Below are positions 1 to 64,000 of a DNA stretch of 64,000 bases, in pieces. The DNA is from Kangiella geojedonensis (GTDB lineage: Bacteria > Pseudomonadota > Gammaproteobacteria > Enterobacterales > Kangiellaceae): contig NZ_CP010975.1 of NCBI RefSeq assembly GCF_000981765.1, forward strand, positions 1,612,001 to 1,676,000, given 5' to 3'. Numbering within the stretch: position 1 is the first letter of the stretch; every line of letters begins with the position of its first letter. The notes below the pieces were generated by a model. It was not told the DNA's origin. It saw only the letters and a program-made list of their open reading frames with translations, and searched no databases. The position numbers and the translations under genes were made by a program.

Positions 1-335
1 GGAATCGCTGCAACTTGTGAAGCCATCGCACTGGTTTCATCTAACCGTAGCTGAACACCAACGTCTTCACCCTTCAACAACACTTTCTGCTCGCCATCAA
101 CTTGTGGCTCAAACACCACATCAAGTGCTAATGCGGCCTTGGAGACTGCGTCAACATCCGTGATATCAATATTATTCTTTATCACTGATAAGGCGGTTAA
201 GCGATACAGCGCTCCACTATCGAGTAAGTGGTAACCGAGTTTGGTTGCCACAATTTGGCTAATGGTTCCTTTACCGGAACCACTAGGACCATCGACAGTG
301 ATGACCGGTGCACTGACTATAGTATCGTTACTCAT
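1..335 (-). CDS. cmk: Cytidylate kinase, N-terminal part (cut by left edge)
   Basis: Phosphorylates CMP and dCMP with ATP in the cytoplasm for nucleotide recycling. Read leftward from an ATG at 335-333, the translation begins MSNDTIVSAPVITVDGPSG and continues with the P-loop GPSGSGKGT at about residues 17-25, then the LLDSGALYRL segment typical of Cmk nucleotide binding. About 111 residues are inside the window; the rest lies beyond the left edge. The start is only 6 bases after the hisC stop, so the two are probably one transcript. In related genomes rpsA usually follows cmk. The usual aroA between hisC and cmk is absent here. Confidence 0.95.
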   Translation of the reverse strand, partial: MSNDTIVSAPVITVDGPSGSGKGTISQIVATKLGYHLLDSGALYRLTALSVIKNNIDITDVDAVSKAALALDVVFEPQVDGEQKVLLKGEDVGVQLRLDETSAMASQVAAI

Positions 336-341
336 GCCAGC

Positions 342-1442
342 CTACTTCGTCATCTCACGTAAGACGCGAATAAACTTAGCATTTTCTTCCTCTAAGCCGA
401 TACTGACGCGTAAATGATTGGGCATCTCATAGTTAGCCACAGGACGAACAATGACGCCCTGCTCCAACATGTGCTGGTAAATTGGGCCAGCTGGCTTGCC
501 CATATCCACAGTAATAAAGTTTGTTACTGATGGAATATAGTCATAGCTAAGCTCTTTAAAGACCGCTTCGAGTTGCTCCATGCCAGCTTTATTAACCTCT
601 AAAGCACGCTGAAGATACTCGCGGTCATCCAATACTGCTTCTGCCGCGGCCAAAGCTAAAGAGTTCATATTGAACGGTTGGCGTGGGCGATTAATCAAAC
701 CAGTAATTTCTTCATTCGCGACCGCATAACCGGCGCGAACACCTGCTAAACCATAAGCCTTTGAGAAAGTCCGAGTGACGATTAAGTTTGGATAATCTTT
801 GATCCAAGGAATCGTTTGTGGATAGTCTTTATCTTCAACGTACTCATAATAGGCTTCGTCCAAGATAACCAAAACGTCTTCAGGCACTTTGTCCATAAAA
901 GCTTTCAGCTCGTCAGACTTAACCCACGTTCCCGTTGGGTTGTTCGGATTCGCGATAAATATCATGCGCGTATTCGGTGTAATTGCCTCAGCCGTTGCCT
1001 CTAAATCATGTCCCCAGTCTTTCGCTGGAATTACAACTTTCTTAGCACCGATGGCCTGCGTGACAATCGGGTAAACCACGAAAGCGTGTTGTGAAAAGAT
1101 CACTTCATGCTCAGGCGCCACAAATACGCGTGCGATAAGCTCTAAAACGTCGTTAGAACCATTACCCAGCGTGATTTGGTTTATATCAACACCAACACGT
1201 TCAGCGATTTTAGCCTTAAGATAATAGCCGTTAGCGTCAGGATAGCGCGCTAATTCAGAAAACTTCTTTTCCATTGCAGCTTGTGCTTTCGGGCTAATAC
1301 CGATTGGATTTTCATTACTCGCCAACTTCACAATGTTGGTAATCCCTAGCTCTCTTTCTAGCTCAGAAATAGGTTTACCTGGTTGGTATGGATGCAGCTC
1401 TTGCACCCCAGGATTCGCTAACTGTATAAAATCACAACTCAT
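342..1442 (-). CDS. hisC: Histidinol-phosphate/aromatic aminotransferase (HisC2 type)
   Basis: A 366-residue fold-type I PLP aminotransferase, full length for HisC. The ASNENP segment near residue 41, the NPNNPTG loop at 165-171, the DEAYYEY segment near 195 and the Schiff-base lysine K228 in TFSKAYGLAG are all present. A second HisC domain is carried by the his operon at 38517-40232. By its position between serC and cmk this copy corresponds to Pseudomonas HisC2, and may mainly transaminate phenylpyruvate, 4-hydroxyphenylpyruvate or arogenate precursors as well as imidazole-acetol phosphate. That specificity is inferred from context. It is separated from serC by an oppositely oriented diguanylate cyclase gene, so it needs its own promoter in 1443-1748. 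Confidence 0.9.
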   Translation of the reverse strand: MSCDFIQLANPGVQELHPYQPGKPISELERELGITNIVKLASNENPIGISPKAQAAMEKKFSELARYPDANGYYLKAKIAERVGVDINQITLGNGSNDVLELIARVFVAPEHEVIFSQHAFVVYPIVTQAIGAKKVVIPAKDWGHDLEATAEAITPNTRMIFIANPNNPTGTWVKSDELKAFMDKVPEDVLVILDEAYYEYVEDKDYPQTIPWIKDYPNLIVTRTFSKAYGLAGVRAGYAVANEEITGLINRPRQPFNMNSLALAAAEAVLDDREYLQRALEVNKAGMEQLEAVFKELSYDYIPSVTNFITVDMGKPAGPIYQHMLEQGVIVRPVANYEMPNHLRVSIGLEEENAKFIRVLREMTK

Positions 1443-1748
1443 AACAGACTCCGTCTTTATTCTCTAGCCCAGTGTTTCTAGAAATAGAAAGTAAACTGTA
1501 GCCAAATAAATTTTGCGCACATTATCCAAGAAACCGTACAAACTTTCACCCCATATCTCTATAAATCGTCATTATCAATTTCTATTACTCAACGGCTATT
1601 TACGTCTCAGATACCTCAATCAGGCGTAATGCCTGATGAATAGTGCATCAAAAGCAATCGCGAAGATTTTGTGAGCTTTGTCACATAAACTTCCCTTCCA
1701 CCTTAAAAGAGCATAAAGTGATGCATATTTGCTTTAGCAACAATATTT
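1443..1748. other. Divergent intergenic region with inverted repeat
   Basis: This 306-base gap between the divergent hisC2 and diguanylate cyclase genes must hold promoters for both. A perfect 6-bp inverted repeat with a 5-base loop (tcaggc/gcctga) lies at 1620-1636. It has no T-tract, so it is more likely an operator or a small RNA hairpin than a terminator. I could not assign convincing -35/-10 pairs, and saw no RNA gene here. Confidence 0.35.
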
Positions 1749-2492
1749 ATGCGAAAAGTCATCTATAAAATAGGTAGGATAAGAATAGTCGTTCTTATCT
1801 CTGTAATCGCAGTGTTACTGGCTGTAGGGCTCAACTACATTTTACAACAATTTCAAGAGGTTACATTTAGTTACAGCTCATTTCTCAGAGCAGCAGTAAT
1901 TCCTATTATTGTCGCCCCCCTCTTGTCTTGGTATTTAATCGGCTTATTTTTACGGGTCATAGAATTAGAGGAGACAATGTCCGAATGGGCCCTATTTGAT
2001 CAGTTGACAGGCTTACTTAACCGGAGAGCATTCCTACACCGCGCAGAACAAGAGTACCGCTCTGCAAAACGCTACGAGACGACTTTTGGAGTTGTGGTAC
2101 TGGACTTGGATTATTTTAAGAATATTAATGATCAGCATGGCCATATGGCCGGAGATGCGATTCTAAAAGACTTTGGTGACTTGGTATTAGAGCAGATTAG
2201 ACAAAGCGACATTTCAGGGCGAATTGGTGGCGAAGAGTTTGCTTTCATTTTACCAAACACTACCCTTGCTCAGTCGCAGGTATTTGCCGAGAAGTTACTG
2301 CAAGCGGTGGCTGATAGACAGGTGATGATCGATGGTCAAACAATAAACTACACTGCAAGCATCGGGATTACCGTATCCTTTCCAGAAAATGACTTTAAGA
2401 TTCACAACCTTATTCACCACGCTGACCAGGCTTTATATAAAGCCAAGTCAGCTGGTCGAAACTGCTATAAAGTGGCTGAAAACCTACTTTAA
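1749..2492 (+). CDS. Membrane diguanylate cyclase (GGDEF domain)
   Basis: A 247-residue protein predicted to make cyclic di-GMP from two GTP. Two hydrophobic segments at about residues 14-31 and 47-70 suggest membrane anchoring with a very short external loop and no separate sensor domain. The GGDEF domain (about 80-245) has DLDYFKNINDQHGH at 119-132 and an intact GGEEF active site at 160-164. An RxxD inhibitory site (RQSD, 151-154) sits five residues before it, so the enzyme is probably active and subject to product inhibition. The gene is on the plus strand between serC and hisC2, which are usually adjacent or separated only by pheA, and overlaps the serC end by 9 bases tail to tail. It looks like an insertion into a conserved block. 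Confidence 0.9.
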   Translation: MRKVIYKIGRIRIVVLISVIAVLLAVGLNYILQQFQEVTFSYSSFLRAAVIPIIVAPLLSWYLIGLFLRVIELEETMSEWALFDQLTGLLNRRAFLHRAEQEYRSAKRYETTFGVVVLDLDYFKNINDQHGHMAGDAILKDFGDLVLEQIRQSDISGRIGGEEFAFILPNTTLAQSQVFAEKLLQAVADRQVMIDGQTINYTASIGITVSFPENDFKIHNLIHHADQALYKAKSAGRNCYKVAENLL

Positions 2493-3575
2493 TCGTTGCT
2501 CAAACTGATCCATAAACCGAATCAAGGTTTCGACACCTTCAATGGACATGGCGTTATAAATACTCGCTCGCAAGCCACCAAAGGTTTTGTGGCCCTTGAG
2601 TGCAATCAGGTGGTTTTCTCGAGCTTCGTGTAAGAACCGTTCTTCATGCTTTCGATCCTTCATTTGAATCGCCACATTCATAAAAGAACGAGAGCCTTTA
2701 GCAACAGGAGAATGATAGAAGTTAGATTGGTCTACGTAATCATAAAGCATGTGAGCCTTCTTTAGATTACGTTGATACATTTCTTCAATACCACCCTGTT
2801 CTAATAGCCACTCAAACACCAACCCTGCAAAATAAATACCAAAACTAGGCGGTGTATTCGGCATAGACCCTTTGCTCGATACATGTGGGTATTGGAATAA
2901 ACTCGGCACGCGTTCCGTCTGGAAGGACTCAAACAAATCTTCTCGAACAATGACCACGGTCATGCCCGACGGTCCGATATTCTTTTGTGCACCTGCGTAT
3001 ATTAGTGCGTACTTCTCAATATCAATTGGACGCGACAAAATATCAGAACACATGTCACTGACCAACTTACCGGAAAAGCTCTGAGGATCGTCTTGGAATT
3101 GAACGCCAACAATGGTTTCGTTTGAAGTGAAATGCAGGTATTTACCTTTTTCATCAAGCGACCATTCATTTTCAGGCACTAACTCCAGCAAACCGTCGGA
3201 GTTAGTACGGATTCCCTGCTGAATGTGCATATCACCGAAACGACTCGCTTCTTTGATACACATCTTCGACCAATGATCCATTTCAAGGTAGTTTGCCGTT
3301 TCACCCGGCGCCAAGAAGTTCATAGGCACCATAGCGAACTGATGAGATGCACTACCGTGCATAAACAGTACTTTATAATTTTTAGGAATATTCAGAAGTT
3401 TGCGTAAATCGTCTTCTGTTTTATCCAGAATAGTCTGAAAATCAGGAGTGCGGTGGCCCAATTCCATCACTGAGCAACCATATCCATTCCAGTTAAGCAG
3501 TTCTTTTTGCGCGCGCTCTAATACTTCTGTCGGTATCGCAGCAGGCCCGGCACTAAAGTTAAATGCGCGAGTCAT
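2484..3575 (-). CDS. serC: Phosphoserine aminotransferase
   Basis: Converts 3-phosphohydroxypyruvate to phosphoserine (serine synthesis) and acts in pyridoxal phosphate synthesis. I chose the internal ATG giving MTRAFNFSAGPAAIP, 363 residues, because this matches the SerC N-terminus. An AGGATGGGA stretch also lies upstream at usable spacing, whereas the ATG four codons earlier has a purine run directly against it. The PLP lysine is in AGAQKNIGPSG (K198 from this start). The phosphate-binding GSASHQF near residue 75 corresponds to the family's GGAS/T segment. The gene follows gyrA by about 80 bases in the same direction, a common gammaproteobacterial order. Confidence 0.93.
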   Translation of the reverse strand: MTRAFNFSAGPAAIPTEVLERAQKELLNWNGYGCSVMELGHRTPDFQTILDKTEDDLRKLLNIPKNYKVLFMHGSASHQFAMVPMNFLAPGETANYLEMDHWSKMCIKEASRFGDMHIQQGIRTNSDGLLELVPENEWSLDEKGKYLHFTSNETIVGVQFQDDPQSFSGKLVSDMCSDILSRPIDIEKYALIYAGAQKNIGPSGMTVVIVREDLFESFQTERVPSLFQYPHVSSKGSMPNTPPSFGIYFAGLVFEWLLEQGGIEEMYQRNLKKAHMLYDYVDQSNFYHSPVAKGSRSFMNVAIQMKDRKHEERFLHEARENHLIALKGHKTFGGLRASIYNAMSIEGVETLIRFMDQFEQRLK

Positions 3576-3623
3576 GTCTAATCCCATCCTAATAACCTAA
3601 TACTCGTCGTGGATATGACCAAA

Positions 3624-3642
3624 GGCTAACGAATTGTTAGCC
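3624..3642 (-). terminator. Hairpin after gyrA, weak terminator candidate
   Basis: A perfect 7-bp inverted repeat (ggctaac/gttagcc, 5-base loop) lies 14 bases past the gyrA stop. On the minus strand it is followed only by a short TTT run, so termination is likely partial. It may attenuate gyrA readthrough into serC or stabilise the gyrA 3' end. Confidence 0.4.
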
Positions 3643-3656
3643 CGAGGTCTAATAGC

Positions 3657-6278
3657 TTAATCGTCTATTGAGTTATCTTTATCTTCTGAGTCCGAGGCAG
3701 TCTCTTCCACGCCATCTTCGACACCGTCTTCCAACTCATCATCGTCAACATCTAGCTCGACAATACGCTGCAAGCCTACAAGGGTTTCATTATCATCCAA
3801 CCGAATCAAACGTACACCTTGCGTGTTACGACCCATGATGCGGATGTCATCAACACCAGTACGGATAAGGGTTCCGCCTTTACTAATAAGCATCACTTCA
3901 TCGCCTTCAATCACTGGTACCGCTGACACAACCTGACCGTTACGCTCGCTCATTTGAATTGAGATAACACCTTGGCCACCACGTCCGCGCAATGGGTGAT
4001 CTTCCACAGAAGTACGTTTACCGTAACCATTCTCAGTAGCAGTCAGGATCGAGCAATCTTCTTCCGCCACAAGCATTTGGATTACTTTCGCGTTATCTGG
4101 AAGTTTCATACCACGAACACCACGTGCAGTACGTCCCATCGCTCTCACCGCGTCTTCACCGAAGCGAATGACTTTACCCGCATCACTGAACAACATGATT
4201 TCGTCTTCGCCTGCGGTTTCAGCAACACCGATCAACTCATCATCATCAGCAATAGTCAGTGCGATAATACCGTTAGCTCGAGGACGTGAGAACTGCTCTA
4301 GAGAGGTTTTCTTCACAGTACCGTTGGCGGTTGCCATAAAGACAAAACGATCTTCTGAGAACTCACGAATCGGAAGAATAGCACTGATTTTTTCATCTTT
4401 TTCCAAAGGCAAGACGTTAACGATCGGTTTACCACGTGAGCCACGGCCTGCATTCGGTAATTCAAACACTTTTAACCAATAAACTTTGCCTCGAGATGAG
4501 AAGCATAGAATCATATCGTGAGTCGAAGCCACCAATAAACGATCAATGAAATCTTCGTCTTTCATCTTGGTTGCAGACTTACCACGACCACCACGACGTT
4601 GCGCTTTGTAATCTGACAGAGACTGGTACTTCACATAGCCTTCGTGAGACAGTGTAACAACCACGTCTTCTTCGGTGATTAAGTCAGCAATGGTTAAATC
4701 AAGTTTGCTTTCTAAAATCTCTGAACGGCGCTCATCACCAAAGTTTTCTTTGACCTCTTCAAGCTCTTCACGAATCACTTCTAGCAAACGTTCTTTGCTC
4801 ATCAAAATATGTAGTAGTTCTTCGATAAGGCCAAGCAGGTCTTTGTATTCACTGATAATTTTATCGTGCTCAAGACCAGTAAGCTTATGTAGTCGCAGTT
4901 CAAGAATCGCTTTGGCTTGTTCTTCTGATAGCTTGTAATAACCATCATGGAAACCAAATTCAGCCGCTAGATGCTCTGGACGACAGGCTTCGGTACCTGC
5001 ACGAGCCAACATATCAGCAACTTGACCAGGAGCCCACTGACGGTCCATTAATTGTTCTTTTGCTTCTTTTGGCGTTGGAGACTGTTTGATCAGTTCGATC
5101 ACTTCATCAATATTCGCCAAAGCAATGGCTAAGCCTTCTAACACATGAGCTTTTTCACGCGCTTTTCGCAAGTCATAAATAGTACGTCGCGTAACCACTT
5201 CACGGCGGTGGGTCACGAAAGCATCTAATGCATCTTTAAGGTTGAATAGACGTGGCTGGCCATTGTCTAGTGCAACCATGTTAATGCCAAACACGTTCTG
5301 CATTTGAGACTGTGCATAGAGGTTATTCAGTACCACTTCCGGCACTTCACCTTTACGCAGCTCAATCACCATACGCATACCGTCTTTATCAGACTCGTCA
5401 CGCAGACCTGTAATGCCTTCGATCTTCTTGTCTTTAACCAGCTCAGCAATCTTCTCAATCAATCGAGCTTTGTTCACCTGGTACGGTAACTCGGTGACAA
5501 CAATAGAGTCTTTACCATTTTTCTCATCAGTCTCAATATGACTACGAGCACGCAAATAAATTTTGCCTCGGCCAGTATGATAAGCATCCACAATCCCCGC
5601 ACGACCGTTAATGATCGCTGCGGTTGGGAAGTCAGGGCCTGTCACATACTCCATCAATTCTGGAATGGTAATATCAGGGTTATCAATTAACGCCAAACAG
5701 CCATCAATCACTTCGTTTAAGTTGTGAGGCGGGATATTGGTCGCCATACCAACAGCGATACCAGAAGAGCCGTTAACTAAAAGATTAGGAATTCGAGTTG
5801 GTAGGACGATAGGCTCAGACTCAGACCCATCGTAGTTGTCCTCAAAGTCTACCGTTTCTTTATCCAGATCGGCTAACAGCTGATGAGCCAACTTCATCAT
5901 ACGGACTTCCGTATAACGCATTGCAGCAGCTGAATCACCGTCAATCGAACCGAAGTTACCCTGGCCATCGACCAACATGTAGCGCAAAGAGAACGGTTGT
6001 GCCATACGAACAATAGTGTCGTAAACAGCAGAATCACCGTGAGGGTGGTATTTACCAATCACATCACCAACCACACGCGCAGATTTTTTATAAGGCTTAT
6101 TAAAATCGTTACCCAGCACATTCATGGCGTAAAGTACGCGTCGATGTACAGGTTTTAATCCATCCCTAACGTCTGGGAGTGCACGACCAACGATGACGCT
6201 CATGGCGTAGTCCAAATAGGACGTTTTCAACTCATCTTCAATATTGACCGGCAGGATCTCTTTGGCAAGTTCACCCAT
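3657..6278 (-). CDS. gyrA: DNA gyrase subunit A
   Basis: The 873-residue breakage-reunion subunit of gyrase, which introduces negative supercoils together with GyrB. The catalytic tyrosine is Y122 in [11 protein letters not shown]. The quinolone-resistance region carries the sensitive-type residues S83 and D87 ([17 protein letters not shown], 78-94), with numbering matching E. coli. The GyrA-box QRRGGRG needed for DNA wrapping is present ahead of the C-terminal beta-propeller. The C-terminal tail is strongly acidic (about the last 35 residues), as in other gammaproteobacterial GyrA where the tail tunes supercoiling. The gene diverges from mtaD across a 229-base gap. Confidence 0.98.
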
Positions 6279-6461
6279 TCTGAAAAACCCTTTAAATTCT
6301 GATAGTTATAGTTAGAAAGTCAAAGACATTATGCTTCGATTTAAGCAGATAATTCTAACACAGGCCTCTATTTATCGCTAATTTTTATGTGCCTATCCGT
6401 ATGTTTTTTGTACGATTTATCAATATATTTTAGATTGGTTAGGAATTAAACTTTTGTTGGG

Positions 6462-6467
6462 TATAAT
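6462..6467 (+). promoter_or_regulatory. -10 element of mtaD promoter
   Basis: A perfect TATAAT lies 40 bases before the mtaD start. No good -35 sits at 17 bases (TTAGGA is a poor match), so the promoter would be weak or activator dependent. The RNA would have a leader of about 34 bases ending in the ribosome binding site GAGGGAG. Confidence 0.45.
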
Positions 6468-6507
6468 AACCGCAGTAACTCATTGATTATCAGTAAGTGA
6501 GGGAGCT

Positions 6508-7863
6508 TTGAACCAAAGCACCGAACAAGCATCATTAAGCCATGTCGAGCAAATCATCAGTCCTGAGTGGGTCATTCCCGTCAGTCAAAATGGCAAGCGA
6601 CAATTAACGCCTTTCCATAACTATTCGGTAGCGATCCATAAACACAAGATAGTCGCCATAAAGCCGACCAAGGACTTGTTGGAAGATTATTCAACAGACA
6701 ATCACCTCCTACTACCAGGCCAGGCTCTCCTTCCGGGTTTTATTAATTGCCATACTCATGCCGCTATGAGTTTGTTTAAAGGTCTGTCTGATGATTTGCC
6801 ATTGATGATGTGGCTGGAAAACCATATCTGGCCAGCAGAGAAAAAGTGGGTTGATGATAAATTCTGTGAGGACGGCGTAACCTTGGCAATCGCTGAAATG
6901 TTGCTGTCTGGCACTACCTGTTTCAACGATATGTATTTTCAGCCTAATATGACTGCTAGAGCTGCGCAAAACATCGGTATGCGGGCCATGGTCGGGATGC
7001 TAGTCTTTGACTTCCCTTCGGTTTGGGGATCCGGCTGGGAAGCTTATGTAAAAAAAGGCTTAAGTTTGCGAGATGATTATAAGCACAGCGATTTATTAAG
7101 TTTCGCCTTCGCCCCTCACGCGCCCTACACTGTATCGGATGAACCCCTGAGCAAAATTGCCACCTTGAGCAACGAACTGTCGATTCCGGTTCATATGCAT
7201 ATCCATGAAACTGCTCACGAGATCAAAGAAAGCTTATCCCAGTACGGCAAGAGACCATTAAAGCGCTTGCAAGAGCTGGGGTTGGTCAACCCAAACCTTA
7301 TTGCCGTTCACATGACACAGTTGCAGCGCAACGAAATCGAAACAGTCGCGAGTCATGGCGTTTCTGTTGTGCACTGCCCGCAGTCCAATATGAAATTAGC
7401 CAGCGGTATCAGCCCAGTCCAAGACTTACTTACCGCTGAGGTGAATGTTGCATTAGGCACCGATGGTAACGCCAGTAATAATGATTTGAACATGTTCTCA
7501 GAAATGAAAACCGCTTCATTACTGAGTAAAGTCTACACAGGATCTGCTCAGGCTTGTTCCGCGAAAGATATTTTGTATGCAGCAACTATGGGCGGCGCCA
7601 AAGCGCTTGGTCTAGACGATACTTGCGGCTCTATCGAAGTCGGTAAAGCTGCTGACTTAACCACAATCAACTTAGATACCCTGCAAGCACAGCCCATGTA
7701 TGATCCCGTATCACAAATCGTTTATACTGCGGGGCGTGAACAAGTCAGTCATGTTTGGGTTAACGGCAAGCTTCAGGTCGCAGATGGTAAGCTGACGCAA
7801 CTTGACGAAACTAAGCTGATTCAAATGGCCAAAACTTGGCGCAATAAAATAGAACATTCATAG
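6508..7863 (+). CDS. mtaD: 5'-methylthioadenosine / S-adenosylhomocysteine deaminase
   Basis: A 451-residue TRZ/ATZ-type amidohydrolase. Metal ligands are visible as HTH in [10 protein letters not shown], a later H in MHIHETAHE, and the catalytic D in GTDGNASNN. By family and by its place before ubiG it corresponds to Pseudomonas MtaD, which deaminates methylthioadenosine to methylthioinosine in the methylthio salvage route. It may also act on S-adenosylhomocysteine. The start is TTG, chosen because GAGGGAG lies just upstream and no ATG sits nearby in frame. It is followed by ubiG after 10 bases and mupP after a further 3, so the three form one operon. Confidence 0.85.
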
Positions 7864-7873
7864 GTCAAACTTT

Positions 7874-8605
7874 ATGTCACAAACAGAGCAAAATGACGCC
7901 CCTAAAGCCAACGTTGATCCGCATGAAATTAACAAATTTGAGCAGATGGCTTCACGTTGGTGGGATAAGGATGGCGACTTTAAACCGCTGCATGATATCA
8001 ACCCACTTCGCCTGAAGTTCATCATGGACCGCGTCGGAAACTTGCATGGCAAAAAAGTCTTGGATGTTGGCTGTGGTGGTGGCATTTTAAGCGAGGCTAT
8101 GGCCAAAGAAGGCGCCATTGTCACGGGCATAGATATGGGCGAGATGCCTTTACAAGTTGCAAAATTACATAAGCTTGAGTCCGGCGTTGATGTTGAATAC
8201 TTGCAAACTACCGCTGAAGACTTTGCTGAAAAACATGCTGGCGAATTTGACCTAGTGACTTGCTTAGAAATGTTGGAGCATGTTCCTGAGCCAAGCTCCA
8301 TCATTCAAGCGTGTCGACAGCTCGTTAAGCCAAGTGGTGATGTATTCTTTTCCACCATCAATCGCAACCCCAAAAGCTTTATGTTTGCAATTGTCGGTGC
8401 AGAATATTTATTGCAGATGCTACCGAAAGGTACTCATGACTTTAAAAAGTTTATCCGTCCTTCTGAGCTAGAGGCTTGGAGTCGTCCTAATGGACTGGAA
8501 TTTAAGAGCATCGAAGGCATGCATTATAACCCCTTGACTAAAAAATACTGGATGAGTGACAACGTCGATGTAAACTACATCGTTCACACTCAGCCTAACC
8601 GTTAA
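7874..8605 (+). CDS. ubiG: Ubiquinone biosynthesis O-methyltransferase
   Basis: A 243-residue class I SAM methyltransferase that performs both O-methylations of ubiquinone synthesis. The SAM motif [16 protein letters not shown] lies at about residues 60-75, preceded by the UbiG-typical [12 protein letters not shown]. The [11 protein letters not shown] motif and the C-terminal NPLTKKYW are also diagnostic. It is second in the mtaD-ubiG-mupP operon. Confidence 0.95.
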
Positions 8606-8608
8606 ACC

Positions 8609-9271
8609 ATGAAACCGGTCATAAAAGGAATCTTATTCGATCTTGATGGCACCTTACTGGATACTGCTCCAGATATGGCTCTGGCATTAAATATTCAACG
8701 AGAGTTGCATGACTTAGCGCCTTTGCCCTACTCTGAAATACGCCCTTACGTCTCACATGGCGCTGTTGCAATGCTTCGAATTGGCTTCGGGATTGGTATT
8801 AGCGACGCTAACTTTAATGCCATGCGCGAACAATACCTTCACATCTATAGTGAAAACATCGCAGTTAAGACTGACTTATTTGATGGATTAGGTGAGTTTC
8901 TTAAGGAACTCGAACGTATAGGCATAAAGTGGGGCGTTGTGACCAATAAACCTGAATTTTTAACCATCCCTTTGTTAACTGCACTAAACTTAAATAAGCG
9001 CTCTTCAACGGTTATCAGCGGTGACACTATTGAACCAAGAAAGCCTAACCCAGCACCTCTTTTTGCGGCTTGTAAGCAAGCAGCCCTTATACCTTCACAA
9101 TGTATTTATGTAGGAGACGCTGAAAGGGACATCGCTGCTGGTCGAGCTGCGGGCATGAGAACCGTTCTCGCCCAATGGGGTTATATAACCCCCGAAGATA
9201 ATACTGATTGTTGGGAAGCAGATATAACCTTGGAGCAGCCTGATGAGCTATATTCCTTACTCAGTCACTAA
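8609..9271 (+). CDS. mupP: HAD phosphatase, probable MurNAc-6-phosphate phosphatase MupP
   Basis: A 220-residue subfamily IA HAD hydrolase. Motif I is FDLDGTLLDT (residues 10-19) with the nucleophile aspartate, motif II is VVTNKP, and motifs III/IV are KPNPAPLF and YVGDAERD. Sequence alone would also fit phosphoglycolate phosphatase (Gph). Directly after ubiG, however, is the position of Pseudomonas MupP, which removes the 6-phosphate from N-acetylmuramic acid in the anabolic cell-wall recycling pathway with AnmK, AmgK and MurU. None of those partners is in the window, so the assignment rests on synteny. The 3' end overlaps the convergent GGDEF/EAL gene by 11 bases. Confidence 0.65.
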   Translation: MKPVIKGILFDLDGTLLDTAPDMALALNIQRELHDLAPLPYSEIRPYVSHGAVAMLRIGFGIGISDANFNAMREQYLHIYSENIAVKTDLFDGLGEFLKELERIGIKWGVVTNKPEFLTIPLLTALNLNKRSSTVISGDTIEPRKPNPAPLFAACKQAALIPSQCIYVGDAERDIAAGRAAGMRTVLAQWGYITPEDNTDCWEADITLEQPDELYSLLSH

Positions 9272-12266
9272 TCTGATGGACTTTATGATTTTCTAAAAAA
9301 CTCAAGAGTTCCGTTGGAAACAAAGGTTTGGAATATAGGTAGCCCTGAACATAGTCACATCCATAGTCCATCAATAATTTGATCTGCTCCATAGTCTCGA
9401 CACCTTCAACCACAGACTTCAAATTAAAACTCTTCGCTAGCCGTAAAATATTTTCAACAATCACATTGTTGTCCACCCCATGTTCATGGAGCGGTTCTGC
9501 CTCTCCCAGTTTGTCGATGAAAGATTTATCGACCTTAACTTTAGCAACAGGAAGATTTGCTAAGAGGCTAATTGAAGAATATCCCGTACCAAAGTCATCA
9601 AGAGCTATGGTAATGCCCATATTTTTCAACTGAGTAAGTATTTCTTTTGACTTACTTGTGTCGATCATGGCTGCGCTTTCGGTAACTTCAATGCCAATAT
9701 GACTGGATGAGACATCATATTTTTCTTGTATTGACTGTAACGTACTGATCAAGTTATCCCTTAAAAAGTCTTTTGGTGATATATTAACAGCAACTTTTAG
9801 TAGTTGACCTTGTTTCTTCCAATCTTTGATTTGTTTAATTGCAGACTCTAAGACCCAATCTGTAAGTGAGTGTATTAGGCTACTTTCCTCTGCGATATTA
9901 ATGATTTTATCCGGCGGTATATAACCGAGTTGAGGATGCTCCCATCTCAGCAGTGCCTCCAAATAGTGCACTTTTCCAGTATGAGGAGAAATCACTGGTT
10001 GATAGGCTAAAGAAAACTGGTCTAACTCGATGGCGTGAATAATATCTTTCTCAAGTTTAAAACGCTCCTTGGCATTAACGGTCTCACTTTGATGGTAAAA
10101 TGAAAAAGGCTCAGTTCCCCGCTTTAACTGCTTGACCGTATTTTCAGCTAAAATCAAAAGCTTCTCAGCGTTACTAGCATCTTGCGGATACGACACGATG
10201 CCTGCTCGAATAGTGACTTTTACATCATGCCCCTTAATGGATACCACGTTGCGATAGGTGGACATAATATCTTCAATAATTTTTGTGATGCTGAGGTTGT
10301 CCGCATCAATAAGAACCGCTGCAAACTCATCATCTCCAGCTCGTGACAAAAAACCAAAAGAATCGCTATGACTTTCTAATGTACTAGAAACTTGCCTAAT
10401 AACTTCATCGCCTACAAGGTTGCCATGGGCATTATTGATCAAATGCAACTTCACGATATCAAAATAAATTAGTGATAAGGAATCAAAGTTATAGCTTTTT
10501 CCCGACAACGTCTGGTCAAGATATTTAACTAATGAACTACGATTTGGTAGTTCCGTTAATTGATCAAAATTAGATAAACGATGCAAAGACATTTCAGACA
10601 TTTTTCTGAGGCTAATATCTCTAAAGTTACTTATAACCCCTTGAACATGCTTATCTTGCGATAAATTAACCAGTGTATTTTCCACCCATACAGGCTCACC
10701 ACTTTTCTTCAAAATTCGGTATTCGGGAATCCTAACAACATTGTCTGGAATCGACATTAGTTGCTCCCATGCAGATATTGCGATTGGTTGGTCTTCTGGA
10801 TGAACGAAATCGAGCCCACTCATCCCGATTATGTCTTTCTCATGATACCCCAGTAATTTTTGCGCACTAACAGATACGAATTGCAACTTTGCGTTTTCAT
10901 CATAAAGAGCAATACCATCAAAAGCATTCTCAACTAAAGACTTATAATAATGATCTCTGCGTCGTATCTCTTTTTTGAGCTCTCTTCTCTCAGTAATATT
11001 CCTGACCGTACCAATTTCTGAGATAGGAGTGCCGTCATCAGCACGGCTAAATACCACAGCGTAATTTTGTAGATATAGATACTTTCCCGACTTGTGCTTT
11101 AACCTAGCTTCAGAGAAAACTACATCGCCTTTTGAAGATTGCAATATGTTTTTACCACGTTCCAAAAGCTTCGGTAAATCATCGGGGTGTACTAACGATA
11201 AAAAATCATCCCAGCTAGAAAGGTAGCTTTCAGAATAGCCGAGAAGCTTCGATATGCGGCCTTTGCCTAAGACAAATTCATCACGCTCTAGGTCGTAATT
11301 GTAAACAATGTCTGGTGTGGTTTTTAATACTTCACGCAAAAACTCTCTGCTACTTTTAAGTTTTAAAAAAGAGTCTTCACGGTATTGGGTCTCTCTTGCA
11401 GATGTAATGAAAGTATTATCACTCAGCCGGTTAATGGCTAATTCGTACTCTTTTTTTGGCCCGGATACAGGAGTATAAACAACATTCAGCAGTGTCGAAG
11501 AATGACAGGTCGACTCTTTGTAGTAGGGTAATGTACTCGCTCCTTCAACGGTAGTCTCGTAAAGCTGTACCTTTTGACCGGTTAATTCATTCTTCGAAGC
11601 GCCAAGTAATAGCGATGCGCTGTAATTGACATCGACTATTTTGCAAGAGCTATCTAGCACAAAAACAGGATCAACCAGGTTATCAATAATAGCTCTTTGC
11701 TGATGTTCTTTGTTTATAATATCTTGGTTATGATGTTGTAGTTGATAGAGCTTTCCTTCTAGCCCTTCAGCTACGTTGAGTTGACTAAAGTGCACTGCAA
11801 TCAAACTTGCAATAGACTCAACCAGCTCTTTGTGCGAATCGGTAAAATACCCTTTTCGCTCGTCTTCCAAGTCAATTACTCCCAAGAGTTGTTGATTCCG
11901 CACAATCGGTACGGTTAACTCTGAGCAAGTGTTGTCTAAATACTGAAGCCAGTAATCACAGTTTTTGCAGTCGGAAACAACAATGGTTTCTCGTCTTTCA
12001 GCGGCCTGACCGACTACGCCAGTACCCATCATAATCGGTTTTAATTTGAACGTTGGCTTAGTGTCGCGACTAGCATAAGAAATACAAATAAGTTGATTGT
12101 GGGCAGGCTCAAAACGAAACAAAGCACAGTCAAAGCTTTTAATATGAGAATACAAAGCTTTCACGATAATATCAGCACTCTGCTGTACCGACTGACTTTT
12201 TAAAAGCTTCTTCGAAAGTTCGAATAATAGCTCTTGGTGGTTTACGAAGATTTTTTCTTTTTCCAT
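9261..12266 (-). CDS. GAF-PAS-GGDEF-EAL cyclic di-GMP protein
   Basis: A 1001-residue soluble signalling protein without membrane segments. In order: a GAF domain (about 10-160, several cysteines at 47, 61, 100, 103 and 114), a short helical linker, a PAS region (190-290), two further PAS domains (about 310-430 and 436-556), a GGDEF domain (about 565-725) and an EAL domain (about 738-990). The GGDEF signature is degenerate (AGDDEF, 643-648). The EAL domain keeps EALLRW (770-775), DDFGTGYSS (890-898) and VVEGVET (952-958). I therefore expect cyclic di-GMP hydrolysis rather than synthesis, with the GGDEF part perhaps a GTP-binding regulator. It lies 34 bases downstream of the histidine kinase gene and may be co-transcribed with it. 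Confidence 0.9.
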   Translation of the reverse strand: MEKEKIFVNHQELLFELSKKLLKSQSVQQSADIIVKALYSHIKSFDCALFRFEPAHNQLICISYASRDTKPTFKLKPIMMGTGVVGQAAERRETIVVSDCKNCDYWLQYLDNTCSELTVPIVRNQQLLGVIDLEDERKGYFTDSHKELVESIASLIAVHFSQLNVAEGLEGKLYQLQHHNQDIINKEHQQRAIIDNLVDPVFVLDSSCKIVDVNYSASLLLGASKNELTGQKVQLYETTVEGASTLPYYKESTCHSSTLLNVVYTPVSGPKKEYELAINRLSDNTFITSARETQYREDSFLKLKSSREFLREVLKTTPDIVYNYDLERDEFVLGKGRISKLLGYSESYLSSWDDFLSLVHPDDLPKLLERGKNILQSSKGDVVFSEARLKHKSGKYLYLQNYAVVFSRADDGTPISEIGTVRNITERRELKKEIRRRDHYYKSLVENAFDGIALYDENAKLQFVSVSAQKLLGYHEKDIIGMSGLDFVHPEDQPIAISAWEQLMSIPDNVVRIPEYRILKKSGEPVWVENTLVNLSQDKHVQGVISNFRDISLRKMSEMSLHRLSNFDQLTELPNRSSLVKYLDQTLSGKSYNFDSLSLIYFDIVKLHLINNAHGNLVGDEVIRQVSSTLESHSDSFGFLSRAGDDEFAAVLIDADNLSITKIIEDIMSTYRNVVSIKGHDVKVTIRAGIVSYPQDASNAEKLLILAENTVKQLKRGTEPFSFYHQSETVNAKERFKLEKDIIHAIELDQFSLAYQPVISPHTGKVHYLEALLRWEHPQLGYIPPDKIINIAEESSLIHSLTDWVLESAIKQIKDWKKQGQLLKVAVNISPKDFLRDNLISTLQSIQEKYDVSSSHIGIEVTESAAMIDTSKSKEILTQLKNMGITIALDDFGTGYSSISLLANLPVAKVKVDKSFIDKLGEAEPLHEHGVDNNVIVENILRLAKSFNLKSVVEGVETMEQIKLLMDYGCDYVQGYLYSKPLFPTELLSFLENHKVHQISD

Positions 12267-12299
12267 AAAGTCTCCTTACACTATCATAATGCAGAAAAC

Positions 12300-14300
12300 T
12301 TATTCGGTAAAATATTTATTCTTCCAACTAATCACAATACTCACCCCGCCTTGATCAGGGTGGTTTTTAGCAACAATATGCCCATTATGAAAATTGGCAA
12401 TAAGTTTAGCCAGATATAAGCCAAGTCCTAAGTGTCCACCAGAATTCTTTCTACTGGAATGCATTAAACTAAACACGGACTTTAACGCCTTTCTTTCAAT
12501 GGTCGCTCCTCGATTACTGACTTCAAACACTAAACGAAAGTCTTTTTCTTGTAGCTTAAAAGTAATGGGAGCTGACTTATTATCGAAATCCACGGCATTG
12601 GTAATCAGTTTGTCTACCATTTGCACAAAAAGATCACGTGATCCCTTAAGCTCTACGCTTTCAATATCTGACTGATACTCAAAACGATGGTCTGGCCAGT
12701 TCGTGGCATAGGCACGAGTTAAATCTTTTAAAACTGATGAGACTTCAAATGTATGTTTCTCAGCGCTTTTTATGGCTTGCTCTAAACGCGTCGCCTCACT
12801 AAGACGGCTTAACGTTTGACTCAAACGACTGGCCCCTGACTGAGCCGTTTGTAACATTTGCGCATCAAGCTCCGATAAGTTCTCAATACTTAAGTTGTCC
12901 AAAGAACTTCTAATGATAGCAATTGGCGTACGGAGTTCATGGTTTAACCTAGCGACTAGCTTCTCTTGATAATCATGGTGCTGCTTCAAGCGCGTCGTAA
13001 GATGTGAAAAAGTATTCGTCAGATCTGCTACTTCGTCATCATAATACTCTTCACGCTCAATGACGTGACGTATTTGCCCTTGTTCTGAGACAGCTTCTTC
13101 GGTGATGTCACGAAGCTCAACAATACGACGGCTATAATCTTTACTTGAACGATAGAGCCACCACACCATCAACACCCAAAACAGTAACATTAGCAATAAC
13201 ATTCGTAACCAAAAGTCTCGAAGGTAGAGTTTTTGGTTGATAGCCGACGACTCGAGAATTAATGCGCCAACAATTTGTTCCCCATCGTACAAGGGTTCAA
13301 GAACTCGAGAATAAGCCGACAAAGCACCTTCATTAACGAGCTGTTCCTGAGCCTTTCCCAGCAATGTTTTATCAAGCTCTTCGCTAGAAAGACTGACTTT
13401 GCTACCACGAGTTTTAATTGGACTGAGATCATTCACCCACAACCTATTACGCCAATGGCCTTTGATATCTTGATGAGGTTGACCGTAACTATAGACAATA
13501 TCACCCGATAAGTTGGTCACCATAACTCGGTAATCATCAGCTTTAAGGCGAGACAAAGCGCCAACACTCAACATGCTATTAAGCGCGACTTGTTCGAAAT
13601 TGGTGAAAGAATAGAGTCCTTGCAGTTGTGGTGACGGTTGAGCACCATCCGCATCGTGTATCTCTGCGCCAAACATAGCGCCGACTAAGTCACGAGGAAG
13701 TCTAACTTCTAACTGATAGCCATTGGTAGACTCTTGCCATACGGCATACACTGAGCTTACTTCGCGAAAGCCGTTACTGGTTTGACGTAAAGCCGCCACT
13801 CGCCCCGGTGCTAGAGGGGAGAACTGCAATCGAAAACCATCTAGTTGCAATTCAATTTTGTCAGATACCCCTGTCATGTCTAGGTTCTTTCGGTAAACAA
13901 TATCGTCGTCTTCAACCATAAACAGCAGAAATAAGTGCTGCTGGTCTTCGACTAAACTTAATTCCGCAGCTTGCCCAAAGTTTTGGATCCGCGTCGCGAA
14001 AGCATGGTAGGGGTACCACTCATCAGCAAAACCATCGACTAAAATTCCCGTTTCACGCAAAGCGACTTGTAACGTAGGTTTAAGGCCATTGGTATCGAGC
14101 TTTTGCCTAAAATTATTATCATGTTGGATCAACTGTTCAAAAAAGCTTCTCAGATTATTGGCCTGCTGAACCGTTTGTTGGAAGTTATCCTTTTCGAGAT
14201 CACTCTCAAACTTACTATCAATCAGCCAACTTGCTAATGGGATCAGCAAAAATACACAGCTAATTAATAATATCCGCCACTTGAGAGATAAAGATTTCAT
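12300..14300 (-). CDS. Sensor histidine kinase, PdsS-like
   Basis: A 666-residue membrane kinase. TM1 at about 9-27, a periplasmic region of about 335 residues, TM2 at about 363-383, a linker, HisKA with phospho-accepting H454 (LNHELRTPIA), an N-box with N568 and a glycine-rich GGHLGLGL at 621-628. The periplasmic part contains a block starting DGFADEW (89-95) that resembles carbohydrate-binding CBM9-like sensor domains. Overall length, this sensor and the partner regulator resemble the PdsS kinases of the 'proteobacterial dedicated sortase' system. No sortase or PdsO gene is nearby, so the ligand and targets here are unknown. It follows its response regulator by 14 bases, so the pair is an operon. 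Confidence 0.85.
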   Translation of the reverse strand: MKSLSLKWRILLISCVFLLIPLASWLIDSKFESDLEKDNFQQTVQQANNLRSFFEQLIQHDNNFRQKLDTNGLKPTLQVALRETGILVDGFADEWYPYHAFATRIQNFGQAAELSLVEDQQHLFLLFMVEDDDIVYRKNLDMTGVSDKIELQLDGFRLQFSPLAPGRVAALRQTSNGFREVSSVYAVWQESTNGYQLEVRLPRDLVGAMFGAEIHDADGAQPSPQLQGLYSFTNFEQVALNSMLSVGALSRLKADDYRVMVTNLSGDIVYSYGQPHQDIKGHWRNRLWVNDLSPIKTRGSKVSLSSEELDKTLLGKAQEQLVNEGALSAYSRVLEPLYDGEQIVGALILESSAINQKLYLRDFWLRMLLLMLLFWVLMVWWLYRSSKDYSRRIVELRDITEEAVSEQGQIRHVIEREEYYDDEVADLTNTFSHLTTRLKQHHDYQEKLVARLNHELRTPIAIIRSSLDNLSIENLSELDAQMLQTAQSGASRLSQTLSRLSEATRLEQAIKSAEKHTFEVSSVLKDLTRAYATNWPDHRFEYQSDIESVELKGSRDLFVQMVDKLITNAVDFDNKSAPITFKLQEKDFRLVFEVSNRGATIERKALKSVFSLMHSSRKNSGGHLGLGLYLAKLIANFHNGHIVAKNHPDQGGVSIVISWKNKYFTE

Positions 14301-14314
14301 TGCAACCGATAAAC

Positions 14315-15007
14315 CTAAGCTTGATTCCAGCGATAGCCCATACCATAAACGGTCTCTATCGAATCAAACTCTTTATCAATACGCTGGAACTTCTGACGAA
14401 TACGTTTAATGTGTGAGGTGATGGTACTGTCATCAACCACAGCTTTTACCGCCTGCATCAATTGCTCTCGATTTTTTACATGCCCTGGACGCGAGACTAA
14501 CGCGTTAACAATCCAAAACTCACTAACCGTCAGATCGACCAGTTGGCCGTTCCACTTTACACTTAAGCGCTCGTTGTCGATTTCGAGCGAACCCACTTCG
14601 TGAATCGCGTTAGCATTCGGTGCCGTTTGTAACGAATCTAGGCGTCTAAACAGTGCAGATATTCGAGCAAGAAGATGTGGCAAGCTAATGTCTTTGGTTA
14701 AATAATCATCAGCCCCAAGGCGTAGCCCTGAAATGATGTCCAAGTCACTGTCTAAGGCCGTTAAGAATATAATCGGCAATTGAGTTGATTTCTGACGCAA
14801 GCTACGGCAAATTTCAAAACCAGCCTCTTGCTCATTCCCTAAGCCAATATCCAGCAATACCAAGTCTGGCAAACGATTAGCAAATGCGGTTTCTGCCTCC
14901 TGCTTAGTCTCATAAACGACAACCTCATAACCCGATTTTTTCAGCGCCATACTGTAGTTTTGTTGTAATAACGGCTCATCTTCTACCACTGCAATTCGCT
15001 TACTCAT
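14315..15007 (-). CDS. OmpR-type response regulator, PdsR-like
   Basis: A 230-residue regulator. Receiver domain 1-120 with acidic residues E9-D10-E11, phospho-acceptor D53 in LLDIGLGNE and K105 in YLTKDIS. A winged-helix DNA-binding domain occupies about 128-228 and ends DSIETVYGMGYRWN. The LDIGLGNE and YLTKDIS segments and the TSHIKRIRQKF recognition helix are close to what I remember of PdsR, partner of PdsS. It is first gene of a minus-strand operon (regulator, kinase, probably the GGDEF/EAL gene) and diverges from yciK over 89 bases. Confidence 0.88.
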   Translation of the reverse strand: MSKRIAVVEDEPLLQQNYSMALKKSGYEVVVYETKQEAETAFANRLPDLVLLDIGLGNEQEAGFEICRSLRQKSTQLPIIFLTALDSDLDIISGLRLGADDYLTKDISLPHLLARISALFRRLDSLQTAPNANAIHEVGSLEIDNERLSVKWNGQLVDLTVSEFWIVNALVSRPGHVKNREQLMQAVKAVVDDSTITSHIKRIRQKFQRIDKEFDSIETVYGMGYRWNQA

Positions 15008-15096
15008 GGAATTTCCTAATTTTTCGCTTGTCTACCAGTTAATAGCTAAGTAAGGTAAAATAACTTTACTCAATAATCCAACCATTTTAAGACTTT

Positions 15097-15855
15097 TTGA
15101 TGCAAAACTACCAACCAAACGATAATTTTCTTCAAGATAAAGTTATATTAGTTACCGGTGCAACTGACGGTATTGGCAAAGAAGTTGCCATAGAGTACGC
15201 CAAATATGGCGCAACCGTCGTTCTACTCTCGCGTGACACCCGTAAATTAGAGAAGGTTTACGATGAGATTGAGGCCCTCGGCTACCCACAGCCTGCCTAC
15301 TTGCCGGTTAACCTACAGGACAATACGCCTGAAACCTATCAGAAAGTCGCTGAAGTCATCGAAAAAGAATTTGGTCGCTTGGATGGCTTACTCCACAATG
15401 CCGGAGATCTAGGTCTACTAAGCCCATATGAACACTTTGATGATGAAACTTGGTTCCGCGTAATGCAAATCAATGTTAACGCGCCCTTCTTACTGACCAA
15501 GTACTGTATTCCGTTACTTAAAAAGTCTGACAGCTCATCTTTAGTATTCACATCTTCAGGCGTCGGCCGCCAAGGCCGAGCGTATTGGGGGGCTTATGCA
15601 GCCTCAAAATTCGCAAATGAAGGTATGATGCAAACTTTAGCGGATGAACTGGAGAATAGCGTTATTCGGGTCAACAGTCTTAACCCTGGTGCAACTCGTA
15701 CAAAAATGCGAGCCAATGCCTATCCTGGCGAGGATCCTAAAACACTACCGACACCACAAGACATTATGCCTGCATATTTGTGGCTAATGGACTCTGCATC
15801 GGCGGAAGCCAATGGCCAAGCGATTGATGCACGAGACTTTATCAAAAAGTCTTGA
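15097..15855 (+). CDS. yciK: Short-chain dehydrogenase/reductase YciK
   Basis: A 252-residue NAD(P)-dependent SDR. The cofactor-binding TGATDGIG (residues 20-27), the NAG motif in LHNAGDL, the serine in FTSSGVGRQG and the YAASK catalytic pair are present. The C-terminal part (LNPGATRTKMRANAYP) matches YciK. The substrate of YciK is not established. In Pseudomonas the homologue follows mupP directly; here 5.8 kb of signalling genes separates them. The ppx gene follows after 18 bases on the same strand. Confidence 0.85.
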   Translation: MMQNYQPNDNFLQDKVILVTGATDGIGKEVAIEYAKYGATVVLLSRDTRKLEKVYDEIEALGYPQPAYLPVNLQDNTPETYQKVAEVIEKEFGRLDGLLHNAGDLGLLSPYEHFDDETWFRVMQINVNAPFLLTKYCIPLLKKSDSSSLVFTSSGVGRQGRAYWGAYAASKFANEGMMQTLADELENSVIRVNSLNPGATRTKMRANAYPGEDPKTLPTPQDIMPAYLWLMDSASAEANGQAIDARDFIKKS

Positions 15856-15873
15856 TTGTAAGAGATTACTTTT

Positions 15874-17418
15874 TTGAAGAATCTACATCTTCAGCGGGCG
15901 GCAACAGTAGACTCTGAACACTCAGAACCTACTCCGCCTATCCAGTTTGCAGCAATCGACTTAGGTTCAAATAGTTTCCACTTAGCTATCGCTGAGTTTG
16001 ATGGCCATACTTTACGTGTTATCGGACGACTCAAAGAAAAGGTACAGCTGGCAGCTGGGCTCGACCATAATGACATGCTGTCAGATGAAGCCATTAATCG
16101 TGGGTTAGACTGTTTAAAGCTTTTTGCCGAACGCATTCAAGACATTGACCGACAGTACGTGACAGTGGTCGGTACCTATACCCTCCGCAAAGCGGTTAAT
16201 GCTTCTAACTTTGTCAAAAAAGCTGACAACATTCTCAATCACCCTATTGATATACTGCCTGGTCGAGAAGAGGCACGGCTCATTTACGATGGCGTCTCTC
16301 ACAACCATCCTGATTTGCAGCGCGCCCTGGTAATAGACATTGGAGGCGGAAGCACAGAAATTATTCTCGGTGAACAGTTTGAAGCCGAAGTATTAGACAG
16401 CTTAGGCATCGGCTGTGTTACCACAAAAAAGTTTTTCCCTGAAAACAAAATAACCGATGAATACTTCAATCAAGCCGTAATTAATGCTTCAGTCGAGGTT
16501 TCTGAAGTTAAAAAATTCTACCGATCTGGCAACTGGGACCATTGCTTGGGTTCTTCGGGAAGCATTGAGTCAATCTACAAAGTTTTGACTAACTTAAATC
16601 TAGCTCAAGGTTTTATTACTTTTGAGCACCTGAAACACCTTAAGCAAAAACTGATCGAGATCGGTGACTTCGAGAAGATTAACTTTTCCGGCCTTACTGA
16701 AAGTCGGAAAAGTACTTTTACGTGCGGTGTTGCCATTTTATACGGTCTATTCGAAACTCTAGAAATAGACAAGATGCATATTGCTGATGCTTCTCTACGC
16801 GAAGGTATTTTGTTAGAACTAGCTGAAGAGCTTAAAGGTAACGATATCCGCCATCAAACGGCAATAAGTCTAATGAAGCGCTTTAATGTTGACCAAGATC
16901 ATGCCCAGCAGGTTCAACAAAGCGCCCAATTGATTTTCGATCAAACTGCCGATCTATGGGGTATTTATGACCCTATTTATAAAAACTACCTTGATTGGGC
17001 ATGCCAGTTACATGAAGTTGGCCTATCTATTAGCTTCTCTAAACTCCGTATGCATAGTGGTTATATCGTGCAATACGGTGATATGCCAGGTTTCAGCCAA
17101 CAGACCAAAGACTCCTTAGCAGCCATTATTACCAACCAAAAGAAAAAGCTCTTTATCGAACAACTCGAGAATAAGTATGATCCACAACCCGCGTTATTGT
17201 CCGTCGTACTAATACTTCGATTAGCCATACTGTTTAACGTGAAGCGCGATCCTCATAATATTGAAGAACTCACATTCAAGGCTTTCGATCATCACAAAAT
17301 GATCATCACAATTCCGTCGTCTTGGGCAAAAGAGCATCAGCTCATCATTGCTGAGTTAAAACGAGAAGCTGCATACTTGGATTACCATGGAATATCGTTG
17401 GAAGTTGATATCCATTAA
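15874..17418 (+). CDS. ppx: Exopolyphosphatase (Ppx/GppA family)
   Basis: A 514-residue ASKHA-fold phosphatase that removes terminal phosphate from polyphosphate and may also hydrolyse pppGpp. Motifs: FAAIDLGSNSFHLAIAEF near residue 25, EEARLIYDGV near 136, and the second phosphate loop VIDIGGGSTEI near 152. The C-terminal HD-like helical domain (about 325-510) is present, as in long Ppx/GppA. The start is TTG, with AAGAGA about 8 bases before it, and no ATG at the right place. It converges on ppk with a gap of only 15 bases, so polyphosphate synthesis and degradation genes are tail to tail. Confidence 0.93.
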   Translation: MKNLHLQRAATVDSEHSEPTPPIQFAAIDLGSNSFHLAIAEFDGHTLRVIGRLKEKVQLAAGLDHNDMLSDEAINRGLDCLKLFAERIQDIDRQYVTVVGTYTLRKAVNASNFVKKADNILNHPIDILPGREEARLIYDGVSHNHPDLQRALVIDIGGGSTEIILGEQFEAEVLDSLGIGCVTTKKFFPENKITDEYFNQAVINASVEVSEVKKFYRSGNWDHCLGSSGSIESIYKVLTNLNLAQGFITFEHLKHLKQKLIEIGDFEKINFSGLTESRKSTFTCGVAILYGLFETLEIDKMHIADASLREGILLELAEELKGNDIRHQTAISLMKRFNVDQDHAQQVQQSAQLIFDQTADLWGIYDPIYKNYLDWACQLHEVGLSISFSKLRMHSGYIVQYGDMPGFSQQTKDSLAAIITNQKKKLFIEQLENKYDPQPALLSVVLILRLAILFNVKRDPHNIEELTFKAFDHHKMIITIPSSWAKEHQLIIAELKREAAYLDYHGISLEVDIH

Positions 17419-17433
17419 GAGCTCACCTAAGAT

Positions 17434-19578
17434 TTAACCTGACAAACGATCAAGAAGTTGTTCCTGAACTTTAGGTTTAGTTTCACCGGTTGGATGTAAT
17501 CGATACTCTCCACTGGAGTCCAAAAACCAACTTTGTTCAGTATCGTTGAGCATCAAGTCCAGCTCCTTTAGCATACGCTTCTTGATATCCGCTTGTAATA
17601 TAGGAAAGCAGGTTTCAACTCGATGATAAAGATTTCGCTCCATCCAGTCTGCAGATGCAGCGTAGAGATTTTCTTCACCATCATTATAGAAATAGTAAAC
17701 TCTAGAGTGCTCAAGAAAGCGACCAATAATTGAGCGTACCCTGATATTCTCAGAAACGCCTTCTATCCCTGGCGATAAGCAGCAGACTCCTCGCACGATT
17801 AACTCAACACTGACTCCAGCTATGGAAGCTCGATACAGAGCTTCGATCAAAGACTGATCGGTTAGAGAGTTCAGTTTAATGATCATACGAGCTCTTTTAC
17901 CAGCCAGGGCATTTTTAGTTTCGCGGTCTACGGCTTTGAGTAAGTTTTTGTGTAAGGTAAATGGTGCATGCCATAACTGATTCAATTCATAAACCTTACC
18001 CATCCCAGTTAACTGCTGGAATACACGGTGTACATCTTCACAGATATCAAGGTTGCTGGTTAATAAACTGTAGTCGGTATAAAGTCTCGCATTGCCCGCA
18101 TGATAATTACCGGTGCCTAAGTGGACGAAACGCGATAGCTTTTTGTTTTTTTCATCTTTTCGTACCACCAAGGTCATCTTGGCGTGGGTCTTATAACCGA
18201 CTACCCCATAAACGACTAACACTCCTGCTTCTTGCAATTTTTGCGCCAACTCAATGTTATCAGCCTCATCAAAACGTGCTCTTAATTCAACAACCGCAGT
18301 CACCTCCTTACCAGAGTGAGAAGCTTCAATTAAAGCCTCGACAATCGCTGAATGACTCCCTGTACGATACAGCGTTTGCTTGATCGCTAATACCGAAGGA
18401 TCTGTTGCAGCTTGACGAACGAAATCTACGACAGGCTGAAAACTTTGGTAAGGGTGATGAAGAAGAATATCTCGCTCCGCCATAACCTCAAAGACACCAC
18501 GACGAACAATCTCATCAGGCACCTTAGGGGTAAAACCTCTAAATTTAAGATCGGGGCGCTCGACTAACTCTGGTAAAGACATCAGTCGATTTAGATTGAC
18601 AGGCCCATCAACCCGATACAGTTCGTCTGCTGTTAGGTTACATTTCTGGAGTAGGAAATTAACGATTTTATTAGGACAGGATTTGCCTACTTCCAGCCTC
18701 ACTGCCGCACCAAAGTTCCGGGATTGAAGCTCACGCTTCAATGCGCTGGCCAAATCCTCAATCGCCCCCTCTTCCAACAATAAATCGCTATCCCGTGTTA
18801 GACGAAATTGATAACAACCATGAATATCCATACCCGGGAATAAATCTTCCGCAAACTCTGAAATTACAGAGGAAAGGTAGACAAAATTATGCTCTTTAGA
18901 ACCACCGACATTTTCTGGCAGCTCAATGATTCGAGGCAAGGATCGAGGCATATGCAGTACGGCATATTCTAAGTCTCGTCCAAAAGCATCATTACCATGG
19001 AGATGTAATAAAAAATGTAGGCTCTTATTGACCAGACGTGGAAAAGGATGGGTTAAGTCTAAACTGATGGGGCTAATAACAGGCATCACTTGATGCTTAA
19101 AATACTTTTTTAACCACTTGTATTGTTCATCATCCCATTCGCTTGAAGGTAAGAACTGAATGGACTCTTCCGCTAGCTTGGGCAGTAACTCTTCATTGAA
19201 AATGCGGTATTGCTCATCAACCAGCTCGTGTGCGCGTTCATTAATATCTTTAAGCACCTGCTCGGTTGAAGCACCGTTCAAACTGGGTTTAGTGTCACCG
19301 CGAGCTAATTTATGGCGTAATCCTGCGACTCGAACTTCAAAAAATTCGTCCAGATTATTACTGCAAATGAAGATAAAGCGGATGCGCTCTAGAAGTGGGA
19401 TACTGGGGTCAAGAGCTTGCTGAAGTACACGCCAATTAAAGGCCAACAGGCTTAACTCCCGGTTTAGGTAATGAGCCGGATCAGTCAGATACATGGTCTT
19501 AAGCTTTGCAAACGTTAACACCTCCACATCTGATGCTACGCCATCAGGCTGGGTAAGTTGAATAGAAGCCTTTTCCAT
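17434..19578 (-). CDS. ppk: Polyphosphate kinase 1
   Basis: A 714-residue enzyme that polymerises the gamma-phosphate of ATP into polyphosphate. The N-terminal domain starts with YLNRELSLLAFNWRVL, near residue 37. The two phospholipase D-like catalytic domains carry the phospho-histidine H465 (YKTHAKM), RFVHLGTGNY (483-492), LYTDYSLL and a second conserved histidine in FLEHSRVYYF. It is about 25 residues longer than E. coli Ppk, mostly at the N-terminus. A PhoB-box-like repeat lies upstream, fitting phosphate control. Confidence 0.96.
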   Translation of the reverse strand: MEKASIQLTQPDGVASDVEVLTFAKLKTMYLTDPAHYLNRELSLLAFNWRVLQQALDPSIPLLERIRFIFICSNNLDEFFEVRVAGLRHKLARGDTKPSLNGASTEQVLKDINERAHELVDEQYRIFNEELLPKLAEESIQFLPSSEWDDEQYKWLKKYFKHQVMPVISPISLDLTHPFPRLVNKSLHFLLHLHGNDAFGRDLEYAVLHMPRSLPRIIELPENVGGSKEHNFVYLSSVISEFAEDLFPGMDIHGCYQFRLTRDSDLLLEEGAIEDLASALKRELQSRNFGAAVRLEVGKSCPNKIVNFLLQKCNLTADELYRVDGPVNLNRLMSLPELVERPDLKFRGFTPKVPDEIVRRGVFEVMAERDILLHHPYQSFQPVVDFVRQAATDPSVLAIKQTLYRTGSHSAIVEALIEASHSGKEVTAVVELRARFDEADNIELAQKLQEAGVLVVYGVVGYKTHAKMTLVVRKDEKNKKLSRFVHLGTGNYHAGNARLYTDYSLLTSNLDICEDVHRVFQQLTGMGKVYELNQLWHAPFTLHKNLLKAVDRETKNALAGKRARMIIKLNSLTDQSLIEALYRASIAGVSVELIVRGVCCLSPGIEGVSENIRVRSIIGRFLEHSRVYYFYNDGEENLYAASADWMERNLYHRVETCFPILQADIKKRMLKELDLMLNDTEQSWFLDSSGEYRLHPTGETKPKVQEQLLDRLSG

Positions 19579-19643
19579 AAAGATTTGCCGTATCAGAAGT
19601 GACTCAACAAATATAGCAAATCTGCATTACTGTCACACCCAAG

Positions 19644-19665
19644 TTATGTGACAGTTTTGTGACTA
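19644..19665 (-). promoter_or_regulatory. PhoB-box-like direct repeat upstream of ppk
   Basis: On the minus strand, TAGTCAC and CTGTCAC are spaced by four A-rich bases and followed by ATAA. This is the 11-base periodicity of a PhoB box (consensus CTGTCAT, 4 bases, CTGTCAT). It lies about 65-85 bases before the ppk start. The same sequence also forms an 8-bp inverted repeat (actgtcac/gtgacagt, 19629-19655), so it could instead be a hairpin or another dyad operator. The nearest good -10 (TATATT) is further away than in a classical PhoB promoter. Confidence 0.4.
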
Positions 19666-19679
19666 AACCGCTAGCGGGC

Positions 19680-20522
19680 TTAGCCTTTCTTCCAAATATT
19701 CTTTCGCTTACTGGTCTTAGGCGCAGGCTGAGATTTTCGAGGTTTGACCGAAAGTTTAACCAAATCAGCAACCTTCTGAATTTGCTCTTCACTTAAATCC
19801 ATCCAACGGCCACGACTTAAACTTTTTGGCAAATCTACGGGGCCATACTCAATCCTGATCAGGCGAGATACATCCACATCTTGCGACTGCCATAACTTTC
19901 TAACTTCACGGTTTTTACCTTCCGACAATCCTACTTCATACCACTGATTAGCACCTTCGCCACCACCTGGCTGAATATAGTTAAATTGACACAAGTCACC
20001 ATCAATCAAGACTCCGTCACGCAGATTCTTGAGCATTTCATCAGTCACCTCGCCGTGAATTCTCACTGCATATTTGCGCTCAACCTGATACGAAGGATGC
20101 ATAAGGCGGTGGGCAAGCTCACCATTGTTGGTAAACAGTAATAAGCCTGTGGTATTAATATCCAAACGACCAATACTGATCCAGCGACCAAAGCTGGTAC
20201 GAGGTAACTTCTCGAATACGGTTGGCCGACCTTCAGGGTCTTTTTGTGTAGACACTTCGCCCAGTGGCTTATGATAAGCGATGATTCGAGTATACACTTC
20301 ATCCGAGGGTTTGATTTTAATCACACGCCCATCGACACGAATCGTGTCTTTGTCAGTCGCCCTTTCGCCTAAACTAGCGATAGAGCCATTAACACTGACT
20401 CGGCCATCAGCAATCCACTTTTCAATTTCACGACGAGAACCAAGGCCTGCATTGGCCAGAATTTTCTGAAGTTTTTCGGATTTGTCTGCTTTGTGCTTCG
20501 TATCAGTTCGTTGATTCGACAT
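19680..20522 (-). CDS. rluB: 23S rRNA pseudouridine synthase RluB
   Basis: A 280-residue RsuA-family pseudouridine synthase; E. coli RluB modifies U2605 of 23S rRNA. An S4 RNA-binding domain is at about 17-62 (LQKILANAGLGSRREIEKWI), and the catalytic aspartate is D121 in IGRLDINTTGLLLF. The tail after about residue 255 is lysine-rich (KPRKSQPAPKTSKRKN), typical of RluB. It sits in the scpA-scpB-rluB order seen in many gammaproteobacteria, but with a receiver gene inserted upstream. Confidence 0.92.
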   Translation of the reverse strand: MSNQRTDTKHKADKSEKLQKILANAGLGSRREIEKWIADGRVSVNGSIASLGERATDKDTIRVDGRVIKIKPSDEVYTRIIAYHKPLGEVSTQKDPEGRPTVFEKLPRTSFGRWISIGRLDINTTGLLLFTNNGELAHRLMHPSYQVERKYAVRIHGEVTDEMLKNLRDGVLIDGDLCQFNYIQPGGGEGANQWYEVGLSEGKNREVRKLWQSQDVDVSRLIRIEYGPVDLPKSLSRGRWMDLSEEQIQKVADLVKLSVKPRKSQPAPKTSKRKNIWKKG

Positions 20523-20612
20523 AATGGCCTTATTACTTGGATATTAGGACAATTTTAGGGGTTTCAGGGCGTGCAGTCGAGATGTAACTGCACTTATTTC
20601 TTAAAAGGAGGC

Positions 20613-21122
20613 TCAAGAGGCTATACGTCGTATTCTCTTATCAACCCCAATAAAGTTCTCAATTCGGTGAAAAACCTCATAGCGTGAGAAAGGCTTTTTC
20701 ATGAAGTCGTCAGCCCCAATTCTTTCTGCATAATACTTTTCTGTTGCTAAGACATTACCACTGATCATGATGACAGGGATATTTTTGGTTTTAGGGTCTT
20801 TGCGAAGCTGGCGAAGTACTTGAAAGCCATTAATGCCGGGTAAAACGATATCTAAGAAGATAAGACCGGGCTGATGCTCTTTTGCGAGCTTAAGGCCTGC
20901 CTCCCCATCAAGAGCGATACCCACTTCATACTGATTTTGTACCAGCATCTTTTTTAGCAAGGTACACACAGTTTTAGAGTCATCAATAATCAACATCTTC
21001 GTACCAGGCCGTGCATTAACACGCTTGTTACGTCGTCTTTCATCCTGATTCGCTGATTCGTCGACCGTATTGTCAATACGACCGGACGTCAATGACGAAC
21101 GAATTTTGTCAAGTAAACTCAA
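20613..21122 (-). CDS. Single-domain response regulator (PilG-like)
   Basis: A 169-residue protein with a charged, probably disordered N-terminal extension (1-40, RRRNKRVNARP near the end) and one receiver domain (about 42-165). Phospho-acceptor D91 lies in IFLDIVLPG, acidic D47-D48 in LIIDDSKT and K143 in MKKPF; no output domain follows. The receiver resembles PilG/CheY-type regulators of twitching or chemotaxis, but no pil or che genes are near. It has its own upstream gap of about 130 bases with a TATAAT at 21187-21192 (minus strand), so it is probably transcribed separately from scpB. Its role is unknown. Confidence 0.85.
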   Translation of the reverse strand: MSLLDKIRSSLTSGRIDNTVDESANQDERRRNKRVNARPGTKMLIIDDSKTVCTLLKKMLVQNQYEVGIALDGEAGLKLAKEHQPGLIFLDIVLPGINGFQVLRQLRKDPKTKNIPVIMISGNVLATEKYYAERIGADDFMKKPFSRYEVFHRIENFIGVDKRIRRIAS

Positions 21123-21253
21123 GCCAACCCCCCACTTAGTGGCAATAATCTTATTAGATTTTGTTATCGAAATTCTTCTGTAAACTATTATATAAGAACT
21201 TTGAGGGTAATACTTAGATTAGTTTTGCAATTATCACTTATCACTCAATAAAA

Positions 21254-22138
21254 TTAGTGTAGTTCTGTTGGCTTTAGGCTTGACTCACTCTCTTCCTCGC
21301 CTTCACTTGACCCTTCAGTGGTTTCTGCAGACTCGCTCTCAAGCTTTGATGTTTCAGTCTCTTGCTCCCGAGAAGCGTTCTCACCAGATTCCGAATCATC
21401 TTGAGACTCATTGATATGATTCGTGCTATTAATCTCTCTAGGGCTTTCAGAGTGATTATTAGAGTCCTCTACCGCTTCACCACTATTCTCTTCATCATCT
21501 TCAGTCAGGACGTTTTTACTTTTATTAACGTCATCCTGCTCCGAACTATCGCTACTCTGCTCTGAACCTTCCTCACCATCAAACTTCAACTCTGGATTTA
21601 AATTGTCCAAATCTTTAATTTCAGCTAAAGAAGGCAGTTCATCAAGGCTTTTTAGCCCAAAGTAGTCTAGGAAATATTTGGTGGTCGCATAAAGTGCCGG
21701 CTTACCTGGAACATCGCGATGACCAACAACGCGGATCCATTCACGCTCCAATAAAGTTTTAACAATGGATGAGCTAACACCGACACCACGAACTTGCTCA
21801 ATATCACTACGCGTCGTTGGTTGGCGATAAGCAATAAGTGACAAGGTTTCTAATAAAGCACGCGAATAACGAGATGGACGCTCTTCCCATAGTCGAGCAA
21901 TCCACTCCGCATAATCTTGTCGAGCCTGATAGCGGAAGCCAGTAGCCACCTCAACCAACTCAACGCCTCGACCTTCGGTTTCTTCCGCCAATATGTCCAA
22001 CGCTTTGGTCACATCGGCAGTTTTCACTTTTTCATCTTCTGCAAAAAGTTCAACCATACGGTCTTTAGATAAAGTACTTCCTGCGGCCAATAACGCAGCC
22101 TCGATGATGCATTTGATTTTTTCTATAGTCATACTCAT
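21254..22138 (-). CDS. scpB: Segregation and condensation protein B
   Basis: A 294-residue partner of ScpA in the SMC condensin complex. Two winged-helix domains occupy about 1-185, with the family segment SLIAYRQPTTRSDIEQVRGV at about 122-141. From about 190 to the end is a long low-complexity tail made almost entirely of E, S, D and N, roughly 100 residues more than minimal ScpB. The start ATG overlaps the scpA stop (ATGA), so the two are translationally coupled. Confidence 0.92.
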   Translation of the reverse strand: MSMTIEKIKCIIEAALLAAGSTLSKDRMVELFAEDEKVKTADVTKALDILAEETEGRGVELVEVATGFRYQARQDYAEWIARLWEERPSRYSRALLETLSLIAYRQPTTRSDIEQVRGVGVSSSIVKTLLEREWIRVVGHRDVPGKPALYATTKYFLDYFGLKSLDELPSLAEIKDLDNLNPELKFDGEEGSEQSSDSSEQDDVNKSKNVLTEDDEENSGEAVEDSNNHSESPREINSTNHINESQDDSESGENASREQETETSKLESESAETTEGSSEGEEESESSLKPTELH

Positions 22139-23061
22139 GCTTGGTCACTTGTCGTTTCAACTTCGGCGAGTGCATCTTCTATATCATCGTCGCCTTCAAT
22201 GCTACCGCTTGTTTTTGCACGAACGTGAATAGGTCCGTAATTATCACTTTGAATAATTTCCAGTAAGGACTCTTTAGCCAACTCCATGATGGCTAGGAAA
22301 GTCACCACCACTCCTGCACGGCCTTCTTCAGCGTCGAATAATTTCGCAAAGTCCGTGAATGATTGAGCCGAAATTCGTTCTAAAACCTTACCCATACGCT
22401 CTCGAACCGACAAGGCTTCGAATTTAACCTGATGGCTTGAGAACATCTCCGCTCTTCTGAGTACGTCTCTGAGCGCGATCAGTAGCTCTTTCATATCGAC
22501 CTCAGGCTCAGGCTTAATGATATTCATATCAGGCTTTTTCGCACTAACCTGATACACATCACGACCCATACGAGGTAACTCGTCAATATCCTCGGCGGCC
22601 TGCTTAAACTGTTCGTACTCTTGAAGTCGACGAATTAAGTCAGCACGAGGGTCATCTTCATCTTCATCTTCCGAAGGCGGCCTTGGTAACAGTACTCGGC
22701 TTTTAATCTCAGCTAACATAGCCGCCATCACCAGGTATTCTGCCGCGAGTTCCAAGTGTAAAGCTTTCATCAGCTCGACATACTCCATATATTGCTCAGT
22801 AATATGAGCAATCGGAATATCACGAATATCAACGTTCTGACGCTTGATTAAATACAGCAGTAAATCTAAAGGACCTTCAAATGCCTCTAAAAAGACTTCC
22901 AGCGCATCCGGCGGAATATACAAGTCCTGAGGAAACTCTTCGACCTGTTCGCCATCAACTAAAGCAAACGGCATCTCCCCTTGAACATGATCAGCACTAG
23001 CCTGCTGTTCCTGCTCTGAAGGTGTTAGTTGCTCTTGGCTTTCGCCGTTTTGCTCAGTCAT
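22135..23061 (-). CDS. scpA: Segregation and condensation protein A
   Basis: A 308-residue kleisin that links SMC heads. After an acidic N-terminal lead, the canonical FEGPLDLLLYLIKRQNVDI lies near residue 58, followed by EYLVMAAMLAEIKSRVLLPR near 125. The C-terminal winged helix holds the VTFLAIMELAKE segment. It sits between trpS (27-base gap) and scpB (4-base overlap). Having ScpAB suggests Smc-type rather than MukBEF chromosome condensation. Confidence 0.94.
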   Translation of the reverse strand: MTEQNGESQEQLTPSEQEQQASADHVQGEMPFALVDGEQVEEFPQDLYIPPDALEVFLEAFEGPLDLLLYLIKRQNVDIRDIPIAHITEQYMEYVELMKALHLELAAEYLVMAAMLAEIKSRVLLPRPPSEDEDEDDPRADLIRRLQEYEQFKQAAEDIDELPRMGRDVYQVSAKKPDMNIIKPEPEVDMKELLIALRDVLRRAEMFSSHQVKFEALSVRERMGKVLERISAQSFTDFAKLFDAEEGRAGVVVTFLAIMELAKESLLEIIQSDNYGPIHVRAKTSGSIEGDDDIEDALAEVETTSDQA

Positions 23062-23088
23062 TATTGATTCTCAAAAGTCAGTTTTAGG

Positions 23089-24306
23089 CTACTTGTAGGA
23101 AAGTCCCATGGCTTGGCGTACATCGTCCATCGTTTCACGGGCAATGTCTCGCGCTCGGTCACAACCTTCCGAAACAATATTACGGATGATTTCAGGGCTT
23201 TCTTCGTACTCTTGGGCACGCTCTACAAATTGTTGCTGCTCCGCGCAAACACTATCGATTACTGGTTGCTTACACTCAACACAACCAATTCCTGCAGATG
23301 TACAGCCTTTTTGAACCCACTCCTTCACTTCTTCTGGAGAGTAAATTTTATGGAATTCCCACACTGGGCACTTTTCAGGGTTGCCCGGATCATCGCGACG
23401 AACACGCGCAGGGTCTGTTGGCATAGTACGGATTTTCTTTTCAACAGACTCTCGTGGTTCACGCATTGAAATTGCGTTGCCGTAAGACTTAGACATTTTT
23501 TGTCCGTCTAGCCCCGGCATTTTGGATACCGGTGTTAACAACGCTTTGGGTTCAGGCAAAATCACTTTACCCGCACCGTCCAAATATCCGTACAGACGCT
23601 CGCGATCATTCAATGAGATATTGGCTTGGCTTTCGACTAAAGCTTGAGCTGTTTCTAATGAAGACTGGTCGCCCTCTTCTTGGAATTTTTTACGTAAGCT
23701 ATTGTAAAGTTTAGCATTCTTCTTACCCATCTTTTTAATAGCTTGAGTCACTTTCTCTTCAAAGCCCGGCTCTTTGCCATAGAAATGGTTAAAGCGTCTT
23801 GCTGCTTCACGAGTCATTTCAACATGCGGCACCTGATCGGCACCTACAGGCACATTACCAGCTTTATACACTAATATATCAGCCGCTTGCAGTAACGGGT
23901 AACCTAAGAAGCCATAGGTTGATAGATCTTTATTCTGTAGCTTCTCTTGCTGCTCTTTGTAGGTAGGAACTCGCTCTAACCAGCCTAGCGGCGTGGTCAT
24001 AGACATCAATAAGTGTAGCTCAGCATGCTCAGGCACTTTGGACTGCACAAAAATAGTCGACGAACTCGGGTTAATACCGGCAGCTAGCCAGTCGATAACC
24101 GTGTCCCACACATAGCCCTCAATCTTTGAAGTATCATCATAGTTCGTGGTCAAGGCATGCCAATCAGCTACCATGAAAAAGCACTCATATTCATGTTGCA
24201 TTTGTGCCCAATTTTTTAAAACCCCATGGTAATGCCCTAAATGTAATGGTCCCGTAGGACGCATGCCGGATAGAACGCGCTTTTGGCCAACTGATATAGA
24301 ACTCAA
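23089..24306 (-). CDS. trpS: Tryptophanyl-tRNA synthetase (long form)
   Basis: A class I aminoacyl-tRNA synthetase charging tRNA-Trp. The HIGH-type motif is LHLGHYHGV near residue 20 and the KMSKS signature is GQKMSKSYGN near 270. At 405 residues it is about 70 longer than E. coli TrpS. The extra sequence is a lysine-rich insertion (about 175-250) before KMSKS plus a cysteine-containing segment, CTSAGIGCVECK, near 330, a form also seen in Pseudomonas. The start is TTG, six bases after AAAGGA. It heads the trpS-scpA-scpB series. Confidence 0.93.
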   Translation of the reverse strand: MSSISVGQKRVLSGMRPTGPLHLGHYHGVLKNWAQMQHEYECFFMVADWHALTTNYDDTSKIEGYVWDTVIDWLAAGINPSSSTIFVQSKVPEHAELHLLMSMTTPLGWLERVPTYKEQQEKLQNKDLSTYGFLGYPLLQAADILVYKAGNVPVGADQVPHVEMTREAARRFNHFYGKEPGFEEKVTQAIKKMGKKNAKLYNSLRKKFQEEGDQSSLETAQALVESQANISLNDRERLYGYLDGAGKVILPEPKALLTPVSKMPGLDGQKMSKSYGNAISMREPRESVEKKIRTMPTDPARVRRDDPGNPEKCPVWEFHKIYSPEEVKEWVQKGCTSAGIGCVECKQPVIDSVCAEQQQFVERAQEYEESPEIIRNIVSEGCDRARDIARETMDDVRQAMGLSYK

Positions 24307-24459
24307 TGGATATCCTTTGAAGTAACTTTTTTAATAAATTTATAAGACTGTCCATTATAACGAGAACATTCCAAAACGCTATATTTCTGTATTTCAGCAG
24401 ACTCAAATTCAACTAAACGACGACCTGATTGCAAATATTGATTATAAAACAATCAATTC

Positions 24460-24488
24460 TTGACATAAGCCAATATGTGTATATACAC
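24460..24488 (+). promoter_or_regulatory. MarR gene promoter with overlapping palindromic operator
   Basis: TTGACA (24460-24465) and TATACA (24482-24487) are spaced by 16 bases. A perfect 12-bp palindrome, gtgtatatacac (24477-24488), covers the -10, a natural site for repression by the MarR protein encoded immediately downstream. The predicted transcription start falls at or within a base of the ATG at 24493, so the message may be leaderless. Confidence 0.6.
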
Positions 24489-24492
24489 TTAA

Positions 24493-24906
24493 ATGATGAA
24501 TAATGCACTTAATAAGCAGCTTCCTGAGTTCTACGAGACTAAAGATTGCTACTGCTTAGAAGCTCGGCGACAAGCACGAGCAATAACTCGGTTATATGAA
24601 GAAAAGCTACGACCACACGGTCTGCGAGCCACACAATTTTCAGTGCTGGCGACTTTAAAGCTTAAAGGCCCTACACCAGTCACTGAGTTAGCTGACTTTT
24701 TAGTTCTTGAGCGCACAACCATGACGCGCAGTGCCGCAGTCATGGCGAAAAAAGGCTGGATTGAGCCAGCGACCACAGACGACGCACGTGTCAGAGCATG
24801 GCAATTAACATCGCAGGGCCACCAGAAATTAGCTGAAGCTTTCCCTGCTTGGAAGTCGGTGCAAGATGTACTTTCTAGCACAGGACCAACCGAAGATTCT
24901 GTATGA
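24493..24906 (+). CDS. MarR family transcriptional regulator
   Basis: A 137-residue winged-helix repressor. The DNA-binding part runs about 40-105 (PVTELADFLVLERTTMTRS). The N-terminus has a CYCLEARR motif whose two cysteines could sense oxidants or electrophiles; this is a suggestion only. Two adjacent ATGs (24493 and 24496) are both possible starts, and neither has a ribosome binding site. It is divergent from trpS and is followed by a DUF1428 gene after 82 bases, and then a glyoxalase-fold gene, which it may control. Confidence 0.85.
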   Translation: MMNNALNKQLPEFYETKDCYCLEARRQARAITRLYEEKLRPHGLRATQFSVLATLKLKGPTPVTELADFLVLERTTMTRSAAVMAKKGWIEPATTDDARVRAWQLTSQGHQKLAEAFPAWKSVQDVLSSTGPTEDSV

Positions 24907-24988
24907 ATATCAACTCAACGACAGCTAACGGATACAAAATCTGTAGTGGTATGTTGTTAACTTAAGGTCAAACATAAGGAGATCAACC

Positions 24989-25351
24989 ATGTCATTCTAT
25001 ATTGATGGATATGTACTACCTGTACCGAACGATAAGCTCGATGAATACATCGAAATGGCCAAACGCGCTGGTGAAGTCTGGAAAGAATACGGAGCATTAA
25101 AAGTTGTCGAAGCCAAAGCCGACGACGTTCCCGAGGGAAAAGTCACATCGTTCGGTCAAAGTGTTCAGCTTAAAGAAGGCGAAACCGTCATCTTCTCATA
25201 CATCCTTTATGAATCCCGCGAAGCGCGCGATGCCATTAACGAGAAGGTTATGCAAGATCCGCGCTTGGCTGACATGATGGATCCGAAAAATTTACCCTTT
25301 GATGGTATGCGGATGTTCTGGGGCGGCTTCACGCCAATCGTAGAACTATAG
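24989..25351 (+). CDS. DUF1428 protein (YbaA-like)
   Basis: A 120-residue protein of the DUF1428 family, with E. coli YbaA as relative. It is expected to form a dimeric alpha/beta barrel. The family hallmarks are the start FYIDGYVLPVP, ALKVVEAKADDVP near residue 36 and the end FDGMRMFWGGFTPIVEL. The function is unknown. A clear AAGGAG ribosome site lies 7 bases before the ATG. It is followed after 10 bases by the VOC gene. Confidence 0.85.
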   Translation: MSFYIDGYVLPVPNDKLDEYIEMAKRAGEVWKEYGALKVVEAKADDVPEGKVTSFGQSVQLKEGETVIFSYILYESREARDAINEKVMQDPRLADMMDPKNLPFDGMRMFWGGFTPIVEL

Positions 25352-25361
25352 GAGATTTTCA

Positions 25362-25841
25362 ATGAGTGATAAAAATATTGAGTTAAGGGCTCCCATCGCA
25401 CACCTTGTTTGCGATCCTTGCTCTGAAGCTATCGAGTTTTATGTAAAAGCTTTCGGCGCTGAAGAGTTACAAAGGGTTCCGGGGCCAAATGGTGAAAAGA
25501 TCATGCACGCCTGCTTAAAGATCGACGATGGCTATATTTTCCTAGTCGATGACTTCCCCGAGTTTAATCCAGAGGGTAAATCACAATCACCAAAGGCTCT
25601 GGGCGGAAGTCCTGTCACCATTCATCGCTATGTAGACAACTGCGATGATGCGTTTAAGCAAGCGATTGACACAGGGGCGACTGGTAAAATGGAGCCTCAA
25701 GATACTTTCTGGGGTGATCGTTACGCAGCCTTTGTTGATCCTTTCGGCCATAACTGGTCAATAGCACATCGAGTAAAAAATGTGAGCGATGAAGATCTTA
25801 AGAAAGCCATGAATGAAGAGTTTAGTGGTGAGAAGTGTTAG
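25362..25841 (+). CDS. VOC (glyoxalase/PhnB-like) protein
   Basis: A 159-residue vicinal-oxygen-chelate fold protein, beginning with a short lead and then APIAHLVCDPCSEAIEFYVK. It contains two betaalphabetabetabeta modules, and the C-terminal DRYAAFVDPFGHNWSIAHR is typical of PhnB-like members. VOC proteins include glyoxalases, dioxygenases and resistance proteins; the substrate here cannot be read. It forms an operon with the DUF1428 gene and ends just before a strong terminator. Confidence 0.85.
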   Translation: MSDKNIELRAPIAHLVCDPCSEAIEFYVKAFGAEELQRVPGPNGEKIMHACLKIDDGYIFLVDDFPEFNPEGKSQSPKALGGSPVTIHRYVDNCDDAFKQAIDTGATGKMEPQDTFWGDRYAAFVDPFGHNWSIAHRVKNVSDEDLKKAMNEEFSGEKC

Positions 25842-25849
25842 TGCAGTCC

Positions 25850-25885
25850 AAATAAGCGGTTAGTAAAAACACTAACCGCTTATTT
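25850..25885. terminator. Bidirectional terminator between VOC gene and yciO
   Basis: A perfect 15-bp stem (25850-25864 with 25871-25885) with a 6-base loop lies between the two convergent genes, starting 9 bases past the VOC stop. The A-rich and T-rich ends allow it to act in both directions. Confidence 0.85.
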
Positions 25886-25898
25886 GTTCACTCAATGT

Positions 25899-26522
25899 TT
25901 ACTCAAAAGCCTCTGCGTCGCCAGCCCCTTGACGAACAACTTCTGGGTAACCGGAGGTTAGGTCAATGACCGTGGTAGGCTCATGGCCACAATAGCCACC
26001 ATCAATCACCACATCAACACGTCCATTCAATATGTCATGAATCTCATACGGTTCTAGAATTTCACCGTCTTCTTGTTGAGGTAAAATTAAACTCGAACTC
26101 ATGAGCGGTTCGCCTAAGTCTTCTAGCAAAGCTTGGGTAATCGGTGTTTCTGGAACACGAATACCGATAGTTTTCTTTTTAGGATGCTTTAAACGGTTTG
26201 GTACTTCGCCCGTAGCTCGAAGGATAAAGGTATATGGACCAGGCGTGTTATTTTTAATCAAACGAAATGCGGCATTATCGACCCGCGCATAAGTCGCTAA
26301 TTCCGATAAATCACGGCACACCAGAGTAAAGTTATGTGACTTATCCAGATTACGGATCCGCCGAATTCGATCCAACGCAGTTTTATCCCCGATGTGACAG
26401 CCAAGCGCATAGCCTGAGTCCGTCGGGTAGGCCACTAAAGCACCCTGACGAATTTTGGCCACCACCTGACTAATCAGTCTTGGTTGCGGTGTTTCGTTAT
26501 GAATTTCAATGAGTTGTGTCAT
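25899..26522 (-). CDS. yciO: YciO, Sua5/YrdC-family protein
   Basis: A 207-residue member of the Sua5/YciO/YrdC RNA-binding family. The YPTDSGYALGCHIG segment near residue 33 and the SSSLILP segment are family features. YrdC/TsaC makes threonylcarbamoyl-AMP for t6A in tRNA; YciO is a paralogue whose own role is less certain. It lies 19 bases after rnm on the same strand, the same pairing as in E. coli, where both are near the trp region. Confidence 0.88.
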   Translation of the reverse strand: MTQLIEIHNETPQPRLISQVVAKIRQGALVAYPTDSGYALGCHIGDKTALDRIRRIRNLDKSHNFTLVCRDLSELATYARVDNAAFRLIKNNTPGPYTFILRATGEVPNRLKHPKKKTIGIRVPETPITQALLEDLGEPLMSSSLILPQQEDGEILEPYEIHDILNGRVDVVIDGGYCGHEPTTVIDLTSGYPEVVRQGAGDAEAFE

Positions 26523-26541
26523 ATTTTTGTTCTTTCAGTTA

Positions 26542-27402
26542 TTACTTATGGCTCCACGTAGGAGACTCCCAGACAGGGGTAACTTTTTCGGGTAAAGGCG
26601 CAAACTTACCCAGCAAAGCCCAAGGCTTATCGGGCGAATGAAAGTCTGAGCCTTGTGACGCATAAAGCTCGAACTGCTTGCTCCAATCCGCTAACAGATT
26701 CTTCTGTCCTGGATGGATATTAGGATAACATGTTTCAATTCCTAAACCGCCGAATGATTTAAATTGCTCAATCAAGCGCTTCAGTTTATTCGAGCCCATG
26801 CCATAGCGCGTTGGGTGGGCTAACACTGGAATGCCACCAGCTTGGCGAATCATGGCGACGGCATCTTCAAGATCAAACCATTCGTCTTTAACGTAAGCTT
26901 TGCCGCCCTTAGCAAGATACTTTTTGAAAGCATCTCCAAAGTTCTTAACTTCACCACGCTCAAGCAAGTACTGGGCAAGATGAGTCCGACAAACCATCGG
27001 CTGGCTATCGACTAAATACTCAATATCTGGCTGCGCGCCTTTTACGCCCGCCTCTTCTAATCGTTTCCCCATTTCGGCAGCTCTATCACGGCGCTTACTT
27101 TGGATTGTTTTCAAGAAACTCTGTAATCCAGCGTGCTCATGGTTAATTTGTAATCCGACAATATGAACCGTGTCTTGTCCTTTACTGTTCCAAGTAGCTG
27201 AAATTTCAACGCCTGGAACCACCGAAACATTATAGCTCGATGATAATTCAATAGCTTCGTCAACCGAATCAACCGAATCATGGTCAGTAATGGCTAATTC
27301 ATCCACACCTCTCTCAGCAGCAAGCGTTAGAAGCTCTTTTGCTGTTAAGCTACCGTCTGAAGCAGTTGTGTGACTGTGTAAATCACGTAACATAGCGCTC
27401 AC
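26542..27402 (-). CDS. rnm: PHP-domain 5'-3' exoribonuclease RNase AM
   Basis: A 286-residue PHP phosphoesterase, with metal ligands in LRDLHSHTTASDGSL (5-19) and AITDHDSVD, and further histidines in CRTHLAQ, VLAHPTRYG and GSDFHSPD. It matches E. coli YciV, now RNase AM, which trims the 5' ends of rRNA precursors and degrades short RNA. The first codons allow either ATG, separated by two codons. It is divergent from yciB. Confidence 0.88.
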   Translation of the reverse strand: MSAMLRDLHSHTTASDGSLTAKELLTLAAERGVDELAITDHDSVDSVDEAIELSSSYNVSVVPGVEISATWNSKGQDTVHIVGLQINHEHAGLQSFLKTIQSKRRDRAAEMGKRLEEAGVKGAQPDIEYLVDSQPMVCRTHLAQYLLERGEVKNFGDAFKKYLAKGGKAYVKDEWFDLEDAVAMIRQAGGIPVLAHPTRYGMGSNKLKRLIEQFKSFGGLGIETCYPNIHPGQKNLLADWSKQFELYASQGSDFHSPDKPWALLGKFAPLPEKVTPVWESPTWSHK

Positions 27403-27500
27403 TAATCATTAATGATGAAAGTCGTTCAAATATTGTTACCGCTAGTTTGCCTACCTTTTGCTATAAGGTAAACTTAGCGAGCAATTTAATAGGTATTATT

Positions 27501-28064
27501 ATGACGTTTCTTAAAGAGAATTACCCAATTATCGGCTTTATTGCGGCTTATTTATTAACCAAGAACCTGATCTTGGCCGCAGCCATCTGGAGTGGACTCA
27601 CCCTCATACAGATGATTCTGCATTACTTCACTAAAAAAGAGGTGAAAACCAGCCATGTAGCGCTGTTTTTTGTCGGGCTGGCTTTAGTGGCCTTAGCATA
27701 CTACTTTGATGATGATGACTTCATTAAGTGGAAAACCAGCATCGCAGTCTGGGCCGGCGCCTTGTTTATCCTGATTCGTCAGTTCGCATCGAAGAAATAC
27801 GTGATACAAGATCTCACCAAGTCGAGCGGATTGATAAAAGACAGCGCACCTAAGTCGTTGTTAGCAAAAGTAAACGGGGTATGGGTGGTCACCTTAGCGC
27901 TATATGGTGGCTTAAACCTTTATGTTGCGTTTAATTTTAGTACCGACTTTTGGTTCTATTTCAAATTAATCAGCATGTTTGTTTTACTCTTTGGCTTACT
28001 TATTATTAGCATTGTTATGCTGAAAGATCATGTTCATCTCGACGAAGAACAGCCGAACCAGTAA
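27501..28064 (+). CDS. yciB: Intracellular septation protein YciB (IspZ)
   Basis: A 187-residue inner-membrane protein with about five hydrophobic segments, starting MTFLKENYPIIGFIAAYLL. I took this ATG because TAGGTA lies just upstream and the protein then matches the family. An ATG 54 bases earlier would add an atypical lead with no obvious ribosome site. YciB is linked to cell envelope and septum integrity. It is followed by yciI and bolA on the same strand. Confidence 0.88.
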   Translation: MTFLKENYPIIGFIAAYLLTKNLILAAAIWSGLTLIQMILHYFTKKEVKTSHVALFFVGLALVALAYYFDDDDFIKWKTSIAVWAGALFILIRQFASKKYVIQDLTKSSGLIKDSAPKSLLAKVNGVWVVTLALYGGLNLYVAFNFSTDFWFYFKLISMFVLLFGLLIISIVMLKDHVHLDEEQPNQ

Positions 28065-28084
28065 GCCCACGATAGGAATTATTT

Positions 28085-28384
28085 ATGCTTTATATGATTT
28101 ACTCAGAAGACGTTGAAAATTCATTACCTCTTCGAGCAAAGGCTCGACCTGCTCATATTGATCGCCTTCAAGTGCTTAAAAATGAAGGCCGACTCATTTT
28201 GGCTGGCCCGCTTCCTGCTATTGATGCTAACGACCCTGCTGAGGCAGGTTTTACCGGCAGTTTGATTGTGGCTGAGTTTGAATCCTTAGAAGCCGCTAAA
28301 GCATGGGCTGACGCTGATCCCTATATTGAAGCTGGTGTTTACCAAAACGTTACCGTTAAACCCTACAAAAAAGTACTACCTTAA
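28085..28384 (+). CDS. yciI: YciI-like protein
   Basis: A 99-residue YCII-domain protein ([17 protein letters not shown], then [16 protein letters not shown]). The conserved aspartate and histidine of the family are visible as the H in PAHIDRL and the D in ADADPYI. The family fold is a ferredoxin-like dimer; the reaction is unknown. It is directly downstream of yciB, as in E. coli and Pseudomonas. Confidence 0.9.
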
Positions 28385-28395
28385 GGGCCAAAATC

Positions 28396-28674
28396 ATGAC
28401 TCAACAAGCTCCCGATAACTCTGCTCGTATCGAAAAAATGAATCAATTGATCGCTGATGCCTTACAGCCTGAACAGTTAGAAATCATCGATGACAGTCAT
28501 AAACACATAGGCCACGCAGGCGCCAAAGGCGGCCTTGGTCACTTCACTGTCGTTATTAAAAGTGACGCCCTAGAAGGTAAGCGTATGATTCAACAGCACC
28601 GCATGATTTACGACGCACTCGGCGACATGATGCAGACCGATATTCATGCGCTAGCGATTAAGGTAATAAAGTAG
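28396..28674 (+). CDS. bolA: BolA family protein
   Basis: A 92-residue BolA-domain protein with the signature DDSHKHIGHAG at about 37-47, and HRMIYDALGDMM and IHALAIK near the end. BolA proteins act with monothiol glutaredoxins in iron-sulfur handling and influence morphology and motility. It follows yciI after 11 bases and precedes the unknown TTG-start gene after 6 bases. Confidence 0.92.
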   Translation: MTQQAPDNSARIEKMNQLIADALQPEQLEIIDDSHKHIGHAGAKGGLGHFTVVIKSDALEGKRMIQQHRMIYDALGDMMQTDIHALAIKVIK

Positions 28675-28680
28675 GTTTAA

Positions 28681-29382
28681 TTGAAACAACAAACCCTACA
28701 GATTGTACTTTTAGGCTTTTTTATAACAGCCCTAGCACTTGTGGCCTTTTATTTTGCAAAGCAACCTCACAATGTAGAAAAAAACCAACCGAATATCAAA
28801 GCTGTATTTATAGCAAAACATATGAGTACAAATTTTTATCAAAAATACGAAGGCTCATATGATGAAAAAGAGGAAAATTTTGATAAAGTCTTACCATTAT
28901 TTCAATACAAAGGCTCACTCATTAAGCGAATTGAACACTCTAATAGCTGCGGGATACAAGAGTCTCGTTTCTTTAACAAAATACATTTAGGTGGTACTGA
29001 ACAAAAACTTTACAATGTTTATACTCTAGGTGGGGAGTGGTGCGAACCATATTACCAGTCAAAAAAGGCTTTAGTAGAAGTCTTGAAAGATAAAGATGGC
29101 TGGCTTTTAGAAGCATACTTCACGGTAGAGAAAGACTCCATGGGAGAGCTGTTCATTGCTGATTTCACATTTGGCGAAGTGGCTGGGGTAAACCTAGACT
29201 CTCTCAAAACTTATCTTCTGGAGCCATATTACTTGGCTGATGAAAATGAAATTAGCCCGTTCCAGTTAAAGGAAAGCTTAGAGACTGGAGATATTGTAAA
29301 GGCTAATGGAAGAGTCTTTCTCAAAAAATCGGTATATATAAAAGAGCTGCAATCAGCTATCAGCGCCCAACAAAAGAATTGA
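28681..29382 (+). CDS. Unknown membrane-anchored protein
   Basis: I do not recognise this 233-residue protein. It starts with TTG 6 bases after bolA. Residues 7-26 form one hydrophobic segment (IVLLGFFITALALVAFYFA), which would anchor a mostly periplasmic domain rich in E, K, Y and F. Two cysteines at about 90 and 121 (SCGIQ, EWCEPYY) could form a disulfide. The base composition is visibly more AT-rich than that of its bolA neighbour. The 3' end meets convergent nlpD after only 2 bases. No domain family is evident to me. Confidence 0.65.
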   Translation: MKQQTLQIVLLGFFITALALVAFYFAKQPHNVEKNQPNIKAVFIAKHMSTNFYQKYEGSYDEKEENFDKVLPLFQYKGSLIKRIEHSNSCGIQESRFFNKIHLGGTEQKLYNVYTLGGEWCEPYYQSKKALVEVLKDKDGWLLEAYFTVEKDSMGELFIADFTFGEVAGVNLDSLKTYLLEPYYLADENEISPFQLKESLETGDIVKANGRVFLKKSVYIKELQSAISAQQKN

Positions 29383-29384
29383 GC

Positions 29385-30401
29385 TTACCTCTTAGGCAGG
29401 TATCTCAACGGATCAACTGGCTTACCTTTGAAGCGGATTTCGAAGTGGAGTTTTGGGATATCTGAATCTGTATTACCAATTTCAGCAATTTTCTGCCCAG
29501 CTTTGATGATTTCGTTTTCTTTTACTAATAAGCGCTTGTTGTGCGCATAAGCACTAATAAAATCATTGTTGTGCTTGACGATAATTAAGTTTCCATAGCC
29601 TCGCAAACCTCGCCCTGAGTAAACCACGAGACCGGGAGCTGCAGCCCTGACGGGTTCTCCCATATTACCGGCAATATCAATACCACGAGAGCCTTTTACG
29701 CCAGTGAACCGAGTAATAACCTTACCCATATTTGGCCACATCCAATACTTCACAGGTCTACTGGTATAGCTACTAGTCGTTGCAGGTTTGGCTTTTGGTT
29801 TCTTTTTTACAGGCTCAGCTTTCTTTGGGGTCGAAATGGTCTTCTTTGGCTTTGGCGTATTCTTTGCAGTGCTAGAGCTGGTATTAGTCGTTGGTTTATT
29901 ATTAGGTTTGTTAGTACTTGTTACTGTCGGTCGCTCTACGGTGGTTACAGCCGTTCGGCTAACTTCTTGTACGCCACGGCGACTACTGACGACAGTGTTT
30001 GATGAGTTGTCGTTTTTTGCGATCTGCGAGGTATCCACTTGGCGATCGCTTTCGTATTGACGCGCTTTTTCAAGATCGAGTTTTTGGCCTGGGTAGATAG
30101 TGTAAGTAGCATCTATATTATTGGCTTCGGCTAACGTTTTGTAATCAAAGCCATACCGAAAAGCAATCGAATAAAGCGTATCTGCGGGCTTAACGATATA
30201 GAATTGTTGGCTGTTATCGACCTCGGTTGGAGGGTAAAAGCTATGGAGCTTGGCACCTTCGCCCGTCGCCTCTCGCTCTTCTACGGGCGCTAAACGAGGG
30301 TTACCGCACCCTTGCAATAAATACAGACCTAAAACAATCGCCACAATCCACAAGGACCGCACCGCCGAACGCTTTAAAATGTCTTTGGTCTCTTTTTGCA
30401 T
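29385..30401 (-). CDS. nlpD: Lipoprotein NlpD, amidase activator
   Basis: A 338-residue outer-membrane lipoprotein. A hydrophobic leader and lipobox LLQGC (about 28-32), a LysM domain (YIVKPADTLYSIAFRYG, about 67-112), a low-complexity T/P/K/S linker (about 125-215), and a C-terminal LytM/M23 domain (220-338) ending HFEIRFKGKPVDPLRYLP. The LytM domain reads SRGIDIAG where an active peptidase has histidine, so it is catalytically dead, like E. coli NlpD, which activates AmiC during septal splitting. In most gammaproteobacteria rpoS follows nlpD; here an unrelated convergent gene abuts it. Confidence 0.93.
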   Translation of the reverse strand: MQKETKDILKRSAVRSLWIVAIVLGLYLLQGCGNPRLAPVEEREATGEGAKLHSFYPPTEVDNSQQFYIVKPADTLYSIAFRYGFDYKTLAEANNIDATYTIYPGQKLDLEKARQYESDRQVDTSQIAKNDNSSNTVVSSRRGVQEVSRTAVTTVERPTVTSTNKPNNKPTTNTSSSTAKNTPKPKKTISTPKKAEPVKKKPKAKPATTSSYTSRPVKYWMWPNMGKVITRFTGVKGSRGIDIAGNMGEPVRAAAPGLVVYSGRGLRGYGNLIIVKHNNDFISAYAHNKRLLVKENEIIKAGQKIAEIGNTDSDIPKLHFEIRFKGKPVDPLRYLPKR

Positions 30402-30469
30402 TTACGAGCTAATCCCTACGCAGAAGTTATTGTAAACTCAAGATATTGAAAGTTAAGGGTTATTTGCCA

Positions 30470-31057
30470 TTAGTTTGAGACAGTATAAATAATATAGGCT
30501 AAAACACCTAATATCAGCACGCCCCAACCGATCCACTCTACATATTGACGCAATTTATGCTCCATTTGTTCCCCACCCCACTTCACTAATCCTCCAATAA
30601 GGAAGAATTGAGCACTTCGTGCAATGATAGAAGCAATCAGAAAAGGAACAAATGCCATCCCCAGCGCACCAGCGGTTAAGGTGAACATTTTATAGGGTAC
30701 TGGTGAAAACCCAGCCACCAACACAACCCAGACTCCATATTCCGCAAACCAATCTAAGGCGCGGTTATAGGTACTTTCATAGCCCAGCTCGATAATCCAG
30801 GGCAGAACCCAAGACTCAAACGCAAAGGCACCGATGATGTAAGCAACAACACCACCTAGCACTGAGGTGGTAGCTGCGATAAAAGCAAGCCATAAAGCTC
30901 TATTTGGTTTAGCCAGCGCCATTGGCGCTAACATTACTGCGGTAGGAATTGGAAAGAAAATGGACTCGATGAAACTAATAAAACCCAAAATATAAACAGC
31001 ATACTGATGACGCGCCCAACGCAGGCAAGCATCATACATTTTGGTAAAAATTTTCAT
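30470..31057 (-). CDS. yqaA: YqaA family inner-membrane protein (VTT/DedA-like)
   Basis: A 195-residue membrane protein with several hydrophobic helices. It carries the VTT-domain features SFIESIFFPIPTAVMLAP (about 28-45) and VLVAGFSPVPYKMFTLTAG (about 115-133), the re-entrant loops of DedA-like scramblase or transporter proteins. In Pseudomonas the same gene lies between pcm and nlpD. The exact function is unknown. The start overlaps the pcm stop by 4 bases. Confidence 0.85.
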   Translation of the reverse strand: MKIFTKMYDACLRWARHQYAVYILGFISFIESIFFPIPTAVMLAPMALAKPNRALWLAFIAATTSVLGGVVAYIIGAFAFESWVLPWIIELGYESTYNRALDWFAEYGVWVVLVAGFSPVPYKMFTLTAGALGMAFVPFLIASIIARSAQFFLIGGLVKWGGEQMEHKLRQYVEWIGWGVLILGVLAYIIYTVSN

Positions 31058-31722
31058 CGAGCAACACCGCTGACTAAAGGCACAAATTTCACTTTTTCGA
31101 TAAAGGTTTCTTCTATCTTAGCGCCCTTACGCTGAACCAGAATTAAATCTTGAGAAGATTCAGTCGATCCGACTGGAATCATCATACGACCACCGTCAGC
31201 AAGTTGGCTGACTAACCGCTCAGGAATACTCGGCGGCGCTGCAGTGACGATAATCCCATCAAATGGTGCATATTGATGCCAGCCATTGAATCCATCAGCA
31301 AATAAGTATTGGATATTATGTTGACCGATGCCAGTTAAGGTTTTGCGAGCCTGCATGTGTAGCGCCCGAATACGCTCTACGGTAAAAACCGTTTTAGCGA
31401 CCTTGCCTAGAATAGAGGTTTGGTAACCACAACCTGTGCCGATTTCCAGCACCTTATTCATACTCCCCGTTTCCATCAGCATTTCGGTCATTCGTGCGAC
31501 GATATAAGGTTGTGAGATAGTTTGCCCCATACCAATAGGAAGCGCCGTATCTTCGTAGGCTCTGTGCGATAAACCTTCGTCAATAAACAGGTGTCGAGGC
31601 GTTAACCCTATGATTTTTAATAGTTCTTCGTTCTTAATGCCTTCGGCTCTTAACCGCTCCACAAGGCGTGTGCGCGTCCGCGCAGATGTCATGCCAGTTC
31701 CCGAAATGTGTGTTGCATTCAT
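31054..31722 (-). CDS. pcm: Protein-L-isoaspartate O-methyltransferase
   Basis: A 222-residue SAM-dependent repair enzyme for isoaspartyl residues. Features: GQTISQPYIVARMTEML (near 68-84), the SAM loop LEIGTGCGYQT (near 94-104), and GIIVTAAPPSIPERLVSQL. It is downstream of surE and upstream of yqaA in a closely spaced minus-strand series, the usual arrangement. Confidence 0.95.
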   Translation of the reverse strand: MNATHISGTGMTSARTRTRLVERLRAEGIKNEELLKIIGLTPRHLFIDEGLSHRAYEDTALPIGMGQTISQPYIVARMTEMLMETGSMNKVLEIGTGCGYQTSILGKVAKTVFTVERIRALHMQARKTLTGIGQHNIQYLFADGFNGWHQYAPFDGIIVTAAPPSIPERLVSQLADGGRMMIPVGSTESSQDLILVQRKGAKIEETFIEKVKFVPLVSGVAR

Positions 31723-31738
31723 ATATTTATTATCTGTA

Positions 31739-32500
31739 TTAGTTATCGATAGTTTTTAAAAAACCTTCAAGCTCGTCAAAACTATTGTAAGCCGTTAAAT
31801 CAACATTAATTGGCGTTACCGAAACGTAGCCATTTAAAACCGCATGAAAATCAGTACCTTCCCCCACGTCTTGGCCTTCAGGCAGCGGTCCTAACCAATA
31901 AATCGGACGACCTTTTGGATCTTTATCGGGAATTATAGTATCAGCACGGTGACGATTTCCCAAGCGCGTTAATTTAATTCCTTTCAATTCGTCGTAAGGT
32001 ACATCAGGAACATTAATATTTAAGACACGATTTTGCTCCATTGGGTGTGTCTCTAAGCCTTTGATAATGTTCACCGCAACTTTGGCTGCTGTTACATAGT
32101 GTTCACAATTATGCCCCACCAAAGACACGGCTACTGCAGGATAGCCCAGTGCGCGCCCTTCCATCGCGGCGGCGACAGTCCCTGAATACAAAGTATCATC
32201 GCCAAGATTGGCACCCGTATTAATCCCAGCAACCACCATATCTGGTGGCTCAGGCATAAGCTGATGCGTTCCTAAATGCACACAATCCGTCGGTGTACCT
32301 GTCACTGAGTAAAACCCACGTTCTGTTTCATTAACTCGTATCGGCTTGTCTAAAGTCAATGAATTACTGGCACCACTACGGTTTCTATCGGGCGCCACCG
32401 TGGTAACCTCCGCAATCTTTGACAAGTGGTCGAAAAGCGTACTTATTCCAGGTGCGAAGTGTCCATCATCGTTACTTAATAATATTTTCATACGACTCAT
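31739..32500 (-). CDS. surE: 5'/3'-nucleotidase SurE
   Basis: A 253-residue metal-dependent nucleotidase. The DD metal site is in [12 protein letters not shown] (7-18), with the N in NSLTLDKP, and the family stretch [17 protein letters not shown]. Two ATGs three codons apart are possible starts (MSRMKILL). It lies 16 bases after truD. Confidence 0.95.
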
Positions 32501-32516
32501 TTAGTAATTTATGCAT

Positions 32517-33584
32517 TTAAGGCGTCTTAGTCTCAACCAGCGAAACAATCTCTCGCAAAAAGCTGGTCGCAAAAGCACCTTTTGGTAAATCAAAAGATAA
32601 GGTTAACTCAGTGTCATTATGCCAGTTTGAAGTGACATTTTGAGGAAAACACAGCAAGGCTCTTCGTTCCTCATTAAACCGCTTATTAGCCAACTTCTCA
32701 ATCAAGACCTGATACTTAGCCAAGCAATCGGACTCAAAGGTTAGCGCTTTATTCATAGGTTGCGGTCTTGAGCCAGCTAAAGGCGCTGTTAGCAAGATGT
32801 CATTGTCCGTATAGCGTGACTGCTCAGCGTCTAAGTCTTCAACCACAAAGCCTTTTTCTGAACCACTAAGCATGACAAAATCACCATCCAATAATGTAGC
32901 AGATAAGCCTTTGCTAATACGCTCTGATACCACATGGTTATATAAGAATGAACGAACTGCCGAGAACAATAAGCCCTGTAAGTTACGGTTTTTCAGCCTT
33001 TTATTCTTCATTAGCAAATCAATACCTCGAGTGAGGTTAGCTCCATCTCTGCCAAATCGTTGTTCACCGAAATAGTTGGGAAAACCCTCTGAAATGACGT
33101 TATCTAATCGCTTTTGAAAACTCTCCTTGTCTGCGTCGAGATCGCGCAGTCTGATATCAAAGTGGTTGAACTTAACAGCACCAATTCGTAGCTTTTTATC
33201 ATGACGCCTAGAGTCTAGAACCGTTACTTCATCATCATTAAACTCGGACCAATTGATTTCTCTCAATAGCGGCAGTTGTACGCTGAACCACTGACGTGCA
33301 ATGGCAAAACGATCTTTTTTGCCGGCATAGCCAATATCCGTCGGTTTCACCTCAGCAAAGCGCATCAGTTTTTGCACCACGATATCGGTATTAATGTTTT
33401 GCTTTTCGATATACAGGAAATGATGAGCACCTTCACCCGAAAGTTCGAAGCGTAAGTGCTCTTCTACCACAAAGTCACTCATCTTAGACTTGAAACGAGC
33501 AGTTGATAATGGTTTTCCGTGTAAGCGGCTCCATTCGTAACACTCAATGGCAGAGATGTCTGTTTCGTTTGTAAGGCTTATCAT
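32517..33584 (-). CDS. truD: tRNA pseudouridine(13) synthase TruD
   Basis: A 355-residue pseudouridine synthase modifying U13 in tRNA-Glu. The catalytic aspartate is in [17 protein letters not shown], and the conserved [12 protein letters not shown] lies further on. I placed the start at the ATG overlapping the ispF stop (ATGA), giving [10 protein letters not shown] start 7 codons upstream is open but would overlap ispF by 25 bases. Order ispF-truD-surE-pcm is conserved in gammaproteobacteria. Confidence 0.94.
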
Positions 33585-34060
33585 GAGGCTTGCTGCAAGA
33601 GGCATACCGCATGAACCGCAATACCTTCCTTCCGACCGACAAAGCCCAGCTTTTCAGTAGTGGTCGCTTTGACATTGACTTGAGAAAAGTCTGCATCACA
33701 CACCGCGCATAAAACACCGCGCATGCCTTCTATCTTGTTCGCCATTTTTGGTCCCTGCGCAACAATAGTGACATCGAGATTGCCCAGCTGATAACCTTGC
33801 TCGACAACCAGTTTCATCACGGACTTAAGAAGCTCTTTACTATCCGCCCCAGCAAATTCGTCACTGGTATCTGGAAAATGATGTCCAATATCACCCTTTG
33901 CAATAGCACCGAGCAACGCATCGCAAACAGCATGAAGGACAACATCGCCATCAGAGTGAGCTAACAAGCCTTGCTCACCCTCAAATAATACACCGCCTAA
34001 GATTAACGGCTTATCACCACCAAACTTATGGACATCGTAACCGTGACCGATTCGAAACAT
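33581..34060 (-). CDS. ispF: 2-C-methyl-D-erythritol 2,4-cyclodiphosphate synthase
   Basis: A 159-residue enzyme of the MEP isoprenoid pathway. Zinc ligands are D8 and H10 in GHGYDVHKF, and the [18 protein letters not shown] segment (35-52) carries the third. IspF is normally directly downstream of ispD; here a 7-kb his operon lies between them. The start is 20 bases after the hisD stop in the same direction, so at least part of its transcription may come from the his operon. Confidence 0.96.
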
Positions 34061-34080
34061 AGTAAAACCCAGTTATTCAA

Positions 34081-35304
34081 TTAACTCGATCTTACCGCCA
34101 TACTCTTCTGATGCCAAACCAATTGCTCCGCTTCAGCAATTTTCTCGCCCATGGCCGATAATTTCTTCCTGCCTTCCTCGTGTACAGCCTGTACCGACTG
34201 AACCTTGAGAAAGCTCAATACGCTCAACCCACTAGAACGATTCGCAGTACCCATGGTTGGCAGTGTGTGATTAGGTCCAGAACAGTAATCACCATAAGCA
34301 ACCGCACTATTCTCACCAACAAATAATGACCCAAAGTTTGACAGTAAATCCTGGTCAACCCGCTGATCGGCTAAGAGTAAGTGTTCAGGGGCATACTGAT
34401 TACTGAAGTCGATTGCTTGCTCAACCGAATCAGCTTCAAGCAATATAATTTGCTTATCGTCGAGGAGTTTAGACAGCTCATCAGTAGCTCTTAATAACTT
34501 TTCCACTCCACTCAATAAATCCAAGCTGTCACTGACCAACAAACTTTGCGCTTGTGGGTCATGCTCCGCTTGAGCTGCCATATCGGCAATGACCCAATCT
34601 TGATTAACACTTTCATCAGCAAGTATAAGGAGTTCGCTAGGACCTGCCGCTGCATCAATCTGTATCTTCTGGTTTAACAACTGCTTAGCAGCGTTAACAT
34701 ACTGATTTCCTGGGCCAACCACCATTTGCACCGGCTCGAGGTCTTGGTAACCATAAGCCAGAGCACCAATTGCTTGTGCGCCACCGAGTTTTAGGAAAGC
34801 CGTCGCGCCAGCCAAGCTAGCCGCGGCTAAAATCGCAGGGTGATCAGAAGGTGAGCAAGCAATACGCTCACGACACCCTGCAAGTTTAGCCGGTATCAGC
34901 GTCATTAAAGCTGTAGAAATAAGTGGGAAGCGCCCCCCTGGAATATAAGCTCCAATACGCTCGATCGCTTGGTAGCGAAAACCAAATTCGCCACAGTCAT
35001 CGACATAGGTGCTATCGACCAATTTATCCCGCTGGAATTGCGCAAAGGTTTCAATGCGACTAGCCGCCGCGACGATTGCTTCCAGCAACTCAGGCTCTAA
35101 CCCATAATTGTCCGGTGATTTCAGTTCAATCCACTCTGGACTAAAGCCATCAAATTGTTGACTAAAAGCCTCAACCGCCGCATCACCTTGTGACTGAATC
35201 TGCTTCAGTAACTCACTGACCTTAGAAGCAGCATCACTGTGGCTGTTACTGCTCTCGCGTTGCCATGATTGGCAGTGCAAAATAGTCGAATTGTTAACCT
35301 GCAT
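34081..35304 (-). CDS. hisD: Histidinol dehydrogenase
   Basis: A 407-residue zinc enzyme that oxidises histidinol to histidine in two NAD-dependent steps. Visible: GAYIPGGRFPLISTALM near 118, VVGPGNQYVNAAKQLL near 195, the GPSELLILAD segment near 220, the AEHDPQAQ zinc region and the GPNHTLPTMGTA segment near 345. It is somewhat shorter than E. coli HisD (434), mainly at the termini. It is the last gene of the his operon, although hisD is second in enteric operons; it overlaps hisA-IE by 11 bases. Confidence 0.95.
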   Translation of the reverse strand: MQVNNSTILHCQSWQRESSNSHSDAASKVSELLKQIQSQGDAAVEAFSQQFDGFSPEWIELKSPDNYGLEPELLEAIVAAASRIETFAQFQRDKLVDSTYVDDCGEFGFRYQAIERIGAYIPGGRFPLISTALMTLIPAKLAGCRERIACSPSDHPAILAAASLAGATAFLKLGGAQAIGALAYGYQDLEPVQMVVGPGNQYVNAAKQLLNQKIQIDAAAGPSELLILADESVNQDWVIADMAAQAEHDPQAQSLLVSDSLDLLSGVEKLLRATDELSKLLDDKQIILLEADSVEQAIDFSNQYAPEHLLLADQRVDQDLLSNFGSLFVGENSAVAYGDYCSGPNHTLPTMGTANRSSGLSVLSFLKVQSVQAVHEEGRKKLSAMGEKIAEAEQLVWHQKSMAVRSS

Positions 35305-36544
35305 TTCGAGCTCCTAACTCACTGATGATTTCTTTGGCTGAAACGCCTTTCGCTTTAGCATTGACTAGCGCAAAGAAAATTAAGTCTGCTGCTTCCCAGC
35401 GAACTTCATCGTTATCTTGCGCCTCTATTAATTCCTGACACTCTTCATTCAGTTTCTCAACTTGCAGTGCTTCACTTGCAAAGAGTTTTTGTGTGAACGA
35501 CTGAACGTTAACACCTTTTGATAAATCTTCTAATCGTTGCTCAAAAACGCGATCTAACGTATCTAGCGTGAACTCACGACTTTGTGTCGCAAAGCAACTG
35601 TAGCGCTCGAAGTGGCAGGCATTTCCCTGCTGTTTCACCTTAAATAATAAAGTATCGCCATCGCAATCATAATCGATGTTGACTAGTTTTTGCGTATTGC
35701 CACTGGTCAAGCCCTTTTGCCACAGCTCTTGACGCGAGCGACTATAATACACACCAGCCTTTTTATTGATGGCTTCTTGCAAAGACTCTTTTGTCGAATA
35801 AGCCAACATTAATACTTGTCCCGTTTCAGCGTCCTGTACGATGGTTGGCATCAATGGCGCTTTTTCGAAATCGACACAGCTCATTAACGCATCATCTAAT
35901 TTTAAGCGTCCGGTATACACAGACATCCCAATTTGGCTATTCGAACCCAGTTTATTGATAAACTGAATATCTTCTAACGTTGTAATGCCACCAGCGACGG
36001 TCACGGGAATTTTAGAGGTTTTAACGACTTCTTTAATTCTTGCTTCGTCAATGCCACCCAACATGCCTTCTTTTTGCACTTGTGTGTACAAGAACTCTGA
36101 ACAATTACCCTGAATCTCTTCAATCAAATCCAATACTTTTAAGGTATCGGTTGACTGCCAGCCGTGTGTAACCCAATCATCGCCTTTGGCATCAATCGCA
36201 AAAATCAGCTGCGAACTCGGTAGTTTTTTCACAAAATCCGAACGACACGAGGTTCCTAGAATGACTTTCTTTGCACCCGCTGACAAATACTCTCGTGCTG
36301 TATCATAGTCACGAATACCACCACCTACACGACATGGGTACTTTTTGATTAATTGCTTAATTAGCTCTTTATTGCTTCCACGCCCAAGCGCTGCGTCTAA
36401 GTCAATAATCGCCACTTCACCATAAAGACTGAAGCGCTCTAATAAGCCAAAGACATCTTCGTCTTCAACAATCTTTCTGTCAGGATTACCCTGCTCTAAC
36501 TGAACTGCTTTACCGTCTAATAAATCAATACTGGGAATTAACAT
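35294..36544 (-). CDS. hisAIE: Trifunctional HisA-HisI-HisE fusion
   Basis: A 416-residue single reading frame joining three histidine enzymes. Residues 1-222 are the HisA barrel (ProFAR isomerase): D7 in IPSIDLLDGKAV, the VGGGIRD phosphate loop (73-79), IFAIDAKGDDW (114-124) and the VAGGITTLEDI loop (183-193). Residues about 232-320 are HisI (PRA-CH, phosphoribosyl-AMP cyclohydrolase): MLAYSTKE, WQKGLTSGN, DYDCDGDTLL and GNACHFERYSCF with the zinc cysteines. Residues about 330-416 are HisE (PRA-PH, phosphoribosyl-ATP pyrophosphatase): KLNEECQELIEA and EAADLIFFALV. HisI-HisE fusions are common. HisA fused in front is unusual, and joins consecutive steps E-I-A in one chain. The linkers are short and the frame is unbroken. 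Confidence 0.93.
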   Translation of the reverse strand: MLIPSIDLLDGKAVQLEQGNPDRKIVEDEDVFGLLERFSLYGEVAIIDLDAALGRGSNKELIKQLIKKYPCRVGGGIRDYDTAREYLSAGAKKVILGTSCRSDFVKKLPSSQLIFAIDAKGDDWVTHGWQSTDTLKVLDLIEEIQGNCSEFLYTQVQKEGMLGGIDEARIKEVVKTSKIPVTVAGGITTLEDIQFINKLGSNSQIGMSVYTGRLKLDDALMSCVDFEKAPLMPTIVQDAETGQVLMLAYSTKESLQEAINKKAGVYYSRSRQELWQKGLTSGNTQKLVNIDYDCDGDTLLFKVKQQGNACHFERYSCFATQSREFTLDTLDRVFEQRLEDLSKGVNVQSFTQKLFASEALQVEKLNEECQELIEAQDNDEVRWEAADLIFFALVNAKAKGVSAKEIISELGARNAG

Positions 36545-36563
36545 TTAAAACTCCTGATCTCGC

Positions 36564-37346
36564 TTAGCGAGTTAAAATTTGTTGTTGCTTAAGGGCTTTC
36601 TTAACGTCTTGCACGCTATACTCACCACGGTGGAACATGCCCGCAGCTAAAGCTGCATCACTGCCTGCTAAAAACGTATCCACAAAGTGTTGTTCGTTAG
36701 ACGCACCGCCTGAAGCAATAACTTGAATATTGCGCTCTTTTGCCACTCGTGACATCAACTCATTATCGAAACCAATTCCCGTGCCATCGCGATGCATAGC
36801 CGTTAATAATATTTCGCCAGCACCACGCTCTTCCACTTCCTTGAACCAACCAAAAGCATCAACCTCTGTTCTGACGTGACCACCACTAACATAGACAGCA
36901 TAGTCATCGGTTTCATCTTTGTTGACGTCGATGGCAACCACCACACACTGCGAGCCAAAACCTTCAGCAATCTGATTAATCAGCTGGGGATTTTTAACCG
37001 CCGCCGAGTTTAGCGCCACCTTATCTGCGCCCGCACTTAAAAACTGCTCAACATCTGCATAGCTGTTTAAGCCACCACCGACCGTAAACGGAATCGATAG
37101 GTTTTGCGCCACTCGCCTTACGGTATCTAAAGCGTTAGCTCTATTTTCCAGGGTCGCCTTAATATCTAGAAAGACAATTTCGTCAGCACCCTGCTCTTGA
37201 TAGCGCAATGCTAACTCAACAGGATCGCCCATATCGGTCAACCCCTTAAAATTAACGCCTTTAACTACTCGTCCATTCGCCACATCAAGACAAACTATGA
37301 CTCGTGGGATTAAGCCATTATTGACACTTTCTAATAGCTCAGACAT
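36564..37346 (-). CDS. hisF: Imidazole glycerol phosphate synthase, cyclase subunit
   Basis: A 260-residue TIM-barrel subunit that uses ammonia from HisH to form imidazole glycerol phosphate and AICAR. The catalytic aspartates lie in VIVCLDVANGRVVKG (near residue 20) and VVVAIDVNKDE, with the phosphate loops VGGGLNS and ASGGASN. An N-terminal lead of about 12 residues precedes the usual start. I kept the ATG at 37346 because GAGGAGG lies 10 bases before it. It overlaps hisH by 16 bases. Confidence 0.95.
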   Translation of the reverse strand: MSELLESVNNGLIPRVIVCLDVANGRVVKGVNFKGLTDMGDPVELALRYQEQGADEIVFLDIKATLENRANALDTVRRVAQNLSIPFTVGGGLNSYADVEQFLSAGADKVALNSAAVKNPQLINQIAEGFGSQCVVVAIDVNKDETDDYAVYVSGGHVRTEVDAFGWFKEVEERGAGEILLTAMHRDGTGIGFDNELMSRVAKERNIQVIASGGASNEQHFVDTFLAGSDAALAAGMFHRGEYSVQDVKKALKQQQILTR

Positions 37347-37945
37347 TGTTTAATGACCTCCTCGCCGACATCGCCCGACTTTTCAGGGTGGAACTGAACT
37401 GCCCAAGCATTACCTTGATTGATCGCAGCGATAAACTGTTCTCCGTAAGTGACTGTAGCGGCTGTTACATCTGACTGCTTCACGCCATAACTATTGACAA
37501 AATAAACAATTTTTTCGTTTAAACCCTCATCGTCAGAACTTAGTTTTGACCACCCCACCATAGGCTGCTTAGGGCTGTTTAAGCGTTCAACCTTACCTTC
37601 AAATATTCCTAATCCCGCTACACCAGGATCCTCTTCAGATTGCTTAAACAAGACTTGCAAACCAACACAAATTCCTAAGAATGGCTTATCCGCCACAATC
37701 CAGTCCTTTATGGTTTCATCTAATCCCGTTGCTACTAACTGCTTCATCACCTGTCCAAATCGGCCTTGTCCTGGAACGACTAAAGCATCAACCGATTGAT
37801 GGTTTATATCGTCAGGTTGATTAACTTGAACCGTTGAAAAACCAATACGTTTTAAGCAGGCATATAAACTAAACAAGTTCCCCGCCTTGGTATTTACAAC
37901 ACCAACCGTCATGGGCGCTGTTACTCGACTTGACGCTGTGTTCAT
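37331..37945 (-). CDS. hisH: Imidazole glycerol phosphate synthase, glutaminase subunit
   Basis: A 204-residue class I glutamine amidotransferase supplying ammonia to HisF. The nucleophile cysteine is in FLGICVGLQVLF, the histidine-glutamate pair is in AVQFHPEKSGD and the oxyanion segment is PGQGRFGQVM. It starts inside the last codons of hisB (4-base overlap) and overlaps hisF. Confidence 0.95.
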   Translation of the reverse strand: MNTASSRVTAPMTVGVVNTKAGNLFSLYACLKRIGFSTVQVNQPDDINHQSVDALVVPGQGRFGQVMKQLVATGLDETIKDWIVADKPFLGICVGLQVLFKQSEEDPGVAGLGIFEGKVERLNSPKQPMVGWSKLSSDDEGLNEKIVYFVNSYGVKQSDVTAATVTYGEQFIAAINQGNAWAVQFHPEKSGDVGEEVIKQCLSY

Positions 37946-38520
37946 AACATTCCCTTGGTGCTGTTATCGCGCTCACTAACCTGCAAGGCTTCACGCAAGG
38001 CGAAAGCTAAACCTTTAAAACTAGCTTCTATCAAGTGGTGATTGTTATCAAAGTATTCGGTCTTGATGTGCAACGTTATAGCGCTATTGATCGCAAAGGT
38101 ATAAAAGAAGTGCTTCCACATCTCAGTACCAATACCGCCTAAACTTTCCCTCGAAAAAGGCAAGTCAGTGATCGAGTAAGCACGCCCACACACATCCACG
38201 GCAACCATTAACAAGCTCGCGTCCATCGGCAGCAAGCGTTGACCATAACGCACAATTTTCCCCTGCTGACGCCACGCCTGGTTAAAGGCCTGACCTAAAC
38301 AGATAGCGACGTCCTCAATCAAGTGGTGATCGTCAACCTCTAAATCACCGGTTGACTTCAGTGTTAAATCCCAACCTGCGTGAGTGGCTAGCTGGTTAAG
38401 CATGTGATCAAAAAATGGTAATCCCGTATCAATCGATACCTGTTGCGACCCGTTAATATTAAGCGCCAGCTCAATAGTCGTCTCTTTCGTTTCACGATTT
38501 AAGGTGATGGTATTACTCAT
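37942..38520 (-). CDS. hisB: Imidazoleglycerol-phosphate dehydratase (monofunctional)
   Basis: A 192-residue dehydratase whose metal-binding histidine clusters are in FFDHMLNQLATHAGW (near 37), DDHHLIEDVAICLGQAF (near 68) and NNHHLIEASFKGLAFALREA (near 162). It lacks the N-terminal HisB phosphatase of enteric bifunctional HisB, so histidinol-phosphate phosphatase must come from elsewhere. The HAD domain fused to the preceding HisC is the obvious candidate. It overlaps hisC by 4 bases. Confidence 0.95.
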   Translation of the reverse strand: MSNTITLNRETKETTIELALNINGSQQVSIDTGLPFFDHMLNQLATHAGWDLTLKSTGDLEVDDHHLIEDVAICLGQAFNQAWRQQGKIVRYGQRLLPMDASLLMVAVDVCGRAYSITDLPFSRESLGGIGTEMWKHFFYTFAINSAITLHIKTEYFDNNHHLIEASFKGLAFALREALQVSERDNSTKGML

Positions 38521-40232
38521 AACAACTCCTCTAATTCATTAACCGACTCAAGCACGAGATCAGCACCAAAGTCATATAAGCTCTCACTACCAATACCGAT
38601 AGCTAGTGCCCTTGCTCCGTTGGCTGCCGCCATATCATCGGGCGTATCGCCCATCATCCAGCAATTTTCTTTACCGAAATAGCGCATTGCTTTTTCAACG
38701 CCCTCAGGGTTTGGTTTCGATTGGTTAACGTCGTCATCACTGATTACTAAGCACCCTTTGGCTCCCACAAGCTCAGCCCCTTCAATGGCTTCGTCTTTTG
38801 GGCGGCCCGTAACAATGGCAGTTTTGCGTGTTTTAGTCCCAGTAACAAACAAGCGTGTAGCAAAATCTCGACTGACAAAAGGCTTTTCTATTGTCTTGAA
38901 ACCTTTCTGCGACGAGTTACCTTGGTAATATCTTTGAAAGACATCAACCACTTTGTCGAAGTCAACGCTTTCAGAAGCGACTAACTGTTCATTGGTTAAA
39001 GCCTCAGCCAATACCCAATCATTGTTATAACCGCCCTGACCACGCAATCGCTCAATATCCTTTTGAGTAATGGCTTTACCACTAAGCTCTTTGACCGTAG
39101 CTTTAATCGCTTCATCATAGCTTTGGCTGGTATCAATAAGAACACCATCCATATCAAAGCACAGTAATTCAGGTTTTAACGCCCAACAGAGGGCATTCAA
39201 TAGAGGTTTCACGAAAAAAGGAATCGTTATGCGAATAGCTTGTATATCGGCACCTTTAACACTTAGTCCGGAAAGCTCTGTTTTAATCAAGATATTCCGC
39301 TTCTGGCAAGCAGCTTTAATCAAACGCAATTTGGCTTCACTTCCTTGTACAAAAACAAAGTTGGCACTGCTATCAACCACATCCAGTCCAGACGAACTTA
39401 ACAATGTAGAGATTTGCTCGCGATTTTGAGCAATGGTTTGCGCATAATTACACACTTCTAAGCGAGCACTTTCACTGAACGCTTTTTTCGCCACTTCAAT
39501 AGTGGGTGTGGGCAGATTGAACGGCATTGCCAATTGCGAAAACTGCGCCACTAACGTCTCCTGCCCCAGTAAATAACCACAGCGTATTCCCGCCAAACCG
39601 AATGCCTTTGATAAGGTACGCAAAATCACTAGGTTGTCAAAGCGCTTAATCAGCTCAAGGGTAACGTCTGTCTTGTTGCAGGCAAACTCGATATAAGCCT
39701 CATCAAGAAATACAGCCGCGCCTTTAGACTTAGCTAATTCACAGGCTTTAACGAGTTCATCATAAGGAATCAACTCACCAGTGGGATTATTAGGGCTGGT
39801 TAAAATTAATATTGATTTGTCGCTTACACAATCGAGCGCTGAAGTTAAATCAATACGCATATCGTCCAAAGGCTCAATTAATTCAATATCGCTTTTCCAA
39901 GTGTCTTTACCAACAAGATACTGGCTAAAAGCCGGCAGTGGCAAAATCAATTTGCGTTGTTGCAAGCAGGCTAACTTAAATAACAACTCAATCGATTCAT
40001 CGCCACCATTAGTCAAGAGTAACTGCTTTTCAGACACACCATAGAATTGACTGGCTTGGGTTTGTAATCCCTGCTTATCAGGGTACTTCCACAAACACTC
40101 TGTAGATAGTGTTTCTTCGCTTAGCCAAAGAGGTCGGCTATCAGAGCGCTCATTAAAGTCTAGTTTCAGTGGATTAGCAGAGCTTCCGCCCGCAGCGTCT
40201 AACTCTAAAGAATTTTGATACAGAGGTTTCAT
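38517..40232 (-). CDS. hisC: HisC-HAD fusion: histidinol-phosphate aminotransferase plus phosphatase
   Basis: A 571-residue two-domain protein. Residues 1 to about 352 are a HisC aminotransferase with SPNNPTG (146-152), DEAYIEF (177-183) and the PLP lysine K209 in TLSKAFGLAG. Residues about 354-571 are a HAD hydrolase: motif I DMDGV with D360 and D362, motif II threonine T475 in IVTGRPKD, K506 in SKPNPEG, and motif IV GDTPDD (528-533). The HAD part is subfamily IA-like, unlike the DDDD-type HisB-N domain. HisC and the phosphatase catalyse consecutive steps (imidazole-acetol phosphate to histidinol phosphate to histidinol), so the fusion very probably supplies the missing phosphatase. That activity is inferred. 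The gene overlaps hisG and hisB by 4 bases each. Confidence 0.92.
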   Translation of the reverse strand: MKPLYQNSLELDAAGGSSANPLKLDFNERSDSRPLWLSEETLSTECLWKYPDKQGLQTQASQFYGVSEKQLLLTNGGDESIELLFKLACLQQRKLILPLPAFSQYLVGKDTWKSDIELIEPLDDMRIDLTSALDCVSDKSILILTSPNNPTGELIPYDELVKACELAKSKGAAVFLDEAYIEFACNKTDVTLELIKRFDNLVILRTLSKAFGLAGIRCGYLLGQETLVAQFSQLAMPFNLPTPTIEVAKKAFSESARLEVCNYAQTIAQNREQISTLLSSSGLDVVDSSANFVFVQGSEAKLRLIKAACQKRNILIKTELSGLSVKGADIQAIRITIPFFVKPLLNALCWALKPELLCFDMDGVLIDTSQSYDEAIKATVKELSGKAITQKDIERLRGQGGYNNDWVLAEALTNEQLVASESVDFDKVVDVFQRYYQGNSSQKGFKTIEKPFVSRDFATRLFVTGTKTRKTAIVTGRPKDEAIEGAELVGAKGCLVISDDDVNQSKPNPEGVEKAMRYFGKENCWMMGDTPDDMAAANGARALAIGIGSESLYDFGADLVLESVNELEELL

Positions 40233-41077
40233 AGTGCTTTCCGAATAGGTGTTTCAAGGATATCGGTTGCGCCAGCGCTGATAAGCTTAGGCAATAAATC
40301 TTTAATAAGCTTACGCTCAATTGCTGCTTTAATCGCGAAGCCATCAGCGTTATACAGTTCACTCACCGTTGGCGCACGCATCGCTGGTAACAAGTTCACC
40401 ACTTGCTCAATCGTATCTTTGCCACAATTCATCTCTAGTAAAACACGCTTACGGCCATTCATCACACCGCGCATTAGCAACAATAAATTATCAATTTGTT
40501 CTTTCTTAGCTGGGTCTTTTAAAATCTCTTTGTTAGCAATAAATTGTGTCGAACTTTCGACCACCGTATCCACAATTTTTAATCGATTAGCTCGAATCGT
40601 GGAGCCTGTGCTGGTGTTATCAATAATCATATCGGCGTCTTCCGGCGGAAAGACTTCTGTCGCACCGTAGGCGCGCAGTAACTTAAAAGGTACTCCAAGC
40701 TTTGTCAGATAATCATTGGCAATCTTTTTATATTCTGATGCAACGATAATCTTTCGTTGCTTAACATCCTCCCAGTCCCACTCTTCTGGAATACAGGACA
40801 CAAGCTTTACAGGGTTAAAACCCAAGTCTTCCAAAACTTCAACATCAGCTTCCTGCTCCATAATCCAGTCCATACCGGCGAAGCCAATGTCGTGTTGACC
40901 TAAAGCCACCATTTCTGGAATGTTTTGACTTTTCAATAGCTTAACCTCTATATCACAGCCATAGAGCTTTGGTCGGTAATTACGACTGTCACCAATAAGG
41001 GTTAATCCTACTTCCGATAACAACTCTGCTACCTTGTCGTAAAGCTTACCTTTTGGAATTACCATTTTTAACGTCAT
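40229..41077 (-). CDS. hisG: ATP phosphoribosyltransferase (long form)
   Basis: First enzyme of histidine synthesis, condensing ATP and PRPP. I placed the start at the ATG giving MTLKMVIPKGKLY, because TAGGAG lies about 8 bases before it; an ATG 7 codons earlier has no ribosome site. The 282 residues include the PRPP loop DNTSTGSTIRANRLK near 167 and a C-terminal regulatory domain (MRAPTVSELYN onward). This is therefore the self-sufficient, histidine-inhibited long form that needs no HisZ. It is first in the operon, behind a leader of nearly 400 bases with two attenuators. Confidence 0.95.
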   Translation of the reverse strand: MTLKMVIPKGKLYDKVAELLSEVGLTLIGDSRNYRPKLYGCDIEVKLLKSQNIPEMVALGQHDIGFAGMDWIMEQEADVEVLEDLGFNPVKLVSCIPEEWDWEDVKQRKIIVASEYKKIANDYLTKLGVPFKLLRAYGATEVFPPEDADMIIDNTSTGSTIRANRLKIVDTVVESSTQFIANKEILKDPAKKEQIDNLLLLMRGVMNGRKRVLLEMNCGKDTIEQVVNLLPAMRAPTVSELYNADGFAIKAAIERKLIKDLLPKLISAGATDILETPIRKAL

Positions 41078-41129
41078 TGTATTTCTCCTAAGTATCAATA
41101 TTTAAAATTTAAAAAGTCTGAAAACGAAA

Positions 41130-41160
41130 AAACCCGCTGTCCTTTCGGAGCAACGGGTTT
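41130..41160 (-). terminator. his attenuator terminator 2
   Basis: On the minus strand AAACCCG and CGGGTTT bracket an inner stem (TTG/CAG with a U-G pair, then TCC/GGA) with a GAAA loop, followed by TTTTTT. It ends 52 bases before the hisG start. The 5' arm CCGTTGCTC (41148-41156) is complementary to GAGCGACGG within leader frame 2 (41206-41214), 9 pairs including one G-U, giving a competing antiterminator. Confidence 0.9.
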
Positions 41161-41178
41161 GGAATTCTTTGCTGAGTT

Positions 41179-41259
41179 TTATTCAATCAAGTACAACTCA
41201 TCCCACCGTCGCTCGCGCAGTGTATGATGGTGATGATGTAGTTGACTGATAATTCTCAT
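41179..41259 (-). CDS. hisL: his leader peptide 2 (five consecutive His)
   Basis: A 26-codon reading frame, starting MRIISQL, then five His codons (CAT CAT CAC CAT CAT, 41224-41238), then TLRERRWDELYLIE and stop. It lies 19 bases before terminator 2. No Shine-Dalgarno is evident upstream (GATACAGAATT before the ATG). Ribosome stalling on the His codons would leave GAGCGACGG (41206-41214) free to pair with the 5' arm of terminator 2. A pairing of the His-codon stretch with GGTGGGATG (41199-41207) would give the alternative structure. This is the standard logic of histidine attenuation. Confidence 0.88.
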   Translation of the reverse strand: MRIISQLHHHHHTLRERRWDELYLIE

Positions 41260-41270
41260 AATTCTGTATC

Positions 41271-41300
41271 TTGATAATGTGTTAAGTAAAATTGTATCAA
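41271..41300 (-). promoter_or_regulatory. Possible second his promoter before leader 2
   Basis: On the minus strand TTGATA (41295-41300) and TATCAA (41271-41276) are spaced by 18 bases, lying after terminator 1 and before leader 2. The -35 is one base off consensus and the -10 is weak. The predicted start would be about 5 bases before the leader 2 ATG. If real, leader 2 has its own promoter; if not, it is reached only by RNA polymerase passing terminator 1. Confidence 0.35.
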
Positions 41301-41315
41301 TAAAACCGTTAATGC

Positions 41316-41347
41316 AAAAAAAAAGCCCCGCTCAATGGCGGGGCTTT
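41316..41347 (-). terminator. his attenuator terminator 1
   Basis: A perfect 10-bp stem (AAAGCCCCGC with GCGGGGCTTT, 6-base loop, 41322-41347) followed on the minus strand by a run of T. It lies 27 bases after the stop of leader 1. Its 5' arm CCGCCA (41336-41341) is exactly complementary to TGGCGG (41392-41397) inside leader 1, forming the antiterminator. Confidence 0.92.
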
Positions 41348-41374
41348 ATGAATTCTTTAATTGAAACTAGATTA

Positions 41375-41449
41375 TTAAAGACAATAGCTCACCGCCAACA
41401 CGTTTGCGTGATGGTGATGATGGTTCGATGTGTTTAATAATGTTTTCAT
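41375..41449 (-). CDS. hisL: his leader peptide 1 (five consecutive His)
   Basis: A 24-codon reading frame: MKTLLNTSN, five His codons (CAT CAT CAC CAT CAC, 41408-41422), then ANVLAVSYCL and stop. Outside the His run the peptide is unlike leader 2. AACAC (41430-41434) can pair with GTGTT (41397-41401), which abuts TGGCGG (41392-41397), the segment that pairs with terminator 1. Stalling at His therefore switches between the two structures. The ATG has no ribosome binding site and lies at about +2 of the predicted transcript, so translation may be leaderless. Confidence 0.9.
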   Translation of the reverse strand: MKTLLNTSNHHHHHANVLAVSYCL

Positions 41450-41456
41450 AAGACGC

Positions 41457-41485
41457 ATTAAAGCTTTATTTGCCCAAACTGTCAA
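41457..41485 (-). promoter_or_regulatory. his operon promoter
   Basis: On the minus strand a perfect TTGACA (41480-41485) and TTTAAT (41457-41462) are separated by exactly 17 bases. The predicted start is about 41450, one base before the ATG of leader 1. The promoter lies between the ispD stop (41507) and leader 1, with no terminator between ispD and the leader, so ispD readthrough would also enter the attenuators. Confidence 0.75.
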
Positions 41486-41506
41486 CCAGACTTTATGACG
41501 TTTTGG

Positions 41507-42208
41507 TTAAATACCGTGATTTAACCAAATCGAAGCTAAGAGTAAATCTTCCGGCTCTGTAATTTTAAGATTCTTTCTTGAGCCAATAACTAGCGCTGGA
41601 TGATACCCCGAAAGTTCCATAGCTGAGGCCTCGTCTGTTACTGTATCGCCCTGCTCTAGAGCTTTTAATATCGAGTGTCGAAGCGCTTGTAACGGAAAAA
41701 ACTGTGGTGTTTGAGCTAACCAAATACTATCCCGATCAATAGTCTTATCAATAGATTGACGAGCGTTAGCAATTTTAACAGTATCGATTGCCCCTATCGC
41801 TAAAATAGCGCCATCTGGTGAAGATTCCTTATTTTTAATCAGGTCATCAATATGGTTAGCGCTAAGACAGGGGCGAGCCGCATCATGAACCATCACCCAG
41901 TCACGGGTTACGTCATTACTGTCGGCAATATTATCGAGACCGGATAGCACTGAGTCGACACGGTTATCACCACCCTGCACAGTAATCACTCTGGGGTTAT
42001 CTTTATAAGGTAAGTCAGCCCAATATTGGTCATTAGGATTAAGCGCCACAACCACCTTATGAATCTGAGAGTGCTCTAAAAAACGGTCTATTGCATACTC
42101 AAGGACCGTTTTATCTTCAATTTTTAGATATTGCTTCGGGATATCCGAATTCATGCGAGAGCCAATCCCAGCAGCTGGAATAACAGCCCAAATACGATCA
42201 GAGCTCAT
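41507..42208 (-). CDS. ispD: 2-C-methyl-D-erythritol 4-phosphate cytidylyltransferase
   Basis: A 233-residue MEP-pathway enzyme. CTP-binding AAGIGSRMNSDIPKQYL at about 12-28, and VHDAARPCL near 105. It follows ftsB by 13 bases, the conserved ftsB-ispD pair. Its usual downstream partner ispF is 7.4 kb away, beyond the his operon. Confidence 0.96.
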   Translation of the reverse strand: MSSDRIWAVIPAAGIGSRMNSDIPKQYLKIEDKTVLEYAIDRFLEHSQIHKVVVALNPNDQYWADLPYKDNPRVITVQGGDNRVDSVLSGLDNIADSNDVTRDWVMVHDAARPCLSANHIDDLIKNKESSPDGAILAIGAIDTVKIANARQSIDKTIDRDSIWLAQTPQFFPLQALRHSILKALEQGDTVTDEASAMELSGYHPALVIGSRKNLKITEPEDLLLASIWLNHGI

Positions 42209-42221
42209 GACTATAACTCAA

Positions 42222-42497
42222 CTAGTGACTATCCAAAATCCGGATAAAAACTTCGCCCTCTTTTATCATTCCCAATTGATAACGAGCGCGCTCTTCAATG
42301 GCATCCTCGCCATCACGTAAGTCAGTGATCTCGGCGACAATTTTCTGGTTTCTGATTTCAAGTTCTTTATTTTCTTGGCGAATTTGTTCAGAACGTTCGC
42401 GTTGATGCTTAATTTCACGAAAAGACGACTCCCCGAACCAGATTCGATATTGAAGTGTCGCAAAAATCACGACTAATGTAAGAGCCACCCATTTCAT
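42222..42497 (-). CDS. ftsB: Cell division protein FtsB
   Basis: A 91-residue bitopic divisome protein. One N-terminal transmembrane helix (about 3-20), then a leucine-zipper-like coiled coil rich in E, Q, R and I (about 28-62), and a C-terminal ARYQLGMIKEGEVFIRI typical of FtsB. It bridges FtsQ and FtsL at the septum. It lies between eno and ispD, as in E. coli. Confidence 0.92.
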   Translation of the reverse strand: MKWVALTLVVIFATLQYRIWFGESSFREIKHQRERSEQIRQENKELEIRNQKIVAEITDLRDGEDAIEERARYQLGMIKEGEVFIRILDSH

Positions 42498-42672
42498 AAA
42501 ATAAACAATACCCGAAAAGCCAGTTTAAATACAATAACGATTAAATTGCGATTCGTTACCACAAAGACCAAGTGCTGGTCCTATAACGGTTAAAGCCAGT
42601 GAAACTGATTAATATCTTATTGATATACAAGCAATAACACTGGCTATTTACCACAGGCTTCGCGCTGAAAGA
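42498..42672. other. eno-ftsB gap
   Basis: A 175-base AT-rich gap between two same-strand genes; it should contain the ftsB promoter. I see no clear T-tailed terminator after eno and no RNA gene. Confidence 0.3.
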
Positions 42673-43986
<1,314 letters not shown>

Positions 43987-44020
43987 TCACATATAATTAA
44001 AACTAAATGATTTCAAACAG

Positions 44021-44881
44021 TTACAGCAAGTCACCACTACCGAAATCAGTAATAGAATCTTCTGCAAACCCTGCTTTCTTAACAATAGTATCCAACTCTT
44101 TCATGACCTTTAAGGTTTCTTCGATACGGTACATCGGGAAAGAGTTTGGCCCATCACATTTGGCAACGCTTGGATCTGGGTGACTTTCCATAAAGACACC
44201 AGAAACGCCCGCCGCAATAGCAGCGCGAGCCAATACTGGAATAACTTCGCGTAAACCACCCGATGATGAACCTTGCCCACCTGGCAACTGTGCTGAGTGA
44301 GTGGCGTCATAAACCACTGGGCAGCCAGTATCACGCATGATGGACAGTGAACGCATATCAGACACTAGGTTGTTGTAACCGAAAGAAGCGCCGCGCTCAC
44401 AAACCATAATATGTTGATTGCCTGTCTCACGCGCCTTATCGACCACATTCTTCATGTCCCAAGGCGATAGAAACTGACCTTTTTTAATATTAACTGGTGT
44501 GCCCGGCTCACAAGCTTTGCGAATAAAGTTGGTTTGGCGGCAAAGAAATGCTGGCGTTTGCATAACGTCGACCACTGAGGCGACTTCGTTAAAAGGTGTA
44601 TCTTCATGCACGTCTGTCAGCACAGGAACGCCGACTTGGTCTTTCACCTTTTGTAAGATTTCTAAACCCTTTTCTAAACCAGGGCCACGAAAACTTTTGC
44701 TCGACGAACGATTCGCTTTATCGAATGATGACTTGTAAATAAACGGGATATCTAAGCGATCCGTCATTTCTTTCAAATAACCCGCAGTGTCTATCGCCAG
44801 TTGTTCACTTTCGATAACGCAAGGGCCACAAATCAAGAAAAACGGTTGATCGATGCCTACTTCCCAATTCAATAACTTCAT
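44021..44881 (-). CDS. kdsA: 3-deoxy-D-manno-octulosonate 8-phosphate synthase
   Basis: A 286-residue enzyme forming KDO-8-phosphate from arabinose 5-phosphate and PEP, for lipopolysaccharide inner core. Visible: [12 protein letters not shown] (near 19-30), [12 protein letters not shown] (49-60), [12 protein letters not shown], and [12 protein letters not shown]. It sits between pyrG and eno, a conserved position in Pseudomonas-like genomes. Confidence 0.96.
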
Positions 44882-44919
44882 ATTCCTGCCTTCGGCTTAT
44901 GCCAATGTTGCACCGCAGC

Positions 44920-46914
<1,995 letters not shown>

Positions 46915-47364
46915 ATGAAAATTTGGGTTGATGCAGACGCATGTCCAGTGGTCATCAAAGAGATTTTGTTTCGAGCAGCACAAAGAGCTGAGATACACAC
47001 CTGCCTCGTTGCAAACCAGTATATTAAAGTACCCCCCTCACCTTTTATCAAGTCAGTACAAGTAGAGTCAGGATTTGATGTTGCTGACAATGAAATTGTG
47101 CGTCGCGCTAACTCAGGTGACTTGGTTATCACGGCCGATATACCGCTGGCTGATGAAGTGATTGATAAGGGGTGTACCGCGCTAAGCCCGCGAGGTGAGT
47201 TGTTTACCAAAGAAAATATTAAAGGTCGCCTGACCATGCGTGATTTTATGGAAACCTTACGCTCCAGTGGCATTCAAAGCGGTGGGCCTCCACCTCTAGA
47301 TCAAGGCGATCGCATGAAATTTGCCAACCATCTTGATAGGCTCATTGCCAAAAATAGCCAATAA
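46915..47364 (+). CDS. yaiI: UPF0178 / DUF188 protein YaiI
   Basis: A 149-residue protein of the YaiI/YqxD family, beginning [18 protein letters not shown]. It contains the [17 protein letters not shown] segment and ends with the basic [12 protein letters not shown] and [13 protein letters not shown]. The D-rich N-terminus resembles a PIN-like nuclease fold, but the function is unknown. It is convergent with mazG, 6 bases apart. Confidence 0.9.
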
Positions 47365-47370
47365 TGGTGG

Positions 47371-48153
47371 TTACAGTTGCTGTTTCGCTTTCTGCCACGC
47401 GGCTTCTAATTGCTCAAGGCTTGCCGAGTCGATACTTAAACCATCATTATCGATCAAGGTCTCTAACGCTCTAAAACGTTGCTCGAATTTACGGCAACTT
47501 TTCCTAAGTGCCGCTTCGGGGTCAAGCTTTAAGTGGCGTGAAAGATTAACGCAGCTAAAAAGTACATCACCGAGCTCCTCTTCCATGTGCGCTATGTCAT
47601 TGTTCGAAATCGCTTCTTTTAACTCAGCAACCTCTTCTTCTAACTTCTCAATAACTCCACCAACATCCGGCCAGTCAAAGCCATGTCGCCCAACACGTTT
47701 CTGCATCTTCTGCGCCAACGACAACGCAGGGAAGCTTCTAGGCAAGTCGTCTAACAGGCTAGTATTTTCTTGATTTTTAGTCTGACGCTCTTGTTGTTTC
47801 AGCTTTTCCCAGTTCTGCTTAATGGCTTCATCAGTGTCCAAGGTAACATCAGAAAAGACATGAGGGTGACGTCGCACCAACTTATCGCACATTGCTTTTG
47901 CGATAGACTCAAAATCAAATAAGCCCTCCTCGCGCCCTAGCTGCGCATAAAAAACGACCTGAAATAATAAATCCCCCAGCTCCCCTTCTAGCTCCGCCAT
48001 ATCACCATTTTCTATCGCATCAGCGACTTCGTATGCTTCTTCGAGCGTATGAGGCACAATCGTTTCAAAGGTTTGCTTTTTATCCCAAGGGCAACCTTTT
48101 TTAGGGTCACGCAAGCTTTGCATAATTCCCAGTAAGCGTTCAGTTTGTTTCAT
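47371..48153 (-). CDS. mazG: Nucleoside triphosphate pyrophosphohydrolase MazG
   Basis: A 260-residue protein with two tandem MazG domains. The first carries CPWDKKQTFETIVPHTLEEAYE (from about residue 20) and the EGELGDLLFQVVFYAQ metal site. The second carries KLEEEVAELKEAI and MEEELGDVLFSCVNLSR. It hydrolyses NTPs including mutagenic forms, and in E. coli limits the MazEF and stringent responses. It lies 4 bases after relA, the same pairing as in E. coli. Confidence 0.95.
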   Translation of the reverse strand: MKQTERLLGIMQSLRDPKKGCPWDKKQTFETIVPHTLEEAYEVADAIENGDMAELEGELGDLLFQVVFYAQLGREEGLFDFESIAKAMCDKLVRRHPHVFSDVTLDTDEAIKQNWEKLKQQERQTKNQENTSLLDDLPRSFPALSLAQKMQKRVGRHGFDWPDVGGVIEKLEEEVAELKEAISNNDIAHMEEELGDVLFSCVNLSRHLKLDPEAALRKSCRKFEQRFRALETLIDNDGLSIDSASLEQLEAAWQKAKQQL

Positions 48154-48157
48154 GGTT

Positions 48158-50368
48158 TTAATTCGTTTTGCGTTCGACGGTGAAAATATTAGGCAATTGC
48201 TTAATGAGCGTCATTACTCGGTTTAAGTCATCAACCTGACTGAGTTCAACTTCAACCCATAACTCAACCTGCTCATTACGCTTGTGAGTTGAAAGGTCGG
48301 TAATACTCGCATGCTCATTAGCCAATATCGTAGTGATATCTTTTAACAGCGATTTACGGTCCATCGCCACGATGCGCAAATCTACCGCATAAGCATTGGT
48401 CGCCTCAGCCTCCCAACTCACAGGAATTAATCGTTCAGGACGGTCTTTATTGGCTTTTTTGATATGAGTACAACTTTGGCGATGAATCACAATGCCACGA
48501 CCTTGAGTGATATACCCCACTATTTCCTCACCCGGTACAGGTTTACAGCACTTCGCAATCTGAGTTAAGAGATCGCCAACACCCGACACAGAAATATCGC
48601 TATAAGACTGACGTTTCGTTTTCTTACGTAACGTAGGCTTAATGTCACGAACCGGCTCTTGAGTTTCTTTAAATTCTTTGGCACGGTTTAACGCATGGAT
48701 GATACTCAGGTCACCAGAACCGATTTTAATATAAAGTTCTTGCTCACTCGCTAAGTGCAAACGCTGCGCTAGCTCACGATGCTCGACGTCTGACAGGTGA
48801 GCTCGACTTAACTCTCTCTCAAGTAACGTCTTACCCGCATTGGCGTTATCTTCTTTATCCAGTTTATTGAAAAACTGACTGATTTTATGGCGCGTTCTAG
48901 CGCTACTAATATATTCGTTGTACGGAATGAGCCAATCGCGACTCGGTAGCTCCTCACTCTTGGTCATGATTTCGACAACTTCACCAGTGCTTAACTTGTA
49001 GGTTAAAGGCACGATACGCCCTTTAACCTTAGCGCCGATACAGCGATGTCCGATGGAAGTATGAATTCGATACGCAAAATCAATCGGCGTACTGCCCGAC
49101 GGTAAGTCAATGACCTTACCCTGCGGCGTAAAAACAAAAATACGGTCTTCTGATACGGAACTTTGAAACTCTTGCATCAAATCATCGCTCGCCGTATCCG
49201 CCAGCTCACTCTGCCACTCAAGTAGCTGACGCATCCACTCAATCTTCTCATCAACACCAACACGATTAAGGTTAGTGCCTTCTTTATAAGCCCAATGCGC
49301 CGCGATGCCTTTTTCTGCTTCGTCGTGCATTTGATGAGTTCGAATCTGCACTTCTAGTACCTTTCCTTCAGGTCCCACCACCGCCGTATGAATCGAGCGA
49401 TAACCATTTTCTTTTGGCGTCGCCACGTAATCATCAAACTCTTTCGGTATATGCTGCCAACTGCCGTGAACGATGCCTAATGTCGCGTAACAGTCCTGAA
49501 CTTTATCCACTAAAATCCTAACTGCTCGTACATCATAAATTTCCTCAAAGCTGACCTTCTTCCGCGTCATCTTCTTCCAGATCGAATAAATATGTTTTAC
49601 CCGGCCAGTGACGTCCGCCTTAATCGATTCTTGAGATAACTTCCCATTCAGCAAATCAAGCACATCTTGAATATACTGCTCCCGAGCCACACGCTTCTCA
49701 CGCAAACTCTTAGCAATCTTCTTATAAGCTTGAGGCTCCAAATAGCGGAAAGCTAAATCTTCAAGCTCCCACTTTAACTGACCAATCCCTAAACGATTGG
49801 CTAATGGTGCGAAAATATCCTTCGTTTCTTTAGCAAAGATGATCTGCATATCTCGCTCAGCATCTTTAATATGGCGTAACGTCACCACACGATCCGCTAG
49901 CTTCAACAGAACCACCCGCGCATCATTGACCATCGCCAATAGCATCTTACGCAGGCTTTCCACCTGCTGCTCATCATTCTCAGCACCCGACGATTGCTGT
50001 AACGTCCGCATCGCCTCCATCTGACCTGCACCGCGCACCAACTCCGCAATGCCCGAACCGCAATGCTTCTTTAAAACCTCTGAATCAATCGTCCCACTAA
50101 TAACCGCGGGCAAAAGCACCGCAGCCGTCAGCGTCTCATTATCGGCATTGAAGTGCGTCAGAACCTCAGCCAGCTCCAAGCCAGCCGCCAACGTATTCAG
50201 CTTAATCACAGGTGTTTTAGCGATATTCTTCTGTGCAAGCTCCACCGCCTTGCGCAGCTTCTTCACTGCCTTATCAGCCAGCGACAACTGATTTAACTCC
50301 AGCCACTGCTCAAAGTTAAATTGATCAGACTCCACTATCTCGAATATGTCGTGTTCTTTCCGTTTCAT
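48158..50368 (-). CDS. relA: (p)ppGpp synthetase RelA
   Basis: A 736-residue ribosome-associated stringent-response enzyme. The N-terminal hydrolase-like domain lacks the HD pair (LLPAVISGT where SpoT has an HDVIEDT-type motif), so it should be synthesis only. The synthetase domain has YDVRAVRILV, KENGYRSIHTAVVG and EVQIRTHQMHDEAEKGIAAH. A TGS domain (VFTPQGKVIDLPSGSTPIDF), a zinc-finger region with CC in IAKCCKPVPGE and a C-terminal ACT domain follow. It precedes mazG. Upstream, instead of rlmD directly, lies the repeat-rich island at 50.4-52.3 kb. Confidence 0.97.
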   Translation of the reverse strand: MKRKEHDIFEIVESDQFNFEQWLELNQLSLADKAVKKLRKAVELAQKNIAKTPVIKLNTLAAGLELAEVLTHFNADNETLTAAVLLPAVISGTIDSEVLKKHCGSGIAELVRGAGQMEAMRTLQQSSGAENDEQQVESLRKMLLAMVNDARVVLLKLADRVVTLRHIKDAERDMQIIFAKETKDIFAPLANRLGIGQLKWELEDLAFRYLEPQAYKKIAKSLREKRVAREQYIQDVLDLLNGKLSQESIKADVTGRVKHIYSIWKKMTRKKVSFEEIYDVRAVRILVDKVQDCYATLGIVHGSWQHIPKEFDDYVATPKENGYRSIHTAVVGPEGKVLEVQIRTHQMHDEAEKGIAAHWAYKEGTNLNRVGVDEKIEWMRQLLEWQSELADTASDDLMQEFQSSVSEDRIFVFTPQGKVIDLPSGSTPIDFAYRIHTSIGHRCIGAKVKGRIVPLTYKLSTGEVVEIMTKSEELPSRDWLIPYNEYISSARTRHKISQFFNKLDKEDNANAGKTLLERELSRAHLSDVEHRELAQRLHLASEQELYIKIGSGDLSIIHALNRAKEFKETQEPVRDIKPTLRKKTKRQSYSDISVSGVGDLLTQIAKCCKPVPGEEIVGYITQGRGIVIHRQSCTHIKKANKDRPERLIPVSWEAEATNAYAVDLRIVAMDRKSLLKDITTILANEHASITDLSTHKRNEQVELWVEVELSQVDDLNRVMTLIKQLPNIFTVERKTN

Positions 50369-50519
50369 AGCTACAAATTATTCTTTTTTATGAGTTTTTT
50401 AAGGTTTTAACGCTACAGCACCAGTATAAAGGTACCTCTAGAATCCATGAATTAAATATAGTAGCAGTATATAAATTTATTGGAAGTGAGGGAGTGGATA
50501 TTTCAGATTTTGTCATTAT

Positions 50520-50950
50520 TGGGGGACCATTGGGGTTATTCTACCCCCCGTGGCTTACTCACTCTTTTAGTGTCTTTGTCATTCCGGCCTACGAGCCGGA
50601 ATCTATAGAGTGAATAATATTACCCTTTTCTTTGCTCGTCCAAAGAAAAGGGCGAAAAGAAAAGACGCCCCATGACGTTAGGTGCTTCGCACTTCCCTCG
50701 CTCAGCAAAGTTACCCACGCGCCGCTAAACGAGACTTCCATGTTTCGTCTTAGCTAAATTAGGCTTCCTGCCTAATTTACGCTATAACTTTGCCTCACTC
50801 GGCTAACTTTAAGGGGTAATTGGAGCACGCCTTAAGCAATATAATATATTGCCTAGAACAATCGTAGCCTCGAAGGAACGAAGTGAATTCGAGGTTTGGG
50901 TCAAACAATTACAACCTTAACTTGAATACGACCGAAGGAAGGCCTGCAGT
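50520..50950. repeat. Cluster of hairpin-forming repeat-like sequence
   Basis: The 654-base gap between relA and the unknown gene holds several inverted repeats. attccggc/gccggaat (50581-50602); a perfect 12-bp stem cccttttctttg/caaagaaaaggg with a 6-base loop (50623-50652); aaattaggc/gcctaattt (50756-50778); gcaatata/tatattgc (50836-50852); and cctcgaa/ttcgagg from about 50868 to 50893. The second, with the following AAAGAAAAGACGCCCC, resembles a dispersed sequence I have seen in many proteobacterial genomes. I see no coding capacity here. The 12-mer cgtagcctcgaa (50863-50874) recurs at 51986-51997. Confidence 0.6.
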
Positions 50951-51022
50951 GCGCAATCGAAGCTACACTTGTAAATAAATACCAAAAATAATAAAGTCTT
51001 TGAAGCAACTTCATATAGGTAA

Positions 51023-51940
51023 ATGCTGAATAACAAAGGAAAAGTCGTGCAAGTCATAAATATCAAGGAATATAACGAAGAAGTAATACTCCACTTCGGT
51101 GGAGAGAAACAAAAAATAAATGCCTATACCCTCGCCTCAACTCTCGTATCTATTGCTGACGCGGTAAAAGAAGCCAACTCAGTTATAAACCCTGGATATG
51201 ACGTAGAAGTTCTAGTAGAGGCCTTTGGCAAAGGAAGCTTTAGAGCAAAGGTAAAAACCAAGTATAAAGATGCAAGGAATATATTTAGTAAAGAAAACTT
51301 AAAAGCAATTTCACTTGGTGTACTGGCTAGCTTCATATATGAGCACACTCTCGCTCCTGATTCAGATGTGAAAATTAATATAAACTCTGAAGAAGTAGTA
51401 ATAGAGCAAGGTGATAAGACTATAATTATTCCTCGCTCAACCTATGAGGCGACAAAGGAAGTTCAGAAATCTAAAAAGTTCAAAAATAGCATTTCACGTA
51501 TTTCCAATAGTATTGAGAAAGATAAGAGCATCACCAGCTTCGGCTTTACAAGTTCTTTTGAAGATGAAATCCCAAAGATTGAAATTCCAAGAAAAGGAAT
51601 CCTTCTTTTAAGTGATCCAGATGATATTGCTGAACCAACCAGAGAAATTGAGGAGGCAGCCACACTTTTTATCAAACGCGCAATACTCGAACGTTCAAAG
51701 CGCAAGTGGGAGTTTGTCTGGAGAGGTTTCAAGATATCAGCACCAGTGCTAGATGAACACTTTTATAATGATTTTTTTGCACATAAAGTAACCATTGCTC
51801 CAGGTGACCAATTAGACGTGAGATTAAAGATATATCAATCCAAAGATGAAGACACCGGAATATATTCAAATGATAGATATGAGGTGATAACCGTTAAAAG
51901 GCACATACCTCATGTTACTCAGGATGAGGCGCCACTATAA
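51023..51940 (+). CDS. Unknown protein in AT-rich island
   Basis: I do not recognise this 305-residue protein with certainty. It begins with a beta-rich part and then FGGEKQKINAYTLASTLVSIADAV (split here as FGGEKQ... at 26 and YTLASTLVSIADAV at 35-48), followed by DVEVLVEAFGKGSFRAKV at about 61-78, style features of an uncharacterised family often found singly in variable regions. A weak hydrophobic stretch (LGVLASFIYEHTLA, about 98-111) is followed by charged regions. No signal peptide or catalytic motif is obvious. The ATG at 51023 is possible. GTG at 51047 has AAAGGA 6 bases upstream and may be the real start. The gene is markedly AT-rich and splits the normally adjacent relA and rlmD, so it looks acquired. 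Confidence 0.7.
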   Translation: MLNNKGKVVQVINIKEYNEEVILHFGGEKQKINAYTLASTLVSIADAVKEANSVINPGYDVEVLVEAFGKGSFRAKVKTKYKDARNIFSKENLKAISLGVLASFIYEHTLAPDSDVKININSEEVVIEQGDKTIIIPRSTYEATKEVQKSKKFKNSISRISNSIEKDKSITSFGFTSSFEDEIPKIEIPRKGILLLSDPDDIAEPTREIEEAATLFIKRAILERSKRKWEFVWRGFKISAPVLDEHFYNDFFAHKVTIAPGDQLDVRLKIYQSKDEDTGIYSNDRYEVITVKRHIPHVTQDEAPL

Positions 51941-52060
51941 TAAAATGTAAGTCATGGAATCACATCACTGTGGCTAATAACCAAGCGTAGCCTCGAATAC
52001 TCTTACACTATCCGAAGCTACTTTGAGGATTAATCTTTACCGACATGGTTTTAAAGCAGG

Positions 52061-52163
52061 ATTTTTCTTTCAAGACAAGGCATAAGACTTTTTGAGGCGC
52101 GGATCGTACGAGTTGTACGTGAGCACCTCAAATAAGACTTATAACGCAGTATTGGATGAAAAA
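52061..52163. repeat. Dispersed imperfect inverted repeat element
   Basis: About 100 bases, from tttttctttcaagac to ggatgaaaaag. The centre holds cgtac-gagtt-gtacg and, outside it, tgagg/cctca and aagactt/aagactta-type arms, so the whole folds imperfectly on itself. The middle (GAGGCGCGGATCGTACGAG then TTGTACGTGAGCACCTCA) matches my recollection of a repeat scattered in marine gammaproteobacterial chromosomes. No coding function is seen. Confidence 0.5.
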
Positions 52164-52207
52164 GACTATTTAAAACTAGGCTCTCTTAAAACCCAGAAAG
52201 AAATAAA

Positions 52208-52278
52208 ATGCTTAAGTTCGAGGAAAAGAGCCGCGCAAAAGCGGAGGTGACCTAGCAGGTCATTGAGCATTTTAAGCG
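52208..52278. repeat. Long inverted repeat near rlmD end
   Basis: aaaatgctta (from 52206) and agcattttaag (to about 52279) form the outer arms of a hairpin with an inner ccgc/gcgg stem. The flanking cccagaaag and ctttctgg extend the dyad into the last codons of rlmD. It may terminate rlmD transcription or be a second dispersed repeat. A 67-codon frame crossing it is not a convincing gene. Confidence 0.45.
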
Positions 52279-52304
52279 ACTCTTTAACAAAGAAATTAAG
52301 TATT

Positions 52305-53651
52305 TTAGACTTTCTGGAACAAGGCGATGGATTCCGTGTGCGCCGTATGCGGAAACATATCCATAACACCCGCTTTAACCAACTTATACCCTCTTTCCTT
52401 TAGCTCACCGCTGTCGCGTGCCAGCGTGGCTGGGTTACACGAAACGTAGACGATACGCTCAGGATTAAAGCGTGCGATGTTTTGCACTACGTCTAATGCG
52501 CCGCTTCGTGGCGGGTCGATAAGGACTTTATTGAAGCCTTCTTGAGCCCAGTCTTCCTGCGTGAAGTCGGCTTGTAGGTCTGTAGCGTAGAATTTTACAT
52601 TGTCGAGGTTATTGTGTTTGGCGTTCATGCCACCGCGCTCGACCATTTCTTCGCTACCTTCGACACCGACGACGTTTTGTACTTGGGTCGCGAGAGGAAT
52701 CGTAAAGTTTCCGAGGCCACAGAATAGGTCAAGAATTCGGTCGTCTTTGCTTGGCTCCAGCCAATCGATAGCCCGTTTAACCATTTGCTGGTTAATACTG
52801 GCGTTAACTTGTGTGAAGTCCATTGGGTGGAACAGTAGCTCGACGCCATAATCATCAAGCTTATAACTGAGCCAGTCTTTCTCTTCAGGGCCATATATTT
52901 TATGAACGGTTTTAGGGCCTTTTGGCTGCAAATAAATATACAAACCATGCTTTTTACCGAATTCCACCCACATGCCGTGATCTTTTTCCGACAGCGGTTC
53001 AAGATGACGCACGACTAGCGCGACCTGATCGTCACCCATGGCGACTTCAAGCTGTGCGGTTTTATTGTTGGTATCTAGCTCTGAAATCATATTTTTCAGC
53101 GGCGTAATTAACTGCCCTACTCTTGGGTCAAGCACCTCACACGAATCAATTGTGGCCAGAAAACTGCTGCGCTTTTCGCGGAAGCCAACTAAGGCTCCAC
53201 CCTTTTTAGGCACAAATTTCACGCCAAGACGTGCTTTACGGCGATAGCCAAGGACCTCAGCTTGCATCGGTTCGACCAGCTCGTAATCATCATTTTCAAG
53301 ATCGTACTGCCCGAAGTGCTTAAGCTGCTCGACTAGAACAGACTGTTTATGAGTGATTTGTGCAGGGTTGCTCATGTGCTGCAAACTACAACCACCGCAG
53401 ATGTCCGCATGAATACATGGCGGGGTTACTCGATTCTCGGATGCAACATGAATTTCTTCAGCTACACCTTCATCAAACTTGCCACGTTTTTCGGTATAGA
53501 TGAATGATACGTCTTCGCCCAACAAAGCATTATCAATAAATACAGTTTTACCATCGACAGAGGCAATACCTCGGCCTTCGTGTGAAAAGGCATGGACTTC
53601 CGCGCGAACGGGATCTTTGGGTAATGCCTTTCTACGTCTTCTTCTTGCCAT
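52305..53651 (-). CDS. rlmD: 23S rRNA (uracil(1939)-C5)-methyltransferase RlmD
   Basis: A 448-residue RNA methyltransferase. A TRAM domain (about 10-68), iron-sulfur cysteines in CIHADICGGCSLQHM (near 80) and a fourth in the DSCEVLD segment near 170. The SAM domain has ILDLFCGLGNF near 303, and the catalytic cysteine is in VYVSCNPATLARD near 405. The N-terminus is very basic (MARRRRRKALPKDP). rlmD normally neighbours relA and is divergent from barA; both relations persist with insertions. Confidence 0.95.
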   Translation of the reverse strand: MARRRRRKALPKDPVRAEVHAFSHEGRGIASVDGKTVFIDNALLGEDVSFIYTEKRGKFDEGVAEEIHVASENRVTPPCIHADICGGCSLQHMSNPAQITHKQSVLVEQLKHFGQYDLENDDYELVEPMQAEVLGYRRKARLGVKFVPKKGGALVGFREKRSSFLATIDSCEVLDPRVGQLITPLKNMISELDTNNKTAQLEVAMGDDQVALVVRHLEPLSEKDHGMWVEFGKKHGLYIYLQPKGPKTVHKIYGPEEKDWLSYKLDDYGVELLFHPMDFTQVNASINQQMVKRAIDWLEPSKDDRILDLFCGLGNFTIPLATQVQNVVGVEGSEEMVERGGMNAKHNNLDNVKFYATDLQADFTQEDWAQEGFNKVLIDPPRSGALDVVQNIARFNPERIVYVSCNPATLARDSGELKERGYKLVKAGVMDMFPHTAHTESIALFQKV

Positions 53652-53715
53652 TAAATTCGGTCTCTTTTTGCTGAATGGTCGCTTAAGATCACTATTAAAA
53701 AATAGGCGTACTGGA

Positions 53716-54489
53716 CTATTGCCCAGTCCAAGCCTCTATAAATTCGTTGAAGTGCGGTCGATTTTCTTCTTTCAGATACTGCTTTAGGAAGTTTTCTTCT
53801 ACCTCTAACTCTTCCGCGGTCATGTTGCCACGCATCACTTCAAAGCGTAGGTACACTAGATAGGTATTCAGTACGTCGGTTTCACAATAGTCTCGAATAG
53901 CCTTCAAATTGCCTTCATTATAGGTTTCCCACACTTTGGCGCCGCTCATGCCCATTTTACCCGGGTAGCCGAGCATTGAAGCAATTTTATCCAATGGAGC
54001 ATTGGCTCGCGGGTTATACAAAGCCAATAGATCCATTAAATCAATATGGCGGTTATGATAACGACTAATATAATTATTCCACTTAAACTGATTGTCGATT
54101 TCGCCGGTATCCCAGTATTTTTGGGCCACCACGTTATTTTTCATCGCACGATAGTGGAGCACGGGTAGATCGAAGCCCGAGCCATTCCAAGAAACAATAG
54201 TTGGTGCAAAGCGCTCAATACCGTCGAAAAAGCGCTGCACGATCTCTTTTTCGTCGGCGTCTTCTTCGCCTAAAGACCAAACTTTGACCTTGTCGCCATG
54301 GCGGAATACTGCAGAAATAGCGACGACTTTGTGTAAATATAGCGGCTGAAACGTGGTGCCTGATTGCTGTACTCGCAGGTGTTCCATCGCCGAAACCACA
54401 TCCTCATCACTCAGACCATCAAAGTCATTCAGGATACGTCCCGCTTCAACGTCTGGAATTGTCTCGATATCAAATACAAATAAATTCAT
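53716..54489 (-). CDS. PolB-like 3'-5' exonuclease
   Basis: A 257-residue DEDD-fold exonuclease (DNA polymerase B exonuclease-like family). Metal ligands: FDIETIPD (5-12), SWNGSGFDLPVLHYRAM near 100, and DYCETDVLNTYLVYLRF near 205. No polymerase domain is attached. Homologues are widespread next to rlmD in Pseudomonas-type genomes; the in vivo substrate is unclear. It is followed by rlmD after 64 bases and is divergent from the periplasmic binding protein gene. Confidence 0.85.
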   Translation of the reverse strand: MNLFVFDIETIPDVEAGRILNDFDGLSDEDVVSAMEHLRVQQSGTTFQPLYLHKVVAISAVFRHGDKVKVWSLGEEDADEKEIVQRFFDGIERFAPTIVSWNGSGFDLPVLHYRAMKNNVVAQKYWDTGEIDNQFKWNNYISRYHNRHIDLMDLLALYNPRANAPLDKIASMLGYPGKMGMSGAKVWETYNEGNLKAIRDYCETDVLNTYLVYLRFEVMRGNMTAEELEVEENFLKQYLKEENRPHFNEFIEAWTGQ

Positions 54490-54704
54490 ATGACCACTCT
54501 CTTGTCACTTGCTTGTCACTTGTCTCGTCACTTCTCTCATGACTATTTTCTGCAATGTCTGAAATCAAGCATTGAGTTTATAATTGTCTTCGCCCAATCC
54601 TACTAAAATCACCCTTGCCACAGCTACTTAGGCAGGGTAGATTAGGCTACAAAAGACCCCGTAGTATAACGATTTTGTCAGCAAAAAGCTTGGAGAATTC
54701 ACAC

Positions 54705-55718
54705 TTGAGTGCAACGCGAAAAACTTTCTTACCAGTCAAGGTAATGGGTATGGTTTTTATGCTCATTTATCTACTGGGTTTATCTTCGCAAGCGCAAGCT
54801 GAACATGCTCCAGAGCCAGAAGTGGTCAAGATTAATGTACTCAGCGCTTTTTCCACCACTCAAGAGCGTGAGCTGTTACATTCGTTACGCCAGACTTTGC
54901 TCGAACAATTCAACATGAAAGCTGATGAACAGCTCATCTTTTGGCAAAGACAAGATAACTGGAAACAACTCTTAGAAAAAAACCAACCAGATTTTATCAT
55001 TGTCATAGGCAGTCAATCTTTCAATAAGCTACAACAAGTTGAACTCAATACGCCTGTCTTAGCGCTCATGTTGAGTAAGAGCACGTTCGAATCGCTCCAA
55101 GCGTCGCCACAAGATAATGTTTATGCCATTACTCACTCTCAGCCGATTGAGCGCTTCGTACAACTTGCGAAAAGCCTTAATGTTTATCAAGCACAAATTG
55201 GCAGTTTTATCTCGCCACAAACTAAACACAATATCCAAGCATTTGAGCAGCTAGCCAGTTTTTATAACCTAGCCTATAGCCCAGTCATGGTCGAGCCCAA
55301 GCTTAATGGCCGGGATGCGCTACGCCAGTTGTCTTTATGTTGCTCAGTTATCATTCTCGAAAGTGATGATGTTTTTCGCCCTGGTAAGGTCAGGAAGTCG
55401 ATCATGGTTAATGCTTATCGCGAGAGAATCATTGTCATTGCACACGCTGAAAGTGTACTAAAAGAAGGAGCAATGCTAACATTGTTTACCCAGCCGTATG
55501 ACATAGGGGCGCAAGCGGCGAACCTTTATCACGCCTTAGAAGAAGGTTCATTAACGCAGCCTTATCAATACCCTGACCAATTTGCGATTGGTATTAACCG
55601 AAAAATTGCACGATTATTGGGTTATGATGACCTTACGGTGGGTGGCTTGATGCAGAAAGTGGAAACTTTGGACTTCATACAAAGCGCGATAGGCAATGGG
55701 AAATCTACAACACCATGA
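54705..55718 (+). CDS. Periplasmic substrate-binding-like protein, partner of BarA
   Basis: A 337-residue secreted protein with a signal peptide ending SSQAQA-EH (about residues 14-32). The rest resembles the ABC_sub_bind family of two-lobed periplasmic binding proteins (PDFIIVIGSQSFNKL, then QIGSFISPQTKHN, then DQFAIGINRKIARLLGY). No permease or ATPase gene is nearby. The TTG start at 54705 is chosen because GGAG (54692-54695) precedes it by 9 bases and it gives a proper signal peptide. An open frame from 54615 would put about 30 unlikely residues in front. The stop overlaps the BarA start by 4 bases, so the two are translationally coupled, suggesting it feeds a signal to the kinase. Confidence 0.75.
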   Translation: MSATRKTFLPVKVMGMVFMLIYLLGLSSQAQAEHAPEPEVVKINVLSAFSTTQERELLHSLRQTLLEQFNMKADEQLIFWQRQDNWKQLLEKNQPDFIIVIGSQSFNKLQQVELNTPVLALMLSKSTFESLQASPQDNVYAITHSQPIERFVQLAKSLNVYQAQIGSFISPQTKHNIQAFEQLASFYNLAYSPVMVEPKLNGRDALRQLSLCCSVIILESDDVFRPGKVRKSIMVNAYRERIIVIAHAESVLKEGAMLTLFTQPYDIGAQAANLYHALEEGSLTQPYQYPDQFAIGINRKIARLLGYDDLTVGGLMQKVETLDFIQSAIGNGKSTTP

Positions 55719-58558
55719 AAAACTGGGGAATTAGTCGACGAATTCTAACTTTGGCTTTAACGCCAACGTTGTTAGTTTGCCTATTATTAGGCTTCTTTTT
55801 TATCAATAATCACATACAAGACAGCGAAGACTCACTACTGTCACGTGGTAAAACCATTGCAACTCACCTAGCTTTAGCCAGCGAATACGGCATCATCACG
55901 CTAGATAACTCAACGCTTCAAGAAATGGCACAAGCGGCCCGAGATAATGATAAAGAATTATTAGCGGTTGCCATTTACGATCAAAATAATAGAATTCTGA
56001 CCTCGGTAGGTGCCGCAGAGTACTTGTCAAAGATGGGTATTCAGAACCCTCATGATCTCACTCAAATCGGCGCGCAGAGCAGCTTGATGCGTTACGCCCA
56101 TGTCGAAAAACTTAACGATGGTGTGGTTTTCCACGCCCCTATTTTATCCAAGTTTCCTGAAGATCATGAAGCATGGCGAACCAACGTAAAAAACAATACC
56201 GAAGTGTTGGGCTACGTTTCGGTACTGATGTCACAAGACTTTTCGCTACTCAGCCGTTATAGCACTATCATCACCACCATCCTTATCAGCCTAATCGGTC
56301 TATTAATTGGCGGCTTCTTGGCGCGCAGAATGTCGACGAGTGTTACGGAGCCTATTGTCAGCATGGCAAAAGGCGTCGACAAGATTAAAGACGGTAAGCT
56401 TGATACACGAATTAGCTCGGATGCCAGCGCAGAGCTGAAAACACTGCAAGACGGTATCAACTTGATGGCTGAAAGCATGGAGCACAATCAGGAAGAAATG
56501 CAGCAGGCAGTTGATCAAGCCACGGAAGACTTACGTGAGACCTTAGAAACGCTAGAGGTTAACAACCTAGAGTTGGATATTGCACGTCGTCAAGCAGTCG
56601 AAGCTAGCCGCATTAAAACAGAGTTCCTAGCCAACATGAGCCATGAAATCCGAACGCCGATGAATGGCGTTATCGGCTTCACGGATCTACTGTTGAAAAC
56701 TGAGCTAAACAATAAACAAAAAGACTTCCTATTCGATATCAAACGCTCAGCATCAGGTCTGTTATCGATTATTGATGACATTCTGGATTATTCAAAAATC
56801 GAAGCGGGAAAAATGTCCTTCGAGCGTTATCCGTTTGATTTACGTGAATGCGTAGATGATGTTTTCAAGATTTTGGGCCCCAACGCCTCGCAGAAAGGCA
56901 TTGAACTGGTATCGCTGATTTATTCAGACGTCCCTAAAGCACTATTGGGCGATCCGATTCGAATAAAACAGATCATCACCAACCTGTTGAATAACGCCGT
57001 TAAGTTCACTAAATCTGGTAGTGTTGAACTCTATGCTGAAGTGGAGTCTGAAGGTAAGAAAGGACTAAAGCTTAAAATACAAGTCAAAGACTCAGGTATT
57101 GGCCTGACAAAAGAGCAGCAGAACAACCTGTTTAAAGCCTTTAGCCAAGCAGATAGCAGCACCACTCGTGAGTTTGGTGGTACCGGACTTGGTTTAGTTA
57201 TATCCAAGTCCTTGGTGGAAAAAATGGGCGGTAATATTGGCGTCGAAAGTGTCGAGGGTAATGGCTCTACCTTCTGGTTCACCCTTCAGTGTGAACGTGC
57301 CGAGTCCTTACCTGAGGATGGTTTAACGGGTGAGTTCCTGGCGGCTAAATCTGTACTCGTATTTGACCCGCACCCTGCTACTCGTTTGTCGTTAACTCAG
57401 ATGCTGGAAGACTGGCAAATGCAGGTTCGCAACTTTGAGAAAATTGATGACTTAATGACAGAGGTTGACCTCTATGCTCAAAGCGGTAAAAACGTCGACT
57501 TGATCATTCTGGGTGGCCAGCGTTTCCGCCGTCGTATGCAACAGATTGAGCACATCTGTGACAAAGTGAACAATCAGCTTAGTTGTCCGGTCATTACCTT
57601 TAGCACGTCCAGTGATGTGGATTTCCTTGAACATCTTGCAACTCTTGGCGTGTCACGCGCGATGGAAAAACCAATTACCTATCGCGCCTTATATAACTCG
57701 CTAATTGAGTTACTGCGCTCCAACCGTTCTGAAACATCCGGTAAAAAAGCACAGGCTAACACCAGCCAGCTGAACGCCAGTGAGCTGAAAGGCAGCTACG
57801 TGTTGGCCGTGGATGATAATCCTGCTAACTTACGCTTGGTTACAACATTACTGAAAGACCTCAAAATTAAAGTCGATACCGCAGAGAGTGGCATGCAAGC
57901 GGTAGCTTTAAGTAAAGATAAAGTCTATGACGCTATTTTGATGGACATTCAGATGCCGGAAATGAATGGTCTAGAGGCGACGAGGACGATTCGAGCTAAT
58001 GCGACCAACCAAAGTACTCCTGTTATCGCTTTAACTGCTCATGCGATGGCAAATGAACGAGAAATATTACTCGATTCTGGCATGGATGATTACATGACCA
58101 AACCCGTCTCTGAACAAGACTTAATTAATGTTCTATTAAAGTGGACACAGGCAGACGCGTCGCTTAATACCGCAGTTCAGTCTGCCGAATCCAATGACAC
58201 GAATAAAGAGAAAACATTGGATTGGGAGTTAAGTCTTAAACTGGCCAACGGTAAAGTTGATTTGGCACAAGATATGTTGAAAATGATGGTGGAGTCGAAT
58301 CATGAAACGGGGCGAGTGATTCATGCAGCTTACCAAGCCCAAGACTTTGATGAGTTATTGCAGCATATTCATAAGCTACATGGCGCCAGCTGTTACGTCG
58401 GAACACCACGATTAAAAAGTTTAAGTAACCAGTACGAAACCAAGCTGAAAAAACAACAATACAACTTACTAGAAGATCTGCATACCGACTTAATTGCAGA
58501 GCTGAAAGCCATTAACCAAGCAGCACAACCCTATATCGAAAGCGAAACGACGAGCTAA
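55715..58558 (+). CDS. barA: Hybrid sensor histidine kinase BarA
   Basis: A 947-residue tripartite kinase of the BarA/GacS type, which would drive the UvrY/GacA-CsrA circuit. TM1 about 11-30, periplasmic sensor about 31-180, TM2 about 184-203, HAMP about 203-256 and a coiled coil, HisKA with H310 (ANMSHEIRTPMNG), ATPase with N427 and FGGTGLGL (487-494). A first receiver-like domain (545-670) lacks the acceptor aspartate (DLIILGG at 595-601). A second, intact receiver (695-810) has D744 in LMDIQMPEMNG and K797. The HPt domain (about 838-940) has the acceptor H886 in HKLHGASCYVG. The position near rlmD/relA agrees with E. coli barA. The cognate regulator is not in the window. Confidence 0.93.
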   Translation: MKNWGISRRILTLALTPTLLVCLLLGFFFINNHIQDSEDSLLSRGKTIATHLALASEYGIITLDNSTLQEMAQAARDNDKELLAVAIYDQNNRILTSVGAAEYLSKMGIQNPHDLTQIGAQSSLMRYAHVEKLNDGVVFHAPILSKFPEDHEAWRTNVKNNTEVLGYVSVLMSQDFSLLSRYSTIITTILISLIGLLIGGFLARRMSTSVTEPIVSMAKGVDKIKDGKLDTRISSDASAELKTLQDGINLMAESMEHNQEEMQQAVDQATEDLRETLETLEVNNLELDIARRQAVEASRIKTEFLANMSHEIRTPMNGVIGFTDLLLKTELNNKQKDFLFDIKRSASGLLSIIDDILDYSKIEAGKMSFERYPFDLRECVDDVFKILGPNASQKGIELVSLIYSDVPKALLGDPIRIKQIITNLLNNAVKFTKSGSVELYAEVESEGKKGLKLKIQVKDSGIGLTKEQQNNLFKAFSQADSSTTREFGGTGLGLVISKSLVEKMGGNIGVESVEGNGSTFWFTLQCERAESLPEDGLTGEFLAAKSVLVFDPHPATRLSLTQMLEDWQMQVRNFEKIDDLMTEVDLYAQSGKNVDLIILGGQRFRRRMQQIEHICDKVNNQLSCPVITFSTSSDVDFLEHLATLGVSRAMEKPITYRALYNSLIELLRSNRSETSGKKAQANTSQLNASELKGSYVLAVDDNPANLRLVTTLLKDLKIKVDTAESGMQAVALSKDKVYDAILMDIQMPEMNGLEATRTIRANATNQSTPVIALTAHAMANEREILLDSGMDDYMTKPVSEQDLINVLLKWTQADASLNTAVQSAESNDTNKEKTLDWELSLKLANGKVDLAQDMLKMMVESNHETGRVIHAAYQAQDFDELLQHIHKLHGASCYVGTPRLKSLSNQYETKLKKQQYNLLEDLHTDLIAELKAINQAAQPYIESETTS

Positions 58559-58572
58559 CGTAGCCCGTCGTT
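58546..58572 (+). terminator. Hairpin at barA 3' end
   Basis: aacgacg/cgtcgtt plus gcta/tagc form an 11-pair stem with one mismatch and a 3-base loop, spanning the barA stop codon. The trailing sequence (gctattt) is only weakly T-rich, so it is a moderate terminator candidate between convergent barA and mtaB. Confidence 0.45.
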
Positions 58573-58584
58573 GCTATTTGTTAA

Positions 58585-59934
58585 CTACAGCTGTGTTATT
58601 TTAATTGGCGCTGATGCATCGACTGCTGCCACAGGAATTTCATCCGTAATCTCACCAACCAAGCACCCTTGCTCTTCATCAACAGACATCAATTGAGTAT
58701 TGAGTATCAAGCGCTCAGGACTTTTATCCGCGGGCACATCTACAGCAACTTTATGATAATTCGGCGTGTAGCCATGATAACGATGACTACCGTCTTCATT
58801 TGTTTGGTTAGAGCTTTCCCAAAGGATAGGAACATTCTGCCCCAACTGAGCTTGTAGCTCTTGAGCTTTTAATTTTGCCGCTAACTCATGCAACCGTCTG
58901 CTGCGTTCTTTTTTCACCTCTTTACTGATTTTGTTGGGCAAGCGTGCAGCCTTTGTGCCTTCCCGATCAGAGTATGTAAAGATGTGGATATGTCCGAATC
59001 CGACCTGCTCAATATAGTCCATCGTTTGCTCAAACTCTTCATCGGTTTCGCCAGGAAAGCCAACAATCACATCCGTGGTGACATTAAAACCAGCGACTTG
59101 AGTTCTCGCCTGCTTCACCAGCTCGGCAAAGTCTTCCGTACGGCAGCGACGCGACATGCGACGCAAAACACTGTCTGCACCACTTTGGATGGGCAGATGC
59201 ATATGCGCCATTAGCCTTGGGTTAGCAAATAACTCAAAAAAGTTCTCGCCTAAATCCCAAGGCTCAACTGACGCAAAACGAATTCTTGGCATTTCCGTCC
59301 GCTCAAGAACGCTTTCCACCAATTCATACAAACTCGAATCGATATCCGAACCGTAACCGCCGACATGAACTCCAGCCAACACGATTTCTTGAATACCTTC
59401 CGCATGCAACTTATTGATTTCATCAATTAAATCTTCAATCGAGCGGCTTTTCTCTTCACCACGCGCGACGGTCACAATGCAGTAAGTGCAACGGTATCTG
59501 CATCCATCTTGGATCTTAATAAAGGCACGCTCACGATTTCGAGCGAACAAAGCACTTTCACCTGGCTCGGTGGCAAACTCTGGCATCACAGGGATGTCCA
59601 GTATTTCTTTGACCTTATCAACTAAGACGTCTTTATCAGAGTTATCGACCACCAAATCAACGCCCATGATTTGCTCTAGCTTCTCAGGCTCTAGTGAGGC
59701 ATAGCAACCTGTCACGACCATGCGAGCTTCAGGATTAGAACGGTGGAAGCGACGCACGGTTTGGCGCGATTTACGAGCAGCTTCAGAAGTGACCGCACAA
59801 GTATTTAGCACAATTAAGTCCGCCACTTCGGGAGTGGCTGCCAAGGAATAGCCTACTTTCTGAAACGAGGTCGCCCAGTTCTGTAGTTCAGCTTCGTTTA
59901 ATCGACAACCTAAGGCACTTAAATGTACTTGCAT
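58585..59934 (-). CDS. mtaB: tRNA t6A37 methylthiotransferase MtaB
   Basis: A 449-residue radical-SAM methylthiotransferase expected to convert t6A to ms2t6A at position 37 of tRNAs. The N-terminal UPF0004 domain has cysteines in SALGCRLNEAELQNW (C10), LNTCAVTSEAARKS (C46) and VTGCYASLEPE. The radical-SAM CX3CX2C is in DGCRYRCTYCIV near 145, and a TRAM-like domain follows at about 375-449. The ALGCRLN and ARKSRQT segments favour MtaB over MiaB (i6A) or RimO. E. coli lacks this enzyme. It is convergent with barA. Confidence 0.87.
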   Translation of the reverse strand: MQVHLSALGCRLNEAELQNWATSFQKVGYSLAATPEVADLIVLNTCAVTSEAARKSRQTVRRFHRSNPEARMVVTGCYASLEPEKLEQIMGVDLVVDNSDKDVLVDKVKEILDIPVMPEFATEPGESALFARNRERAFIKIQDGCRYRCTYCIVTVARGEEKSRSIEDLIDEINKLHAEGIQEIVLAGVHVGGYGSDIDSSLYELVESVLERTEMPRIRFASVEPWDLGENFFELFANPRLMAHMHLPIQSGADSVLRRMSRRCRTEDFAELVKQARTQVAGFNVTTDVIVGFPGETDEEFEQTMDYIEQVGFGHIHIFTYSDREGTKAARLPNKISKEVKKERSRRLHELAAKLKAQELQAQLGQNVPILWESSNQTNEDGSHRYHGYTPNYHKVAVDVPADKSPERLILNTQLMSVDEEQGCLVGEITDEIPVAAVDASAPIKITQL

Positions 59935-60075
59935 AACTTTCTTTCTCTACCGTTTTACAGCTCTTAATCAAAGGGATTGCTGGCCAATTCGGTCTCAGCA
60001 AAACGGGCGCTAATTGTACAGATTATAGTCATTAGAATCATCTGTTTTAACCGAAATCCGGCAAACAAACATAAA

Positions 60076-60098
60076 AAAAGGCGCCAAAAGCGCCTTTT
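60076..60098 (-). terminator. Rho-independent terminator of mscS
   Basis: A perfect 9-bp stem (aaaaggcgc/gcgcctttt, 5-base loop) lies 18 bases past the mscS stop, with a run of T following on the minus strand. Confidence 0.88.
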
Positions 60099-60115
60099 CA
60101 TTTAGCCTCGAACCC

Positions 60116-61015
60116 TTATGAAGATTGCTCAACCTGATGAAGATGAACATCTGTTTGAGGGAATGGGATCGAAATACCGTTAGCATCGAGAGCTTTCTTG
60201 AACGCTTCTAGGTTGTCCCAGTAAACGCCCCAGTAATCACCGCTATTGACCCATACTCGTAGCGTGAAATTCACTGAGCTATCGGCTAATTCAGCAACCG
60301 CAATGAAAGGTTCAGGATCTTTAAAAACGCGCTCATCGGCTGTGATCACGTCTAGAATGACTTTTTTAGCCTGGTCAATATCATCTTCATAACCAATGCC
60401 TAAAGTGAAGTCCACCCGACGCGTTGGCTCAGTGCTGTAATTCACTAAAGAGTCTGTTGAAATCGGCGAGTTAGGGATGATAATGGTTTTATTATCCGGT
60501 GTTTTCAAAATCGTGTTGAAGATTTGAATTTCCTTCACCGTACCTGAATACCCCTGCATTTCTACCCAGTCACCGACCTTATAGTGACGGAATATTAATA
60601 GCATCACACCGCCAGCAAAGTTTTGAAGCGTACCAGATAGAGCCATACCAATGGCTAAACCCGCAGCACCCAATAAGGCAACAAAGGTTGTCATTTGGAC
60701 GCCCATGGTACTAATCACGGTAATACCCAATATCACCTTCAACAAGATGCCAGTGAAGCTCAACAAAAAGTTTTCTAGTGTTGTATCGAAGTTTTTAACC
60801 TTAAAAAGCTTCTTCATACCACCTAGTAAGATCTTAATTAAAATCAGACCGATGATAAGAATCACAAGAGCAACGGCTAACTTTGGCAAATAAATCATGG
60901 CATATTCCATGGCCAAGTCAGCCCAACCTGATATTTGTTCCGTGCTTATTCCTAAGCCATTTGCTGTCTCTGAAGCTGTTTCTTGAGCTGCTTCAGCCGC
61001 TTTATTCGTAGACAT
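60116..61015 (-). CDS. mscS: Small-conductance mechanosensitive channel MscS
   Basis: A 299-residue inner-membrane channel that opens on hypo-osmotic stress. Three membrane helices: TM1 about 41-66, TM2 about 85-107, and pore-lining TM3 in FVALLGAAGLAIGMALSGTL (about 111-130), with the glycine/alanine pattern of MscS. The cytoplasmic beta domain begins FAGGVMLLIFRHYKVGDW, and the alpha/beta C-terminal part ends ANGISIPFPQTDVHLHQ. It has its own strong terminator. Confidence 0.94.
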   Translation of the reverse strand: MSTNKAAEAAQETASETANGLGISTEQISGWADLAMEYAMIYLPKLAVALVILIIGLILIKILLGGMKKLFKVKNFDTTLENFLLSFTGILLKVILGITVISTMGVQMTTFVALLGAAGLAIGMALSGTLQNFAGGVMLLIFRHYKVGDWVEMQGYSGTVKEIQIFNTILKTPDNKTIIIPNSPISTDSLVNYSTEPTRRVDFTLGIGYEDDIDQAKKVILDVITADERVFKDPEPFIAVAELADSSVNFTLRVWVNSGDYWGVYWDNLEAFKKALDANGISIPFPQTDVHLHQVEQSS

Positions 61016-61202
61016 ATTGGTTCCCCGTATCTGATAAATTCATTACGCGAGTATTCTATTAACTGCTTCACAGAGTAACAAGCGTATTATTAAAATCAAG
61101 GACTTACTTTTACAAATTTTAACGACAATTTATTGCTAATCTGTTAATTTGTTATTGATATTGACTGTATTTCATCCAACCAGGTTCAAACAAGGAGTCA
61201 CC

Positions 61203-61616
61203 ATGAAACTGCTGAAGCTTCTCACTATCGCCACTATTTCCACTATAATCGGAACTGGCTGTGCCAGCATCAAGCCGGCCGAAATTGATACCAAACTATC
61301 TCAATGGCAAGGCAGCAACATTGATACCGTGATTCAAACCTGGGGCGTACCTACCGCCGATCGTGAGATCAACGGCAAGAAATATGCCGAATGGAATACC
61401 CGCGAAATAAAAAATCGTCCATCTTTCAATATTGGCGTAGGTGGCTTCGGTGGTAATTTCTTTGGCAGTATTGGTACTACCTTGTTTGGCGGAAAGAAGG
61501 ATCTATATTGCACAGTCCAAATTGGCTATAACGATGAAGGCACAGTCACCCAGAGTAACTGGAGTGGTGATCCTGATGCCTGTGACTCGGCTATTCCTGA
61601 AAGAGTGGACTCTTAA
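61203..61616 (+). CDS. Small lipoprotein of unknown function
   Basis: A 137-residue predicted lipoprotein. Signal peptide and lipobox end IIGTGC (C at residue 20). The start is set by AAGGAG seven bases before the ATG at 61203. The mature part has a short SmpA/OmlA-like look (DTVIQTWGVPTADREINGKK), followed by a glycine-rich stretch, GVGGFGGNFFGSIGTTLFGG (about 81-100), and a C-terminal part with two cysteines (YCTVQIGYND, DACDSA) that could form a disulfide. No specific function is recognised. It is divergent from mscS and convergent with recJ. Confidence 0.8.
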   Translation: MKLLKLLTIATISTIIGTGCASIKPAEIDTKLSQWQGSNIDTVIQTWGVPTADREINGKKYAEWNTREIKNRPSFNIGVGGFGGNFFGSIGTTLFGGKKDLYCTVQIGYNDEGTVTQSNWSGDPDACDSAIPERVDS

Positions 61617-61624
61617 ATTTCATT

Positions 61625-63337
61625 CTACACAGGCTCTAGGTGAGTAATAATCAGCTGTAGCTCTTTTTGGTAATAATCATTAATATCCGGTCGAAACACA
61701 GCTCGTATATTCGATACTGGCTGTGACCACTGAACAGGATCGACTCTGAAAGCAATTGCTGAAATAGGTTTCGGGCACCCTTCTTTTTCTAGAGTGAGTT
61801 TTAAATGGTTCTCCCCAACGATTCGTTGATTTAACACTTTAAACACATCATCGAAAGCTGGCTCAGCAAAGCCTTGTCCAAAGGGCCCTGCTGACGATAG
61901 AAGCTCAGCGCTTGCTAATTGATACTCTTGTGGCATCAAGGCTCCATCCGTTTCTACCACATCCTCCATAATACTATCGCCTAAAATCTGCTGTACAGCA
62001 TCGTCAAAAGCACGCTTAAAGTCTTCAAACTTATCTTTGCGCAATGAAAGGCCTGCGGCCATGGCGTGACCGCCAAACTTATCAATAAGTCCGGGTTGCT
62101 TCGCATCTACCAGCGCCAAAGCATCCCTAATGTGAACTTCTTTTACCGAACGCCCTGAACCTTTAATGTACGCTTCATCAGCATTAGCAAACACAATACA
62201 GGGGCGATAGGTTCTTTCTTTTAAACGTGAAGCCACTAACCCGACTACCCCTTGATGCCAGTGAGGTTCATACAAACACAAAGAGACTGATTGCTCTTGG
62301 TTATCAAATGACATCGATTCAATTTGGGCCAAAGCCTCATCCTGCATTTCTTGCTCAACCTGTTGTCTGTCCGTATTCAAACTATGCAAAATCTGTGCAT
62401 ACTCTATCGACTTTTCCTTCGACTCGCTTAGCAAGCATTCGATCCCTAATCCCATATCATCAAGACGTCCAGCAGCATTAAGTCTTGGGCCAACCGCAAA
62501 ACCCAGATCGGTCGATTTAATTTTTGACGGATCTCGCTTAGCCACTTTAAGTAACTCTAAAATTCCTGGGCGGCACTTCATTGCACGAATAAGCTTTAAT
62601 CCATGTTCAACCAAAATTCGGTTATTTTTGTCTAAAGGGACAACGTCTGCAACGGTACCTAAGGCGACTAAATCTAAGTAATGAGCTAGATTGGGCTCTG
62701 TAACACCAGAAGAGTCAAACCATTGTTTTTCCCGCAGTAAAGCACGAAACGCCAGTAACACATAAAACACCACACCAACACCCGCTAAGTTTTTGCTGGG
62801 AAATTCATCGCCGGGCTGGTTGGGGTTAACAATAGCATCGGCCTGTGGCAGTTCATCACCCGCTAAATGGTGATCCGTTACCAACACTTTTATTCCAGCC
62901 TCTTTGGCCGCTTCGACTCCCGCTATACTGGAGATACCGTTATCGACTGTGATAATCAAATCTGGCGACATCTCTTTTGCCACCTCGACCAACTCGGGCG
63001 ACAAACCATAACCATAATCAAAACGGTTAGGAACCAAGTAATCCACCGTCATGCCTAGGCGAGACAAGACCAGCTTGGCTAAAGCACTGCTGGTGGCTCC
63101 ATCTGCATCAAAATCACCAACGATTAAAACTTTTTCCTTACCAACTAAGCTTTGCCACAGCAACTCGGTCGCTGAATCAATGCCGGTAAGGCTATGAAAA
63201 GACTCAAGCTTTGATAATTGATAATCGAGTTCCTCAGCACTTGAAATACCGCGATTGGAGTAGATTCTATTGAGTAAACTAGAATCGGTAAGTGCGTGTT
63301 CAGTATTAGAAGCTCTACGACGGATGTTTAATGGCAT
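61625..63337 (-). CDS. recJ: Single-stranded-DNA-specific exonuclease RecJ
   Basis: A 570-residue DHH-family 5'-3' exonuclease for recombination and mismatch repair. Metal motifs: VLIVGDFDADGATSSALA (near 70-87), LIITVDNGIS (near 130), VTDHHLAGDELP with the DHH (near 152), and DHHA1 GGHAMAAGLSLR near 425. It is slightly shorter at the C-terminus than E. coli RecJ (577). In E. coli dsbC lies directly upstream of recJ; here a small plus-strand gene is between them. Confidence 0.96.
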   Translation of the reverse strand: MPLNIRRRASNTEHALTDSSLLNRIYSNRGISSAEELDYQLSKLESFHSLTGIDSATELLWQSLVGKEKVLIVGDFDADGATSSALAKLVLSRLGMTVDYLVPNRFDYGYGLSPELVEVAKEMSPDLIITVDNGISSIAGVEAAKEAGIKVLVTDHHLAGDELPQADAIVNPNQPGDEFPSKNLAGVGVVFYVLLAFRALLREKQWFDSSGVTEPNLAHYLDLVALGTVADVVPLDKNNRILVEHGLKLIRAMKCRPGILELLKVAKRDPSKIKSTDLGFAVGPRLNAAGRLDDMGLGIECLLSESKEKSIEYAQILHSLNTDRQQVEQEMQDEALAQIESMSFDNQEQSVSLCLYEPHWHQGVVGLVASRLKERTYRPCIVFANADEAYIKGSGRSVKEVHIRDALALVDAKQPGLIDKFGGHAMAAGLSLRKDKFEDFKRAFDDAVQQILGDSIMEDVVETDGALMPQEYQLASAELLSSAGPFGQGFAEPAFDDVFKVLNQRIVGENHLKLTLEKEGCPKPISAIAFRVDPVQWSQPVSNIRAVFRPDINDYYQKELQLIITHLEPV

Positions 63338-63429
63338 AAACTCAGGATCTGTTACATTTCTGGTTGCCCAACGTTATACTGTAAATAACACTTTGGTGCA
63401 AAATAAACCCCAAACCACTTCTGGACATT

Positions 63430-63798
63430 ATGGATATTTCTTTAGACACAAACGCTGGTGATTTTCAGATTCGCTCTTACAGGGATCGAGCTATCTTGAT
63501 TAATGCTCGTGAATACAGAGAGCCTTTGACGCTATCACTCAACAAACTCGATCAGCACTCGTTACCTGAGACGGTGGAAGCCATAACCGTTAGTGCGCTA
63601 AAAGAACTTAAGATACAAGACTATGAAGCGGTATTGCTAGGAACAGGTCCTGAGCTCATTCAGCCGTCGTGGGAAATTATCGAAGCGGCGCAGATGATGG
63701 GAGCGCCTTTAGAGGTCATGTCGACAGGAGCTGCATGCCGTACCTTCACCATTTTATCCAGTGAAGGTCGACAAGTTCTAGCTATCTTGTATCCCTAA
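63430..63798 (+). CDS. Mth938-like (DUF498) protein
   Basis: A 122-residue protein of the Mth938/DUF498 family (also called AAMDC-like). The family features are VLLGTGPELIQPSWE near residue 68, MGAPLEVMSTGAACRTF near 88 and the terminal QVLAILYP. The fold is known from structures; the biochemical role is not. It lies between divergent recJ and the end of dsbC, with which it is convergent. Confidence 0.85.
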   Translation: MDISLDTNAGDFQIRSYRDRAILINAREYREPLTLSLNKLDQHSLPETVEAITVSALKELKIQDYEAVLLGTGPELIQPSWEIIEAAQMMGAPLEVMSTGAACRTFTILSSEGRQVLAILYP

Positions 63799-63846
63799 CG
63801 TAACGTAAAGCTACACGCGAATAAGCTAGGTGTTGTGAGAGCAGAA

Positions 63847-64000
63847 TTACTTATTGGCAACGGTTGACGGATTACCCAATTCATTTAAGCGACGATTCAA
63901 AACTTGCGCTGGCAGATAGCCACCAATCAAGTCGCCATTCTCTAAAATGATTCCAGGTGTACCGTTGAGACCAAACTTTCTCACTAGAGCCATATGCTCT
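63847..64000 (-). CDS. dsbC: Thiol:disulfide interchange protein DsbC, C-terminal part (cut by right edge)
   Basis: Reading leftward from the right edge, the frame gives HMALVRKFGLNGTPGIIL, then ENGDLIGGYLPAQVLNRRL, ending TVANK and a stop at 63847. The GTPGIIL cis-proline loop followed by GGYLPA is the DsbC/DsbG thioredoxin-fold C-terminus, a periplasmic disulfide isomerase. Position next to recJ supports DsbC. About 51 residues are inside the window, and the CXXC lies outside. Confidence 0.88.
   Translation of the reverse strand, partial: EHMALVRKFGLNGTPGIILENGDLIGGYLPAQVLNRRLNELGNPSTVANK

Follow-up and report, generated by a model that had tools for sequence, protein, structure and literature searches.

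The his operon of Kangiella geojedonensis lies on the minus strand of the window (the whole stretch of 64 kb of DNA that was analysed), flanked by ispD and ispF (33581-42208, minus strand; ispF was named by reading). These two genes are often neighbours in other genomes. The first gene of the operon is hisG, whose Shine-Dalgarno sequence has a predicted anti-SD pairing of -7.3 kcal/mol, and the genes that follow it (34081-40232, minus strand) are presumed to be the rest of the operon. Upstream of hisG we found two successive units, each with a His-run leader ORF, an antiterminator arm and an intrinsic terminator. In the direction of transcription, the features are:

41457-41485, minus strand: predicted promoter P1 (promoter scan), with TTGACA at 41480-41485, a 17-nt spacer and TTTAAT at 41457-41462
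41375-41449, minus strand: unit 1 leader ORF, MKTLLNTSNHHHHHANVLAVSYCL and a stop codon, read from the sequence
41408-41422, minus strand: unit 1 His codons CAT CAT CAC CAT CAC (segment 1)
41392-41397, minus strand: unit 1 antiterminator arm TGGCGG (segment 2), with the His-codon region (1:2) and the terminator 5' arm (2:3) as alternative partners
41322-41347, minus strand: unit 1 intrinsic terminator hairpin (segments 3:4), T-run at 41316-41324
41179-41259, minus strand: unit 2 leader ORF, MRIISQLHHHHHTLRERRWDELYLIE and a stop codon, read from the sequence
41224-41238, minus strand: unit 2 His codons CAT CAT CAC CAT CAT (segment 1)
41206-41214, minus strand: unit 2 antiterminator arm GAGCGACGG (segment 2), with the terminator 5' arm as partner
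41131-41159, minus strand: unit 2 intrinsic terminator hairpin (segments 3:4), T-run at 41127-41132
40229-41077, minus strand: hisG (PF01634, PF08029), Shine-Dalgarno AGGAG at 41085-41089
38517-40232, minus strand: hisC::HAD fusion (Pfam PF00155 and PF00702)
37942-38520, minus strand: hisB (Pfam, dehydratase match only)
37331-37945, minus strand: hisH, named by reading the translation
36564-37346, minus strand: hisF, named by reading the translation
35294-36544, minus strand: hisA::hisIE fusion in one 416-aa frame, suggested by reading the translation
34081-35304, minus strand: hisD, named by reading the translation

The HAD part of the hisC::HAD fusion may be the source of histidinol-phosphate phosphatase, and tblastn matches to this fusion come after hisG in the examined related loci with the same hisG type.

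A first-pass annotation of this DNA had described the two frames with five consecutive His codons each, a terminator hairpin with a T-run after each frame and antiterminator arms that pair with the terminator 5' arms. All of these elements were confirmed in the sequence, the hairpins lying 27 nt (unit 1) and 19 nt (unit 2) past the respective stop codons. Its claim that leader, antiterminator and terminator are complete in both units is supported as well, and we found in addition a strong and long protector hairpin (1:2) in each unit, formed by the His codons with the antiterminator arm. The observation of two his attenuators ahead of hisG is correct. The two leaders hold the only CAYx5 runs on either strand of the 64-kb window; 100 shuffles of the window gave a mean of 0.00 such runs and never two. 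Terminator 2, which has a one-base bulge, was missed by a simple hairpin scan and caught by both the uniform detector described below and folding. The whole-unit folds had z-scores of -6.1 (unit 1) and -5.6 (unit 2), with 0 of 200 shuffles equally stable. In minimum-energy folds that include the full terminator, both window units show protector plus terminator, so that timing must decide the outcome, as in any attenuator.

To survey conservation, we gathered 30 hisG loci in a search of 41 relatives' genomes, 39 of which had a match, and a further 68 in public genome contigs; removal of 18 duplicates left 80 distinct loci. A uniform detector, defined by a His-rich ORF of at most 60 codons with a downstream hairpin and T-run, found two units in 22 of these loci, one unit in 33 and none in 24, the last locus (L095) being without upstream DNA. 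Upstream DNA was short (225-240 nt) in three scanned loci (L065, L082 and L083), and distant lineages such as Bacillota and archaea account for some of the loci without a unit. When the 22 tandem regions were Markov-shuffled to give 880 copies, the same detector reported at least one unit in a single copy and two units in none. Every genome of the genus in which hisG was found, 19 in all, has both units; the twentieth, G002, is 55% complete and gave no match. The first-pass annotation had proposed a search of related genomes for two His-rich frames before hisG and had held that its reading would be refuted if close relatives had lost one of the frames or terminators; we looked for such a loss and saw none within the genus. 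Beyond the genus, the pair occurs in Marinicella marina (L062), in a Lysobacterales MAG (L064) and in a MAG titled Alcanivoracaceae (L098). A further locus counted as single, L065, is probably a fourth non-genus tandem, because its sequence starts inside a terminator-like tail and has a unit-2-like leader.

Among all 22 tandem loci, both units combine a His-rich leader frame upstream of a his gene, an intrinsic terminator between the leader and the first gene, and mutually exclusive protector, antiterminator and terminator pairings, the last being weaker for unit 2; this is the combination expected of ribosome-mediated his attenuators. One record titled Kangiella (L055) has no unit; in the hisG tree it is placed outside the Kangiella clade. 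In this locus and in L058, also on the Aliikangiella side of that tree, a terminator still precedes hisG, and the His residues of a short frame are scattered (HQTHRH) and form no run, perhaps a decaying attenuator.

As outgroup, 148 genomes of the same order were searched with a long-form HisG (putatively 'E. coli-type'), yielding 118 matches; 117 of their upstream regions were scanned, the remaining match was already part of the survey above, and three genomes (G035, G038 and G039) belong to both sets. One unit was detected in 105 of the 117 long-form regions, none in 12 and two in 0, and a second His-rich leader, even without a terminator, was likewise found in 0 of the 117. A search of the class with the window's hisG (E <= 1e-60) retrieved its own genome alone among 369, so an even draw of the class contains this hisG type only rarely. 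In a class-wide HisG family search the best matches were mostly short open frames (short-form HisG by reading); the 30 loci from it (L099-L128) stand outside all counts.

The conserved arms changed in a compensatory manner, with firm support for unit 1 and weaker support for unit 2. In the unit 1 terminator, 99.4% of cells were paired, three pairs had changed on both sides, a number reached by 1 of 500 shuffles, and the score was reached by 0 of 500. For the unit 1 antiterminator, 96.3% were paired, two pairs had changed on both sides (17 of 500), the covariation score was matched by 2 of 500 shuffles and the number of further pair types by 125 of 500. In L062 and L098, position 5 of unit 1 arm 3 carries T for C, and its partners in arms 2 and 4 both carry A for G. 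The unit 2 antiterminator had 89.2% of cells paired versus at most 54.2% when slid, and its covariation in the MAFFT alignment was not above shuffles (both-sided pairs 52 of 500, score 157 of 500). This alignment (A2) has L062, L064 and probably L098 out of register and therefore understates unit 2 in its counts. When species were paired singly, A-T was replaced by T-A in L064, and another position is G-T in most loci, A-T in L013, L014 and L098, and G-C in L021 and L062. Exchanging arms among ten lineages also favoured the native matches of unit 2 over permuted ones (6 of 20,000 as good); the same exchange gave no signal for unit 1 (6768 of 20,000 permutations as good).

The promoter layout bears on whether the two units act in series or in parallel. 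In the window, the -10 element of P1 ends 7 nt before the unit 1 ATG, and a P1-type -10 end 6-8 nt before this ATG was found by scan in 20 of the 22 tandem loci (median score 9.1 versus a shuffle 95th percentile of 7.8), the same layout being visible by eye in the other two (L016 and L018). Given this short distance, the first leader is predicted to be leaderless, and the unit 1 leader mRNA probably is so. Unit 2 has a weak Shine-Dalgarno pairing, with a median of -2.7 kcal/mol and a value of -0.7 in the window. If unit 2 had its own promoter, the two attenuators would serve alternative transcripts instead of acting in series, and a promoter-like site (TTTGCA-16-TACAAT, 41291-41318, 9 of 12 positions) does occur between the units of the window. 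However, the best scores before unit 2 in the 22 loci (median 6.15, maximum 7.4) never rise above the shuffle level (mean 6.69, 95th percentile 7.8), and in the seven loci where only 25-29 nt separate terminator 1 from the second ATG (25-69 nt overall) such a promoter would overlap terminator 1. Scoring the 22 loci ruled out an own promoter as a general feature of unit 2, and we consider parallel transcripts very unlikely. With no unit 2 promoter above shuffle level we infer a single transcript for both units, and this lack together with the 25-29-nt gaps suggests that unit 2 is probably reached only by readthrough of terminator 1.

The neighbourhood of ispD offers another conceivable role for the first unit. 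In the window, where the operon sits between ispD and ispF, 21 nt separate the ispD stop codon from the start of P1, and ispD lies upstream of hisG in 16 of the 19 loci of the genus (at most 500 nt away in nine), so terminator 1 might mainly insulate the his operon from the ispD transcript and leave real control to the second attenuator. Yet the pair is kept with no ispD found just upstream in L005 (1.5 kb), L007 and L021 (3 kb, via L034 and L048), L062, L064 and L098, and with ispD 2262 nt away in L013 (via L038); ispD was found upstream of hisG in none of the seven Marinicellaceae-like loci examined. Moreover, unit 1 retains His codons, an antiterminator and a promoter, all needless for a plain insulator. 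Insulation from eno-ispD readthrough, which the first-pass annotation had put forward as a benefit of the pair, can thus be dismissed as a general explanation, and that terminator 1 is mainly an insulator appears most improbable.

The history of the pair was examined on a hisG tree of 52 rows; leaving aside the long-form and most distant loci leaves 51 of the 80 distinct loci. The 19 Kangiella rows form one clade (96/84), which joins ten Marinicellaceae-like rows (98/89) in a 29-row clade holding all 22 tandem loci and seven single-unit loci. A single clade of the 22 tandem rows was rejected by the data, which rules out one origin of the pair without later change and calls for losses or more than one gain inside the 29-row clade. 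The simplest reading is a single gain followed by losses, but the pair may also have been gained more than once. Recent duplication was ruled out by conservation and by the hisG tree, and the earlier statement that the pair is not a recent local duplication is borne out by its presence in all 19 hisG loci of the genus and in three of the sister clade. Marinicella and Kangiella belong to separate orders (Lysobacterales and Kangiellales, respectively), for which reason the operon and its leader may have moved between them. A leaderless-type promoter (score of at least 8) precedes 10 of the 23 single-unit relatives of this hisG type versus 0 of the 105 long-form leaders, where the scan is insensitive (8 of the 105 have one farther up). 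From this contrast the leaderless layout looks ancestral, and unit 1 looks like the original attenuator of this his-operon type, with unit 2 as an added second stage.

Some loci might instead suggest that one of the units is a decaying relic. Only three His codons remain in the unit 2 copies of L018 and L064, and L060 lacks the unit 2 that is present in its sister L062. These two loci are tree neighbours (100/100) with similar sequence directly past the last terminator, a pattern that would fit loss or gain of one unit between two similar terminators. Nevertheless, both units have His-rich frames, terminators and matching arms in 19 of 19 genus loci, and we regard decay of either unit as extremely improbable.

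We explored switching with an equilibrium model in which the polymerase is placed near the end of the terminator 5' arm and the pairing of this arm with upstream RNA is computed for three states: ribosome absent, ribosome at the first His codon (masked) and ribosome at the stop codon. Over the 22 loci, mean pairing for unit 1 was 0.33 free, 0.99 stalled and 0.37 at the stop codon, and the stalled value exceeded the free one in 21 loci, the exception being L021, which shows no switch (0.95 free, 0.94 stalled). For unit 2 the means were 0.75, 1.00 and 0.73, respectively; the stalled value was higher in all 22 loci, but the free value was already at least 0.94 in 11 of them. In the window, unit 1 behaves as a clean switch (0.01 free, 1.00 stalled, 0.09 at the stop codon), and unit 2 hardly switches in this equilibrium model (0.78, 1.00 and 1.00). 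Switching by unit 2 is, according to these calculations, less certain than switching by unit 1.

This difference in free-state pairing (0.33 versus 0.75 on average) raises the possibility, which we regard as doubtful, that the two stages are not equivalent: unit 1 would be leaderless and terminate by default when untranslated, whereas unit 2, with its weak ribosome-binding site, would antiterminate by default, the pair forming a two-input gate sensitive to tRNA-His charging and ribosome availability. The promoter layout found at unit 1 only, and the leader peptides and arms, which differ between the units and are conserved within each set, are consistent with such a gate. It draws, however, on equilibrium folding of RNA segments; the full-length minimum-energy fold of the window's unit 2 is protector plus terminator and not antiterminator; and both units have His runs and shift in the same direction on stalling.

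We favour two attenuators in series that respond to the same signal. The his operon would be transcribed from one promoter, P1, just upstream of the first leader ORF, and RNA polymerase would pass two ribosome-controlled intrinsic terminators before hisG. When His-tRNA is plentiful, the ribosome would clear the His codons in each unit, the 1:2 and 3:4 hairpins would form and transcription would end; when it is scarce, the ribosome would stall on segment 1, allowing the 2:3 antiterminator to form and the polymerase to continue. Expression would then be proportional to the product of two readthrough probabilities, both falling with the same signal, and such a product would give a lower leak when histidine is supplied and a steeper response. 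The series architecture is well supported by the comparative sequence data, and its multiplied readthrough probabilities and steeper response are plausible; the promoter and leaderless start, termination, the response to tRNA-His charging, multiplication and steepness are inferred. Taken as a whole, two same-signal ribosome-mediated attenuators in series, with lower leak and steeper response, are in our judgement a likely account of this leader.

A more elaborate scenario can be put forward only tentatively. A leaderless, default-off his attenuator would feed by readthrough into a differently biased second one, so that the operon would open only with both active translation and uncharged tRNA-His, and the pair, together with the his operon, may have been transferred as a unit from one bacterial order to another. 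If true, such a two-stage gate would let leader peptides alone exert digital control over an amino-acid operon.

Eight other stretches of the same genome were scanned for tandem attenuators. One (L252) has a single Thr-run leader with a terminator, within 1401 nt, before a thrA-like 843-aa frame with an aspartokinase domain. Another (L248) has a single Ile/Val/Leu-rich leader with a terminator upstream of an ilv region, where only ~60 nt upstream of the leader are covered. A third (L249) has one terminator and no obviously enriched leader, and in four more (L246, L247, L250 and L253) the detector reported no terminator. In the remaining stretch (L251:194-324, minus strand; G000:C1 near 1709200), a short Lys-rich frame, MNIQLIVKKHSKKALKKRALFCCG, is followed by a terminator upstream of an 863-aa frame with an aspartokinase domain, a possible lysine leader-peptide attenuator.

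Leader-peptide attenuation is textbook knowledge, usually depicted with a single switch for each operon. A same-signal pair that is conserved provides a natural test of whether serial attenuators multiply, with a gain in steepness and a loss of leak, and of why a lineage keeps two of them. Natural controls with a single unit exist in Aliikangiella, Pleionea and one Marinicella, and the tree neighbours L060 and L062 differ in unit 2.

Both Kangiella units resemble the enteric his attenuator hisL (RF00514), in which a His-run leader peptide, alternative 1:2, 2:3 and 3:4 hairpins and an intrinsic terminator precede hisG (PMC9413887); the difference is that enteric bacteria have one unit and Kangiella two. 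At the gathering cut-off, neither the Rfam His_leader model RF00514 (unit 1 scored 28.4 against 49 bits, unit 2 was unlisted) nor any other Rfam family matched in the window. The accessible portions of PMC9413887, PMC4833913, PMC1262725 and PMC7583486 do not describe a tandem his leader, and no same-signal pair of leader peptides was recognised among titles and abstracts of the searched literature, which takes in few subscription papers. At that level, the first-pass annotation's remark that it knew of no described tandem his attenuator agrees with our search.

Several known leaders share part of this design. Several Gammaproteobacteria have a rimP leader with two terminators in tandem, the additional upstream one accompanied by a potential antiterminator (PMC2965389), but the passages on rimP there mention neither a His-run leader peptide nor an amino-acid signal. 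The leader RNA of Sinorhizobium trpL starts at the ATG and is leaderless (PMC7298713); it is presented as a tryptophan attenuator with a single leader ORF, whereas in Kangiella the predicted leaderless unit would be the first of two stages that sense histidine. T-boxes, too, occur in tandem, and their modes of action are described as unknown (PMC7583486). In attenuation theory, sensitivity is expressed as a logarithmic gain (PMC1183508), and if the two stages are independent their logarithmic gains should add. Tandem riboswitches for the same ligand, which are likewise independent switches in series that each terminate or read through, have a steeper, more 'digital' response curve, described as 'pseudo-cooperative' (PMC9481103). 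There the ligand is sensed by an RNA aptamer, whereas in Kangiella the sensor looks like a translated leader ORF, and the pair would be the ribosome-sensing counterpart of such riboswitches. The nearest known system to the same-signal Kangiella pair is the Salmonella mgtCBR leader, which also has two short leader ORFs in series with an attenuating structure for each. Its two ORFs respond to different signals, ATP and proline, and its stem-loops are distinguished from standard intrinsic terminators (PMC3641672), whereas both Kangiella leaders carry a His run and are followed by standard terminators.
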